Assembly: GCA_013334865.1 (NCBI GenBank)
Contig: JAAXWS010000001.1
Span: 95,067-159,066 of the forward strand
Origin: Chlorobiaceae bacterium
GTDB taxonomy: Bacteria; Bacteroidota; Chlorobiia; Chlorobiales; Chlorobiaceae
Direction of reading: 5' to 3'
Length of the DNA stretch: 64,000 nt
Shown here: piece after piece, positions 1 to 64,000 of the stretch
Layout: every line of letters starts with the position of its first letter
Numbering within the stretch: position 1 is the stretch's first letter
Translations under genes and position numbers: made by a program
Notes under the pieces: generated by a model
Database searches by the model: none
The model's input: the letters and a program-made list of their open reading frames with translations, nothing else
Told to the model about the DNA's origin: nothing

Positions 1-1574
1 ACCGACCTCAGCCCCCGCAACGCCTGGCGGCGCGAACGGTGGCCGAAGCTCAGGCGTGCCGGTTCTTCCCGGTAATATTCGTGCTCCAGCACCCCCTCCA
101 GCGAAGCGATGGCGTAGGAGACCGATGGCGGCATCGGATCGGAGAAGATCACGGTGACATCCTCGCGGTGCTTTTCGCCGAACTCCACCGCGCTCATCCG
201 GTCGACCGCGTCGTAGGTATATCGCCCGGCGATGAGGATCGCCACTGAAAGGGAGATCATGATTACCGATACCGCCGATTTCCACGGGCGTCGTTCGATG
301 TTGCGCACGATGACCCGCACCGGCACCGGGAAACGCCGGCCGAATCCCCCCCTGTCGAGCAGGCCGGGCCGGTAGAGCGGAGGCGCCTCGGGCCGCATCG
401 CCTCGGCCGGAGGCAGCCGGACAGCCCGGCTCAGGGCCATCATGGCGCCGGCGACCGCCGCGGCGGCGCTCAGCAGCACGGCTACCAGGAGGTTTTGCGG
501 CCGGAACACATAGACCAGCTCGGCGAAGTTGTAGAAATCGCCGTAGACCCTGACCAGCCTGGTGCCGAGCCAGGCTCCGAGGGCGCTGCCGAGCAGGGCC
601 CCGGCAGCCGTGGGCACCAGGGCGAAAGCGAGGTAATGCCGACCGATCTCCGCGTTCGAGTACCCCATGGCCTTCAGCACGGCGATCTGCTCCCGCTGGG
701 TGCTCACGAGCCGCTGCAGCACGATGTTGAGCAGGAACACGGCCACGGCGAGGAAGATGGCTGGGAGCACCGTGATCTGGGTGCCGAGCTGCTTGATCTC
801 GTCCGAAATGAATCGGTCGGACAGCTGTTCATCACGCCCGTAGGCCCCGAGCGAGCCGTAGCGGGCGAAGAGCTGGTCAAGCCGCATGATCACCTCCTTT
901 GCGGAAGCCCCGTGGGCGAGCGTCAGCGAAAGGTCGTTGAATGCGCCGTCCATGTCGAGGGCAGACTCGAGCGCATTGCGGCTCATCCAGAAGACGCCGA
1001 ACCGGCGCTTGTCCGGGAAAAAGGAGCCCGGCTGCACCTCGTAGATATACTCGGGAGAGAGCCCGCTGCCGACGATGCGGAGCTCCTTCCAGCGGCCGTT
1101 GATCACCGCCCCGATCCGGGCCCCCGGCTTGAGGCCGTTTGCCTCCATGAAAGGCCTGCTGGCAACGACCTCTTCCGTCCTGCCGGGCTCGATCGATCGC
1201 CCTTCGACGATGAACAGGCCGTTCAGCGGGGCCTCCCCCCGTTCGGGAACAGAGATCAGGCGACCCGTAGCCGGTTCGTCGAGCCCAGGGACGTCGAGCG
1301 TGACATCGGTCACGATCCGGGTGGCGACCGTGGCAACCCCCGGAATGCGGCTCACGGCCTCCCGCCAGGGTTCCGGGGCGCGCTTGACCTGCATGAAGAG
1401 ATCGCCGAAACGGTAACGGCTGTAGTAGTTCCACCTCGACGCCTCGAGCGAGTACTTCACGCTGCTCATCGAGACGTAAACCGTAATGCCGCAGGCCACC
1501 ACCGCCATCACGGCGAACATCTGCCCCTTGAGGTGCAGCAGGTCCCTGTAGAGTTTTCTGGCAAGCGGCTTCAT
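1..1574 (-). CDS. ABC transporter permease, FtsX/MacB-like (partial, runs off window start)
   Basis: Manual translation of the minus strand from ATG at 1574: MKPLARKLYRDLLHLKGQMFAVMAVVACGITVYVSM..., with FtsX-like segment EQIAVLKAMGYSNAEIGRHYLALALVP; adjacent to an ATPase gene. Missing from the ORF track because it is open at the window edge. Confidence 0.88.
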   Translation of the reverse strand, partial: MKPLARKLYRDLLHLKGQMFAVMAVVACGITVYVSMSSVKYSLEASRWNYYSRYRFGDLFMQVKRAPEPWREAVSRIPGVATVATRIVTDVTLDVPGLDEPATGRLISVPERGEAPLNGLFIVEGRSIEPGRTEEVVASRPFMEANGLKPGARIGAVINGRWKELRIVGSGLSPEYIYEVQPGSFFPDKRRFGVFWMSRNALESALDMDGAFNDLSLTLAHGASAKEVIMRLDQLFARYGSLGAYGRDEQLSDRFISDEIKQLGTQITVLPAIFLAVAVFLLNIVLQRLVSTQREQIAVLKAMGYSNAEIGRHYLAFALVPTAAGALLGSALGAWLGTRLVRVYGDFYNFAELVYVFRPQNLLVAVLLSAAAAVAGAMMALSRAVRLPPAEAMRPEAPPLYRPGLLDRGGFGRRFPVPVRVIVRNIERRPWKSAVSVIMISLSVAILIAGRYTYDAVDRMSAVEFGEKHREDVTVIFSDPMPPSVSYAIASLEGVLEHEYYREEPARLSFGHRSRRQALRGLRS

Positions 1575-1581
1575 CCGGGGA

Positions 1582-2286
1582 TTACCATGAGAGTTCCGAA
1601 GGCGAGATCCTGGTCGCGTTGCGCCGGTCTTCGGCAACCTCGCCGCTGCGCAGGGTGATGACCCGGTCGGCCATGCCGGCGATGGAGACGTTGTGCGTGA
1701 TGACGAGCGTGGTGGTGCCAAGTTCGCGGTTCACCTTCTCGATCACTTCGAGCACCAGCTTGCCGGTGCGGTAATCAAGCGCCCCCGTCGGCTCGTCACA
1801 CAGTAGCAGCTCGGGCCGCTTGGCCACGGCACGCGCGATGGCCACCCGCTGCTGCTCGCCTCCCGAGAGCTGCGCCGGGAAATGGTGCAGCCGGTCGCCG
1901 AGCCCGACCAGCCGGAGAGCCTCGTCGGCCGGCATGGGATCCTCGGAAATATCGGTCACCAGCTGCACGTTCTCCAGCGCGGTCAGGCTCGATATCAGGT
2001 TGTAGAACTGGAACACGAAACCGATGGATCGGCGGCGGTATGCGGTGAGCTGCTGCTCGTCCGACGACGTCAGGTCGTTGCCCCTGAACGAGATCCGGCC
2101 GGATGTCGGCAGGTCCAGGCCGCCGATGATGTTCAGCAGGGTGGATTTGCCGCTGCCCGAAGCGCCCAGTAACACCACAAGCTCACCGGCAAAGAAATCG
2201 AGCGACACCTCCCTGAGCGCCGTGACCAGGACTTCGCCCATGCGGTACATCTTCGATACCCCGACGACCTGCAGGACCGGCTTCAT
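1582..2286 (-). CDS. ABC transporter ATP-binding protein (LolD/MacB type)
   Basis: Walker [10 protein letters not shown], signature [14 protein letters not shown], Walker [13 protein letters not shown]. Confidence 0.95.
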
Positions 2287-2320
2287 GCGGCTACCCTCCC
2301 CTGAGCGACGTTATGGTTGC

Positions 2321-2902
2321 ATGCATGCACTTCAAGACAACAACAGGTTCTGGCGTCTGTTCATTTCCGTGGCGTCGCTGCTGTTCTGCGGCCTTTTTTT
2401 CCTATTTTCCGCAACATCCACATCAACCGAGCAGAAGCAGCCTCTCATGTCACAGGATATCTACCTCGTCGCGACCATCTCCGCGCTGCTCGGCGTAGCT
2501 GCCGGCATTCCTGCCGGCAGCTTCCTGCGGAGGAAAAAAACCTCGACAGCACGGGGAGCGGTCAGGATCGGAGCATCGACGGTCAGCGGCCGGGGCGCCT
2601 TCGCCGACAGGGCGATCGGCGCAGGCGATATCATCGAGCGCTGCCCCGCCCTCGAGGTCGCCGACAAGGACGTGGGCGGGGAGCTGCTCAACTACGTATT
2701 CTACGGGAACGCCGAGAACCTGCGCCTGGTGGCGATGGGATACGGCATGCTCTTCAACCACTCGCCGCAGCCCAACGTCGCCTATTACCGCGAGGACTCG
2801 ACGCTCGGTGCGGAGCTGGTGCTCTATGCACTGCGGGATATCCGCAAGGGCGAAGAGCTGTTCTACAACTACGGCGACGACTGGTGGACGACCCGGAAAT
2901 AA
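2321..2902 (+). CDS. SET domain-containing protein with N-terminal hydrophobic segment
   Basis: Frame of ORF 2024..2902; ATG at 2321 (alternative 2447). C-terminal SET signature: GRGAFADRAIGAGDIIE, GYGMLFNHSPQPNVAY, ALRDIRKGEELFYNYGDDWW. Confidence 0.82.
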   Translation: MHALQDNNRFWRLFISVASLLFCGLFFLFSATSTSTEQKQPLMSQDIYLVATISALLGVAAGIPAGSFLRRKKTSTARGAVRIGASTVSGRGAFADRAIGAGDIIERCPALEVADKDVGGELLNYVFYGNAENLRLVAMGYGMLFNHSPQPNVAYYREDSTLGAELVLYALRDIRKGEELFYNYGDDWWTTRK

Positions 2903-2904
2903 AA

Positions 2905-2969
2905 CTGGGGTCAGGTCTTGCTTTTTAGCATTTTCCTGGAAAACGCTAAAAAGCAAGACCTGACCCCAG
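2905..2969. repeat. 65-bp near-perfect palindrome (copy 1 of 2)
   Basis: ctggggtcaggtcttgctttttagcattttcc t ggaaaacgctaaaaagcaagacctgaccccag; 32-bp arms with one mismatch. Confidence 0.95.
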
Positions 2970-2981
2970 GCAACCCAGGCT

Positions 2982-4172
2982 CTACAGCCTCGCCGAAAGG
3001 ATAGCGCGCATGGCTGGCGCATCCAGGACGACGGCATTGCTCTTGCTCCTCGTCGCGGCCACGATCCCGTCGAGCTCCCCTTCGCTGACCCCGAACTCCC
3101 GCAACAGGGGGAACCCGAGCCCCTCCTGCCAAGCTTCGAGCTTCGCGACTAGCATGTCGCACCCATCTTCGACATTTTTCGACGGCGCTCCGGCAAGGAT
3201 TCCACCCACCCTGGAGAACTTCCCGAGCGCCGGATGCCTTGGGTCGATCCGCCGCAGGCCGTCGATGTTCACCTTCGTTGCCGAGGCAAGAAGGGTGGCG
3301 CAGAGGGTTCCGTGCGGGATGTCGTACAAGCCGCCGACCGAGGAGGCGAAGCCGTGCACGACGCCGAGGCCGGCATTGGCGAGCGCGACACCCGACATCA
3401 GGGCCGCATAGGCGATGTCGGCGCGCACGGCCGGGTCTGCGGCTCCGGCGGAGCATGCGCCCATGAAGGAGCGGCCGAACCGTTCCAGCCCACTCAGGGC
3501 GACGGCATCGGTATAAGGGCTGGCATAGGGAGAGAGGTAGGCTTCGACCAGCTGCGTGCAGGCATCCATGCCCGAGGCCGCGGTGAGGCCCGGAGGCATC
3601 GAGGTCATGAGTTCGGGATCGATGACGGCCATGTCCGGGACAAACGCCTCGTGGCGGAGCGAGCGCTTGTAACCGCCCGGGCCGACCCGACTGATGACGG
3701 CGTTGTTGGTCACTTCGCTGCCGGTCCCCGAGGTGGTCGGCACGGCGATGAACGGCACCTTCCGGCCGTCGTGCGGCATCAGCCCCTCGCGTCCTTCGAT
3801 GAAACGCTCGACAGGATGGTGTTGCTTGAGCATGGCGGAGATCGCCTTTCCGGCGTCGAGCACGCTGCCACCGCCGATGGCCACCACGGCATCGACGACC
3901 CTGCCCTGGTTGGCAAGGACCGTGCGATCGATCAGTTCGGGAGAGGGTTCCCGGTCCACCGCGGCCCGGACGATCCGGATGCCGTCACGGCCGAGCTCTT
4001 CGACCAGCATCGAAAGGCGTCCTGAACGCTGCAGGGCCGACCTGCCGGTTACCAGGAGCAGGTTCCTGCCATATTCAGCGCAAATTCCGGGCAGCATCGC
4101 GATCCGTCCGGCTCCGAACTGGATCCGGGGAAGGGGAAGGAGGGAGAAACTCGAAGCAGGATCACTCGACAC
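2982..4172 (-). CDS. iron-containing alcohol dehydrogenase family protein
   Basis: VVAIGGGSVLDAGKAI, PTTSGTGSEVTNNAVI, GVVHGFASSVGGLYDIPHGTLCATLL. Confidence 0.92.
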   Translation of the reverse strand: MSSDPASSFSLLPLPRIQFGAGRIAMLPGICAEYGRNLLLVTGRSALQRSGRLSMLVEELGRDGIRIVRAAVDREPSPELIDRTVLANQGRVVDAVVAIGGGSVLDAGKAISAMLKQHHPVERFIEGREGLMPHDGRKVPFIAVPTTSGTGSEVTNNAVISRVGPGGYKRSLRHEAFVPDMAVIDPELMTSMPPGLTAASGMDACTQLVEAYLSPYASPYTDAVALSGLERFGRSFMGACSAGAADPAVRADIAYAALMSGVALANAGLGVVHGFASSVGGLYDIPHGTLCATLLASATKVNIDGLRRIDPRHPALGKFSRVGGILAGAPSKNVEDGCDMLVAKLEAWQEGLGFPLLREFGVSEGELDGIVAATRSKSNAVVLDAPAMRAILSARL

Positions 4173-4623
4173 TGCTGAACCTCCCTTTCCTGATCAGCGG
4201 CTTGCGGCAATCGGGACAGAGCTCGGTCCGGCAGGGCACACCGTCGATGTGCGGTTTTTCATAACCGCACCAGAGGCAGACGCACACCTTCTCGCCTTCG
4301 GCCTGGAGCCCACGGCATTCGTGCTCGATGTTTCCGCCTTCGATGCAGATGGTCTTGCCATCGACAAGGGCTTCGGCCACCTTCTTCCTCGCCGACTGGA
4401 CGATCCGCCCGAAGGTCTGGCGAGACACCTTCATCTTCTCCGCAGCCTCGGCCTGGTACATCCCCAGCTTGTCGGCAAGGCGAATCGCCTCTACCTCGTC
4501 GACGGAGAGCACGACATTCTGTTGCCTGGAGGGAGGGATGCCTTCAGGCAGGAAACAGGTCACTTTCGGAAGACCTTCGACGGAACGGCAGTTCACCGGC
4601 CTACCGGCACGGGTGCTTTTCAT
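4162..4623 (-). CDS. DUF134 / UPF0251 family DNA-binding protein
   Basis: VVLSVDEVEAIRLADKLGMYQAEAAEKMKVSRQTFGRIVQSARKKVAEALVDGK; sigma-70 region 4-like HTH. Confidence 0.85.
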   Translation of the reverse strand: MKSTRAGRPVNCRSVEGLPKVTCFLPEGIPPSRQQNVVLSVDEVEAIRLADKLGMYQAEAAEKMKVSRQTFGRIVQSARKKVAEALVDGKTICIEGGNIEHECRGLQAEGEKVCVCLWCGYEKPHIDGVPCRTELCPDCRKPLIRKGRFSSVE

Positions 4624-4833
4624 GGTACACCTCGGGGGATGGGTTCAGCGTTCTTGAATATACCGGTCTGATCAGGGAAGCGGCTTCAGCACGGGCTGCA
4701 TCCCCGACCGGCAGGCCCCGAAATATTATCAATTGTTAACACGAAATCAAACACCAAGCAATAATTCAATCGTACTCCTCTTTCCTTCAATCCGCAGTCT
4801 CTCGAAACTCGGCACCGCAGCTCGCAGAACAGC

Positions 4834-5244
4834 TCAGGCCGTCACGGTCCTGACGTCGAACACCGGGGGCTCCATGATGTGCCGTTTCACCGCGCACAGA
4901 TTTGCGGCGCTGATGACGGCATCCTTGTATTTCTCCGGAAACTCCGCAGGCAGTTCGATGGTGATGGTGATCTTGCCGATACCCCGCCCGGTATCCCTGG
5001 CCTCGTGGCTCTGGACGATCCTGATGCCATCGGTCGGAATGCCCCTGCTCTGGCAGAACGAGAGCACGAAGATGCCTGCACAGGTGCCGATGGAGGCCAG
5101 GAACAGCAGGAAGGGCTCTGGAGCCGAACCTTCTCCGCCGGCATAGACGCCCTGGTCGGTCCTGATGGTAAATCCGTTGATCTCCGCATTGACCTTCTTG
5201 CCGCCTGCGAAGGTGACGATCATATCGTTGCCCATGGTACTCAT
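4834..5244 (-). CDS. OsmC family protein
   Basis: GSAPEPFLLFLASIGTCAGIFVLSFCQSRGI...AAEANLCAVK-like layout (actual AANLCAVKRHIMEPP) typical of OsmC-like proteins. Confidence 0.85.
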   Translation of the reverse strand: MSTMGNDMIVTFAGGKKVNAEINGFTIRTDQGVYAGGEGSAPEPFLLFLASIGTCAGIFVLSFCQSRGIPTDGIRIVQSHEARDTGRGIGKITITIELPAEFPEKYKDAVISAANLCAVKRHIMEPPVFDVRTVTA

Positions 5245-5379
5245 GTAGTTGCTGTGATTGGAAACGCCTTTTCCAAATTATACGCATATGCTCATAATCC
5301 AGCAAGAGAAATCACCACAATGCACCATCGGAGGAGCAGATTCATGGTCCGTCAGGCCGTGAAGGGAAGACCAGGGCCA

Positions 5380-6291
5380 TCAGGAGAGCTTCCGGACAAA
5401 AGCGTTGACGATCCTGACGAATGCATCGGGCTGCTCTTCCTGCGGGAGGTGGGCGCAATCAGGGATAACCTGCAGTTCGGCTCCCGGAAGCTCGCGCACG
5501 AGCCTCAGGCTCTCTTCGACCCTGACCGTCAGGTCGTGCTCGCCGGTAACCACCAGGGCGGGAACCGAGAGTGACTTCAGGCGCCGGTCGAGATGCAGGT
5601 GGTGCGTTTCGAGGAACAGTTCCCAGAACCCTCTCGACCAATCCCCGATCATCAGGTCCTGACGGAACGCCGCCAGGGTCGCATCCGAAAGGCGCTCCCT
5701 GACATGCCAGAACCCGCGGATGTTGCGGTCATAGAGCCTGGTGATGACGACCTTCATCAACCTCGAGAACACGGGGGTCATCGCCTTCATGAAGGGCTTC
5801 ATGAAGGACGGGACCTCGCTGGTCGCGTAACCGCTGTAGATCATGGCCCCGACGAGCACGAGCCCCTGCACGCGTTCCGGATGGCGGAGCGCCGTCAGGA
5901 GGGCCAGGGTGCCGCCGGTCGAGTTGCCCACCAGCACGGCACGATCGATACCGAGTTTCGTCATCAGCGCCGCGACCAGGTCGCTCTGGGCCTCCGGGCT
6001 GTAGCGTGCCCCGTTCTTCCTTGTCGGCACCGGCCGGGAGGTGCGGCCGAACGCCGGACGGTCGAAAGCGACCACGGTAGCACCGTCGGCCAGCGGCCTC
6101 ATGACATCACGCCACGAACGGATGCTGAGGAAACTGCCGTGCAGCAGCACGATGAACGGAGGCCGGCCGTCCCCGAACATTTGATAGTGCACCCGGAAAC
6201 CGTTGCAGTCGATGAACCGCCTGTCGGCATCCGCCCCGCCGGCCATGCTGGTGGTCTGATTCATGGAAATGGCTGTCTCATTATGTTTCAA
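5380..6291 (-). CDS. alpha/beta fold hydrolase
   Basis: LLHGSFLSIRSW, nucleophile elbow LVGNSTGGTLAL, GEHDLTV and CAHLPQEEQP. Confidence 0.9.
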   Translation of the reverse strand: MKHNETAISMNQTTSMAGGADADRRFIDCNGFRVHYQMFGDGRPPFIVLLHGSFLSIRSWRDVMRPLADGATVVAFDRPAFGRTSRPVPTRKNGARYSPEAQSDLVAALMTKLGIDRAVLVGNSTGGTLALLTALRHPERVQGLVLVGAMIYSGYATSEVPSFMKPFMKAMTPVFSRLMKVVITRLYDRNIRGFWHVRERLSDATLAAFRQDLMIGDWSRGFWELFLETHHLHLDRRLKSLSVPALVVTGEHDLTVRVEESLRLVRELPGAELQVIPDCAHLPQEEQPDAFVRIVNAFVRKLS

Positions 6292-6613
6292 CGGAAACTC
6301 CAGAATACGTCTAGCGAAATAACTGTCTCAAAGCGAGAATGCCGCACAATAACCACGCAGCAAATCACGGCACAAACTAACGGTCCCGAAAAAATACTCT
6401 ACGGCACAACCTGTTGCATCATCGGCAACTGGTTCACGCAATGGATGTTAACCCATCGCCGGAAATATTCATAAAACGATCACAAACATTTCTGGCACGA
6501 CTTTTGACAAAATACTGAGCGGTATACCGATGGCATCTCCCTAATTCAGGGAAAACACTGCCTGGGCGTACCCTGATATACGTCCTGAAACCATTAACAA
6601 CAAGATCAACACC

Positions 6614-7210
6614 ATGGCTAACAACACTCTACGCACAATCGTCGTCGGGTCAGCACTCCTGACTGCCGGTCTCTCTGGCAATGCGGCTGCCCAGACGGCG
6701 ACAGGAACATCGTCCCTGACCGTTACCGTGCCGGATGTCATCATCCTGGACTACTGTTCGAAACTGAACCTTTCCATCACTTCAGCAGCAGGTGAACTCC
6801 TGACAAACGAAACCGCCGACGACAACGCCTTCACCGCTGACATGGCCGGGGGAAGCGCCAGCGGAAGCGGCCTGTCTGGCGTCAAAACCTCAGCATTTGC
6901 CGGACTGAATGGATCAGCAACCTTCACAGCCTCCAAAGTTTGGGCAGTCAGGGGCTTCTCACCGAGCGGCAATGTGAAGGTCAAGGTAACAGGACCATTG
7001 GCGGGCGTGTTAACTAAAAACGGATCTACTTCGAATATCGGCGTTACGAACATCGCCACATTGACTTCCGGAGGTGGAAGCACCGAAACCCTCCAGCTGG
7101 CAGGCCTCACGCCGGTCTACGGCGATATCCGGGTCGCGCTCGATTTCGCCAACACGAAGACCAGCGGAGCTTACTCGGGCGATCTTACCATCTCGGCCCA
7201 AACACTCTGA
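6614..7210 (+). CDS. secreted fimbrial subunit-like protein 1
   Basis: Signal peptide (...GLSGNAAAQTA), beta-rich Ser/Thr/Gly-rich body, C-terminus LDFANTKTSGAYSGDLTISAQTL shared with the next ORF; upstream of chaperone and usher-like genes. Confidence 0.7.
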   Translation: MANNTLRTIVVGSALLTAGLSGNAAAQTATGTSSLTVTVPDVIILDYCSKLNLSITSAAGELLTNETADDNAFTADMAGGSASGSGLSGVKTSAFAGLNGSATFTASKVWAVRGFSPSGNVKVKVTGPLAGVLTKNGSTSNIGVTNIATLTSGGGSTETLQLAGLTPVYGDIRVALDFANTKTSGAYSGDLTISAQTL

Positions 7211-7221
7211 CCGGCACCGGC

Positions 7222-7824
7222 ATGAAAACGCACTCCCGCCAGAACACGGGGATATATTCGGCACGCAGACGCTCCGCAATGCGTGCCGGATGGCGTTTCA
7301 CGGCGCAGCTCCTGCTCTTCGCCGCTGCACTGATGCCGGTCCTGCCGTCCCGGCTGGAAGCGGCCAACCTGACCTCAACGATACCCGTCGCCCTCTCGCC
7401 GACGATGACGGAGATCCTTTCCGGCCTGAATCTTTCATCGACACAACCACAGGCGGAGTTCAGCGGGACATCCACATTCAATGGCGGCACGGTTTCCGGA
7501 ACCGGCATGGTCCTTGCCCAGAACAACATGACCTACACCATAACCAACATCCCGCTGTGGACCTTTACCAGCGGCAACAGTAACGCCTCTCCTTCAGCAT
7601 CCTTCTCGTTGAGCAACAATCCGCTCCAGAAAAGCAGCGGATCGGTTCAATCGAAGATATCGATCACCGTCGCCCCGGCAGCGACAAAACCATGGACGAA
7701 AAGCCAGAACAGAAATACCTACACCTATACCGGCTATGTCGACATCACCCTGGACCTGAGCAACACCAAGCTCTCCGGCAAGCACACGAACACAACGATA
7801 TCGATCTCGGTCAACAATCTTTAA
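7222..7824 (+). CDS. secreted fimbrial subunit-like protein 2
   Basis: Signal peptide, C-terminus LDLSNTKLSGKHTNTTISISVNNL resembling the preceding ORF. Confidence 0.68.
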   Translation: MKTHSRQNTGIYSARRRSAMRAGWRFTAQLLLFAAALMPVLPSRLEAANLTSTIPVALSPTMTEILSGLNLSSTQPQAEFSGTSTFNGGTVSGTGMVLAQNNMTYTITNIPLWTFTSGNSNASPSASFSLSNNPLQKSSGSVQSKISITVAPAATKPWTKSQNRNTYTYTGYVDITLDLSNTKLSGKHTNTTISISVNNL

Positions 7825-7843
7825 CCATAACACTCAAGCTCCC

Positions 7844-8677
7844 ATGATTGAACGACTCGCCGCAACCTGCCTCATGCTCCTCTCAGTCCTGACGGGAAGC
7901 ACCCTCGTCCGGGCGGAAGAGCCCGCCGGGCAACTGGCCATCTCTCCGGGCATCGTGGAACTGTCGATCGACAGCAAGCCGGCTATCGGTTCCATACGCT
8001 TGCAGAATCTGAAAAATGAACCCGTCAAGGTCAAGCTCTCGGTCTACAACTGGACGCTCGATGAACAGAACAATGTCAAACTGATTCCCGGATCACCGCA
8101 ATCGCTCGACCAGTGGCTGCTCATCAGCCCCCTGTCGTTCACGCTTGAGCCGGGCGGTTGCCAGGTGATCCGTTACTCGGTCAGGCCGAACGTCCAGCCG
8201 GAACCGGGCGAACATCGGGCACTCCTGTCCATCAGTGAGGAAGACTCGGGGAACGAGAGCTGGAAAGAGGGCATACGGCTCAAGTTCAACTATTCAATGG
8301 CGATGTACGGCTATTGCGGCTCAACGCACGAATCCGCTGAAATCGAAAGCCTCCTGCTCGACAGGCATGCGGGAGCGATCAGGGCCGTCGTTCGCAACAA
8401 CGGCAACATGCATACCCGCCTTACGGGTGATTACACCCTGTGGAAAGCGGGGACATTCCCCGGCTTCAAGGCCATGAAGGAGTACCTCCGGAACAGCACC
8501 GAATGGAGGAAACCCGAAGGCCTGATCGCCTCTGGATCCATCTTCAGCATGCCGGTTCTCCCGGGCCATCGCAGGACCATCACTGAAAGCCTGGGCGTTT
8601 CAGGTCAGAAAAGCGGATATGTCGTAGCCTTTAACGGAAAGCTCGGCGGACGCCAGATCGAAAGACTCTTTCAGTAA
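7844..8677 (+). CDS. PapD-like periplasmic fimbrial chaperone
   Basis: Signal peptide; Ig-like PapD features: IVELSIDSKPAIGSIRLQNLKNEPVKVKLSVYNW, CQVIRYSVRPNVQPEPGEHRALLSISEE. Confidence 0.82.
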   Translation: MIERLAATCLMLLSVLTGSTLVRAEEPAGQLAISPGIVELSIDSKPAIGSIRLQNLKNEPVKVKLSVYNWTLDEQNNVKLIPGSPQSLDQWLLISPLSFTLEPGGCQVIRYSVRPNVQPEPGEHRALLSISEEDSGNESWKEGIRLKFNYSMAMYGYCGSTHESAEIESLLLDRHAGAIRAVVRNNGNMHTRLTGDYTLWKAGTFPGFKAMKEYLRNSTEWRKPEGLIASGSIFSMPVLPGHRRTITESLGVSGQKSGYVVAFNGKLGGRQIERLFQ

Positions 8678-8700
8678 TCCACAGGAACCGCCTGAAAGCC

Positions 8701-11394
8701 ATGCGCCCCCGTCACCACATCCTGTTGCGGACAGCAGGCATCGCTGTCTGCCTTGCACAGGGAGCGATGTTCCCAGACCGGCTTGATGGCGCTCCGTCGG
8801 GGCTGGCTGCCGCCATCCCGACAGTCACGGCTCCCAGGGATGGATATGACCCCCTCCCGGCTGATGTCGTCATGAACAGGAGATCGGTCGGGGAGCACCT
8901 GATCTACCGTTCTGTTGACGATTACTGGATTCCCTATGCGCTCTTCATCGGGCAGGCCGGCCTCAGGGAAGCCCCGGGGGAAAGGCAGAAATCGACCTTT
9001 GCGACCACGCTCGGCTCCATCCCGTTCGACAGGGGTGAGCTGAAGGATTTCGACGGCGAACGCTGCATCTCCTTCTCATCGCTCAGGAGATCCTTCCTGG
9101 TGGACGTCAGATTCAATGCCCGGCTTTCCAGCGCCCTGCTCGACATCCCCTGGGCGCCGATCAGGGAGATCTCCCCCGGGCCGAGCACTCCGCTGGTACC
9201 GGATGTGTCCGCACCGTCAGGCTCGCTTTCCTTCCTGTCCATAGATGCGGAAACGCGGCGCGATTTCGAGCAGATGCGCACGAACAGCCTCCGTGTCCAG
9301 ACCGGAGGGCGGGCGCAGTCGGGCGTCTGGGATGTCGACCTGGAAAACAGCCAGGGCGACCATCGGATGGAGCTGAGACGATACCACTGGACGGTCTTTT
9401 CGGACCATGTGGCCTTCAGGGCGGGAAGCGGAGCTAACCAGGCCTCATGGATGACCCCGAACAACGAATTCACGGGCCTGCAGTTCGGCTGGAACAATCG
9501 CGACATCATCAGCTACCTCGACGCTTCGGGACGTTCGGCAACCGATGTTTTCGTTTCGAAAAACCGAAACCAGTTCCGCACCATCGAAGGCAACGGGCCT
9601 GCCGCGGGCATCGCCGAACTTCGTTTCGACAATAAGATCGTCTCGAGGATCCGTATCAGGCTCGACGGGAAATTTGCGTTCGAGAACGTGAGGATGATTG
9701 CCGACCCGCGAAAGACCGAAGTCTACATCTATGAACGGTCCGCCGAGGAAAAGCCTTTTGCCGTGCTTAATTACAGCCAGTCGGTCATCAACGGCAGCCT
9801 CCCGGGAAGAGAGGTGCTGGTTCGGGGAGGAATCGGATGTTCCGGAAATCCTCTGGCAACCTGGAACTCTCCTCCTTCAGTCGGCTTGACCGGCTTCGGG
9901 CAGGTGCAATACGGCCTGAACGACCGGGTCACCATCGATGCCGCCGCCCAGCACAACCCCGTAACGTCCGCCGGCGACTTTTCCGCCGGCACAACCCTCT
10001 CCCTCGGCGACAACTGGGCCTCCTCGCTCTATGGAAGCGAGGCAAACCATCGGCATGGCGCCGACCTGCGGCTCGAAGGCAACGGGAAGAGCTGGGATTT
10101 CGGCTGCTGGGGATCATGGAACGAACGTGACTTCGGATATGACGGCACCATGCGGCAGGAACAGTACTGGCTGAGGTTTTCGAAAAGAACGACGAGCGCC
10201 CTCACCTTCATCCTGCAGGGCCGGGCATGGCGAGAAAATGAATCCATCTTGCATCGCTTCCTGCTTCCGGGCACGTATGTTTCGCTCCCCGGCGACACGA
10301 TGCTGTCGGCCGTCCCGAACAGCGATGGCCATTACCGCTATGAAGCGAGCCATGCCTTTTCGCAGGACGCTGCCGTGCGGTGCATCCATGAGAACGGCGT
10401 GGCATCGGCTGAATGGAATCAGGGCATCAGCCGCAGTCTCAAGGCGAGGGCCTTCAACGAATACGCATTCAGGACCGGCAGCAATGTCACGGGCCTCTAC
10501 CTTGACTGGTACCCGAAGAACAGCAGGTATGATCTTGTCGAATTGGGGGCATCGCGTTCCGGAAACGAGGTGGGGTTCACCGGGAAATGGAACCGGTACA
10601 TCAATACAGGTTTCAGGCTTACCCTTCAGTACAGCTGGAATCTGGCACAGGCCCGGAACCTTGTTACCACCACCGAACTCACGGATTTTGTCATCCCGCC
10701 TGCCAGCCGGCACTTCTTCGCCTGTGCGCTCAGCTGGGATCTGGGCTTCTCCGGCCTGCGCGCATTCCCGATCGACCGTAGCGCCATCGGCACCACCCGG
10801 GGAGGGCTGGCTGGCAGGCTCGTGATTGCGGACGGGGCGAAAGCCTCTCCCGGCGACATCAATGACGTCGGCATCCTCCTCGACGGCAGGAGGCTCGACC
10901 AGCGCCAGGTCAACGGATCGTTCTTCGTGGGCAACCTCAAACCGGGAATCTACAACGTCACGGTTGATACCGAGCGGCTTCCGATCGAGCTTGCCGTGGG
11001 TAAAAGCAAACAGCTCGTCGAGGTCAGGAACGGAGCGGTCACCAACGTGGATATCCCGGTCCATGCCCTCTACGGGATCTCCGGGAGGCTTCTGGACCGT
11101 GACGGCAACGGCATCGGAAATGCGTGCGTCGAGGTCGTCGATCCGCAGGAGAGGATCCTGGCGAAGGTCGAGACCAACGAGTTCGGCGAGTACCGGACCG
11201 ACGGCCTCCCTCCGGGGAGTTACCGGCTCAGGGTAGTCTCGATCGAGGGCCGGCAGCTAGCATACGCCAGGCCTCGATCGGTAAGGATAGCTGGCGATTA
11301 CCTGAAGGGGGTCGAGCTCACTCTCGACGGTATGAGTGATTCCGAGAGGTCTGTCGCCGGAAGCCCCGGGACGAAAGCCGGTACGGCCAACTGA
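8701..11394 (+). CDS. outer-membrane usher-like protein with C-terminal carboxypeptidase-regulatory-like domain
   Basis: 897 aa; beta-barrel-like alternation; usher-like late segments ([33 protein letters not shown]-type); C-terminal YGISGRLLDRDGNGIGNACVEVVD...TNEFGEYRTDGLPPGSYRLRV; next to the chaperone gene. Confidence 0.72.
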   Translation: MRPRHHILLRTAGIAVCLAQGAMFPDRLDGAPSGLAAAIPTVTAPRDGYDPLPADVVMNRRSVGEHLIYRSVDDYWIPYALFIGQAGLREAPGERQKSTFATTLGSIPFDRGELKDFDGERCISFSSLRRSFLVDVRFNARLSSALLDIPWAPIREISPGPSTPLVPDVSAPSGSLSFLSIDAETRRDFEQMRTNSLRVQTGGRAQSGVWDVDLENSQGDHRMELRRYHWTVFSDHVAFRAGSGANQASWMTPNNEFTGLQFGWNNRDIISYLDASGRSATDVFVSKNRNQFRTIEGNGPAAGIAELRFDNKIVSRIRIRLDGKFAFENVRMIADPRKTEVYIYERSAEEKPFAVLNYSQSVINGSLPGREVLVRGGIGCSGNPLATWNSPPSVGLTGFGQVQYGLNDRVTIDAAAQHNPVTSAGDFSAGTTLSLGDNWASSLYGSEANHRHGADLRLEGNGKSWDFGCWGSWNERDFGYDGTMRQEQYWLRFSKRTTSALTFILQGRAWRENESILHRFLLPGTYVSLPGDTMLSAVPNSDGHYRYEASHAFSQDAAVRCIHENGVASAEWNQGISRSLKARAFNEYAFRTGSNVTGLYLDWYPKNSRYDLVELGASRSGNEVGFTGKWNRYINTGFRLTLQYSWNLAQARNLVTTTELTDFVIPPASRHFFACALSWDLGFSGLRAFPIDRSAIGTTRGGLAGRLVIADGAKASPGDINDVGILLDGRRLDQRQVNGSFFVGNLKPGIYNVTVDTERLPIELAVGKSKQLVEVRNGAVTNVDIPVHALYGISGRLLDRDGNGIGNACVEVVDPQERILAKVETNEFGEYRTDGLPPGSYRLRVVSIEGRQLAYARPRSVRIAGDYLKGVELTLDGMSDSERSVAGSPGTKAGTAN

Positions 11395-11414
11395 CCCCGG
11401 TCAGCCCCTGGACG

Positions 11415-12707
11415 TCATGCATCGCGCGCCCCGGCTTCACGCTGGAGCAGGAGCGCCAGCTCGTGGATGCCGGACCACTCGACCGCGCCGCCGCTCCTGA
11501 GCTTTTCTGCCGTTCCGGCCGCCTCACGGGCCGGCGTGTAGTCCCGCCCGGCGATATCAGAAGCCATCCAGACCGGCTTGCCGGCCGCGAGCGCCATGGC
11601 GGCGAGTTCGAGGTTGACCAGGTTCCCGCTACCGAAGGGTACAGGGCCGACGACGACACCGTCGGCTTGCCCCACCATGAGCCTGGCCTGTTCGTAAGCC
11701 TCGGGGCCAACCGGGGAGAAGGGCTGCTCGAGCGCGCAGGGAATGTCGAGCGCACGGGCCGCCTCGGCATCGGAATCAAGGCGGTTGAGCACCCCCGCCG
11801 TCACGTCGTAGCCTTCGATCCGGAGGCGCCTGAACAGCTCGATCCCCACGCCCCCGCCGCTGATGACGTGCAGGCGCATCCTGGTCTTCGGCCTCCGCAT
11901 CTGTGCGTCGAGCGTGCCGCTCACCACGGGATGCCCTCCGTACGGGTCGCGCCGCACGCGCAGCTCGCAACCGTACACCCGACTGAGCTGCTCCTCCCGC
12001 ATCACCTCTCCCGGCGAGCCGTTCGAGACGAGTCGACCACCATCCATCAGCAGCATCCGGTCGGCCACCTGCGCCGCGAGGTTCAGGTCGTGGCTGACCA
12101 GCAGCACCGTGATCTTCTCCTCCCGGTTGATGTTCATCAGGATCCTGAGCACCTCCTGGCTGTGGTTGATGTCCAGGTGAGCGATCGATTCGTCGAGCAT
12201 GATGATGCGCGGCTCCTGGGCAAGCGCCATCGCGAGCGCTGCCCGCTGCTGTTCGCCCGCGCTCAGCTCGTTGAACAGCCTGTCCTTCAGTTCCAGCACG
12301 TTGGTGAAGATCATGGCCCGCTCGGCGGCGTCCGAATCCTTCGGATCGGGAATACCCCAAAGGCTCCGGCTGGCGCTCCGGCCGAACGTGACGATCTCGC
12401 CGACGGTGAACGCCATGGGCGACTCGAGCTTCTGCGGGACCACGCCGATGAGCGCGGCGCGCTCGCGCGGCTTCAGCGACGGGACGCCCCGGCCGAACAG
12501 CTCGACGCTCCCCTGCCGGGGCCGGATCAGCCCCGTCGCCGTCCTGAGCATGGTGCTCTTCCCGGAACCGTTCGGCCCGATGACCGAGACGAACTCCCCC
12601 TCGGCAATCTCGAAATCGATCCCATCGAGCACGGACCGGTTGCGGTAGCCGGCCGTCACCGACCTGAAGGCAAGCGCCGGGGCATTCATATCAGCTGATC
12701 CAGGCAT
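11415..12707 (-). CDS. cobalamin/iron-siderophore-type ABC transporter ATPase with C-terminal extension domain
   Basis: Walker A GPNGSGKST, LSAGEQQRAALAMALAQ, Walker B IIMLDE; about 160-aa extra C-terminal region; follows FecCD/BtuC permease. Confidence 0.9.
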   Translation of the reverse strand: MPGSADMNAPALAFRSVTAGYRNRSVLDGIDFEIAEGEFVSVIGPNGSGKSTMLRTATGLIRPRQGSVELFGRGVPSLKPRERAALIGVVPQKLESPMAFTVGEIVTFGRSASRSLWGIPDPKDSDAAERAMIFTNVLELKDRLFNELSAGEQQRAALAMALAQEPRIIMLDESIAHLDINHSQEVLRILMNINREEKITVLLVSHDLNLAAQVADRMLLMDGGRLVSNGSPGEVMREEQLSRVYGCELRVRRDPYGGHPVVSGTLDAQMRRPKTRMRLHVISGGGVGIELFRRLRIEGYDVTAGVLNRLDSDAEAARALDIPCALEQPFSPVGPEAYEQARLMVGQADGVVVGPVPFGSGNLVNLELAAMALAAGKPVWMASDIAGRDYTPAREAAGTAEKLRSGGAVEWSGIHELALLLQREAGARDA

Positions 12708-13734
12708 GGCTCATCTTCCTCCGCAGGATGACAAGGAAAAACGGCCCGCCGCACAGCGCCGTGACCACGCCGACCGGGATTTCTACCGGAGGCATGACGC
12801 TGCGGGCGATGGCGTCGCACAGCACGAGGAAGGCGCCCCCGCCGATGGCCGAGGCCGGCAGGAGCCAGCGGTGGTCGGGCCCGAAGAGGGTACGCATGAC
12901 GTGCGGCACGATGAGGCCCACGAATCCGATCATCCCGCCCATGGAGACCGCCGTGGCGGCAAGCAGGGTCGCCAGGAGCAGGCTCGACATGGTCACCAGC
13001 CCGGCGTCGAGCCCCTGGTAGTGGGCCATATCACGGCCGAGGGTCAGTACGTTGAGCGCCGGGGCGAGCAGCCAGAGCGCCACAATGGACAAGGAGATGA
13101 ACAGCAGGGAGATCAGCTGCCCTTCCGGGGCCCCCGGCTGAAGGTTGCCCAGCATCCACCAGACCACCGTGTGCATTCCGGCGATATCGGCGGTGGACAC
13201 GAGGAACATGATGAAGCTCGAACAGATGGCGCTGACGATGACGCCGCTCAGGATGAGGCTGTAGACGGATGGAGACCCGCCGCCCTGGCTGGCGATGCCG
13301 TAGACGACGAGCAATGTGACCACGGCGAACACGAATGCCGTGACCGGCAATCCTACGGCGCCCAGCAACCCGCCGCCGACCAGGATGCTCAGGGCCGCAC
13401 CAAGTCCGGCCCCGCCGCTCACCCCGAGCACGTATGGTTCGGCGAGCGGGTTGCGCAGGATCGCCTGGAACACCGTGCCCGAAGCCGAGAGTGCCGCGCC
13501 GACCATGAGCCCCATGAAGAAGCGTCCGATTCGCAGCGAAAAAATAGCCTGGCCCGATACGGTCGACGTATCGGGTAACCCGATGCCCGAAGGGCCCAGC
13601 AGCAGCGATATGGCCAGCAGCAGCGGCAGCGAGATGAGCAGCGCCAGCGCCTTGCCACGTTTGGGGGCTGCCGTCGACACGATCGGCCGGCAGGCGTTCC
13701 GCCCTGATGCGGCGGGCCCTGAGGTCAAGGTCAC
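12691..13734 (-). CDS. FecCD/BtuC family ABC transporter permease
   Basis: In-frame C-terminal part of ORF 12691..14295; probable GTG start at 13734 overlapping the cobO stop; ILRNPLAEPYVLGVSGGAGLGA, GFVGLIVPHVMRTLFGPDHRWLLPASAIGGG. Confidence 0.9.
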   Translation of the reverse strand: MTLTSGPAASGRNACRPIVSTAAPKRGKALALLISLPLLLAISLLLGPSGIGLPDTSTVSGQAIFSLRIGRFFMGLMVGAALSASGTVFQAILRNPLAEPYVLGVSGGAGLGAALSILVGGGLLGAVGLPVTAFVFAVVTLLVVYGIASQGGGSPSVYSLILSGVIVSAICSSFIMFLVSTADIAGMHTVVWWMLGNLQPGAPEGQLISLLFISLSIVALWLLAPALNVLTLGRDMAHYQGLDAGLVTMSSLLLATLLAATAVSMGGMIGFVGLIVPHVMRTLFGPDHRWLLPASAIGGGAFLVLCDAIARSVMPPVEIPVGVVTALCGGPFFLVILRRKMSHAWIS

Positions 13735-14255
13735 TCCTCCACCCCGGCCTGGGAGAGCAGCCCCTGCTCGTAACCGTGCTTTACCATGCGCATCTCCGTG
13801 ACCGTATCGGCGACATCGATCAGCCCTTGCGGCGCGTTGCGACCGGTCAGGACGATGATCTTTGAAGGCGCATTGCGGATGGCTTCGACCAGCGGTTCGA
13901 GTGGGATGAGATCCTTCGAAAGCGCGAAACAGACTTCGTCGAGCAGCACGAAATCGTACCCTTCGGAACCCAGCGCCTCCAGAGCCTCCTCGAAGCCGGC
14001 CCTGGCCGCCTGTCGGTGCGACTCCATCATGGGGCTTGTCGGGTCGGCAGGCAGGAATCCCTTGCCGTAATGGTCCCAGGTGACATTCTCGAACCGCGAG
14101 AAGAAGAGCATCTCGCCGACGCCGTCCTGCGCCTTGACAAACTGGATGACCCGGACCTTCATGCCGTGGCCGAGCGCACGGGCGAGCATGCCGAAGGAGG
14201 CCGTGCTCTTGCCTTTGCCGTCGCCCGTAAAGAGGAGAACCCGCTTCTGTATCAT
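13731..14255 (-). CDS. cobO: cob(I)yrinic acid a,c-diamide adenosyltransferase
   Basis: ATG at 14255: MIQKRVLLFTGDGKGKSTASFGMLARALGHGMKVRVIQFVK... BtuR/CobO motifs. Confidence 0.93.
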   Translation of the reverse strand: MIQKRVLLFTGDGKGKSTASFGMLARALGHGMKVRVIQFVKAQDGVGEMLFFSRFENVTWDHYGKGFLPADPTSPMMESHRQAARAGFEEALEALGSEGYDFVLLDEVCFALSKDLIPLEPLVEAIRNAPSKIIVLTGRNAPQGLIDVADTVTEMRMVKHGYEQGLLSQAGVEE

Positions 14256-14343
14256 TGGTTTCGGTTTTTGTTTGTTGCAGTCGGATAAGATACATGCTGG
14301 CCCCGCAACGGCAAAACCGCCGCCGGAGGCCTGACGCCCTGAT

Positions 14344-15861
14344 TCAGCGCCCGACGGGAGCCACCCCGGCGATGCGGAACAGGGCCTCGAGGTCGAGGTT
14401 CTCGACGAAATGCGAGGCCAGCTTCTCGAACGGCTCATCTCCCGCATCGGCAGATGCCGGCGGCCGGTACCGTCCGTCGATCCTTGAAAGGAACCAGTTC
14501 CGGACTTCCTGACGATCGAAGAAACCATGGAAATAGGTGCCCATGACCCTGCCGTCCGGACTGGTCGAGCCATCGGGCCCGCTGTCGGGAGCTCCGTTCC
14601 GCTCCGTCACGTCAACAAACGCCGTCGGGGACTTCCCGGCCTCGATGCTCCTGCCCATGTGGATCTCGTAGCCGCGCACCTCGATCTCCGTACCGGCGAT
14701 CCGTCCCCGGCAGTTGCTGAGCGCCTTCTCGCGTTCGAGCACCGTCGTGACCGGCAGCATGCCGAGCGCGCGGCTGCTGCCAGGAGACCCTTCGACGCCG
14801 TAGGGGTCCTCGACGGCGTCACCGAGCATCTGGTAGCCGCCGCAGATGCCAAGGATGGTTCCGCCGGCCCGCCTGAACGCTTCGATATGCTCCCGCCACC
14901 CCATGGCAAACAGCCACTCGAGGTCACCCCGGACGTTTTTCGACCCGGGAAGCACCAAGGCGCGGTAGCTGTCAAGCGGTTTCGGATGGTGCAGCCAGTG
15001 CAGCTCGACCGAGGGATCGGCCTCCAGCGGCGCCAGGTCGGTGAAGTTCGAGATGTGCGGGAAATAGATGGCGGCAATCCCGGTTTTCTCCGGGGCGGGA
15101 CCATGCTTCGGGTCGACCAGGGCTGAGAGCGGCACGGCATCCTCCGCATCGATCAAGAAGCCCCTGAAATACGGGATCACCCCGAGCACCGGCACCCCGG
15201 TCATCTCCTCAAGCATTTTCACGCCGTCGTCGAAGAGCGAGCGGTCGCCCCTGAACCGGTTCACGACCACCCCCTTCACCAGGGCACGGTCCTCCGGCGG
15301 GATGATGGCGAGCGTCCCGGCGACCTGGGCGAACACCCCGCCGCGATCGATGTCCGCCACGAGGATGACCGCCGCCCCTGCCCGCCTGGCGGTCCTGAAG
15401 TTGACGAAGTCGCGGTCGTAGAGGTTCATCTCAGCGCACGACCCCGCCCCCTCGATGACGATCATCTCATGCCGGGCCATCAGGCGGTCGAGGCTGTCGA
15501 ACGCCGCCGCGGCCCAGCTCGCGGTGTCGCCGAAATACTCGCGCGCCGACCTGTCCGCACAGACCTTCCCCTGCAGGACCACCTGCGCGCCGGTGTCGGT
15601 GTTGGGTTTCAGCAATACCGGGTTCATGTCGGCATGCGGCGCAACGCGCGCGGCATGTGCCTGCACGATCTGCGCCCGCCCCATCTCGCCCCCCTCCGGC
15701 GTCACGCCGGAGTTGTTCGACATGTTCTGCGCCTTGAACGGCGCCACGTCGATGCCCGCATTGCTGAAGATGCGGCAGAGCGCCGTCGCAACGACGCTCT
15801 TGCCCACATCGGAAGCGGTGCCGAGCACCGCGATGTTCCGTAATGCCATGGAAGCCGGCAT
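14344..15861 (-). CDS. cobQ: cobyric acid synthase
   Basis: [51 protein letters not shown], glutamine amidotransferase [10 protein letters not shown]. Confidence 0.96.
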
Positions 15862-17828
15862 CAGAACTTCATACGCATGCCGACGGTGTAGACCGCCTCG
15901 GGCATCGGGTAAAGGCCCGGGCCGTTCCAGTTGTTCGCCGCGAAGGAAGCGTACTTCTCGTCGAATATGTTTGTAGCCGTCAGGTAGAGATCGACCTGCT
16001 TCATCCGGTAATCGAGATGCAGATCGACCGTGCGGTAGTCGTCGAGCCTGTCCAGGGCATTGGCCATGTCACCCGCCAGGTACTGCCTGCCGACATAGTT
16101 GTACTGGACCCTCGAATGGAGGCCCGATCCGAAATCGTACTCGATGCCGATGTTGGTTTTCCAGTTCGGAACGAGCGGGATCGCCTTGCCGTCATAATCG
16201 CCGGAAGTGAAGCTAGCCCTGGTATACGCGACTCCGCCGAACAGCGTCAAGCTGTCCTTGAGCCGGTAGCGTGCATCGAAGTTGGTACCGAGGTGCCGGG
16301 AATTGGGGTAGTTGATGTTCGCACCCCAAAGATTGGCGTCAGGATCATACAGGATTTCATCCTCAACATTCCGCAGATACCCTCTGGCATTGAGGATCAG
16401 GCGGTCATTACCTGCAACCCTGAGACCCAGTTCGTAACCCGTCGAACGGTCCGGCTTCAGTTCGGTGATAGACCCTCCGAACCAGGAGACCATCTCGTCG
16501 ATGACCGGGTAACGGTAGGCACGGGAGACTTTGCCATAGAGCTTGGAGCCGGGGAGGAATGCGTAGGAAAGGCCAACATCCCCTGCCCACTGGTGCGTAC
16601 CCGATTTGGTCAGGCTGGTGCCGTAGGCATCCCGATAGCCGAGGTCCAGGTCGACATGTTCATAACGGTAGCCGGCACTCAGTACCAGGGCACCGGTAAG
16701 GTTCAGCTCGTTCTGGACAAAACCGGCAAGGCTTTTCCGTTCATGGTTCATCCAGGTATTGACAACCCGGGTCGAGCCGGCTTTTGTCGCATCATAATCG
16801 ACCTGCTGAAAATCGGCGCCCAGCGTCAGACGATTAGCAAATCCGCCGAATTCCGAATCAAGCAGGTACTTGGGAGACAGGGTCCTCGTGAACATGTTGG
16901 TGACCATGTAATAATTGAGGCTGGCCATGTCCGCTATCCGCTTCTCTTCGCCGTAAGACGCATCGAGGGAAAAGATCCCGGACCGCTCCATGTCGTACTG
17001 CAGGACAACCCCGAATTTCGACGCGTCGTCGAAGGCGCGATCGGCTTCATGCCCGGGCTGCACCTGCCTCCTGTTTTCCCTGATCTGCTGCAGGGAAAGG
17101 CTGCCCGGCAGGTTGTACTCGCTGTCCGACAGCTTGAAATCCGCCGTGACGCTCAACCGCTCCAGCGGCTTCAGGCGGAGGTTGCCGTAACCGCTCGATC
17201 GGTTTTCTTCCGAATGAATACGGTAACCGTTCGTATCGAAAAAGGAGCCACCGACGCTCATCGCGGTCTCTCCGTCGGCAATCGTCAACGAACCGTTCGC
17301 CCCCTTCCTGCCCGAGGTCCCTCCGTAGAGATCGAAATTCGCACTGCTCCTGCCGACCGGCTTTTTGGTGATGATGTTGATGACACCTCCCTTCGCGTTG
17401 TCACCGTAAAGGACCGATCCGGGGCCGTAGAGCACCTCTATCCGCTCGATGTCGGCGACGGGGATAGTGCTCCAGTCGGGGCCGGCCATGTCGATGGGGT
17501 TCAACCTCCGGCCGTCAAGAAGCACAGCCACGTTCCTGTCGGCCGTATCGCCGAACCCCTCCATATCGACCCGCTGGCGGTTGTTGTCGCTGACCGCTAC
17601 GCCGCTGAGGGACTGAAGCGCCTCGGGCACCGTCTGGGCACCGCTCTTCCTGATATCGGCCGAGGTGATCACCTCGATATAGGCCGGGATTTTCTCGAGC
17701 CGCTGCTCGCTGCGGGTTCCGGTCACCACGACCTCCTGCCCCACGTAATCGTTGCCGGGTTCTGCGGCCTGCAGCCCGCGGCTGCAGAGCATGGCCGCCA
17801 TGATGATGGCAAGCTTTTTCCTGTTCAT
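15861..17828 (-). CDS. TonB-dependent outer-membrane receptor, probably cobalamin (BtuB-like)
   Basis: Plug domain [39 protein letters not shown], terminal YTVGMRMKF; preceded by a cobalamin riboswitch. Confidence 0.93.
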
Positions 17829-18045
17829 GTGTTGTTGTCCTGTGTTGAATTGAAAAAAATCAACAGACAGGGGTTTGGAAGCAAGGCGGCTGATGTACCC
17901 GGGGGGATTGACGAACCGATGGTCCTCCTGATCTCATGCAGACCTGCTGGCAGGGGGATGAAATCGATGGACCGGTATCGGAGATGAACCGTTAGGGACA
18001 GCTTTGCCTGACTATAACCCGTAGTCGTGTCAAACAGCAAAGAAT

Positions 18046-18245
18046 CAGCTGGCAGGTCTCCTGACTATGACGGCTGGACCGCTGCGGCCTTCCCACCCCG
18101 TCCGTGGAGGACATGGGCAGTGACTTGCAGCGACTGCGGCTTCGAGGCATGTGGCCATGCCTGTCAGCGGCAGCTTGCCGTTGTACAGTTGCGGGTACAG
18201 TGTACGAATCTCACGTACTTCCCTATTCTCCGGCTTTCAAGCCGG
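18046..18245 (-). promoter_or_regulatory. cobalamin riboswitch
   Basis: Reverse complement contains GAATAGGGAAGTACGTGAGATTC...CCCGCAACTGTA ... GGGGTGGGAAGGCC ... GTCAGGAGACCTGCC, the classic B12-box layout, upstream of the TonB receptor. Confidence 0.93.
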
Positions 18246-18320
18246 CACCAGATGTCATGTGAAAGAACACAAATCTTTGCGGCCGATAAATAACGATTTC
18301 CCGGATAAATTCCAACCGGT

Positions 18321-18788
18321 TCACTCCATTGAACCGAGTATCCCGGAGATGCGCCTGCGCCGGTAGGCGAACACCTCCTCCAGTCGATGCCCGACAATCA
18401 GGGACTCTGCCAGTTCCCCGATCGGGCCCATCGGCAGGCGGTACCGAACGGTATCGGTCATCTCGACGCCCCCCGAGACCGGCTTGAACTCGTGGCGGTG
18501 ATGCCATTCATCGTAGGGACCAGAAAGCTGCCGGTCCTCGAAGAAATCGGGTTTCGAGACCTTCGTGATCTCGGTCGCCCAGTTCACGGGAATCATCATG
18601 ATCGGGTACAGGGTGTACGTGATGACCATGCCCTCCCGGATTGGCTGGCTGCCGATCCCGTTGGTGATCCTGAAGAACATTTCGGGCGGGGTGATCTTCG
18701 AAAGGTTCTCCGGCCTCGAAAAGAAGTCCCAGGCATCGTCGATCTTTACCGGGATCTTCTGGACCCAGCTCCTGGTATGGTTGCTCAT
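18321..18788 (-). CDS. SRPBCC family (polyketide cyclase/dehydrase-like) protein
   Basis: MSNHTRSWVQKIPVKIDDAWDFFSRPENLSKITPPEM...GVEMTDTVRYRLPMGPIGELAESLIV. Confidence 0.85.
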   Translation of the reverse strand: MSNHTRSWVQKIPVKIDDAWDFFSRPENLSKITPPEMFFRITNGIGSQPIREGMVITYTLYPIMMIPVNWATEITKVSKPDFFEDRQLSGPYDEWHHRHEFKPVSGGVEMTDTVRYRLPMGPIGELAESLIVGHRLEEVFAYRRRRISGILGSME

Positions 18789-18944
18789 GCTGAGGGTTCG
18801 TTGCGGTTACTTCCTGGAGGTTTTCACATCGGCCTCTCCTCTTTTTTCAACAGCTTCCCCCGTCAAAAAGTCACCCTGCTTTGCGGTTTTGCGGCAGCTT
18901 CTTAGCTTTGACCATCGATCCGCTCACCAAACCAGCCGCCAAAC

Positions 18945-19355
18945 ATGGCAAAAGCCACCGTAGCAGCAGTCGTACATCCGGCAACAGGCAACAGGGAAAC
19001 CGTCCTGCTCACCAGGCGCGACGTCGAGCCATTCAAGGGTTGCTGGTGCCTCCCCGGAGGGCATATCGACGAGTTCGAAGCGGTTGAAACAGCAGTACGG
19101 CGCGAGGTCCTCGAAGAAACCGGACTCGACTTCGAACCTTCGGGATTCCTCGGCTGGTTCGACGAAATCTTCCCGGAACACCGCTTCCATGCCGTCGTAC
19201 TCGCCTTCTGCGGACCCGGTTCCGGAACGCCCGCCGGACAGCCCGGCGAGGTGACAGAGATCGCGTGGTTTCCGCTCGACGAAGCCCGTGCCATGCCCCT
19301 CGCCTTCAACCACAACCGCCTGCTCCAGCGCTATGCAGCTTCGCTCCAACCGTAA
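18945..19355 (+). CDS. NUDIX hydrolase
   Basis: Nudix box: [27 protein letters not shown]. Confidence 0.94.
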
Positions 19356-20217
19356 CCCGATCATCCTCGCCCTCGCGGTGCTCTTCTTGTCCGCCCTCTC
19401 GCTCGCAGGATGCGGCCGGAAACCGGGGAACCGGGCGGCAAAAGCCGTCAAGGGGCCTCGCATCGTCAGCCTCGCCCCGAGCCTGACCGAAATGCTCTAC
19501 GCGATCGGCGCCGGCGATCAGCTCGTCGGCAGGACAAGCGCCTGCGACTGGCCGAAAGATGCCCTCAAGGTACCGGTGGTCGGACAGTTCGGACGCCCTT
19601 CGCTCGAGCTGCTCGCCTCTATCAGGCCGGACCTGGTTGTCGACGTCGACCTCGACGGCGAACAGACCGGCGACAGGATCACCGCCCTCGGCCTGAGGCG
19701 TGAACATATCCGCTGCAGGACTCCCGACGACGTGCCGGATGCCCTGAGGAGGCTCGGCCGCCTCACCGGCCATGCGCGGAAGGCCGACAGCCTGGCCGGC
19801 GTCATCCAGCAGGGGCTCGAAACCTTCCGGCGCGAGGCCTCCGTGACGACCCGCAAAACCCGGATCTACCTCGAAATCTGGGACGATCCCCTCTGGACGG
19901 GCGGCAAAAACAGCTTCACCTCGGCCATGGTCGCCTACGCCGGCGGCGAGAATATCGGGAACCAGGTCGAGAAGGAGTATTTCGAGATATCACCCGAATG
20001 GGTCATCAGGCAGGACCCCGAGGTTATCGCCTGCATGTACATGTCGAAGGAGGCCCCCCCGGTGGAAGGAATCCGGAAGCGCACGGGATGGGCGGGCATC
20101 GCCGCCGTCAGGAACGGCCGGGTCTACGGCGATTTCGACAACAACCTCTACCTCCGCCCCGGCCCGCGGGTGCTCGAGGGCATCTCCGGACTGAAACGGC
20201 TGTTTGGAACCAAATGA
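19333..20217 (+). CDS. cobalamin ABC transporter substrate-binding lipoprotein (BtuF-like)
   Basis: Lipobox [38 protein letters not shown]; in frame with ORF 19288..20217; overlaps the NUDIX stop. Confidence 0.88.
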
Positions 20218-20648
20218 CCCGAAACACCAACGAAAAGCAGGGGAACATGAAAGACGATAAAAAAGGCCGCATCCTCAAAGGCGACAAAGAACGCCTCGAA
20301 GAGAACATCTGCATACACATCTTCTCGGTTTCCGCAGCCCTGGTCGGCGCATGTGCGACCATTATCGGCATCATACAGGTGGTGATGCAGGCCAGCAAAG
20401 CGACCACATTCATCGACGACCTGGTCGCATTCAACGCCCTTCTCTTCCTCACCTCATGCATCCTCTCATACTGGGCAATGCGAAAACAGGGCACCGACAG
20501 GATGTTGCAGATCGAAAACATCGCCGACACCATCTTCATCGGCGGCCTTGTCCTCATGGTGATCATCTGCGGCTTCATCGCGGTCGAAGTCACCTGGTAT
20601 CGACCGGTGGCCCAGATTCCACAGGAAATCCTCAACCGACCCTGGTGA
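20214..20648 (+). CDS. hypothetical membrane protein
   Basis: Several hydrophobic helices ([38 protein letters not shown]); start overlaps btuF stop. Confidence 0.6.
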
Positions 20649-20756
20649 GGCTTCGGAACCCCGTCCCGGAACCTGCCCCGGAAACTTGAACGCCGGTTTC
20701 GGGATGGCTCGCCTTTTTTGTATTTTCAGGGTTTTCAGCGTCACCAACCCGTTTTC

Positions 20757-22025
20757 ATGAAAAAATCACCGCTGGCCATCCTGTTTCTCACGGTCCTGCT
20801 CGACCTGATCGGTTTCGGCATCGTGCTCCCGCTGCTGCCGACCTACGCCAAGCAGCTCGGTGCGACACCGGTGATGATCGGCCTGATCGCGGCGATCTAC
20901 TCCTCGATGCAGTTCATCTTCTCGCCGATCTGGGGCAAGCTGAGCGACAAGATCGGACGGCGCCCGGTGATGCTCTCGAGCATCTTCATCGCGGCGGCAT
21001 CCTATGCTTTCTTCTCGCAGGCCGTCAGCATTCCCTTACTCATCCTGGCTCGCGCGCTGTCGGGCATCGGCTCGGCCAACATCTCGGCGGCGCAGGCATC
21101 GATCACCGACCTGACCGATTCGAAGAGCCGTTCAGGGGCCATGGGCATGCTCGGCGCCGCCTTCGGGATCGGATTCATCATCGGCCCCCTGATCGGAGGC
21201 CTGCTGATGACCAACTACGGCATCTCGATGGTCGGCATCGTCGCCTCCGTGCTCAACAGCGTCAACTTCATCCTCGCCCTCTTCTTCCTCAGCGAATCGA
21301 ACACCCACGCCGTCAGCATCACGACCCTGCTCCGGAGGGGAAAGAAGCCTCGTTCTGCCAATGAGGGTGGGTTCTTCACCTCGCTCGGCAGCAAAGCCGC
21401 TGCCTATGGCGAAACCCTCAGGTCCAGCTTCAGCTCCAGGCCGGTAGCGCTCCTGATGGTCATCAACTTCATCTATTCGCTGGCCATCGTGAACATGCAG
21501 GTTTCGGCGATCCTGCTCTGGAGCGAGTTCTACCATACGACCGAGCAGCAGGTGGGCTACCTCTTCGCCTACGTCGGATTCATCTCGGTCATCGTCCAGG
21601 GCGGCATGCTCCCGAAGCTCAGCAAGCGGTTCGGCGAGCACAAGCTGATGGTGTTCGGGCACCTGGCATCGTTCGTCGGGGTGTTCTTCGTGCCCTTCAT
21701 CCCGCAGGACTCGATGTTTACGCTGGGACTCGCCATCCTGCTCTTTTTCGCGATCGGCACGAGCCTGGTCAACCCGCTCAACATCTCGATGATCTCCCTG
21801 TACAGCTACAAGCAGAAGCAGGGGCAGATCATGGGGTTCGCCCAGGCGGTCAACGCGCTGGCTCGCATCATGGGCCCCTTCAGCGGCAGCATCCTCTATG
21901 GCATCGACCACCGGTTTCCCTACATCTTTGCGGGCGCGCTGACCGTCGTCGGAACGCTCATCTCCCTGGCCCTGTTCAAGTACGACATCGAAGCCCTCGA
22001 GCCCGAAGCGGAGTCGGCCAGTTAA
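20757..22025 (+). CDS. MFS transporter (TetA-like)
   Basis: ATG at 20757: [36 protein letters not shown]...[14 protein letters not shown]. Confidence 0.93.
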
Positions 22026-22058
22026 GATCAACAGCAACGCAATCGAAAGGAGAAGCTC

Positions 22059-23093
22059 ATGCGGATAGGCGTCGCAGGTGTCGGCAAGCTCGGCGAATAC
22101 CATACCGGCCTCCTGAAGGAGATCGCCGCCTCCTCGCCCGACGTGGAGTTCGCGGGGGTGTTCGACCTGCATGCCCACCGTGTGCAGGAGATCTGCCGAA
22201 AGTATGCGGTGCCATCGTTCGCGTCGATCGAGGAGATGACAGCGGCATGCGACGCGGTTGTGGTCGCGACCACCACGAGCTCCCACTTCGCCATCTCGAA
22301 GCAGCTGCTCGAAGCGGGAGTTAACCTCTTCATCGAGAAGCCGATCACGGCGACCCTCGAGGAGGCCGACGAGCTGATCAGGATCGAAAAGGAGAAGGGC
22401 CTGACGATCCAGGTCGGGCACATCGAGCGGTTCAACCCGGCCCTGCTGGCCGTCGAGCCCTACATAGGCGAACCGATGTACATCCAGGCCGAACGGCTGA
22501 GCGGCTTTTCGCGTCGCGTGACCGACGTCTCGGTCGTGCTGGACCTGATGATCCACGACATCGACCTGGTGCTGTCGCTCATCAGATCGGACATCCGCAG
22601 CATCGCCGCCTCCGGTGTCAAGGTCTTCTCCAACGAGCTCGACATGGCCACGGCGCGCATCGAGTTCGTCAACGGGGCCATCGCCAACGTGACGGCGAGC
22701 CGCCTCAGCCGCAGCCGCCTGCGCAAGCTGCGATTCTTCGGGAGGAACCCGAAAAGCTACGCTTCGCTGGACTTCACCACCGGCAAGTCGGAGGTGTTCC
22801 GTCTCGTGAAACCCGACCAGCTCACCTCGAAGAACCCCATAAGGAACTTCGCCTCGAAAAAGATCCTCGAGCAGTTCGGAGAGATCCAGGAGTCGCTCGA
22901 AGGGCTGGCGCTGGATTACGTCAGCCCCGAGGTACCGAAGGTCAACGCGCTCAAGGTTGAGCTGGAGCACTTCATCGGCTCGCTGAGGAGCGGGTTGCCG
23001 GCCGCGGTCACCTCGGACGAGGGGCGCAAGGCGCTCATGGTCGCGGGGCGCATCACCGAAGAGATCCGGAAAAACACGACCGACCTTGACTGA
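22059..23093 (+). CDS. Gfo/Idh/MocA family oxidoreductase
   Basis: GVAGVGKLGEYHTGLL, VVVATTTSSHFAISKQLLEAGVNLFIEKPIT. Confidence 0.93.
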   Translation: MRIGVAGVGKLGEYHTGLLKEIAASSPDVEFAGVFDLHAHRVQEICRKYAVPSFASIEEMTAACDAVVVATTTSSHFAISKQLLEAGVNLFIEKPITATLEEADELIRIEKEKGLTIQVGHIERFNPALLAVEPYIGEPMYIQAERLSGFSRRVTDVSVVLDLMIHDIDLVLSLIRSDIRSIAASGVKVFSNELDMATARIEFVNGAIANVTASRLSRSRLRKLRFFGRNPKSYASLDFTTGKSEVFRLVKPDQLTSKNPIRNFASKKILEQFGEIQESLEGLALDYVSPEVPKVNALKVELEHFIGSLRSGLPAAVTSDEGRKALMVAGRITEEIRKNTTDLD

Positions 23094-23128
23094 ACCTGTT
23101 ACGACGAATACAGAGTACGACCTCAGAG

Positions 23129-24556
23129 ATGTTTGAACACGCAGCAATCCCCGATATCCTCTACCGCATCGGCGACCTTGCCGACCATGAAGGCCTCCCC
23201 TGCTACCTCGTAGGCGGCTATGTGCGCGACCTGTGCATGCAGCGCCCCTGTACCGACATCGACATCATGGTCATCGGTGAGCCGGTCGCGTTCGCGAGGA
23301 TGGTCACCGATCGGCTCGGAGGAAGGAATTTCGTGCTGTTCGAGCGGTTCCGCACGGCTCAGCTCGAACTCTCGGGCGACGACGGCGTCGCCTTCAAGCT
23401 CGAGATCGTCGGAGCCCGCAAGGAGAGCTACAACCCCGAATCCCGCAAGCCGATCACCAGCATCGGCACCCTCGAGGACGACCTGTCGAGACGTGACTTC
23501 ACGATCAACGCGCTGGCGCTCCGCCTGAACAGGGATGGCCGGGGGGAGATCGTCGACCTTTACGAGGGCGAACGCCACATCAGCGAAGGACTGCTCAAGA
23601 CCCCGCTGGACCCGGAGAAAACCTTTTCGGACGATCCGCTGAGGATGATGCGCGCGGCGCGCTTCGCCTGCCAGCTCGAATTCCGGCTCGACCCAGAAAC
23701 CCTCGAGGCCATGAAGGCGATGCATGAGCGCGTCCAGATCGTCTCGAAGGAGCGCACGAGCCACGAGTTCCTGAAGATCATGCAGTGCCGCAGGCCCTCC
23801 ATAGGCCTGGAGATACTGCACTCGACCGGGCTCCTGAAGGAGATCATCCCCGAGCTCGACGCCATGGCCGGCATCGAACAGGTCGACGGCCTGGGCCACA
23901 AGGACACGCTCTACCACACCTTCCAGGTTGTGGACAACATCTCGCAGCACTCCGACAAGCTCTGGCTCCGGGTGAGCGCCCTGTTCCACGATATCGCCAA
24001 GCCGGTCACCAAGCGCTTCTCCAACGGCACCGGATGGACCTTCCACGGCCACGAGGCGGTGGGCGTCAAGGTGGTCGCGAGGATCTTCAAGTCGATGAAG
24101 TGGCCGCTCGAGCCCATGGAGTACGTCCAGAAGATGGTACGCCTGCACCACCGCCCGATCCCCCTTTCGAAGGAGGAGATCAGCGATTCGGCCATCCGCC
24201 GCCTCATGTTCGAGGCCGGGCCGGACCTCGAGGACCTCATGAACCTCTGCCGCGCGGACGTGACCAGCAAGAACCCCCGCAAGGTGCAGCGCATCATGAC
24301 GAACTTCAACAACGTCGAGGAGAAGATCGCGGAGGTCGGTGAGAAGGACCTGCTGGCCAGGTGGCGCCCCCCGGTCAGCGGCCACGACATCATGCAGCTG
24401 CTGCAGCTCACCGAGGGCCGGCTGATCGGCATCATCAAGTCGCGCATGGAAAACGCGATCATCGACGGAAGGATCCCCTACGACCGCCAGGCGGCGCTCG
24501 ATTACGTGATGGAGGTCTACCGCGAGCTCCGGGAGGAGGCCGACAAAAAACCCTGA
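23129..24556 (+). CDS. poly(A) polymerase / CCA-adding nucleotidyltransferase family protein with HD domain
   Basis: CYLVGGYVRDLCMQRPCTDIDIMV, RRDFTINALALRL, DPLRMMRAARFACQLEF, LFHDIAKP. Confidence 0.93.
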   Translation: MFEHAAIPDILYRIGDLADHEGLPCYLVGGYVRDLCMQRPCTDIDIMVIGEPVAFARMVTDRLGGRNFVLFERFRTAQLELSGDDGVAFKLEIVGARKESYNPESRKPITSIGTLEDDLSRRDFTINALALRLNRDGRGEIVDLYEGERHISEGLLKTPLDPEKTFSDDPLRMMRAARFACQLEFRLDPETLEAMKAMHERVQIVSKERTSHEFLKIMQCRRPSIGLEILHSTGLLKEIIPELDAMAGIEQVDGLGHKDTLYHTFQVVDNISQHSDKLWLRVSALFHDIAKPVTKRFSNGTGWTFHGHEAVGVKVVARIFKSMKWPLEPMEYVQKMVRLHHRPIPLSKEEISDSAIRRLMFEAGPDLEDLMNLCRADVTSKNPRKVQRIMTNFNNVEEKIAEVGEKDLLARWRPPVSGHDIMQLLQLTEGRLIGIIKSRMENAIIDGRIPYDRQAALDYVMEVYRELREEADKKP

Positions 24557-24622
24557 CGGCTTTCGTCCCCGCTTTTTATATTAGCACAAGATTTTTTTAC
24601 GACAACCTAAAGACACCCGACC

Positions 24623-25927
24623 TTGATACCACGTTACTCGCCGAAGGACATCTCGGCAATCTGGACCGATGAAGCCAAGTTCGAACGCTGGCTCCAGCTT
24701 GAAATCGCGGCCGTCGAAGCCCGCGTCGAAGCAGGGCTTGTGCCTGCCGACGCCCTGTCGACCATCAAGGAGAAAGCCAGGTTCAACGTCGAGGAGATCC
24801 TGATGATCGAGCGTGAGACCAAGCACGACGTCATCGCCTTCTGCACCAACGTCGCCGGCTACGTCGGACCTGAATCCCGCTACATCCATGAAGGCCTCAC
24901 CTCTTCGGACGTGGTCGATACCAGCCTTGCCATGCAGATGCGCGACGCTGCGAAGATCATCGTCGCAGAGATCGAATCCCTGATCGGAATCCTCGCCAAG
25001 CGCGCCGTCGAGCACAAATACACGCTGCAGATGGGCCGTACGCACGGCATCCACGCCGAACCGACCACCTTCGGCCTCAAGCTGCTGCTCTGGCATGAGG
25101 AGATGAAACGGAACCTGGAGCGCATGACGCGGGCCCAGGAGATCGTCTCGGTCGGCAAGATCTCAGGGGCCGTGGGCACCTACCAGCACCTCTCGCCCGA
25201 CATCGAAGCCGCCGTGTGCAGGAAACTCGACCTGACCCCCTCGTCGATCTCGACCCAGATCCTGCAGCGCGACCGCCACGCCGAATACGCCACCACGCTG
25301 GCCATCGTGGCCTCCTCGATCGAGAAGTTCTCGACCGAGCTCCGCCACCTCCAGCGCACCGAGGTCCGCGAGACCGAGGAGTTCTTCAGCAAGGGCCAGA
25401 AAGGCAGCTCGGCCATGCCGCACAAGCGCAACCCGATCACCTTCGAGCGCCTGACCGGCCTGGCCAGGGTCGTCCGCTCCAACTCGATCGCAGCCATGGA
25501 GAACGTCGCGCTCTGGCACGAGCGGGACATCTCTCACTCCTCCGTCGAGCGCGTCATCATGCCCGACTCGACCATCGCGCTGGTCTACATGCTCCGCACC
25601 TTCAGCGAGGCCATCGACACCCTGCTGGTCTATCCGGAGAGGATGGAGCAGAACTTCGACACCTCCTACGGCCTCACCCTCTCCCAGACCCTGCTGCTCG
25701 CATTGACCGGCAAGGGGCTCATCCGCGAGGAGGCCTACCGCCTGGTGCAACGCAACGCCATGAAGAGCTGGGAAGAGAAGGTGCAGCTTCGCGACCTGGT
25801 GCTTCAGGACAGCGAACTCCTCGCGCACATCTCCGAGGAGGAGATCAACCGCCTCTTCAGCCCCGAGACGATCCAGCAGAAGCTCAAGAAGAGCGTCGAC
25901 ACGATCTTCAAGCGCAACGGACTCTGA
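24623..25927 (+). CDS. purB: adenylosuccinate lyase
   Basis: [15 protein letters not shown] fumarase/ASL signature; [15 protein letters not shown]-terminus (TTG start likely). Confidence 0.97.
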
Positions 25928-25950
25928 TCCAGGGAAAAGATCACAACACG

Positions 25951-25977
25951 AAAAAAGCGGCTTCTGCCGCTTTTTTC
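25951..25977 (+). terminator. rho-independent terminator of purB
   Basis: aaaaaagcggcttctgccgctttttt. Confidence 0.88.
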
Positions 25978-26010
25978 ATTTCCACTCATATCGGAAAGCT
26001 CACAACCTCC

Positions 26011-26060
26011 AAATCGGAATCGTCATCGCCTCATCGAAATCGCCATCGGTATCGATACCG
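26011..26060. repeat. degenerate hexamer tandem repeat (NNATCG)
   Basis: aaatcg gaatcg tcatcg (cc) tcatcg aaatcg ccatcg gtatcg ataccg. Confidence 0.75.
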
Positions 26061-26086
26061 ATTAAATCATATCCTGTCGTCCTTGA

Positions 26087-27766
26087 TCAGAACAGCGAAA
26101 TCTGCGAAGTAGCCGAATCTGAACCGCTCGCTTTCGATTCCCGGTAACGGTTGATCAGGGCGTTAGTCGATGCGTCGTGGCTCCCGACCGGCTCCCCGGC
26201 CGTCAGCTCCGGAAGGATCACCTTGGCAAGCTGTTTGCCGAGTTCAACCCCCCACTGGTCGAAGGAGTTGATGTCCCACACCACCCCCTGCACGAAGACC
26301 TTGTGCTCGTACAGCGCTATCAGAGAGCCGAGCGTATAGGGATCGAGCTCGTCGAGCAGGATGGTGTTCGTCGGCCTGTTTCCGGGGAATACCTTGTGCG
26401 GCAGCAGCATCTTCAGGTCGAGCCCCGAGAGGCCTGCGGCTTCGAGTTCGGCCCTTGCCTCGGCTTCGCTCTTGCCTCGCATGAGCGCTTCGGTCTGGGC
26501 GAAACAGTTTGCCACGAGCATGTCGTGGTGCTCCCCCATCGGGTTCTGGCTCCTGAGAGGCACGATGAAGTCCGCGGGCACCATGTTCGGCCCCTGGTGC
26601 ATCAGCTGAAAAAAGGCGTGCTGGGCGTTGGTTCCCGGCTCACCCCAGATCACCGGCCCGGTCGCGTAGTCGACTTCACGCCCGACGCGGTCCACCCGCT
26701 TGCCGTTGCTCTCCATGTCGAGCTGCTGCAGGTAAGCCGGAAAGCGGTGCAGGTACTGGTCGTAGGGGATGATCGCGTGGGTGCGGGCGTCGAAGAAGTT
26801 GTTGTACCAGATGCCCAGCATCGCAAGCAGCACCGGGAGGTTCGACTCGAACGGGACTTCCAGGAAATGTTCGTCCATCTCGCGGGCCCCCTCGAGCAGC
26901 TCTTCGAAACGGTCGAAGCCGAGGTAGAGCGCTATGGAGAGGCCGATAGCCGACCACAGCGAGTAACGGCCGCCGACCCAGTCCCAGAAGCGGAACATGT
27001 TCGCCGCATCGATGCCGAACTCCTCGACCTTTGCCCTGTTCGTCGATACCGCCACGAAGTGCTTCGCCACGTACCCCATTTCGCCCGCGCTCTTCAGGAA
27101 CCACTCGCGCGCGCTCATCGCGTTGGTGAGCGTCTCCTGCGTCGTGAAGGTCTTGGAGGCGATGATGAACATGGTCGTCTCAGGCCTGACGGCCTTCAGG
27201 GTCTCGGCGAGATGGGAGCCGTCGATGTTCGACACGAAATGGACCTTCAGGCGCCCGTGCGCAAACGGCTTCAGCGCCTCGGTGACCATGTACGGGCCGA
27301 GGTCGGAGCCGCCGATGCCGATATTGACCACGTCGGTCATCCGCTTGCCGGTGTAACCTGTCCACTCGCCCGAGATGACCCTGCCGCAGAACGCCTTCAT
27401 CTGCCCGAGCACGTCTGCCACCTCGGAGGAGACCTCCTCCCCGTCGACAACCGGCCCCTGGCCGGGCGAGCGCCGCAGCGCGGTATGGAGCACCGCCCTG
27501 CCTTCCGTGAAATTTATCGTTTCACCCTCGAACATCTGCCGACGCCGGAGTTCGAGCCCCGAACTCCGGGCAAGGTCCATGAGCAGTTCCATCGTCCTGG
27601 GCGTGACCATGTTCTTCGAGTAGTCGAGCAGCATGCCTTTCAGTGAGACGGAGAAACGTGCGAAGCGATCAGGGTCAGCCTCGAACAGTTCGTTCATCCT
27701 TACCTGCCTGAGGTCGTGATAATGGGAAACCAGAGCGCTCCACTCGGCACTTCGGGAGAGGTCCAT
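26087..27766 (-). CDS. pgi: glucose-6-phosphate isomerase
   Basis: [64 protein letters not shown]. Confidence 0.97.
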
Positions 27767-27811
27767 GGCGAATATCCGTTTATGGTGAAGTCGAAATGCT
27801 GTAAAATATCG

Positions 27812-28231
27812 TCAGCTGGCAATATAACGCAATATCAGCACACTCCCGCCGCTTCGTCGTTCCACACGGACGCTCTCCACACCACGGGCGATCAGGGGAA
27901 GGCCCCTGCCCGAAAGCTTTCGCGCATCGCCCGCCTCGCTGAAATCAAGGCAGCCGTCAAGAGCGAAACCGCTTCCGCAATCCGCAACCTCGACCTCCAG
28001 GAAACGCCCGCCATCACCACTTCCGTCCCTCAGGAGTATAGACACCGGCAGGGCCGGGTCGGAGCCGTTGGCATGGATGACGGCATTGACGAACGCCTCG
28101 TGCACAGCTAGTTCGAGCATCCGGATGAAGTCGCCGGCATGGCCCTCGATCGACCCGAAAGCCTGCACGCACCTTCTCAGGGCGCCGCAATGGACGATGT
28201 CGCTGCCGAATGCAAGACGATGGACGCTCAT
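27812..28231 (-). CDS. anti-sigma regulatory factor-like (RsbW-type) HATPase
   Basis: MLELAVHEAFVNAVIHANGSDP (N-box), EVADCGSGF (G1-like), GRGLPLIARGVESVRV. Confidence 0.82.
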   Translation of the reverse strand: MSVHRLAFGSDIVHCGALRRCVQAFGSIEGHAGDFIRMLELAVHEAFVNAVIHANGSDPALPVSILLRDGSGDGGRFLEVEVADCGSGFALDGCLDFSEAGDARKLSGRGLPLIARGVESVRVERRSGGSVLILRYIAS

Positions 28232-28363
28232 GCTGCAGTTTAAGGGCTGTATCGTTGACAGAACAACTCAAATGTAGGCATCCGGACGCCAGTGCTCAAA
28301 TCCGCCTCGCGTCAGTCCGCCTTATTTTTTTAGATTTATCGGCGCTTTTCTCTTATTTATTCT

Positions 28364-28406
28364 TACTGATTTGTATTTTTTAAATATTAATTTATATTTA
28401 TCAGTA
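28364..28406. promoter_or_regulatory. AT-rich upstream region bounded by a 7-bp inverted repeat
   Basis: tactgat ... atcagta flanking about 29 bp of nearly pure A/T, upstream of the porin-like gene. Confidence 0.4.
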
Positions 28407-28533
28407 GTTCTCGCTTAGAGAATTCAGTATGGAATCGAAATGCCCCCCCGGGAAACCTGGAAAGGCCGTTACGAAAGCCATCATGTTTTTTCATAACAGC
28501 ACAAACCAACACACAAACAAGGAGTAACGCTCG

Positions 28534-29208
28534 ATGAAAAAATCAGCAAAAATCCTCGCACTTGCCGTTGCGCTCTTCTCTGGCGTCGGCGCCACCGCAG
28601 CTCACGCAGAAGGCTTCAAGACCGGCGTCGACCTCGTCAGCAGCTATGTCTGGAGGGGTTCGGAAGTCGGTGACTCGCCCGCAATCCAGCCGGCTGTCAC
28701 TTACACCTTCGATAACGGCATCGCCATCGGCGGCTGGGGCTCCTATGGCATCAAGGACAACCCTCGCTACAAAGAAGTCGACCTCACCGTAACATTGCCG
28801 GCCGGACCTTTCAGCCTGAGCGCGGTCGATTACTACGTTCCTACAACTACGTCGGCCAGGGCTTTCGACTTCTCGAGCTCCAGCCCGAACATCGTTGAAA
28901 TCGACGTAGCTTATGCCGCTGGCGACCTCAGCCTCCTTGCGGCAATCAACGTTGCTGGCAGCGACACGAAGAACGCCAAATACTTCGAAGCCGGCTACAA
29001 GTTCTACAACGGCAAGGACGGATACAGCGCCAAGGCTGTTGCTGGTTTGGGCAGCAAGTACCTCTACAGTGGCATCACCGATAACGCCGAAACCAAGCTC
29101 GCCCTGGTCAACACCGGCATCTCGGTCGCAAAGGACAGGTACACCGCATCGTACGTGTACAACCCGATCTCCGAGAAATCGAGCCTCGTGTTCATGGCCT
29201 CGTTCTAA
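28534..29208 (+). CDS. TorF-like putative outer-membrane porin
   Basis: MKKSAKILALAVALFSGVGATAAHAEGFKTGVDLVSSYVWRGSEVGDSPAIQPAVTYTF; terminal phenylalanine. Confidence 0.82.
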   Translation: MKKSAKILALAVALFSGVGATAAHAEGFKTGVDLVSSYVWRGSEVGDSPAIQPAVTYTFDNGIAIGGWGSYGIKDNPRYKEVDLTVTLPAGPFSLSAVDYYVPTTTSARAFDFSSSSPNIVEIDVAYAAGDLSLLAAINVAGSDTKNAKYFEAGYKFYNGKDGYSAKAVAGLGSKYLYSGITDNAETKLALVNTGISVAKDRYTASYVYNPISEKSSLVFMASF

Positions 29209-29245
29209 ACAAGTGTGGAATGTTCTTTGTTAGGTAGGTTGAGAC

Positions 29246-29281
29246 AACGAAGAAAGGAGCCCCCGGGCTCCTTTCTTCGTT
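29246..29281 (+). terminator. rho-independent terminator of the porin-like gene
   Basis: aacgaagaaaggagccc cc gggctcctttcttcgtt. Confidence 0.88.
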
Positions 29282-29306
29282 TAGCTTACTGCCCGTGAAA
29301 ATCAAA

Positions 29307-29371
29307 CTGGGGTCAGGTCTTGTATTTTAGCATTTCCCGGTGAAATGCTAAAATACAAGACCTGACCCCAG
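29307..29371. repeat. 65-bp perfect palindrome (copy 2 of 2)
   Basis: ctggggtcaggtcttgtattttagcatttc ccggt gaaatgctaaaatacaagacctgaccccag; 30-bp perfect arms. Confidence 0.96.
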
Positions 29372-29375
29372 AGTT

Positions 29376-30509
29376 TCAGATCGGCTTTTCGTAGATCACG
29401 TACTCCTTGTAGGGCTTGCCTCCGATCACGCTCGCCAGTTTGCTCATGGCCTCGTTCGACTTGAGCACCCAGCTCATTTCGCTGGCGAACAGTCCGTGTT
29501 TGCCGCCGTAATCGGCGATATGGGCGTTCATGATGCTATCAATCCCCTTGTTCCGGTACTCGGGCAGCACCCCCATGACGATGGTCCTCGCCATGTTGAT
29601 ATTCCGCTTGTACCAGAGGTACTTGACCAGCCCCCATGGCGTGAAGGGATTGCCGTTGACATGCTTCAACGCCTGGTTGATGTCGGGCAGGGTGAGGGAG
29701 AACCCGATCGTCCGGCCCTGGCTGTCCTCGACGAAATAGATGTAGTGGGGATTGGCGATCGGTTTCAGGCTCCTGGCAAGGTAGTCGAACTCCCTGTCGG
29801 TCATGGGCACGAAGCCCCAGTTCTTCTCCCATGCGCCGTTGTAGATCGTCCGCATCTTTTCCACCTCGCTGTCGAAGCGCTTCATGTCGAGGGTCCTGAT
29901 GGTCAGCCCCTCGCGCCTCATGACGTGGCCAGCGATGCGCCGGAGCCGTTCGATATCGATGCTTTTCTGGTCGATGTACCAGGCCAGCAGCTCCTGTGCG
30001 ACCTGGTGCCCGGCGTTTTTGCACAGGTCGTTGTAGTACGGAGGGTTGTAGAGCATGAGGAACACCGGAGGGCTGTCGTAGCCACGGACGAGCATGCCGC
30101 ACTGATCGTTCATCGAAGGGCTGACCGGGCCGCGCATCGCGTCGAGCCCCTTGCTCTTGAGCCAGAGGGCGGCCGCATCGAAGAGCGCGTCGGCGACCTT
30201 CTGGTCTTCGATGCATTCGAAAAAGCCCCAAAAGCCGACCTTGTCGTTGTGGATCTCGTTATGACGGCTATTCCGGATCGCCGCGATCGTACCGACCATT
30301 TTCTCATCCCGCCAGGCGGTGAACATGGCCAGGTCGGCATGGTCATAGAGCGGATAACTCGAGGTATCCAGGGTCTTCATGTAATCCGAGACCACCGGCG
30401 GCACCCAGTTCCGGTCCAGTTCGGGATCGTTGCGGTAAACCTTCCAGGCGAACCTGATGAACTGTTTGCGTTCGTGCGCCGTCTCGACGCGCTTGATCTG
30501 GATGCTCAT
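29376..30509 (-). CDS. GNAT-like acyltransferase family protein
   Basis: 377 aa; FIRFAWKVYRNDPELDRNWVPP, GPVSPSMNDQCGMLVRGYDSPPVFLM, ARTIVMGVLPEYRNKGIDSIMNAHI. Confidence 0.8.
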   Translation of the reverse strand: MSIQIKRVETAHERKQFIRFAWKVYRNDPELDRNWVPPVVSDYMKTLDTSSYPLYDHADLAMFTAWRDEKMVGTIAAIRNSRHNEIHNDKVGFWGFFECIEDQKVADALFDAAALWLKSKGLDAMRGPVSPSMNDQCGMLVRGYDSPPVFLMLYNPPYYNDLCKNAGHQVAQELLAWYIDQKSIDIERLRRIAGHVMRREGLTIRTLDMKRFDSEVEKMRTIYNGAWEKNWGFVPMTDREFDYLARSLKPIANPHYIYFVEDSQGRTIGFSLTLPDINQALKHVNGNPFTPWGLVKYLWYKRNINMARTIVMGVLPEYRNKGIDSIMNAHIADYGGKHGLFASEMSWVLKSNEAMSKLASVIGGKPYKEYVIYEKPI

Positions 30510-30540
30510 GCTTTCGGGGGAGTGGTTCGGCGAATGCTGC

Positions 30541-30744
30541 TCATTTGAAAGCCTGGCCCGGCTTCAGGCCAAGCGACTTGAGGATATTGACCATAGGGCA
30601 GAACCCCGTTATCGACGACTGCAGGAGGTTCAGGCCGACGAAACCGGTGAACCAGAGCCAGTTCTGGTTGTGGTAGATCGAAAGAAGCACGCTGCTGACG
30701 ATGAAAACGCCGGCGACTGAAAATATGGCACGATCGATGTTCAT
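30541..30744 (-). CDS. DUF2892 family small membrane protein
   Basis: [61 protein letters not shown]. Confidence 0.85.
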
Positions 30745-30785
30745 ATCGGTAGTGATTGATGTTCAGGGTACGTTTGGCAAACAGG

Positions 30786-31853
30786 CTAACTTTTTGCGGC
30801 AGCTCTGACCTGCCCCATCACGCGGGCCCCATCACGGAGCATCTTCGTGGTCTCTTCCCAGGAAACGCACTCGTCCGTAATCGAGACCCCGTACTGCAGC
30901 GAAGCCGGATCGACAGGGAACGGCTGGTTCCCTGAACAGATGTTGCTCTCGATCATGACGCCAGCGATGCTCGTATTGCCGGCAAGCTTCTGGGCGAGCA
31001 CGTCGTCCCAGACCTTGAGCTGGTTCTCGAACTTCTTGCCCGAGTTCGCATGGCTGCAGTCGACGATCAGGTACGGGGCGAGCTCTCCTTTGTCGAGCTG
31101 CTTCTCGGCTATCGCGATGCTTTCGGCGTCGTAGTTCGGCCGGTGCGAACCGCCGCGCAGCACGAGGTGTCCGAACGGATTCCCCTTGGTGGTGATGACG
31201 CTGCTGTGGCCATCCTGGTCGATGCCCAGGAAACTGTGCTGGTGCATGGCCGACCGGATGGCGTCGATGGCCACCTGGAGGCGGCCGTCGGTGGAGTTCT
31301 TGAATCCGACCGGCATCGACAGGCCGCTGGCCATCTGCCGGTGCGTCTGGGACTCGATGGTGCGTGCGCCGATAGCGGCCCAGCTGATCAGGTCGGCGAC
31401 GTACTGGGGCGAAATGGGATCGAGGAACTCGGTGGCCGCAGGAAGCCCCATCTCGTTCAGTTCGATAAGGAGCTTGCGCGCATGGTAGAGGCCATGCTCG
31501 ATATCGTAGGTATCATTAAGGTGAGGATCGTTGATGAACCCTTTCCAGCCGATGGTCGTCCTTGGCTTTTCGAAATAGACCCGCATCACGATGCAGAACT
31601 GTTCGGACAGTTCGTCGCGAAGTTCAGCCAGGCTCGTGGCGTATTCGCGCGCGGCCTTCATGTCATGGATCGAGCATGGCCCGACGATGACCAGGAGGCG
31701 GTTGTCCCTGCCGGTGAGGATCTCTTCGACCTCGCGACGGCCATGGCATACGGTATCGGCTATATGCTCGGTCACGGGCAGCTTTTCCTTCAATGCCCGG
31801 GGCGAGGTGAGGGTTATGATTCGGGAGACCCGTAAATCCTGTAACTGTTGCAT
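30786..31853 (-). CDS. 3-deoxy-7-phosphoheptulonate synthase (class I)
   Basis: [51 protein letters not shown]; start [12 protein letters not shown] at 31853. Confidence 0.96.
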
Positions 31854-32002
31854 TCGATTGGTACTCAGTAATGGACGTCGCCTTCGGGAGACGGCCGGAT
31901 GAAGGCATTGATTGGCACAGCCTTTAAAATAATAAATCAACCATAATAATGGCAGGGGCCCCGATAAATTCGATTGGATAGGGCCTGCCCATGGCTTAAC
32001 GC

Positions 32003-32049
32003 AGGAAAACAGGAAGGCCTGCCGATCCGGCAGGCCTTCCTGTTTTCCT
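32003..32049 (-). terminator. 22-bp perfect-stem terminator hairpin
   Basis: aggaaaacaggaaggcctgccg atc cggcaggccttcctgttttcct just past the ArsA-like stop. Confidence 0.82.
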
Positions 32050-32075
32050 TATGGAATGAAGTGCCGGGAGCTCCC

Positions 32076-33263
32076 TTACTCCTTGGTAAAGTCGATGTTG
32101 AGCCAACCGTTTTCAAACGACGCACCGGTGGATTCGAGTCCGGCCAGGAAGATCGGAAGGGCCACGATCTTCTGGTAGTCGCCGATGCGGATGGTCAGGT
32201 CGTCGCCGAGCTTCAGGATCTTCGGCTCGAGGCCCATGCTCTCCATGAACGGCAGCTTGACGCGGACCGAATAGTGGCCATCGGAAATCTTGGTGATGTT
32301 GATCGGATCCTCCTTGAAGAAGATATCGAGCGGGTTCTCGTTGCCGTAGACCTTCTCGCCGACCCTGCGGAGCATCTCGAGGCCGACGACCTCGTTGTCG
32401 AACAGCGGCACTTCGGCGATCGGGATCGGGGCGAACGCGCCCTGGATCTGCTCGATGTACTTCTGCTGGATCGCACGCCATTTCTGGAAGTACGGGTCGG
32501 GGCTCTGGTCGGGCATGACGCGGTTGATGGTGATCCGGTCGACCGTGATGCCATAGAGGTTCAGGTAGGTCAGGGCGCGCATGGACTCCTTGATAACCAT
32601 CTTCTCGGGGTTCATGACGAGGCGCATGGTGGTCTTGGAGCCGTCGGCCAGCAGGTCGATAATGCCTTCGGTCGAGGAGAACAGGTTGTCGACCTTCTCG
32701 TACACCTCTTCAGGGGCGACGAAGTCGTCGAGCTTCTTGACCTTCTTGGACAGAGGCCGGATCATGGGTTTGACCATGTATTTCTCGACGTTGCGGATGA
32801 ACTTGATGAACCAGCCGAAGGTCTCGGGCAGCGAAAGCAGCCTGAGGGTTTCGCCGGTCGGCGCGCAGTCGACGACGAGCAGGTCGAAATCCTTCTGCTC
32901 CTCGTTGTACCGCTTGATGTAGGAAAGCGAGAAGAGCTCTTCCATGCCGGGAAGCACGCCCATCTCCTCGGCGTAGACGCCTTCGATACCGCGCGATGCC
33001 ATCAGGTGCGCGAAGTGCTCCCTGACGACGTCCCAGTTCAGGTTGAGGTCGCCGAACACGCTGACTTCCTGACCCCAGAGGTTCTCGGTGATCTTGACCG
33101 GTGATGGGCCCAGCTCGACATCGAGCGAGTCACCGAGGCTGTGTGCCGGGTCGGTCGACATGATGAGGGTCTTGAAACCCATGTCAGCAGCCTTGAGCGC
33201 AGTTGCAGCCGCAACCGAAGTTTTGCCGACGCCGCCCTTGCCGGTGAAAATGATATTACGCAT
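32076..33263 (-). CDS. ArsA/Get3-family ATPase (Get3d-like, probable C-terminal alpha-crystallin-like domain)
   Basis: P-loop [55 protein letters not shown]-terminal [39 protein letters not shown]. Confidence 0.92.
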
Positions 33264-33345
33264 ACGCTGTTATGGTTCCCTTTGATAGGTGATTGAAAAA
33301 AATGTTCCGTACAGCTGAACTGGTATTATCCAGGTTATAATTCCT

Positions 33346-33359
33346 CGCAAAATTTTGCG
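33346..33359. promoter_or_regulatory. 14-bp perfect palindrome near the ArsA-like gene promoter
   Basis: cgcaaaattttgcg. Confidence 0.5.
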
Positions 33360-33467
33360 TGTGCAAAGATAACAAAAAACCGTCAATGACAACAGGGAAG
33401 AACACGTAATGATGCAAGTGTTCCAGCCGGGCGGCCCCCTCATCGTTGGCCTTCCGCTGGCAACGAC

Positions 33468-34978
33468 TCATCTCCTGCGCTGCTTCTGGCCGGCCGGAGC
33501 GGCCTTGCCGCCTTTCGAGGCTGACGGCTTGACGGTTTTCCCTTTGCTTCCGGCCTTGGCTTTGACCCTGGACTGGGCCACCCCTTTGCCCTTGCCTGAC
33601 TTGACGAGCTGGGATTTCCCCTTCTTGCCTGTCTTGCTGACGGCCGCGGAAGCCTTACCGCCTCCGCGCTCACCGTTCACCTTGAATACGACCAGCTGCT
33701 GGCCCGGCTTCACTCGGCCGCTTTTCAGGTCGTTCCAGGCAATCAGCTGACTGACGGGAACACGGTACTTCCTGGCCACGCCGGCGAGGGTCTCGCCCTT
33801 GCGGACCACATGCGTCTTCCTGCCCTTCGCGGAAATGACCTCCCCGGCCTGGCGCTCATGCTCCTGGACCATGGCATAAAGTCGTTCGCGCTCCTGGGCA
33901 CGCTCCGGATGGAAGGCGTAGATCTCCTGCTCCTTCTGGAGGAACGGCTGGACATACTTCTTCGGCAACCTGACCATGTTCGGCCTGGTCGCCGGCGAAG
34001 GGATCAACCCGACCTTGTACTGGGGATTCAGGAACTTGAGGTCGTCGACGGGAATGCCGATCGTCTCCTGAAGCTGGTCGAAGGTGAGTGCGCTGTTGAT
34101 CGGAACCCTTTCGGTCTCGGTATAGAGGAATCCCGGCTCGAGGGGCTTGATATTGTGCTCGCGATAGTAGTTCATGACATAGGTCACCGCGATGAAGGCA
34201 GGGACATACCCCCTGGTCTCCTGCGGCAGGTATGGCCAGATCTCCCAATAGTCGTGAGCCCCGCCGGAAGCCCTGATCGCCTTCCTGACGTTGCCGGCCC
34301 CGGAGTTGTATGCGGCAAGAACGAGGAACCAGTCGCCGAAAGTCTGGTAAAGGTCCTGGAAGTGCTCACAGGCAGCCACCGTAGCCTTGTAGGGATCGTA
34401 ACGGTCCTCGATGAAGGAGGAGGACTGGAGTCCGTACATCCTGCCGGTCCCGCCCATGAACTGCCACAGCCCGCGGGCGCCCGCATGGGAAACCGCAGTC
34501 GGATTGAGCGCAGACTCCACGATGGCCAGGTACTTCATCTCCTGGGGGATGTTGTACTCCTTGAGCTTCTCTTCGAAGAGCGGGAAATAGATCCTGGTCA
34601 GGCCCAGCATCTTGGAGACCGTCTTCCGACGGTCGACGGCGTAGACCCTGATGAAGCCCTTCACATGCTGATTGTAGACAAGCTTGAACTGGGATTTCTT
34701 CGCAAGATCGGCGATCCTCGAAGCGTAGACCGAGTCGTTGAACTGCGGGACGAAATGACGCGGAAACACATCAGTCTCTCCTGGACCTGAGAGCCTGAAC
34801 TGATCGTCCTGGAAATAGGTGCTGGTCATCAGGCTGTCGAGCATCTCCGACACGCCGGAAGCGGGGCGGGAGGCCTGGGACCTGTCCGGCTCCTCGCCGC
34901 GGGCTGCAGGCGCTGTTCCTGAAACCAGCAGGAGGACACCGAGGCACGAAAGCCTGAACCGTAGGGAAATCTTCACAA
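33468..34978 (-). CDS. MltD-like membrane-bound lytic murein transglycosylase with LysM and basic C-terminal tail
   Basis: SLT motif [35 protein letters not shown]; Lys[26 protein letters not shown]; start uncertain, [13 protein letters not shown] signal peptide region chosen. Confidence 0.88.
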
Positions 34979-35147
34979 CCCAAGCATGTTTAACAAGGGG
35001 AATAGCGCGAGCATCCTTGCGTTCTTCGTAAAAAACAGTAACAGCTGGAACATAACCACGCCAGCCGATTAATACAAACCGCGACGTTTCGTGACGCCAG
35101 ACACGTAACACGAAACGCGGAAAGATAAGAACCGAATAACGGCGTTC

Positions 35148-35175
35148 CTGTCACGAGTCACGTGTTACGCGTCAC
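35148..35175. repeat. heptamer tandem repeat (GNGTYAC family)
   Basis: ctgtcac gagtcac gtgttac gcgtcac; overlaps the truA 3' end. Confidence 0.85.
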
Positions 35176-35913
35176 GGCTTCCCCATACCCCACCTCCCAT
35201 AAAAACAGGCCGGCCGGGTCAGCCGGCACCAGTTTGAGCGACCGTTCCCCGCCCTCCAGCATCGCCTCGAAATGCCCTTCAGCAAAGCTCCCGCTCCCGG
35301 AACCGACCATGCCGGCAACCAGGAACCGCACCATGCTCCTGAGGAACCGGTTGGCATTGATCCTGAACACCAGGAACCTTCCGTCCCGGTACCAGACGGC
35401 TTCGGTGACCGAGCAGAGGCAACCTTTCTCCTGAGGGTCTTCCTTCGAAAAGGAGGCGAAGTCGCGGGTCCCCGTCAGCATGGCCGCCAGACGGTTCATG
35501 GCATCGATGTCCACGCTGCCGCGGCTGCATCCCGCAAAACGCCCGTCGATGGCCGAAGGCTGTTCGATCAGGAAGTAGCGATACTCCCTGGAGACGGCCG
35601 AGAAGCGGGCATGGAACTCCGGCGGAACCTCCCGGATGCCGGTCAGCCTGACCGAGCCCCCCAGCAGTGAGTTGGCGGAGTGCATGAGCCGGGGCAACGG
35701 CATCTCCGACGCGGTGGTGAAACTGGCCACCTGCCCCCTCGCGTGCACTCCGCGGTCGGTCCGCCCTGCGCCATCGATCCCGACCTCATCCTGGAGGATC
35801 CTGCCGAGCACCGACTCGATCGTCCCCTGGATGGTCGGGATCCCGGCCGACTGGCGTTGCCATCCGGAGAACTCCGTGCCGTCGTATTCGATATCGATCC
35901 TGACGTTCCTCAT
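35158..35913 (-). CDS. truA: tRNA pseudouridine(38-40) synthase
   Basis: DGTEFSGWQRQ, GAGRTDRGVHARGQVASF, FLRSMVRFLVAGMVGSGSG. Confidence 0.96.
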   Translation of the reverse strand: MRNVRIDIEYDGTEFSGWQRQSAGIPTIQGTIESVLGRILQDEVGIDGAGRTDRGVHARGQVASFTTASEMPLPRLMHSANSLLGGSVRLTGIREVPPEFHARFSAVSREYRYFLIEQPSAIDGRFAGCSRGSVDIDAMNRLAAMLTGTRDFASFSKEDPQEKGCLCSVTEAVWYRDGRFLVFRINANRFLRSMVRFLVAGMVGSGSGSFAEGHFEAMLEGGERSLKLVPADPAGLFLWEVGYGEAVTRNT

Positions 35914-35995
35914 GATACCTGTCGCATGATTATTACCCTAGTTCCCCTATAATAGTTATCTTCACGATGCATCTTGCTCACCAACCGCCACCAGC

Positions 35996-37918
35996 TTGAC
36001 GAAATCATCGCTCGGAATCCTGCTCGAATCACTCCGGTCGACCGCCCGCAAGGCCGCCCCGGGAACCTACGCCGTCCCGAACCTCTGGAGCGACGGTGGC
36101 ACCGGCACCACGCATGTCGACCCGGCGGAGTATTACGGCGACATCGTCAGCGACATCCTCTCGACACCGGCGGAGGTGGCGATCGTCCCGGGCACGGCCC
36201 AGGGCTGGACCACGGAGGCTGTGGTCTACAACCTCTTCGTGCGGCTTGGAGCCGCCTTCGACCATGACGGCGACGGATCGATCGGCGCCAAACCCCTCTC
36301 CAGCGGCTTCAGGGAGACCGGCACCCTGCTGAAGGCGATCGCCATGCTGCCCTACATGCGCCGTCTCGGCGCCAACACGGTCTACCTCCTCCCGCTGACC
36401 TCGATCGGCACTCACAACAGGAAAGGCCTGCTCGGATCTCCCTATGCCGTTAAAAATCCCTGCGTGCTCGACCCTATGCTCGACGAACCGGCCCTCGGCC
36501 TGCCGCTCGAGACCCAGCTCATGGCCTTCGTCGAAGCCGCGCACCGCCTGGGCATGCGCGTCGTGTTCGAATTCGTGTTCAGGACCGCTTCGGTCGACAG
36601 CGACTGGGCTGTCGAACACCCCGACTGGTTCTACTGGCTGCGGGAGGATCCGGAGGCAACGCCCTACGGACCTCCCGGATTCAGCCAGGAGACCCTGGCC
36701 GAAATCTACGAAAAAGTGGACAAACACGACTTTCGCCACCTGCCGGCACCCGACGAAGCCTACCGGCAAAGATTCACGGAGGCCCCGGTATCGGTCACGG
36801 TGTCGAATGGCGCTCTCGAAGGCACGACGGCAGATGAAGTCCGCTGCACGGTCGCCAGCGCATTCTCCGACTGGCCCCCGGACGACCGCCAGCCCCCATG
36901 GACCGACGTCGCGTACCTGAAGATGCACCGGCATCCCGGCTTCAACTATATCGCGTACAACACGATCCGGATGTACGACGAAGAGCTCGACCGCCCGGAG
37001 ACGAGGAACGAAGCGCTCTGGGACGAGATTGCCGGAATCATCCCCAGGTACCAGGAGCGATACGGCATCGACGGCGCCATGATCGACATGGGCCACGCCC
37101 TGCCGCCTGCCCTGAAGGCGTCTATCGTCTCGAAAGCCCGCGAAGCACGGCCGGACTTCACCTTCTGGGACGAAAACTTCGACCCCTCGCCGAAGCTCAA
37201 GGAGGAGGGTTTCGACGCGGTGTTCGGCTCGCTCCCCTTCGTCATCCACGACGTCCAGTACATCAAGGGGCTCCTGAACTTCCTGAACCGCAACGGCGTT
37301 GCCATCCCCTTCTTCGCGACCGGGGAGAACCACAATACCCCCCGCGTCTGCCATGGCCTGGCAGGACAGGAGGCCGGGCGAAGGCGGGCACTCTTCCTTT
37401 TCACGCTGGGCGCAATCCTGCCGGCCATGCCCTTCATCCACTCCGGCATGGAGCTGTGCGAATGGCACCCGGTGAATCTTGGACTGAACTTCACCGACGA
37501 GGACCGGCAGCGCTTCCCCGCCGAGAGCCTGCCGCTCTTCAGCCCCGGCGCCTATGACTGGACCGGCGGCAACGGGCTCACCCCGCTCTGCGACGAGATC
37601 GGCAAGGTGCTCGGCATCAGGAGCCGGTACCTCGGCCTGGTGACGTGCGGTGAACAGGGGTCGATCGTCCAGCCCTACATCTCGGACCCGGCAATTCTCT
37701 GCGTCATGCGGAAATCCGGGGAAAAATCCCTTATTTTTGCCGGCAACAGCAACCTGCACGAGCGTGTGACCGGAACCATGGAGTTCGAACCAGCCGCGAT
37801 GGAGCTCGAAGAGCTGATCGGGGGACGAAAGCTGCAGGTCACGGACCACAGCCTCACCTTGGATTTCGAACCAGGGCAGTGCATCCTGTTCGAACTGCCC
37901 CGTCACTCAGCAGCGTGA
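35996..37918 (+). CDS. GH13 alpha-amylase family protein
   Basis: [63 protein letters not shown] start likely. Confidence 0.88.
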
Positions 37919-37962
37919 ATGATTTTACCGTCAACCAGGAAACCATCTAAACAAGCATCACC

Positions 37963-38874
37963 ATGTCACTTCTCGTAGTCGGCTCCATGGCGTTCGATGA
38001 TATCGAAACCCCCTTTGGCCGTTCCGACAACACCCTCGGAGGCTCCTCGACCTACATCGCCCTTTCGGCAAGCTACTTCACCGAACCGATCCGCATGGTC
38101 GGCGTCGTCGGCGACGATTTCGGCGACGAGCACTTCAACCTGCTCCACTCGAAGAACATCGACACCCGGGGCGTCAAGGTGGTTGAAGAGGGCAAGACCT
38201 TCCGCTGGGCAGGACGTTACCACTACGACATGAATACCCGCGACACGCTCGACACGCAGCTGAACGTCTTCGCCGACTTCGACCCGCACATCCCGCAGCA
38301 GTACCGCGAATCCAGGTTCGTGTGCCTCGGCAACATCGACCCCGTACTGCAGGTCAAGGTGCTCGACCAGATCAACAAACCGGAGCTGGTGATCTGCGAC
38401 ACGATGAACTTCTGGATCGAAGGCAAGCCCGAAGAGCTGAAGAAGGTGCTCGAACGCGTCGACGTCTTCATCGTCAACGACAGCGAGGCGCGCCTGCTCT
38501 CCGGCGAGCCGAACCTGGTCAAGACCGCCCGCATGATCCGCAACATGGGTCCGAAGACCCTGATCATCAAGAAAGGCGAGCATGGCGCCCTGCTCTTCAC
38601 CGACAACGGCATCTTCTCGGCCCCTGCCTATCCTCTGGAATCGATCTTCGATCCTACCGGAGCGGGCGACACGTTCGCCGGCGGCTTCATCGGGCACCTG
38701 TCGCGCTGCGCCAAGATCAATGAGGCCGAGATGCGCAAGGCCGTGCTCTACGGCAGCGCCATGGCGAGCTTCTGCGTCGAGCAGTTCGGCCCCGACCGCC
38801 TGAACGACCTCGACATGCTCGAGGTCGAAGACCGCTACCAGAGCTTCCTCGACCTTTCGCGCATCGGGGAATGA
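37963..38874 (+). CDS. PfkB family carbohydrate kinase
   Basis: LGGSSTYIALSASYF, ESIFDPTGAGDTFAGGFIGHL. Confidence 0.95.
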   Translation: MSLLVVGSMAFDDIETPFGRSDNTLGGSSTYIALSASYFTEPIRMVGVVGDDFGDEHFNLLHSKNIDTRGVKVVEEGKTFRWAGRYHYDMNTRDTLDTQLNVFADFDPHIPQQYRESRFVCLGNIDPVLQVKVLDQINKPELVICDTMNFWIEGKPEELKKVLERVDVFIVNDSEARLLSGEPNLVKTARMIRNMGPKTLIIKKGEHGALLFTDNGIFSAPAYPLESIFDPTGAGDTFAGGFIGHLSRCAKINEAEMRKAVLYGSAMASFCVEQFGPDRLNDLDMLEVEDRYQSFLDLSRIGE

Positions 38875-38897
38875 CCTATCTCTGATCCCGACGGCAA

Positions 38898-38920
38898 GGG
38901 GGAGCGCATCCCGCTCCCCC
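38898..38920. terminator. possible terminator hairpin after PfkB gene
   Basis: gggggagcg catcc cgctccccc; no strong T-run. Confidence 0.45.
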
Positions 38921-38957
38921 TCACTCGTGGAATAAGGTACACCTCAACCCTCGCATC

Positions 38958-40724
38958 ATGGCGCAACTCACCTTTCTCGACTGGGCGTTCATCGCCGGTT
39001 ACATGCTCCTGACCCTCGTCGTCGGCCTCTACTTCTCCAGCAGGGCTTCCGAGAACGTCGGGGAGTTCTTCCTCTCGGGCCGGCAGCTCCCCTGGTGGAT
39101 CGCCGGGACGGGCATGGTCGCCACAACCTTCGCGGCCGATACCCCGCTGGCCGTGGCCGGCTTCGTGGCGCGCAACGGCATCGCCGGCAACTGGGTCTGG
39201 TGGACCTTCGTGTCGGGAGGCATGCTCACGGTCTTCTTCTTCGCCCGGCTCTGGCGACGCGCCAACATCCTGACCGACCTGGAGTTCATCGAACTCCGTT
39301 ACAGCGGCCATGCAGCAACCTTCCTCAGGGGATTCAAGGCGGTCTACTTCGGGCTCTTCATCAACGCCGTGATCATCGGCTGGGTGAACCTGGCCATGTA
39401 CAAGATCATCAAGATCATGATCCCGGGCCTGAACCCGGAACTGACCATCGTCGGGCTTGTGGTCTTCACCGCCGTCTATTCGGGCATGTCGGGCCTGTGG
39501 GGTGTGTCGATCACCGACGCGGTGCAGTTCATCATCGCCATGGGCGGCTGCATCGTGCTCGCCGTGCTCGCCGTGGACTCACCGGCCGTGACTGCGGCCG
39601 GAGGCCTGAAGCAAGCCCTCCCTTCCTGGATGTTCGACTTCTTCCCGACCTGGAACAACGCCGCCGCGCCTGACGGGGCCGCCAGCGGGGCCTACGCCCT
39701 GCCGTTCGCCTCATTCGCGGCCATGGCCTTCGTCCAGTGGTGGTCCTCGTGGTACCCGGGCGCCGAGCCCGGCGGCGGCGGCTATATCGCCCAGCGCATG
39801 ATGAGCGCCAAGGACGAGAAGCACTCTCTCCTGGCGACCCTCTGGTTCACCATCGCCCACTACTGCGTCCGCCCCTGGCCCTGGATCGTCGTGGGCCTGG
39901 TAAGCATGGTGATGTTCCCGGACCTCCCGGCAGGCCAGAAGGAGGACGGCTTCGTGCACGTCATGAACGCGGTCCTGCCCGCTGGCCTCAAGGGGCTGCT
40001 CATCGCGGCCTTCCTGGCGGCCTACATGTCGACCCTCTCCACCCATCTGAACTGGGGGACGAGCTACCTGATCAACGACGGCTACAGGCGCTTCCTGAAA
40101 CCCGACGGAGACGAGAAACACTACGTGCTGGTCTCGAGGATCGTCACGGCCGTCACCGCGATCTTCGCCCTCTACATCACCTTCTTCGTGCTCAAGACCA
40201 TCACGGGGGCCTGGGAGTTCATCATCCAGTGCGGCGCGGGTACCGGCTTCGTGCTCATCATGCGCTGGTTCTGGTGGCGCCTGAACGCCTGGTCGGAGAT
40301 CACCTCCATGGTCGCGCCGATCATCGCCTATACGGTCATCTCGCTCTTCACGACCATCGCCTTCCCGAACACGCTCTTCATCATCGTGCTCTTCACCATC
40401 GCCTGCACCCTCGCGGTGACCTGGCTCACGCCGCCGACCGACCTGTCGAGGCTCGAAGCGTTCTACCGCACCACGAGGGTCGGAGGCGCATTCTGGAAGC
40501 CCATAGCGAAAAACCTCCCGGACGTCAAGGCCGACACCGGATTCCCGGCCCTTTTCGCCGACTGGTTCTTCGGCATCGTGCTCGTCTACTCGATGCTCTT
40601 CGGCACCGGCAAGCTGATCTTCGGCGAGCCTGCGACAGCGCTCCTCTATTACGCCGTCGGCGCGTTTGCGGGATTCATGATCTGGCGCGACCTGTCGAAG
40701 AGGAACTGGAAAACCTTCGACTAA
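38958..40724 (+). CDS. sodium:solute symporter family protein
   Basis: FLDWAFIAGYMLLTLVVGLYFSSRASENVGEFFLSGRQLPWWIAGTGMVATTFAADTPLAVAG. Confidence 0.94.
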   Translation: MAQLTFLDWAFIAGYMLLTLVVGLYFSSRASENVGEFFLSGRQLPWWIAGTGMVATTFAADTPLAVAGFVARNGIAGNWVWWTFVSGGMLTVFFFARLWRRANILTDLEFIELRYSGHAATFLRGFKAVYFGLFINAVIIGWVNLAMYKIIKIMIPGLNPELTIVGLVVFTAVYSGMSGLWGVSITDAVQFIIAMGGCIVLAVLAVDSPAVTAAGGLKQALPSWMFDFFPTWNNAAAPDGAASGAYALPFASFAAMAFVQWWSSWYPGAEPGGGGYIAQRMMSAKDEKHSLLATLWFTIAHYCVRPWPWIVVGLVSMVMFPDLPAGQKEDGFVHVMNAVLPAGLKGLLIAAFLAAYMSTLSTHLNWGTSYLINDGYRRFLKPDGDEKHYVLVSRIVTAVTAIFALYITFFVLKTITGAWEFIIQCGAGTGFVLIMRWFWWRLNAWSEITSMVAPIIAYTVISLFTTIAFPNTLFIIVLFTIACTLAVTWLTPPTDLSRLEAFYRTTRVGGAFWKPIAKNLPDVKADTGFPALFADWFFGIVLVYSMLFGTGKLIFGEPATALLYYAVGAFAGFMIWRDLSKRNWKTFD

Positions 40725-40725
40725 C

Positions 40726-41316
40726 ATGGCCCATACCCTGAACCTCGTCCTCGCCTCGCAGTCCCCCCGACGCAGGGAACTGCTCGCAATGGCCGGCTAC
40801 CCGTTCGAAACGCTCTCCGCCGACATCGACGAGACCTTCGACCCGAGCCTTACCGTCGAGGAAAACGTCATGGAGATCTCGGTCAGGAAAGCGGCGGCCG
40901 CCCTGGAGCTGGTTGCGGATCCCGGAACGACGGTGCTCCTTTCGGCCGACACCACGGTGGTGCTCGACGGCGCCCCCCTCGGCAAGCCTGCGGACGCCGC
41001 CGAGGCCTTCGGCATGCTCTCGAAACTGCAGGGACGCGCCCACGAGGTGCTCACCGGCTTCACGGTCATGCACGGAGGGCGGCGGGTCACCGGGTACGCG
41101 AGGACCGTCGTCGGGTTCGAACCGATGAGCGACGAAGAGATCCTGCGATACATCCGCACCATGAAGCCCTTCGACAAGGCAGGCTCCTACGGCATCCAGG
41201 ACCCGATCCTCGCCTGCTATGTCCGCGGGATCGAAGGTTGCTACTACAACGTCGTGGGCCTGCCGGTCTCGAAAGTCTGCGCGGCCCTCAGGCAATTCCT
41301 CCCCGGCCATGCCTGA
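40726..41316 (+). CDS. maf: Maf family nucleotide pyrophosphatase
   Basis: [30 protein letters not shown]. Confidence 0.95.
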
Positions 41317-42259
41317 CCCGAACCGGAAGCCCGTGCTCGTGATCCTGGGCCCGACCGCCTCCGGAAAATCGGAGCTGGCCTTCAGGGTCGCCCTGGCGAC
41401 CGGAGCAGAGATCATCTCCGCCGACTCCCGCCAGGTCTACCGGGGGATGGACATCGGCACGGCGAAGCCCCCCCGTGAGATGCTCGAAGCCGTCATGCAC
41501 CACTTCATCGACGAACGGGAGATCGGCGAGCCTTTCAGCTCAGGCGATTTTGCCACCGAAGCCCTCGCGCGCATCGAGGATCTCGCGGCCCGTGGCGTGC
41601 CGGCAATCGTGGCCGGCGGCTCGACCCTCTACCTCGAAGGGCTCCTGAAGGGATTTGCCCAGCTGCCGCCAGGAAATCCCGAAATCCGCGCCCGGCTCAG
41701 CCGTGAAATCGACCGTAGCGGAGCCGAAACGCTCTACCGGCGCCTGCTCGAACTCGACCCCGAACAGGCGGCCACCCTCGATCCGACCAAGACCCAGCGG
41801 CTCGTGCGGAGCCTCGAGATCATCGAGATCGCCGGAACCACGGTCACCTCGCTGCTGCAGGCGGCCGCCGCCTCCCGGAAGGCGCCGGAATTCCTGGTCG
41901 TCGGGCTCGCCCTCCCCCGGCCGACGCTCTACGAACGCATCGACCGGAGGAGCGGGCGCATGATGCAGGAGGGACTCGTCGACGAAGCACGGCTCATCTA
42001 CGATCGTTTCGGCCCGCAGATCAGGGAAGGTTCGATCAACGCCCTCCTCACCGTCGGGTACCGGGAGCTGTTCGACTGCTTTGAAAGATCCACCGGACTG
42101 CAGGCCGCGGAACCCCTGATCGCCCAGCATACCCGCAATTATGCAAAACGCCAGTTGACTTTTTTCAAAAATAGGCTTAATGTTGAGTGGGTGGATTCCC
42201 CATCGAACGAAGCCGGTTTGGAAAGGTTGACCGAGACGCTCAGCCGGCGGGTTTCGTGA
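41309..42259 (+). CDS. miaA: tRNA dimethylallyltransferase
   Basis: ATG at 41309: [54 protein letters not shown]. Confidence 0.96.
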
Positions 42260-42382
42260 CAAGTGAGATGAAGAACGGACTGCTTCGCCTGACCACTGCA
42301 CTGCCATCACGGTGCAGGGCAGCCGGGCTCTCCATCCACAGGATCCCGTTGCACGCCGAGGTGTTAAACAGCAGTATCAGCA

Positions 42383-42958
42383 ATGAAACATTCCGTATCG
42401 ACCCGCAAGGAGCTGACCATACTCAAGCTTGAGGAGGTGGTCTTCGATATCCGGCATGCCGACTGCTTCAAGGAGACGGTACAGCAGCTGGTCAGCAGGG
42501 ACAGCAGCAGGAACCTGATCGTCGATTTCTCCCAGGTCAAGGCCATCGACTCCTCCGGAATCAGCTCGATGCTGCTCGCCCACCAGCTCGCCAACCAATC
42601 CGAAGGCCTCGCCATCTTCGTCTCGCTCTGCCAGCAGATCAAGGATCTGCTCAAACTCTCGAACCTCGACAAACAGCTCTACATCTTCTCCTCGATCAAC
42701 GAAGTGATGACGCTCATCGAGCCTGCGCTCAAGGGCAAGCGCACGAACCGCTCGAAGTCTCCTGCCGTCCGCTACGACCAGCCGGACGATATCTCGGACG
42801 ACATCGAGATCCTGCCGGAAGAGGTATTCCAGGGAGAATCCTTCCCGGAAATGATCGATGACGTGGAGTCGGAAGATCCTTCGGAAATCGTGGAGGAAGA
42901 GGCGCCGGCCGTGGAGACCGTGCCGAAAAAGCGAGGGCGCCCGAAAAAAAAACCCTGA
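42383..42958 (+). CDS. STAS-domain protein with acidic linker and AT-hook-like C-terminus
   Basis: NLIVDFSQVKAIDSSGISSMLLAHQLA (STAS); C-terminal acidic run then VPKKRGRPKKKP. Confidence 0.88.
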   Translation: MKHSVSTRKELTILKLEEVVFDIRHADCFKETVQQLVSRDSSRNLIVDFSQVKAIDSSGISSMLLAHQLANQSEGLAIFVSLCQQIKDLLKLSNLDKQLYIFSSINEVMTLIEPALKGKRTNRSKSPAVRYDQPDDISDDIEILPEEVFQGESFPEMIDDVESEDPSEIVEEEAPAVETVPKKRGRPKKKP

Positions 42959-43089
42959 TTCCGTCCGATTATCCGGCCGTCATGAATTTCCCGCATTGAC
43001 AGGATCCCCTTATTGACTTATTTTACAGTTGTCAGTTTCCCCCAACCGTGTTGGAATTTTCGCTCCCCCGGAAACCGGACATCCTCACC

Positions 43090-44331
43090 ATGCTTGACAA
43101 CATCTTCAGGAAAAGCCTGGAAAGGCTTCTCTCCGACGCGTCCGTGACCGTGAACGGCAAGAAACCCTGGGACATCAGGGTCCACGACCAGCGCTTCTAC
43201 CGCAAAACCATGCTCCAGGGGAACCTCGGCTTCGGTGAAGCCTACATGGACGGATGGTGGGACTGCGACGACATCGAAGGGCTGATCTTCCGCATCCTCT
43301 CCACGCAGGTAGACCGGCGGACCGTCAACCTTGCCGGGGCAGCGTGGACCCTGGCCGGCGTACTGTTCAACCTGCAGAAGCCATCCCGGGCGTTCACTAT
43401 CGGCAAGCGGCACTACGATGTCGGGAACGACCTGTTCAGGAGCATGCTCGACCCGATGATGATCTACAGCTGCGCCTACTGGAACGGGGCCACGAGCCTC
43501 GAGAAGGCCCAGGAGAACAAGCTACAGCTCGTCTGCGACAAGCTCGGCCTGCAACCCGGCATGAAGGTCCTCGATATCGGCTGCGGATGGGGCGGGGCCG
43601 CGAAGTTCGCCGCCGAGCACTACGGTGCCAAGGTTGTCGGGATAACGGTCTCCAGGCAGCAGGCGGAGCTGGCCACCAGGCTCTGCAGGGATCACGACGT
43701 GGAGATCCGGTTCATGGACTACCGGAAGCTCGAAGGCACCTTCGACCGCATCTACTCGCTCGGCATGCTCGAACATGTCGGCCACAAGAACTACCGGACC
43801 TTCTTCGAAACCGCCCGCCGCTGCCTCTCGCCGGAGGGTCGGCTGCTGGTGCAGAGCATAGGCAGCAACACGCCTTCGAAGGGCAGCGATCCCTGGGTGG
43901 GGCGCTACATCTTCCCGAACTCCATGCTTCCCTCGGTGAGCCAGATCGCGCCGGGATTCGAATCGAGCTTCGTGCTTGAAGACTGGCATTCGTTCTCGCA
44001 CGACTACACCCTGACACTCAGGGCATGGCGCCGCAACTTCAGCCACCGGTGGCCCGAACTCAGGCATGTTTACGACAACCGCTTCTACCGCATGTGGGAC
44101 TACTACCTGCAAAGCTTCGGCGGCGCGTTCAGGTCACGATCCATCCAGCTCTGGCAGGTGCTGCTGTCGCCTTCTGGCATAAGGGGCGAGTACCGAGTGC
44201 CTCACGAACCGCTCTGCCGCGAGGGAATCAGTGGTAGAGAAAACGGTCAGGCCAGGCAGCCTCGAATGCCGCTGCCGAGCCGCGGGCTGCCTCGAGAATC
44301 TCCCCGATCGGGCGCTGTTCCCGAATCATGA
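43090..44331 (+). CDS. cfa: cyclopropane-fatty-acyl-phospholipid synthase
   Basis: HYDVGNDLFRSMLDPMMIYSCAYW, VLDIGCGWGGAAKFAAEHYGAKVVGITVS, SLGMLEHVGHKNYRTFF; 3' end overlaps the convergent gene. Confidence 0.92.
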   Translation: MLDNIFRKSLERLLSDASVTVNGKKPWDIRVHDQRFYRKTMLQGNLGFGEAYMDGWWDCDDIEGLIFRILSTQVDRRTVNLAGAAWTLAGVLFNLQKPSRAFTIGKRHYDVGNDLFRSMLDPMMIYSCAYWNGATSLEKAQENKLQLVCDKLGLQPGMKVLDIGCGWGGAAKFAAEHYGAKVVGITVSRQQAELATRLCRDHDVEIRFMDYRKLEGTFDRIYSLGMLEHVGHKNYRTFFETARRCLSPEGRLLVQSIGSNTPSKGSDPWVGRYIFPNSMLPSVSQIAPGFESSFVLEDWHSFSHDYTLTLRAWRRNFSHRWPELRHVYDNRFYRMWDYYLQSFGGAFRSRSIQLWQVLLSPSGIRGEYRVPHEPLCREGISGRENGQARQPRMPLPSRGLPRESPRSGAVPES

Positions 44332-45454
44332 TCCGGTAGCTCGAGGTGCCGGCCAGGCGGTCGAAAAAGGCAGTGTTCCGCTCGAGCCCAAGCTCCTTCG
44401 GATAAAGCTTCTGCAGGCTCAGGAGCAGGGCCGTCGAGGTCCTGAACGGTTCGAAAACTTTCCGGTCGGTGACCGTGATCCTGAGGCCCTGGCAACGGAT
44501 TCCGGCAAACTTGCTGGAGGTCGGGGTGAACGCGGTTTCGGCAATGTCGACACCCGGAAGAGCGTGGCGATCGAGCTCAGCCTTCAAGGCATGGGCGTCG
44601 ACGAACGGAGCGCCGATCGTGCGGAACGGAGCGTCGGTACCGCGGCCCTCGCTCACCGAGGTCGCTTCGAGCATGACCGTCGCCGGGTAGACGATCGCCG
44701 TTTCGAGATCGCGGATGTTCGGCGAAGGCGGCACGAAGCGGAAACCGTCAAGCTCGTCCGCGAAACGCCCATGGCTGTATCCGCGCATCCGCACCACCTG
44801 GAGCGACAGCCCCGGGTAACGGGTGCGATGCAGCCACAGGGCGATTTCGCCGATGGTCATGCCGTGCAGGAACGGAATCTCCGCTGCGCCGACGAACGAC
44901 TCCTGCGACGGCTCCAGCACGAAGCCGCCGAGCGGAAGAGGCGCGACGGGGTTCGGCCGGTCGAACACCAGGAAGGTGGTCCCTGCACGGTCGCACGCAT
45001 CCATGGCCAGCTTCATGGTCGAGATGTAGGTATAGCAGCGGGTACCGACATCCTGCAGGTCGAAGGCGAGCACGTCGATCTTCTTCAATAGCGACAAATC
45101 GGGCTTCTGCGTCGCGCCATACAGCGAGTAGACCCTGATCGAATCGGCGATGACCGTGTCGGAGACCTTCTCCCCCGCCCCGCCGCCCAGGGAGAAGCCG
45201 TGCTCGGGGGCCATGATGAACTTCAGGTCCACGCCCCGCCTGACGAGCGCCCTCCACGAAGGCTCCCCCTTCACGCTGAGCGCCGCGGCATTGGTGATGA
45301 ACCCGACCCGCTTGCCCTCGAACTGCGGGCAGTTGCATCGCCCGCTGCCGGAAGCGACCATGTCGATCCCGTACCGGAACCCTGCAGCGTCGAGTCGCAC
45401 CGTATGAAACAACAAGAAAAGTATGATCGATACGATCCTGACCGGAGTCTTCAT
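44228..45454 (-). CDS. DUF1343 protein, NamZ-like exo-beta-N-acetylmuramidase
   Basis: GKRVGFITNAAALSVKGEPSWRALVRRGVDLKFIMAPEHGFSLGGGAGEKVSDTV, LQDVGTRCYTYISTMKLAMDAC, PNPVAPLPLGGFVLEP. Confidence 0.93.
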   Translation of the reverse strand: MKTPVRIVSIILFLLFHTVRLDAAGFRYGIDMVASGSGRCNCPQFEGKRVGFITNAAALSVKGEPSWRALVRRGVDLKFIMAPEHGFSLGGGAGEKVSDTVIADSIRVYSLYGATQKPDLSLLKKIDVLAFDLQDVGTRCYTYISTMKLAMDACDRAGTTFLVFDRPNPVAPLPLGGFVLEPSQESFVGAAEIPFLHGMTIGEIALWLHRTRYPGLSLQVVRMRGYSHGRFADELDGFRFVPPSPNIRDLETAIVYPATVMLEATSVSEGRGTDAPFRTIGAPFVDAHALKAELDRHALPGVDIAETAFTPTSSKFAGIRCQGLRITVTDRKVFEPFRTSTALLLSLQKLYPKELGLERNTAFFDRLAGTSSYRIMIREQRPIGEILEAARGSAAAFEAAWPDRFLYH

Positions 45455-45609
45455 GGCTGAACTCAATCATTGTTGGCATGTACCGGCGTTGCAAATGCCG
45501 GTGAAAAGCAGCATCAAAATAGCCAATGGCCCGGCGACCAGCAACAAATGGTATCTTGTGTCAATAACACGCCACTGAAAAAATCCGCCCACCTCCACAG
45601 GAGAACGCC

Positions 45610-46083
45610 ATGGGCACTATCGAAGACTATCGAAGCGGGCGCATCCGCACAAGCATCGGCAAGGCATTGCACGTCCTCGGCGCCAGCGCCCTTGCTGACG
45701 CTCCCGATGCAAGCATCGTAGCACTGAAGATCTGTGAGTTCGAGCCCGTCGTCGTCTCTTTTGCGGAAGCCGTGGCGGCAATCGGCAATGCCAGTACTCT
45801 TGCCATCGGCGAGCGTGTCTGCCGACCCCTGCATCACGGCTCTGTGTTCACCGAATCGGTTTTCCTCGACGAACTGGCGGAAGCCATGATCGAGGCCGGG
45901 CATGCCCGTAAGGCAGGCATCGAAGAAGCCGAAGGGCTGCTTGGCGAACAGACAGGCAACCCGCTGCTCATGTCGAAGGTTTCTGGAAGGTACCTGGAGA
46001 TCTGCGCCTCTTCCGTGGATACCTGCGTCTTCTGGAAGGCCGAAAAACAAGGTATCCATTGCATGAAGCGTGGGAGGGCGTAA
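45610..46083 (+). CDS. hypothetical protein (157 aa)
   Basis: Continuous ORF with RBS-like ggaga upstream; no family recognised. Confidence 0.6.
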   Translation: MGTIEDYRSGRIRTSIGKALHVLGASALADAPDASIVALKICEFEPVVVSFAEAVAAIGNASTLAIGERVCRPLHHGSVFTESVFLDELAEAMIEAGHARKAGIEEAEGLLGEQTGNPLLMSKVSGRYLEICASSVDTCVFWKAEKQGIHCMKRGRA

Positions 46084-46100
46084 GGAGGGCAAAGAGATTG

Positions 46101-46136
46101 GTCCTATCGGTCATATAGGATCCATGAGACCTATGT
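46101..46136. repeat. nonamer tandem repeat
   Basis: gtcctatcg gtcatatag gatccatga gacctatgt. Confidence 0.65.
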
Positions 46137-46375
46137 TCAACGGTCCTGGACGCCCCCACTGACCCGACCCGGAAGCCCCCGAAAAAAGAGCTAAGCAACG
46201 TCTCGTGTGGGATTATTATCCCTTAAACCACTCTTATAAAACAGCTTATAGGGCAAATTAGCCCCAATTAAAGAAGATGTTGTTTAAAGGGAGGATTAAT
46301 TCCCTGTAAGTCAAGCATGAACAAGAGGATAAAGGTTTTGGTGCCCCACATAATAGGTTACTTAGCTCCGAAAAA

Positions 46376-46414
46376 ACGACAAAAAAAAAGACCGCACAAC
46401 ATGGCACGGTCTTT
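46376..46414 (-). terminator. terminator following tRNA-fMet
   Basis: Minus strand aaaagaccg tgccatgttgtg cggtctttttttt. Confidence 0.82.
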
Positions 46415-46418
46415 TCAC

Positions 46419-46494
<76 letters not shown>

Positions 46495-46539
46495 ATGTTA
46501 GTCCTTTAATGTACGACAATTTCTATAAAGAACAAGGAA

Positions 46540-48663
46540 TTATTGCACCGAGTTCCCGATAATCTCATTTCCGTGCGGCTCGACGACATAAAGCTTGCCG
46601 TCATTGCCCTCGACCGCCAGGATCATGCCCTGCGACAGCTCTCCCCTGATGGTCCGTTCCGCGAGGTTGGCAACCAGCACGACGTTCCTGCCGACCATCT
46701 CTTCGGGCTTGTAGTGCTCGGCGATGCCTGAGAGCACCTGGCGCACTTCGGAACCGACCTGCAGCTGCATCTTCAGGAGCTTGCTCGCCTTCTTGACCGG
46801 TTCGCATTCCAGCACTCGTGCCACGCGCAGGTCGACCTTCTGGAAATCGTCGAAACTGATCTCGGGCTTGAAGGCCATCTTCTGCTCCTGGGCTCCCGCC
46901 TCACGGCGTTCGGCTTCGGCAAGCAGGCGGGCAATCTTCTCAAGCTCCGGATCGAGGTCCTTCTGCTCGATCTTCGTGAACAGGATTTCTGACGACCCCT
47001 TGAGGGTATGCCCCTGCCTCAAGCCGGGCAGCGCAGCACCGTCCCACACAGGGCGGCCGTGTGCGGCAAGGCTGCCGACAGAATCCTCCAGGCCGAGCAT
47101 GTCGCGAATGCGGTCGCAGGTCTCCGGAATGATCGGGTAGAAGAGCAGCGAGAGCGTATGGCACAGGTTCAGGGAGACGGCCATGGTACGCGCTGCAGCC
47201 TCCGGGTCGACCTTGATGACTTTCCAGGGTTCGGCTTCGGTAAGGAAACGGTTGGCGAACCGGGCGACCTCCATGGTCAGCGTGGTGGCCTCCCGGAAAT
47301 GGAAGCCTTCATAGGCCTCGCCGATCTTCTTCAGGCTCTCCTGCCAGTCGATGCCGAGGGAGTCCCACTCTGCCTGAGTGATTTCACACGGTACGGCCCC
47401 GCCGAAACGGGCGTTGGTGAAATCGACCGAGCGCTTGATGAAGTTGCCGAGGGCGTCGGCAAGCTCGCCGTTGGTACGGTTCTGGAAATCGGTCCAGCTG
47501 AAGTCGGTATCCTTGTTCTCCGGGTAGTTCATCGCGATGCTGTAGCGCAGCGTGTCGGCCGGGAAGCGGTCGAGGAACTCGCCGAGATAGACGGCGTAGT
47601 TGCGGGACTTCGAGAACTTGCGCCCCTCGAAGTTCATGAACTCGGAGGCAGGCACGTTGTCGGCGAGCTCGTAGCGGCCTTCGCTACGTCCCTCGTTCCA
47701 GGCCATGAGGATGGCCGGGAACATGAGCGTATGGAACACCACGTTGTCCTTGCCGATGAAGTTCACGATGCGGCTGTCGGGGTCCTGCCAGTAGCGCGTC
47801 CAGCGTTCGGCGTCGCCCTGCAGCTGCGCCCACTCCCTGGTGAAGGAGATGTATCCGAGCACGGCATCGAACCAGACATAGAGCACCTTGCCTTTAGCAT
47901 CCTCTTCGTCGAGCGGAAGGGAGATGCCCCAGGAGAGGTCGCGGGTGATGGCCCGGTCGGCGAGCCCCTGGTTGAGCCAGGTGCGCGAGTAGTTTACCAC
48001 GTTCTGCCGCCACGACTCGCCATGCCCTTCGACATAGGCTTCGAGCTGCTTCTGGAAGCGACCGAGCGGAAAGTACCAGTGGAGGGTTTCTCGCAGCTCG
48101 GGCGTCGCGTCGGAGAGCTTGCTCTTCGGGTCGATCAGTTCGAGCGGGCTCAGGTGGGTACCGCACTGCTCACACTGGTCGCCGTTGGCATCCAGGCTGC
48201 CGCAGATCGGGCAGGTGCCGGTCACGTAGCGGTCGGAGAGGAAGCGGCCGGCCTTGGCGTCGAAGAAGAGCTTCTCGGTCTTGCGGACGAAGATCCCCTT
48301 CTTCTCGATGTCGAGGAAGAACTCCTTTGCGGTTGCGTGGTGCCCGGCCGAGCTGGTCCTGCCGTAGTAGTCGAACGAGATGCCGCAGCGCCTGAAGGCC
48401 TCCGAGTTCATGGCGTGGTAACGGTCCACCACGTCCTGCGGGGTGATCCCCTCCCTGTCAGCAGTGATGGTGATCGGAACGCCATGCTCGTCGGATCCCC
48501 CGATATGGATGACGTCGTGGCCGCAGAGGCGCAGGTAGCGGACATAGATATCTGCCGGAAGGTAGACCCCGGCGAGGTGCCCGAGATGGACCGGGCCGTT
48601 GGCGTAGGGAAGGGCTGTGGTGACGAGGGTCCTCTTGAAGCTTTTCGGCATGGAGTCAGGCAA
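46540..48663 (-). CDS. metG: methionyl-tRNA synthetase
   Basis: TTALPYANGPVHLGHLAGVYLPADI (HIGH), FEGRKFSKSR (KMSKS-like), CPICGSLDANGDQCEQCG zinc site, C-terminal tRNA-binding domain DFQKVDLRVARVLECEPVKKASKLLKMQLQVG. Confidence 0.97.
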   Translation of the reverse strand: MPDSMPKSFKRTLVTTALPYANGPVHLGHLAGVYLPADIYVRYLRLCGHDVIHIGGSDEHGVPITITADREGITPQDVVDRYHAMNSEAFRRCGISFDYYGRTSSAGHHATAKEFFLDIEKKGIFVRKTEKLFFDAKAGRFLSDRYVTGTCPICGSLDANGDQCEQCGTHLSPLELIDPKSKLSDATPELRETLHWYFPLGRFQKQLEAYVEGHGESWRQNVVNYSRTWLNQGLADRAITRDLSWGISLPLDEEDAKGKVLYVWFDAVLGYISFTREWAQLQGDAERWTRYWQDPDSRIVNFIGKDNVVFHTLMFPAILMAWNEGRSEGRYELADNVPASEFMNFEGRKFSKSRNYAVYLGEFLDRFPADTLRYSIAMNYPENKDTDFSWTDFQNRTNGELADALGNFIKRSVDFTNARFGGAVPCEITQAEWDSLGIDWQESLKKIGEAYEGFHFREATTLTMEVARFANRFLTEAEPWKVIKVDPEAAARTMAVSLNLCHTLSLLFYPIIPETCDRIRDMLGLEDSVGSLAAHGRPVWDGAALPGLRQGHTLKGSSEILFTKIEQKDLDPELEKIARLLAEAERREAGAQEQKMAFKPEISFDDFQKVDLRVARVLECEPVKKASKLLKMQLQVGSEVRQVLSGIAEHYKPEEMVGRNVVLVANLAERTIRGELSQGMILAVEGNDGKLYVVEPHGNEIIGNSVQ

Positions 48664-48696
48664 ATCTGTTGAGTGGTGATCGTTATTTGCAGGTGT

Positions 48697-49656
48697 TCAT
48701 TTCCTGCCGACGAGGGCGTTGTACTGCTCGAGCGAGAGGCGCCGCTTCTGGCCGTTCTCGAAACGGATCCAGATGCTCTTCTTCTGGGGATCGACCCCTT
48801 CGACGACGGCGTCGCCATCCCGGCTGCTGACGCTCATCCCGACCGCCGGCCAGCCGTTGTTGCGGCACGAGTGGCCGTTCTTGTCGATTTTCGAGAAATT
48901 CAGGCAGCACTTGGGGCGGTTGCACAGGCCGATGGTATTGAACGAATGGTTGTCCCCACCCATGCCCTCCTGCGTCAGCGGCTTTTCGGCGAAGGGGTTG
49001 GCATGGATCTTCTGCATCCAGCTCGAACAGCACAGCACGCAACCGCATGGCCCCTGGGTGTTCGCCCTCCGGGCCTCCTCGCGGGTGGTGATCTGGACCA
49101 TCTGGATCCTGGCCTTGAACTCGCCGGCCAGATCGCGCACGAGTCCACGGAAATCAACCCGGTGCGAGGCAGTGTAGTAGACCGAGAGCTTCTGCTGGTC
49201 GAGCCGCAGGTCGATGTCGACCAGCTTCATGTCGAGGCGGTGGCGTTCGATCCTGTTATGGCATGCCTCCCTGATTTCGGGTTCGCGATGCCGGATTTCG
49301 GTGAAATCCTGGACATCCTTTTCCGAAGCGGCCCTGATGATTGACGGCAGCTCCTCTCCGGCCCCCTTGAGGGAGAGTTTCTTGCGGGCGATGCGGCCGG
49401 CCGAATAGACGATGCCGAAATCGTAACCGCCGTCCGCCTCGAGGATGACCGGCTGGCCGATCAGGAACTGCTCCCCCGTAGGGTTGGCGTAGAACTCGCG
49501 TCGGCACCCTTTCATCTCCACCTCGCAGACGGGTACCGAATCCTCCTGCGTATCGTCGCCGTAAAGGTCGCCGGCCTGCTCATGCAGGATCTTCGATAGT
49601 TTAAGCCTCACCTTGGCGTTGTCGCCAAGAAGGCAGCTGCATATGACCGTGCTCAT
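48697..49656 (-). CDS. PSP1/RicT (YaaT)-like protein
   Basis: GCVLCCSSWM, CNRPKCCLNFSK Cys motifs; ADGGYDFGIVYSAGR; HRLDMKLVDIDLRLDQQKLSVYYTASHRVDFRGLVRDLA. Confidence 0.9.
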   Translation of the reverse strand: MSTVICSCLLGDNAKVRLKLSKILHEQAGDLYGDDTQEDSVPVCEVEMKGCRREFYANPTGEQFLIGQPVILEADGGYDFGIVYSAGRIARKKLSLKGAGEELPSIIRAASEKDVQDFTEIRHREPEIREACHNRIERHRLDMKLVDIDLRLDQQKLSVYYTASHRVDFRGLVRDLAGEFKARIQMVQITTREEARRANTQGPCGCVLCCSSWMQKIHANPFAEKPLTQEGMGGDNHSFNTIGLCNRPKCCLNFSKIDKNGHSCRNNGWPAVGMSVSSRDGDAVVEGVDPQKKSIWIRFENGQKRRLSLEQYNALVGRK

Positions 49657-49728
49657 GGATTCATATTCCTTTGCATACCCGGCGGCATACTCCGTTCGCC
49701 GGGAGTGTCGTTATATTCTTTTCAGTCA

Positions 49729-50526
49729 TCATCCGCCGGTCCTCGGTCCCGACGGGGTTTCATTGCGGTTGCGCAGCCGCAACAGGGCCCGGAAGTTCTC
49801 GACGCGCCGGTTGATCGATTCGGCCCCCCTGACAACGATCCCGAAACCGTCGAGCCGTCGCTCCAGCACCTGGAATTTCACATCGTCCAGATGCGATTCC
49901 GTTGATTCCTGCATATACCCGGTGAGGGCGTCGAGGCCGTCCCAATTGTCGCGGGTCAAGAGGTGTGCGGGCCGGAATGAGAGGAAAAGCTCCGGTTTCT
50001 GGTCCTCAAGATATTCAATACGGCTGACAACTGAAACAAGGTAAAGCTTTCCCGTGCTTTTCAGAACGCGATCGGCGATGCCGGCCGTTCCCCGGAAAAA
50101 GAGGAGAGGCCGCTTGTCGACATGCTCGATCATGCCCTGCGGGAAAATCCACAGCGCGTTCTGGAGCGGCGAGGTGGCAAGCAGGCATCTGGCTGCGTAG
50201 TCGAGCGTGCGGATGGCGCTGCGGGCGTTGGTGCGGTCGATGGAAAAGGCCCCGATGCGGGTGAAGAACCGGTGCTTGTCGAGCTGGGGCTGCTCGATGA
50301 TAATAAACAGGTTCTGCCTGAAATACAGTTCGGTGCAGATCTGGGACCAGAAGCCGTCCCACCAGTAGGCGTGGTTGCAGTAGAAGATGACCGGTACGGC
50401 CGGCTCCATGGCCGGCAGTTCCGGCGGCATCTGCACCCTCAGGGAGTGGAAATGACGCCTGAACTGCCGGCGGGAGTACCAGCCGAACCAGCGGGTGTAT
50501 GCCCGGCTTCGGCGAACCTCCAGCAT
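49729..50526 (-). CDS. lysophospholipid acyltransferase (PlsC) family protein
   Basis: VIFYCNHAYWWDGFW (NHX4D-like), ALWIFPQGMIEH. Confidence 0.85.
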   Translation of the reverse strand: MLEVRRSRAYTRWFGWYSRRQFRRHFHSLRVQMPPELPAMEPAVPVIFYCNHAYWWDGFWSQICTELYFRQNLFIIIEQPQLDKHRFFTRIGAFSIDRTNARSAIRTLDYAARCLLATSPLQNALWIFPQGMIEHVDKRPLLFFRGTAGIADRVLKSTGKLYLVSVVSRIEYLEDQKPELFLSFRPAHLLTRDNWDGLDALTGYMQESTESHLDDVKFQVLERRLDGFGIVVRGAESINRRVENFRALLRLRNRNETPSGPRTGG

Positions 50527-50535
50527 GGGCAGCGC

Positions 50536-51735
50536 TTACCGGAAAGCCTTGCGGATGCGGTTGACCGCCTCAGTGAGCTCCTCGATCGAGGCCGCGTAGG
50601 AGAGGCGCAGGTTTTCGGGGGCACCGAACGCGTCACCCGGCACCGTGGCCACGTAATGGTCCTTCAGCAGGTATTCGGCGATATCCGCGGAGTCGTTCAT
50701 GACCTTGCCGCCGAAGCTCTTGCCGAGCAGGCCCTTGATCGACGGGAAGATGTAGAAGGCTCCCTCCGGCAGGGTGCAGGCGATGCCCGGGATGCTGTTC
50801 AGTTCACGGTACATGAAGTCGCGGCGCTTCTCGAACTCGGCGCGACGCTCCTCGACGGTCGTCTGGTCGCCGTTCAGCGCGGCGGCCGCAGCCTTCTGCG
50901 CGATGGAGTTGGCGTTCGAGGTGGTCTGCGACTGGATCTTGTCGCAGGCGTCGATGATCCATTTCGGGGCGGCAAGGAAGCCGATCCTCCAGCCGGTCAT
51001 CGAGTAGCTCTTCGAGGTGCCGTTGCTGACGATCACCCATGGCTTCATCTCGGGGATGCGTGCCGGAGAGAAGGGGCGGATGCCGCCGTAGCAGATCATG
51101 TCGTACATCTCGTCTGAAACCACGAAGATCTCCCTGCCCTCGATCACCTTCATCAGCGCACGCACCTCGGCCTCGTTGTAGACAGCGCCGGTGGGGTTCG
51201 AAGGGGAGTTGAGCACCAGGATCTTGGTCTTCGGGGTGATGGCCGCCTCGAGCTGCGCCGGGGTGAGCTTGTAACCGGCCTCGATCGTGGTGTCGACGAT
51301 GACCGGGGTCGCACCGGCAAGCCTGACCATCTCGGGGAAGCTGACCCAGTACGGGGCTGGAACGATCACCTCGTCACCCTCCTGGCAAAGCGCAAGGAAG
51401 GTGTTGGCGAGAGTCTGCTTTCCGCCGTTGCTGACGATGATCTCGCCCTCCGTGTACTCGAGGCCGTTGTCGCGGGAGAGTTTTGCGATGATGGCCTTCT
51501 TCAGCTCGGGGATGCCGCCGTTGGCGGTGTAGCGGGTGAAGCCTGACCTGATCGCGTCGATGCCTGCCTGGCAGACGTTCTCCGGGGTCGGGAAATCGGG
51601 TTCGCCGGCCGACAGGCTGACGATATCCTTGCCCTCGGCCTGCATCTTCTTGGCCAGGCCGGTGATCTTCATCGTCTGGGACTCCTGCATGCTCAGGACC
51701 CGCTTGCTCAGGTATTTTTCAAATATTGCACTCAT
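50536..51735 (-). CDS. pyridoxal phosphate-dependent (aspartate-type) aminotransferase
   Basis: [49 protein letters not shown]. Confidence 0.96.
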
Positions 51736-51776
51736 ATTCTGTATTGTGTTTGTTGTGTGTATACCGATATCCTACT

Positions 51777-52277
51777 TCAGATCCGTCCCTTGCGCCCTTC
51801 ACGCTTCTTCGAGAGCATCTCCAGCACGTAGGGGTGGACGAACTTGCTGACGTCGCCGCCGAGCATGGCCACTTCGCGGATGATCGAGGACGCCACGTAG
51901 GTGTACTTGACGTTCGGCATCAGGAAAACAGTGGTCACTTCCGGGTAGAGGTGGCGGTTGAGAAGGGACATCTGGAGCTCATACTCGAAATCCTTGACCT
52001 GCCGAACCCCCCGCACGATGACCTTCGCCCCGGCTGATCGGGCATAATCTGCCAGAAGGCCGTCGTGGAGCACGTCGACGCCCACGTTCGGAAAAACGGA
52101 AACGACCTCACGGATCATCGTCATGCGCTCTTCGACCGAAAACAGGGTATGCTTCTGGCTGTTCTCGGCCATCACCACATCGACCCGGTCGAAGATGTTC
52201 ACCGCACGCTCGAGCACGTCGAGATGCCCATTCGTGAAAGGGTCGAAGGTTCCGGGATAGATCGCCTTGTTGATCAT
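51777..52277 (-). CDS. coaD: pantetheine-phosphate adenylyltransferase
   Basis: [42 protein letters not shown]-like end (actual [21 protein letters not shown]). Confidence 0.96.
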
Positions 52278-52825
52278 GGCTCGGTGTCTCTGGTGAAAAA
52301 GGAAACCCTCGTCGTCCCGTAGTCCTTGTGGAACAGGTAGCCGGGAAGAGACGAGAAATCATGGCTCGAATGGTGCTCCACGAGGAGCAGGCCCTCACTG
52401 GCGAGCACCCCTCCGGTGACGATCGGCCTGACGAGGGAACCGTAATCCTCCCAGCGGTAGGGCGGGTCGCAGAACACCAGGTCGTAAGCGACCCCTTCGT
52501 CCCGTCTCAGGAATGCGGTCACGTCGGCCATGACGAACCTGGACATCGCCGTCACGCCGAGGTCGGCGGCAGTCCCCTTCATGGTCTCGAGCGCCTGGCG
52601 GTTCTGCTCCACGAAGCAGGCGCTGCGTGCCCCCCTGCTCAGCGATTCGAAGCCCATGTTGCCGAATCCCGCGAACAGGTCGAGCACCTCCAGGTCCTCG
52701 AAATCCAGCCTCGCGCCGATCGTGTCGAACAGCGACTTCTTCACCCTGCTGCTGCATGGGCGGATGTCACGCGAGGGAATATGCCGGATCTTCCTGCCCC
52801 GGTATTTGCCAGCCTGGACCTGCAC
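52274..52825 (-). CDS. rsmD: 16S rRNA (guanine(966)-N(2))-methyltransferase
   Basis: [36 protein letters not shown]. Confidence 0.94.
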
Positions 52826-52839
52826 CTCTCCGGTTGCGC

Positions 52840-53751
52840 TTAGAAATCCCCGTAGACGGTCTCGCCGAGTATCTCGAGAGCCTTCTCGCCATCCTCTTTC
52901 GACGGCGCCTTGCCGTGCCAGTTGGACTTGTCGGGCATGGTGCCTTCGAAGAAGGGGACGCCCTTGCCCATGATGGTCGTGGCAAGCACCACGGCAGGCC
53001 GCTTGCGCGACTTGTCCGTCCTCAGCGCTTCGAGGGTATCGATGAAGTGCTCGATATCGTTACCGTCGCAGGTCAGGACTTCCCAGCCGAACGCACGCCA
53101 CTTGTCGGCGAACGGCTCGACGCCCATCACGTCGCAGATCTCGCCGTCGATCTGCTGGTTGTTGTAGTCGACGATGCCGATCAGGTTGCCGAGGCCGTAG
53201 TGGGCGGCGCTCATGGCGGCTTCCCAGATCTGGCCCTCCTGGCACTCGCCGTCACCCATCAGGCAGAAAACGTCGCTCTTCCTTCCGTCCATGCGCAGGC
53301 CGAGCGCCGCGCCGACCGCAGCCGAAAGCCCCTGGCCAAGGGAACCGGAGGCGATCCTGATGCCCGGAAGGCCAGCCTCGCAGGTCGGATGGCCCTGAAG
53401 GTAGGAGTCGACCTGGCGCAGGTAGTTCATCTCCTCGATCGGGAAGTAACCGGAACGCGCGAGCACGCTGTACCAGACCGGCGCGATGTGGCCGTTGGAA
53501 AGGAACAGCATGTCGTGGTCGCGGTTCTCATGGAACTGGTGCGGGTGGTGCTGCAATACCCTGAAGTACAAGGCCGTGAAGACGTCGGCCATGCCGAGCG
53601 AGCCTCCGGTATGCCCGGAGTTCGACTTTACCAGCATGCGGACGATGTCGCGGCGGACCTGCCGTGCCATCTCCTTGAGTTCTTCGATGGTCGAAAGCTG
53701 GAGGTGCTCCCCTTTCTTCTCCGGCGGATAGGGCTTCAGGTGTTTTGCCAT
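52840..53751 (-). CDS. transketolase N-terminal (TPP-binding) subunit
   Basis: GHTGGSLGMADVFTALYF, GSLGQGLSAAVGAALG, LMGDGECQEGQIWEAAMSAAHYGLGNLIGIVDYNN; 303 aa only. Confidence 0.94.
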   Translation of the reverse strand: MAKHLKPYPPEKKGEHLQLSTIEELKEMARQVRRDIVRMLVKSNSGHTGGSLGMADVFTALYFRVLQHHPHQFHENRDHDMLFLSNGHIAPVWYSVLARSGYFPIEEMNYLRQVDSYLQGHPTCEAGLPGIRIASGSLGQGLSAAVGAALGLRMDGRKSDVFCLMGDGECQEGQIWEAAMSAAHYGLGNLIGIVDYNNQQIDGEICDVMGVEPFADKWRAFGWEVLTCDGNDIEHFIDTLEALRTDKSRKRPAVVLATTIMGKGVPFFEGTMPDKSNWHGKAPSKEDGEKALEILGETVYGDF

Positions 53752-53762
53752 GATGGAGTAGA

Positions 53763-53783
53763 TGAATGCTGAGTGCTGAATGC
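53763..53783. repeat. heptamer tandem repeat (TGARTGC)
   Basis: tgaatgc tgagtgc tgaatgc, in the 5' leader of the transketolase gene. Confidence 0.75.
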
Positions 53784-53837
53784 TGGTTTGAAACGCTCTA
53801 AGTTACACGCGCATACCCTAAATACCAAGCACCAGAT

Positions 53838-54479
53838 TCATACCGCATCTTTTCTTTTCCGGATGTACCGGACGAGCGACCAGAGGAGGTAGGCGAGGAA
53901 AACCGTCGTCACCGGAATACTGTAGAGAGCGAGGTATTTGCCGATCCCCTGCCAGTTCCTGCCGAGCTCCAGGCCGCCGTACAGGAGCAGGATGTTCCAC
54001 AGGGTCGCGCTGACGAGGCAGCACAGCAGCACGAGGGAGATGCGCAGGTGCAGGAGGCCGGAAACGATCGAGATGAGGGCCCTGGAACCTAACAGGAAAC
54101 GGTTGGCCAGCACGGCCGCATACCCGTGCCTCGAGAATTTCAGCCGCACTGCCTCCATCTCGGACGGAGGGAACAGCTTGTGCACCCATCTGGCGAAACG
54201 GTGGCGGACCTCGGTCTGGCCGCTCGCATACAGCTTCAGGCCGAGGGTCCGGCTGAGCATGAAGACCGTCATGAAGCCTCCGACGGAACCGGCTGTCGAC
54301 CAGAAAAGGGCCTGGGCGAAGGAGAGGTTGCCGAAAGCAAGCCGGTAACCGGCGAAGGCGATCGGGATGTCCCCCGGGATCGGAGGGACGATGTTTTCAA
54401 GGAAGGCCGACAGGAACAGCAGGAGGTAGACCGATGCCGGATCGGCATGCTGCAGCCATTGGATCACGGCATCGATCAT
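53838..54479 (-). CDS. DedA family membrane protein
   Basis: FLENIVPPIPGDIPIAFAGYRLAFG, FANRFLLGSRALISIVSGLLHL-type. Confidence 0.9.
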   Translation of the reverse strand: MIDAVIQWLQHADPASVYLLLFLSAFLENIVPPIPGDIPIAFAGYRLAFGNLSFAQALFWSTAGSVGGFMTVFMLSRTLGLKLYASGQTEVRHRFARWVHKLFPPSEMEAVRLKFSRHGYAAVLANRFLLGSRALISIVSGLLHLRISLVLLCCLVSATLWNILLLYGGLELGRNWQGIGKYLALYSIPVTTVFLAYLLWSLVRYIRKRKDAV

Positions 54480-54504
54480 ACGTGTGGTTCCTTACATGGT
54501 CGGG

Positions 54505-55212
54505 TCAGAGTTCGAGCACGCGCCGTTTCACCTCGGAGTATGCCTCCTCGACGCCTCCGAGATCCTGGCGGAAACGGTCCTTGTCGAGCTTCTCGCCGGT
54601 CTCGGCATCCCAGAATCGGCAGGTGTCAGGGCTGATCTCGTCGCCAAGCAGTATCTGGCCCTTGTGGCGGCCGAACTCCAGCTTGAAGTCGACCAGTCGC
54701 AGCTTCCTCTCGGCGAACCAGGGCTTCAGGAGAGCGTTGATCCGCCCGGCCAGGTCCTTCAGCACGGCGATCTCATCGTAGTTGGCCACGCCGAGCGCAA
54801 CAGCATGGTCCTCGTTCATCAGAGGATCGTCCAGGTCGTCGTCCTTCAGGTAGAGCTCGATGATCGGCTTCTCCAGCACGGTGCCCTCGGCGAAACCGTA
54901 GCGGCGAACCAGCGAACCGGCGGCGATGTTGCGGGTAACCACCTCGACCTTGATGATGTCGAGGCTCTTGCAGAGCATGTCGCGGTCGTTCAGCTTCTCG
55001 ACCAGATGGGTCGGGATCCCCTTCTCGCCGAGCATGGTGAACAGGCGGCACGAGATCGCGTTGTTGGTCACGCCCTTGTCTGCGATCGAGCCTTTCTTCT
55101 TGTTGTTGAACGCGGTCGCATCGTCCTTGAACTCCTGTATGATCAGGTCAGGGTCTTCGGTCTGCCATACCTTCTTGGCCTTGCCCTCATGCAGCAGTGT
55201 AGTCTTCTTCAT
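54505..55212 (-). CDS. purC: phosphoribosylaminoimidazole-succinocarboxamide synthase
   Basis: LLHEGKAKKVW, VEVVTRNIAAGSLVRRYG, LVDFKLEFGRHKGQILLGDEISPDTCRFWD. Confidence 0.97.
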   Translation of the reverse strand: MKKTTLLHEGKAKKVWQTEDPDLIIQEFKDDATAFNNKKKGSIADKGVTNNAISCRLFTMLGEKGIPTHLVEKLNDRDMLCKSLDIIKVEVVTRNIAAGSLVRRYGFAEGTVLEKPIIELYLKDDDLDDPLMNEDHAVALGVANYDEIAVLKDLAGRINALLKPWFAERKLRLVDFKLEFGRHKGQILLGDEISPDTCRFWDAETGEKLDKDRFRQDLGGVEEAYSEVKRRVLEL

Positions 55213-55447
55213 TGGTTACCTCTGTTATGGTGTTCGTCCGGCTTGCGCCAGCCTGGATTGAAAAGATGATAAAGATAACACCTTTTCGGGCCCCGTCGTT
55301 GCGAAAAAAAGAGAGGACAACGATGCCGTCGGGCATCGGCCCCTGCAACCCCGGGCATCGCCCGTGAAGCGTATTTGATTTTGTTACATTGCCCCGGAAT
55401 CCGGCCCGGAGGCCAAGCGGGCTTGCCTGGTCAGTGCCGGGCGTTTT

Positions 55448-55846
55448 TCACTCTCCCTGGTGATCGGCAGCCTGCTGTACCGCACCGGTCAGCACGATGT
55501 CGATCTGCTCCTCCGACAGCCCCTTCTCCTTCAGGAACCACATGAACCTGAAAACGCCGAGGTCGGAAAGCATGGCTTTCGGCTTGCCGGCATTGTCGAG
55601 TCCCCTCGAACTGCAGTGTTCCGCGGCAGTATGGAGCCAGTCCTCGATGAATTCGGCTGGCCGCCCGTCCCCACGGAAATAATCGGTCACGATACGGATG
55701 GCATCGTCCAGGGTGGGATTGGGGTTTTCATCGAAAATGAGCTGCATCTGTTCGGAAATCCTGTTCAAAAGGAGTACCGCCTCCATGTCGAGCGCCTCCT
55801 CGAGGATCTCCCTGGCTTTCTCCTTTACATCTAACTTTTTGGTCAT
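55448..55846 (-). CDS. hypothetical protein (132 aa)
   Basis: Continuous ORF, MTKKLDVKEKAREILEEALDMEAVLLLNRISEQ...; no family recognised. Confidence 0.65.
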   Translation of the reverse strand: MTKKLDVKEKAREILEEALDMEAVLLLNRISEQMQLIFDENPNPTLDDAIRIVTDYFRGDGRPAEFIEDWLHTAAEHCSSRGLDNAGKPKAMLSDLGVFRFMWFLKEKGLSEEQIDIVLTGAVQQAADHQGE

Positions 55847-55952
55847 ACTTCTGAAGACAGCCGGATGTCCATGTTGAGGTGATTGGAAACTCCCGGTAAA
55901 GTTACATATCGCCTGCCTAAACCTAAAGAAAAATCTTATCCCCCGACAGGAG

Positions 55953-56309
55953 CTATGAGGCCCGTTTACCGCCTGATGCCCCCCAGTTTCCGGGGCGCTT
56001 CGGCTTAGGCAATGGAAGCTCGCTCGCCGTGGCGACGATCAGGCCGGCCAACCACGCACGGTCCTCGAGCCGGTCGTCGATCAGGAAATACGGCTTTGCC
56101 CCGGGATAGGGCGCCGCTTCCGCCACCTCCCCGGCATACATCCTTCCCGCCGACGTCGGCTTGACGTAGAGGGCATTGTCGCACACCAGAGCGACCAGCT
56201 TACCGCCACAATACACGGCATACTCCCCGAACATCTTCCGGAACGCAACCTCGCCGGCGGCCGCCATCTGCCCGCATGCATACTCGACAAACGAAAGCGA
56301 AGAGGCCAT
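55953..56309 (-). CDS. TfoX N-terminal domain-containing protein
   Basis: GEVAFRKMFGEYAVYCGGKLVALVCDNALYVKPT. Confidence 0.9.
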   Translation of the reverse strand: MASSLSFVEYACGQMAAAGEVAFRKMFGEYAVYCGGKLVALVCDNALYVKPTSAGRMYAGEVAEAAPYPGAKPYFLIDDRLEDRAWLAGLIVATASELPLPKPKRPGNWGASGGKRAS

Positions 56310-56357
56310 AAACCGTCCTGTTTGGTTGTTTCAACCCGCAGCCACTGACAGACGCCC

Positions 56358-57572
56358 TCAAACCCCCTGGGGCAACCGGCCGTTCCAGCATCTGAGCGGC
56401 TCCTTTTCGATCATGATCGTGCAATAGTTGCACATGGTGCATTTCGAAGCTGCCTGCCTCCCCTCCTCATACTTCCTCACCAGAGATGGCTCGATGATGA
56501 ACGGACGTGACATCGACACGAAATCGGCCGCCCCATCACCGATAGCCCTCGACGACTCAGCCAGCGTATGGAGTCCGCCGACAACGACGACCGGGATCGA
56601 CACGGCCGCCCTGACTGCCCGGGACGCCTCGAGGTTGTAACCGCTCAGAGGTTTCGGGCCCGACGGCACAACAACAGGAAGAATGCGGCCCATCACCGGC
56701 TTGAGCATCCGCGGTATCGACTTGAACTTGAAATTGGCCGCAAGCACCGCTTCCATCGGCAACTTCGGGCCGCGCATGATCGCCAGCCCCTCGGCGATCG
56801 TGCCGGAAGAGACCTCCACGGCGGAGCAGCCGGCCACCTCGAGCATCATGGCGATCTTCACGGCCTCCCCCACCCGCATCCCTCCGGGCATGCCGTCGTA
56901 TCCGTTTATTTTCGCCAGCACCGGGTAATCCCCGAGCCTCTTTCTGATGCCGCCCATGATCTCCGAAACGATCCGGAACCGGTTCTCCAGCGACCCTCCC
57001 CATCGGTCCCGCCTCCGGTTTGAGTGGCCGGACAGGAACTGTGCCAGGAGGTACCCGTGCGCCATATGCAGCTGCACCCCGTCGAAACCCGCAGTTTTCG
57101 CCCGAGCCGCCGCATCGACAAACGCATCGATGATCTCCCTGATCCCGGCCTCCGTCAGTTCCTGAGGCGCCTCCTCGCTGTAATAACCATCCCTTACTGG
57201 AGATGGGGCAACCGTACACATTCCGGTAACCATCGAACGGGTCTGCCTACCGCAATGGGCGATCTGGAGGATCAACGGGGCACCCTCGCGATGCACCGCC
57301 CCGACAAGCCGCCGGTAAGCAGGCACCAGCTCGTCATCATCGATCATCAGCATGCCCGGGAAGTTGCATCTGCCCTGTTGCAGCACACCGGCATATCCGG
57401 TCACGATCGCCCCAACGCCGCCCCGGGCGAGGCGGACATACAGCTTTTCGAGCGATTCCAGCGGCGCCCCGTCGCCGTCCCCCATCCCCTCGTGCGTCGC
57501 CGAACGGATAAAACGGTTACGCAAGGCTATGCCGCCGATATTTGCGGGCTCGAAAATCCCTGATGACCCCAT
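56358..57572 (-). CDS. NADH:flavin oxidoreductase (old yellow enzyme family)
   Basis: LRNRFIRSATHEGM, GFDGVQLHMAHGYLLAQFLSGHSNRRRDRWGGSLENRFR. Confidence 0.94.
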   Translation of the reverse strand: MGSSGIFEPANIGGIALRNRFIRSATHEGMGDGDGAPLESLEKLYVRLARGGVGAIVTGYAGVLQQGRCNFPGMLMIDDDELVPAYRRLVGAVHREGAPLILQIAHCGRQTRSMVTGMCTVAPSPVRDGYYSEEAPQELTEAGIREIIDAFVDAAARAKTAGFDGVQLHMAHGYLLAQFLSGHSNRRRDRWGGSLENRFRIVSEIMGGIRKRLGDYPVLAKINGYDGMPGGMRVGEAVKIAMMLEVAGCSAVEVSSGTIAEGLAIMRGPKLPMEAVLAANFKFKSIPRMLKPVMGRILPVVVPSGPKPLSGYNLEASRAVRAAVSIPVVVVGGLHTLAESSRAIGDGAADFVSMSRPFIIEPSLVRKYEEGRQAASKCTMCNYCTIMIEKEPLRCWNGRLPQGV

Positions 57573-57835
57573 GATGATGATGAAAAAGTTGACAATGACC
57601 AGTTAAAGGAATTTATGGGATCAAACAGAAAAACAGCTTGACGTTTATCACAAACGGCGATCGGGAAAGCCGTAGCCGCATGGGGCACAAACAAGCAAGA
57701 TGCCTTTCCATCAGGGGTCTGCGCCAACTGTCATGAACCCTTGATTTACGGGGTTGCCATCGCCTCATCAATGTACGTATATTCAAAATGTGGTTACCGG
57801 CAGCTCTGATCCCAAGCCTCAAAACGGAGACGGCA

Positions 57836-58864
57836 ATGCATCTCCCCCGTGCATTCGTTGTGGCCATATTGCTGCTGGCGCTCCCCTGCAGGGAAATGGC
57901 CGGGCGCGGGCAGCAGAAGACGTTGCTCCTGATGTGGTGGAACGTCGAGAACCTTTTCGATACGCGGGACGATCCGAACACGGAGGATGACGAGTTCACT
58001 CCGGCCGGGCGCCTGCACTGGACGGAGAAGAAGCTGCTGCTGAAGCGGATCAGGATCGCCGCGGTTCTGGGAGGAGTCTCACTCGATCGGCGCTTCGGGT
58101 CATATCCGGACCTGATCGCCTTCGCGGAGTCGGAGAACCGGCAGGTGTTCGCCGGAACGATCGCCTCGGCAGGGCTCGGGGCATATCGTATCGCCTACCA
58201 TGAGAGTCCCGATCCGAGGGGCATCGACATCGGCCTGGCGTGGAACCCCGCAACGGTCAGCTTTACCGGATCCAGGGCTTACCGTGTTTCGCTTCCCGAC
58301 CACCACAGGACCCGGGACGTGATCGTCGCCGGGTTCCTGGCCTCCGGCCATCCGTTCAGCGTGGTGCTCAACCACTGGCCGTCGCGGTCGTTCGATAGGG
58401 CGTGGAGCGAGCCGAAGCGGCTTGCGGCCGCCGCCGTGACGAGGCATGTGGTCGACAGCCTCCGGACGCGTGACGCGAATGCCGCGATCGTGGTGATGGG
58501 AGACTTCAACGACCAGCCTGAAAACCGCTCGTTGCGGGAGGTGCTGGGTTCATCGTTCGACCGGAAGGAGGTGCGGGCGCATGGCGGCCGCATGCTCTAC
58601 AACTGCTGGAACGAGGTGCGGGCCGGGGGAAGCTACGCCTACCATGGCCAGTGGGAACGGATCGACCAGGTGCTCGTCTCGTCCGCCCTGCTGGGAAACC
58701 GGAACCTGCACCTCGGCCCGAAGTCGTTCACGACATTCTCGTTCCCTCACATGTTTGCGATCCCCGGAAAGAAGCTCTATACGACCTTCGAGAAGGGGCG
58801 CTACGTGGGCGGTTACTCGGACCACCTGCCGCTGCTGCTGAAGATCGGCCTGTCGGAAGAATGA
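57836..58864 (+). CDS. endonuclease/exonuclease/phosphatase family protein
   Basis: MWWNVENLFDTRDDPNTEDDEFTP, VVMGDFNDQPENRSL, YSDHLPLLLKI. Confidence 0.92.
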   Translation: MHLPRAFVVAILLLALPCREMAGRGQQKTLLLMWWNVENLFDTRDDPNTEDDEFTPAGRLHWTEKKLLLKRIRIAAVLGGVSLDRRFGSYPDLIAFAESENRQVFAGTIASAGLGAYRIAYHESPDPRGIDIGLAWNPATVSFTGSRAYRVSLPDHHRTRDVIVAGFLASGHPFSVVLNHWPSRSFDRAWSEPKRLAAAAVTRHVVDSLRTRDANAAIVVMGDFNDQPENRSLREVLGSSFDRKEVRAHGGRMLYNCWNEVRAGGSYAYHGQWERIDQVLVSSALLGNRNLHLGPKSFTTFSFPHMFAIPGKKLYTTFEKGRYVGGYSDHLPLLLKIGLSEE

Positions 58865-58917
58865 TCATGTGGTATGGGAGAGTGGTCACCGCCGGGTTCG
58901 CTGCGCTTCCCCCAAGC

Positions 58918-58972
58918 CGCCCACGGAACGCCCCTGACGGGGCCGGGCACATTCGCCCCGTAGGGGCGTGAT
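58918..58972. repeat. GC-rich palindromic intergenic element
   Basis: cgcccctgacggggc cgggcacattc gccccgtaggggcg. Confidence 0.6.
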
Positions 58973-59018
58973 ACGGGTAGCGCGGAGCGACAGCCCCGGG
59001 CAACCTGATGGCGAAAAA

Positions 59019-59046
59019 AAACCGCCCCGGAAATCCGGGGCGGTTT
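59019..59046 (-). terminator. rho-independent terminator of hppA
   Basis: Minus strand aaaccgccccgg attt ccggggcggttttttttc. Confidence 0.9.
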
Positions 59047-59080
59047 GTCTGGCCGTTCGGCCTTGTTGGAGTGTATTCTC

Positions 59081-61510
<2,430 letters not shown>

Positions 61511-61755
61511 TTTCTCTGTTTACGTGATTACAGAAAGACTGCTGACTGCAGGAGCATCATGTGACTGAGAAAGAACGGCCCTGCTGGAAAACAGGATTTT
61601 CAAAAGTAGCAACTTTTTCCCGTAACTCATCAAGAAAAAATAAAAAAGGGATTTGGCGCCGTTAACAATGGCGCAAATTTTTCTTTGCATCCCTTGCCTT
61701 TTGATGGCCACGCGCTGCTATATTCCCGTGCTGTCAACAACGAAATTCCAGCCCA

Positions 61756-62325
61756 ATGAAACTCATCGTCGGACTCGGCAACCCCGAGGCGAAATACGCA
61801 GGAACCAGGCACAACATCGGCTTTGACGTCGTCGACCACCTTGCCATGAGACATGGCGGTTCGTTCGCCTCCGGCCGGGGCAACTACCAGTTCGCGAAGA
61901 TCGCCTGCCCGGGCGGCCCACTGCTGCTGGTCAAGCCGATGACCTACATGAACCTCTCCGGTCAGGCCGTCGTGGCTGCCATGAACTTCTACAAGTTCAC
62001 CCGGGAGCAGCTGCTCGTGGTCTGCGACGACGTCAACATTCCCCTGGGCTCGATCCGCATCAGGGCGAAGGGGTCGGCCGGCGGCCAGAACGGATTGAAG
62101 AACATCATCCTCAACCTTGGCAGCGAGGAGTTCGCCCGCCTGAGGGTCGGGGTGGGACAGGAGCGGATGCCTGCATCACTCTCATCTTTCGTGCTCTCGA
62201 AGTTCGGCGAGGAGGAGACACCGACGGTCGAACGGGTGGTATCGGTGTGCCAAGACGCGGTACTGGCGTTCGCATCAAAGGGCGTGGAGTACGCCATGAC
62301 GACCTTCAACAAGGCGGAAATATAG
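61756..62325 (+). CDS. pth: peptidyl-tRNA hydrolase
   Basis: MKLIVGLGNPEAKYAGTRHNIGFDVVD, LVKPMTYMNLSGQAV, GSAGGQNGLKNII. Confidence 0.97.
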   Translation: MKLIVGLGNPEAKYAGTRHNIGFDVVDHLAMRHGGSFASGRGNYQFAKIACPGGPLLLVKPMTYMNLSGQAVVAAMNFYKFTREQLLVVCDDVNIPLGSIRIRAKGSAGGQNGLKNIILNLGSEEFARLRVGVGQERMPASLSSFVLSKFGEEETPTVERVVSVCQDAVLAFASKGVEYAMTTFNKAEI

Positions 62326-62381
62326 GGAAGAAGTGACGAGTGGAAAGATAATACCGTAGCGGGTGGTTTCTCGTCCTCACC

Positions 62382-62426
62382 CATAGGTCTCATAGGTCCC
62401 ATACGACCCATTGGACCCATCAGGCC
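62382..62426. repeat. nonamer tandem repeat (x5)
   Basis: cataggtct cataggtcc catacgacc cattggacc catcaggcc. Confidence 0.85.
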
Positions 62427-62449
62427 TAATCTTTCGAGTGATGAAGTTC

Positions 62450-62477
62450 GGATTACGTGTCACGTGTTACGCGTCAC
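62450..62477. repeat. heptamer tandem repeat (GNGTYAC family)
   Basis: ggattac gtgtcac gtgttac gcgtcac. Confidence 0.85.
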
Positions 62478-62483
62478 GCCTGT

Positions 62484-63278
62484 TCACGCCGCGGCGGGAG
62501 CGAGCTCCTTGAGGAACCGGATCGCCCTGGAATTGAACTCTTTCGGCTGGTCGATATTGCAGACGTGCCCTGAGTTCCGGATAACCTGCAGGTAGGAGTT
62601 GGTGTGGCGGGTGACGATGAACTCGACTGCGGGAAGGAACATGTAATCCTCCTCCCCCATCAGGTAGAGGGTCGGTATGCCTGTATCCTTCTCTTCGAAA
62701 TACTTCAGCAGGGGATTGATCTCGTAGGTGAGCTTGAACCAGCGCATGAACTCCTTCTGTGCGACCTTCTTGGCTTCGTTCACGAAAAGCATCCGGGAGT
62801 GGCGATGCCTGGCCTTCGGCATGATGATCCAGGCGAAGAAGCTGTAGAGCCACATGTAGGGGACCATCCGCTTGAACATGTTGCCGACCGTCACGAGCAC
62901 CTTTGCCCTTACGTTCAGCCTGATGATAGCGCCTCCCATGATCATGGATTCGACGCGTTCGGGAGCGAGCTCGCTGAGGTTCCTGATCAGGATGGTACCG
63001 AGGGAAATGCCGACGAAATGCGCCTTTTCGATGCGAAGTTCGTCCATCACCTCAAGAATATCCCTGGTGATGTCCTCGAAATTATAGTGGCGCTCGTCCT
63101 TGCCGCTGACGATCTGCTTGGATTTGCCGTGCCCTCGGAGATCGACGAGCAGGATGTTGAAATGCCTGACGAACTCCTTGATCTGCATGAACCAGATCGA
63201 TGAGCTGCCGCCTGCACCATGTACAAAGACCACCCACGGGGCATCTTCCGAGACTTGATGTGTCTTGTAATGGAGCAT
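62484..63278 (-). CDS. alpha/beta fold hydrolase
   Basis: VFVHGAGGSSSIW, LLVDLRGHGKSK, FVGISLGTILIRNL, SGHVCNIDQP. Confidence 0.93.
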   Translation of the reverse strand: MLHYKTHQVSEDAPWVVFVHGAGGSSSIWFMQIKEFVRHFNILLVDLRGHGKSKQIVSGKDERHYNFEDITRDILEVMDELRIEKAHFVGISLGTILIRNLSELAPERVESMIMGGAIIRLNVRAKVLVTVGNMFKRMVPYMWLYSFFAWIIMPKARHRHSRMLFVNEAKKVAQKEFMRWFKLTYEINPLLKYFEEKDTGIPTLYLMGEEDYMFLPAVEFIVTRHTNSYLQVIRNSGHVCNIDQPKEFNSRAIRFLKELAPAAA

Positions 63279-63345
63279 GGTACTTCGTTTTTTCTCTAAG
63301 AAGGAACATAATATAAGAATATAAACCGGATCTGAACAGTAAAGT

Positions 63346-63888
63346 TCACCCGTTCGCCCGAAACGCCCTGACGCACTCGAACATGGCGATGCCGGCAGCG
63401 ACAGCGACGTTCAGGGAGTGCTTGGTACCGTACTGCGGGATTTCAAGCACGCCGTCGCACAGGGAGAGGAGTTCGTCACCGATCCCCTCGACTTCGTTGC
63501 CTACGATGATCGCCGCGGGGAAATCCGCGGAACCGAGCCCGTCGTATGGCCGGCTGTTCTCGGTGATCTCGAGACCGAACACCCGCAGTCCGTCACGCTT
63601 CAGCCCCATCACCGCCTCGACAGGATCGGCGCAGTGCTCCCAGGCAACCGTCTCCTGCGCGCCGAGCGCAACCTTGTCGATCTCCTTCCTGGGCGGTGTG
63701 GCCGTGTAGCCGGTGATGACGATCTTTTCGATCCCGGCGGCGTCGGCGCTCCTGAACATCGCCCCGACGTTCCACATGCTCCGGATATTGTGCAGCACGA
63801 GCGTGACCGGGTGCCTCCGGGCGCCGGAGTACTCCTCGATGCTCAACCGCCCCATCTCGTCGCCTGCGAGCTGCCGGAAACGGGACAT
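63346..63888 (-). CDS. TrmH/SpoU family RNA methyltransferase
   Basis: VLHNIRSMWNVGAMFRSADAAGIEKIVITG, AIIVGNEVEGI, LNVAVAAGIAMFE; start MSRFRQ at 63888. Confidence 0.93.
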   Translation of the reverse strand: MSRFRQLAGDEMGRLSIEEYSGARRHPVTLVLHNIRSMWNVGAMFRSADAAGIEKIVITGYTATPPRKEIDKVALGAQETVAWEHCADPVEAVMGLKRDGLRVFGLEITENSRPYDGLGSADFPAAIIVGNEVEGIGDELLSLCDGVLEIPQYGTKHSLNVAVAAGIAMFECVRAFRANG

Positions 63889-63889
63889 T

Positions 63890-64000
63890 TCAGAGCTTCC
63901 GAAGCAGTTCAAGGAGCCGGTCGTTCTCCTCCCGGAGCCCGACGTTGAAGCGGAGGCAGTTCTCCATGAGCGGGTATCCCGAGACGTTCCTGACGAGCAC
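63890..64000 (-). CDS. hisC: histidinol-phosphate aminotransferase-like C-terminus (partial, runs off window end)
   Basis: Manual translation: VLVRNVSGYPLMENCLRFNVGLREENDRLLELLRKL*. Confidence 0.75.
   Translation of the reverse strand: MLVRNVSGYPLMENCLRFNVGLREENDRLLELLRKL

Follow-up and report, generated by a model that had tools for sequence, protein, structure and literature searches.

The closest described relatives of the element analysed here are the TIRYTs, or TIRtrons, in which a RAYT-like Y1 transposase gene lies between terminal inverted repeats carrying GGGGWSAS (Di Nocera 2013, PMC3733652). TIRYTs were named in 2013 from a few examples, and in some genomes their terminal inverted repeats are also dispersed as repeated families that are sometimes dimeric or self-complementary. 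No REP-like sequences were reported near the genes of TnpA-Y1 subclass 2.1 (Quentin 2018, PMC6006769). Cleavage at a CT beside a hairpin is on record for TnpAREP enzymes only (PMC8266576); our literature search found no biochemistry for TIRYTs, and returned no match for the tip sequence described below.

We analysed a 64,000-nucleotide stretch of a Chlorobiaceae genome, referred to as the window, which contains two copies of a 65-bp palindrome. The features around copy 2, together with copy 1, are as follows.

2905..2969, no strand assigned: palindrome copy 1, stem CTTTTTAGC, one unpaired position
28534..29208, plus strand: upstream gene, 224 aa, small secreted or membrane-type protein, convergent
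29246..29281, plus strand: separate GC-rich hairpin past the upstream gene, -18.1 kcal/mol, putative terminator
29307..29371, no strand assigned: palindrome copy 2, 30-bp arms and a 5-nt loop, 14-bp tip GGGGTCAGGTCTTG, flanked by CT/AG
29309..29335, plus strand: left arm of copy 2, identical in sequence to the right-hand one of the 29-bp repeats that end the TIRYT element at G000:C7 (contig C7 of the same genome, G000)
29343..29369, minus strand: right arm of copy 2, exact reverse complement of the left arm
29376..30509, minus strand: downstream convergent gene, 377 aa, putative GNAT-type acyltransferase, named by reading the sequence and not by family search

As single-stranded DNA, copy 2 (CTGGGGTCAGGTCTTGTATTTTAGCATTT...AAATGCTAAAATACAAGACCTGACCCCAG) forms a hairpin (30-bp stem, 5-nt loop) of -34.9 kcal/mol, compared to -5.1 for shuffled sequences (z -15.9), and its right tip ends about 5-6 bp from the stop codon of the downstream gene. 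Copy 1 folds at -33.0 kcal/mol and is not a perfect palindrome, because one position inside its upper stem is unpaired. Two stem positions distinguish the copies (CT vs TA), each compensated on the opposite arm, and both copies lie between convergent genes, as an earlier sequence-only reading had stated. That reading had also placed an ordinary terminator just before copy 2; the hairpin is there, although it did not pass the consensus terminator scan, and a terminator role is plausible. Four arm matches were found in the window, against 0.22 expected by chance. Two other identities for the palindromes were rejected: ordinary terminators, since there is neither a T-tail nor a match in the terminator scan, and an Rfam RNA, since only sub-threshold hairpin resemblances to microRNA models were obtained. 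Within the stem (29327-29354), each strand shows a weak sigma-70-like pair (TTAGCA-16-TAAAAT, 9/12), which is probably an effect of symmetry and A/T content.

The window shows two of about 23 palindrome places in the 2.42-Mb genome (44 contigs), 17 of them complete with exact tips; this count comes from sequence searches, which copies with strongly altered tips may escape. Several contigs end within palindromes (C3, C4, C14, C32, C33 and C43), pointing to breaks in the assembly and a count that is a little too low. The foot is GGGGTC in all copies, mostly after T or CT, and CT adjoins many of the tips. The distance to a stop codon is 2-15 bp for most copies, and convergent gene pairs are their main setting. 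The stem occurs in several variants (TATTTTAGC, CATTTTAGC, CTTTTTAGC, CGTTTTAGC and TATTTTGAC), and in each the opposite arm matches, with the exception of one copy (C30c) that mixes two variants at one position. A single stem position is paired in only 0.62 of copies, while the others reach 0.94-1.00, and pairing within copies is 0.974-0.975 in Chlorobiaceae. Six copies with identical 26-bp arms carry six different loops. Two relic palindromes of a GGCCTTG type, with stems resembling those of the congener G010, lie at the ends of contigs C43 and C14 (L077 1471-1528 and L076 1957-1998) in a genome that otherwise carries the GGTCTTG type; the C43 relic sits within AAAAAGCCT/AGGCTTTTT, resembling the middle of a terminator stem.

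A gene with the same terminal repeats, the partner that the sequence-only reading had proposed to look for, is present in the same genome. One of its Y1 transposase genes, C7:6273-7124, lies between two copies of the arm in an element of ~980 bp, itself one of the palindrome places counted above, with 29-bp terminal inverted repeats (left end GGGGTCAGGTCTTGCATTTTAGCATTT, right end the complement of GGGGTCAGGTCTTGTATTTTAGCATTT). Both ends carry GGGGTCAG, which fits GGGGWSAS, as do the TIRYTs of other genomes. The gene is intact and encodes a 284-aa protein of the HUH Y1 type (PF01797, E 1e-10), which scores 75.1 bits against NF047646 (REP_Tyr_transpos), just under the cut-off of 80. Its alignment contains the NH[YF]H, FQ/W[EQ], Y[IV]xLNP and SS motifs of TnpA-Y1 subclass 2.1, and 19 relatives keep the HUH, Tyr and NP residues without exception. 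The putative C-terminal helix-turn-helix has a sub-threshold Pfam match only, with helices predicted in the region. A sequence search against solved structures gave no match for the protein, and relatives were found by fold search only: the predicted fold (pLDDT 88) is closest in the PDB to 4er8, the E. coli REP transposase (TnpAREP) bound to a REP hairpin. In the transposase tree, G006 and G010 group firmly, and G000 and G052 weakly. A second TIRYT of another lineage, cut by the start of contig C22 (L069 1-763), has the same tip and the stem CTTGTATTCATAC; no palindromes with that stem were seen.

Across the 86 family genomes, the palindrome is found in five (G000, G006, G010, G016 and G052) and a full-length TIRYT (>200 bits) in four (G000, G006, G010 and G052). 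Thus, all four genomes with a full-length TIRYT have the palindrome, compared to 1 of 82 without (Fisher 2e-6, a descriptive value because related species are counted as independent and their kinship is ignored). The one exception, G016, has two palindromes and no full-length TIRYT, explicable as relics.

We scanned genome contigs for two 14-bp tips 18-40 bp apart, a search that fixes the tips and leaves the inner stems free. At least 116 stretches were found, and palindromes with the same tip occur in at least 12 phyla. Record titles among the matches listed include Peptococcaceae, Nitrospirae, Rokubacteria, Elusimicrobia, Synergistaceae, Acidobacteria, Aminicenantes, Actinobacteria, Omnitrophota, Nitrospinota, Chlorobi and all main proteobacterial classes. 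Among these listed matches, every inner stem position shows 3-4 Watson-Crick pair types, stem pairing is 0.854 compared to 0.443 with the right arms reshuffled, and 216 compensated double changes stand against 103 unpaired cells. The paired stem changes seen in the window therefore hold both genome-wide and across phyla. A TIRYT relative, mostly with GGGGTCAGG ends, is present in 21 of 25 of the cross-phylum palindrome genomes. In all 19 genomes of a cognate test, the TIRYT's repeats match the palindrome stem of their own genome at least as well as that of any other (own-stem match 8.4 vs 4.3 of 9 positions; permutation p<=5e-5, which is optimistic because the repeats were the tips nearest each transposase gene, picked by hand). 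In the Oxalobacteraceae genome G100 (L390 3651-3767), four right tips form a short array beside a TIRYT, like clustered REPs. At L323 6076-6132, the flanks extend the palindrome 16 bp past the tips to another GGGGTC/GACCCC-like motif, giving a palindrome nested in a palindrome.

No palindrome is present at the copy-2 locus in 18 of 20 congeners; G006 carries one with a different stem at an equal distance to the downstream stop, and G010 retains a shortened remnant. A G006 palindrome is present at 7 of 10 tested G000 sites, often within 0-4 bp. Of nine further sites, six are occupied in G006 (C31, with a worn left tip, and C37, C26, C30e, C30d and C36), and G018 and G016 have no palindrome at these six. 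Comparison of flanking proteins extends the sharing of sites to G010 and partly to G052; on the gene side, most G006 sites and some of those in G010 are offset by 0-4 bp, and the others by more. G013 has tip-like scars (GACCTGGCCCC and GGCCTGGCCCCAG) at C16-1 and C37, both occupied in G000, which suggests older occupancy. The arms at nine shared sites differ at 7.3 of 14 positions between G000 and G006, like any arms of the two genomes. Per 14 positions, arms differ by 1.3-2.8 between sites of one genome, and by 7.3-8.1 between G000 and G006 or G010. Arm sequence goes with the genome and not with the site. In G000, G006 and G010, a cation-efflux-type gene common to all three is followed at the identical base pair by the TIRYT itself, which has the reverse orientation in G000; this locus is empty in five of seven tested genomes (G013, G016, G018, G011 and G007). 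In G052, from another genus, the TIRYT is at the same gene end, 21 bp away.

No target-site duplication was visible at these sites, where the intergenic flanks are too diverged to resolve one and the palindromic tips run into short lineage-specific CT..AG. The flanks contain no target motif beyond CT/AG. Complementarity of the flanks past the tip exceeds that of shuffles across phyla, but not within Chlorobiaceae; we therefore rejected palindromic target sites, and a lineage-specific extension of the tip is more likely. Retention of loops at orthologous sites was rejected as proof of common descent, since only one of three cuts gave significance (p 0.19, 0.22 and 0.04). In non-carrier congeners, the same slots hold other hairpin-like repeats, of the GTCCATGACGTCCAT type and the ATCGGTATCG type (L158, L161, L175, L178 and L179; L168 and L173), which suggests that these slots collect different repeat families.

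Taken together, we consider it probable (about 0.86) that the palindrome is a non-autonomous mobile element of two TIRYT terminal inverted repeats, moved or recopied by the cognate TIRYT. Its link to the TIRYT as a non-autonomous element is well supported; its mobility, cleavage and copying are what we infer from TnpAREP biochemistry. The palindrome would consist of two such repeats joined head to head by a short loop, and the TIRYT would be a transposon whose product, an HUH Y1 tyrosine transposase, carries a helix-turn-helix at its C-terminus. Most likely, the cognate TIRYT of the same genome reads the tip (GGGGTCAGG...) and the stem as a single-stranded hairpin, would cut at the CT dinucleotide beside the tip and would then move or recopy the hairpin. 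Both arms of a renewed copy would then come from one folded strand, which would keep them complementary. Simple copy-and-paste does not predict differing loops on identical arms. The sequence-only reading had likened the palindrome to REP or MITE elements mobilised in trans. This likeness is well supported by the partner transposase with the same repeats, the co-occurrence and the empty sites, and the type is that of TIRYT terminal repeats rather than the GTAG-type REP. Neither of the outcomes that the reading had named as refuting it was seen: stem mutations are correlated and empty sites exist.

Alternatively, the host might maintain the hairpins between convergent genes for their RNA or DNA structure, as two-way terminators or mRNA 3'-end stabilisers, with selection for function rather than copying pairing the arms. 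The position of most copies within 2-15 bp of stop codons, mainly between convergent genes, fits such a role, as do the other hairpin repeats in the same slots of non-carrier species. However, copy 2 comes after another strong hairpin, its stem is not followed by a T-run, no Rfam match exceeds the gathering score and 81 of the 86 family genomes manage without the palindrome. Selection for pairing alone also gives no reason for stems to match the repeats of the local transposase, and does not account for a common arm sequence at distant sites of one genome. We regard a host structure as improbable. Less probable still, and in our view hardly tenable, is that these are old inherited palindromes in which mutation and hairpin-templated correction inside each copy keep the arms alike, with no transposase involved. 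The near-perfect pairing within Chlorobiaceae copies and the existence of sites common to several genomes agree with inheritance, but it fails to give different sites of one genome the same stem and cannot produce a match to transposase ends. As the sole process, within-copy correction is contradicted by the arm differences within and between genomes.

Within the preferred reading of a TIRYT-linked mobile element, occupation of the same sites with genome-specific stems suggests that the transposase either replaces the copies in place or re-inserts them at hot sites. Possibly, although at somewhat less than even odds, TIRYTs renew palindromes in place, so that after a change of transposase long-occupied sites are refitted arm by arm with the new cognate stem; sites would persist and loops would perhaps be remade. 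The chance is comparable, and similarly tentative, that the element of each genome inserted independently at hot sites common to them all, with neither in-place replacement nor common descent of sites. Such insertion would suit the G052 TIRYT, which lies at the same gene end but 21 bp off, and the G000 TIRYT, at the same base pair as those of G006 and G010 but in opposite orientation. Usable slots could also be few, and with 50 slots the sharing is unremarkable; with 200-400 slots, however, the nine sites shared with G006 give p about 1e-7 to 1e-9, and roughly 450 convergent junctions are expected per genome. The flanks, with nothing beyond CT/AG, show no motif to direct insertion, and the G013 scars at two G000-occupied sites suggest older occupancy. 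The six loops on identical 26-bp arms are explained so far by neither renewal nor hot-site re-insertion. If renewal is true, the transposase would be driving the dispersed hairpins to evolve in concert, and the swap and inversion of the transposase gene at one fixed locus would be part of this process.

Compared with known systems, the palindrome resembles the GTAG REPs and REPINs with their RAYTs (subclasses 2.2-2.5) in its short intergenic hairpins, its one or few transposase genes, the cognate pairing of hairpin and enzyme and the best fold match, 4er8. Unlike them, it has no GT[AG]G foot in any copy, is a full 61-bp double-tip palindrome rather than a single-foot hairpin and has a copy number of about 20 rather than about 100. 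Like the MITEs of DDE insertion sequences, it has two terminal repeats and no gene and is presumably mobilised in trans, but it is paired with an HUH Y1 enzyme instead of a DDE transposase, and no target duplication is visible in the diverged flanks. The transposase shares with TnpA-Y1 subclass 2.1 the NHYH, F[QE], Y-x-LNP and SS motifs and a long C-terminal extension with HTH similarity; unlike the situation reported for subclass 2.1 genes in PMC6006769, a dispersed palindrome family borders its gene and has the same ends. With the TIRYTs and TIRtrons, it has in common a Y1 gene between GGGGWSAS repeats (GGGGTCAG) and terminal repeats dispersed at about 23 places. Relative to the available part of the 2013 description (PMC3733652), the differences are the Chlorobiaceae instance, the exact 14-bp tip in at least 12 phyla, the fit of the stems to the local transposase and the turnover of stems at shared sites. 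TIRYT ends here define a cross-phylum palindrome family in which the 14-bp tip is kept and the stem is variable, but paired and matched to the enzyme. This makes many natural palindrome-TIRYT pairs available for asking how HUH transposases read hairpins, and the pattern of same sites with different stems makes in-place renewal of bacterial repeats directly testable.
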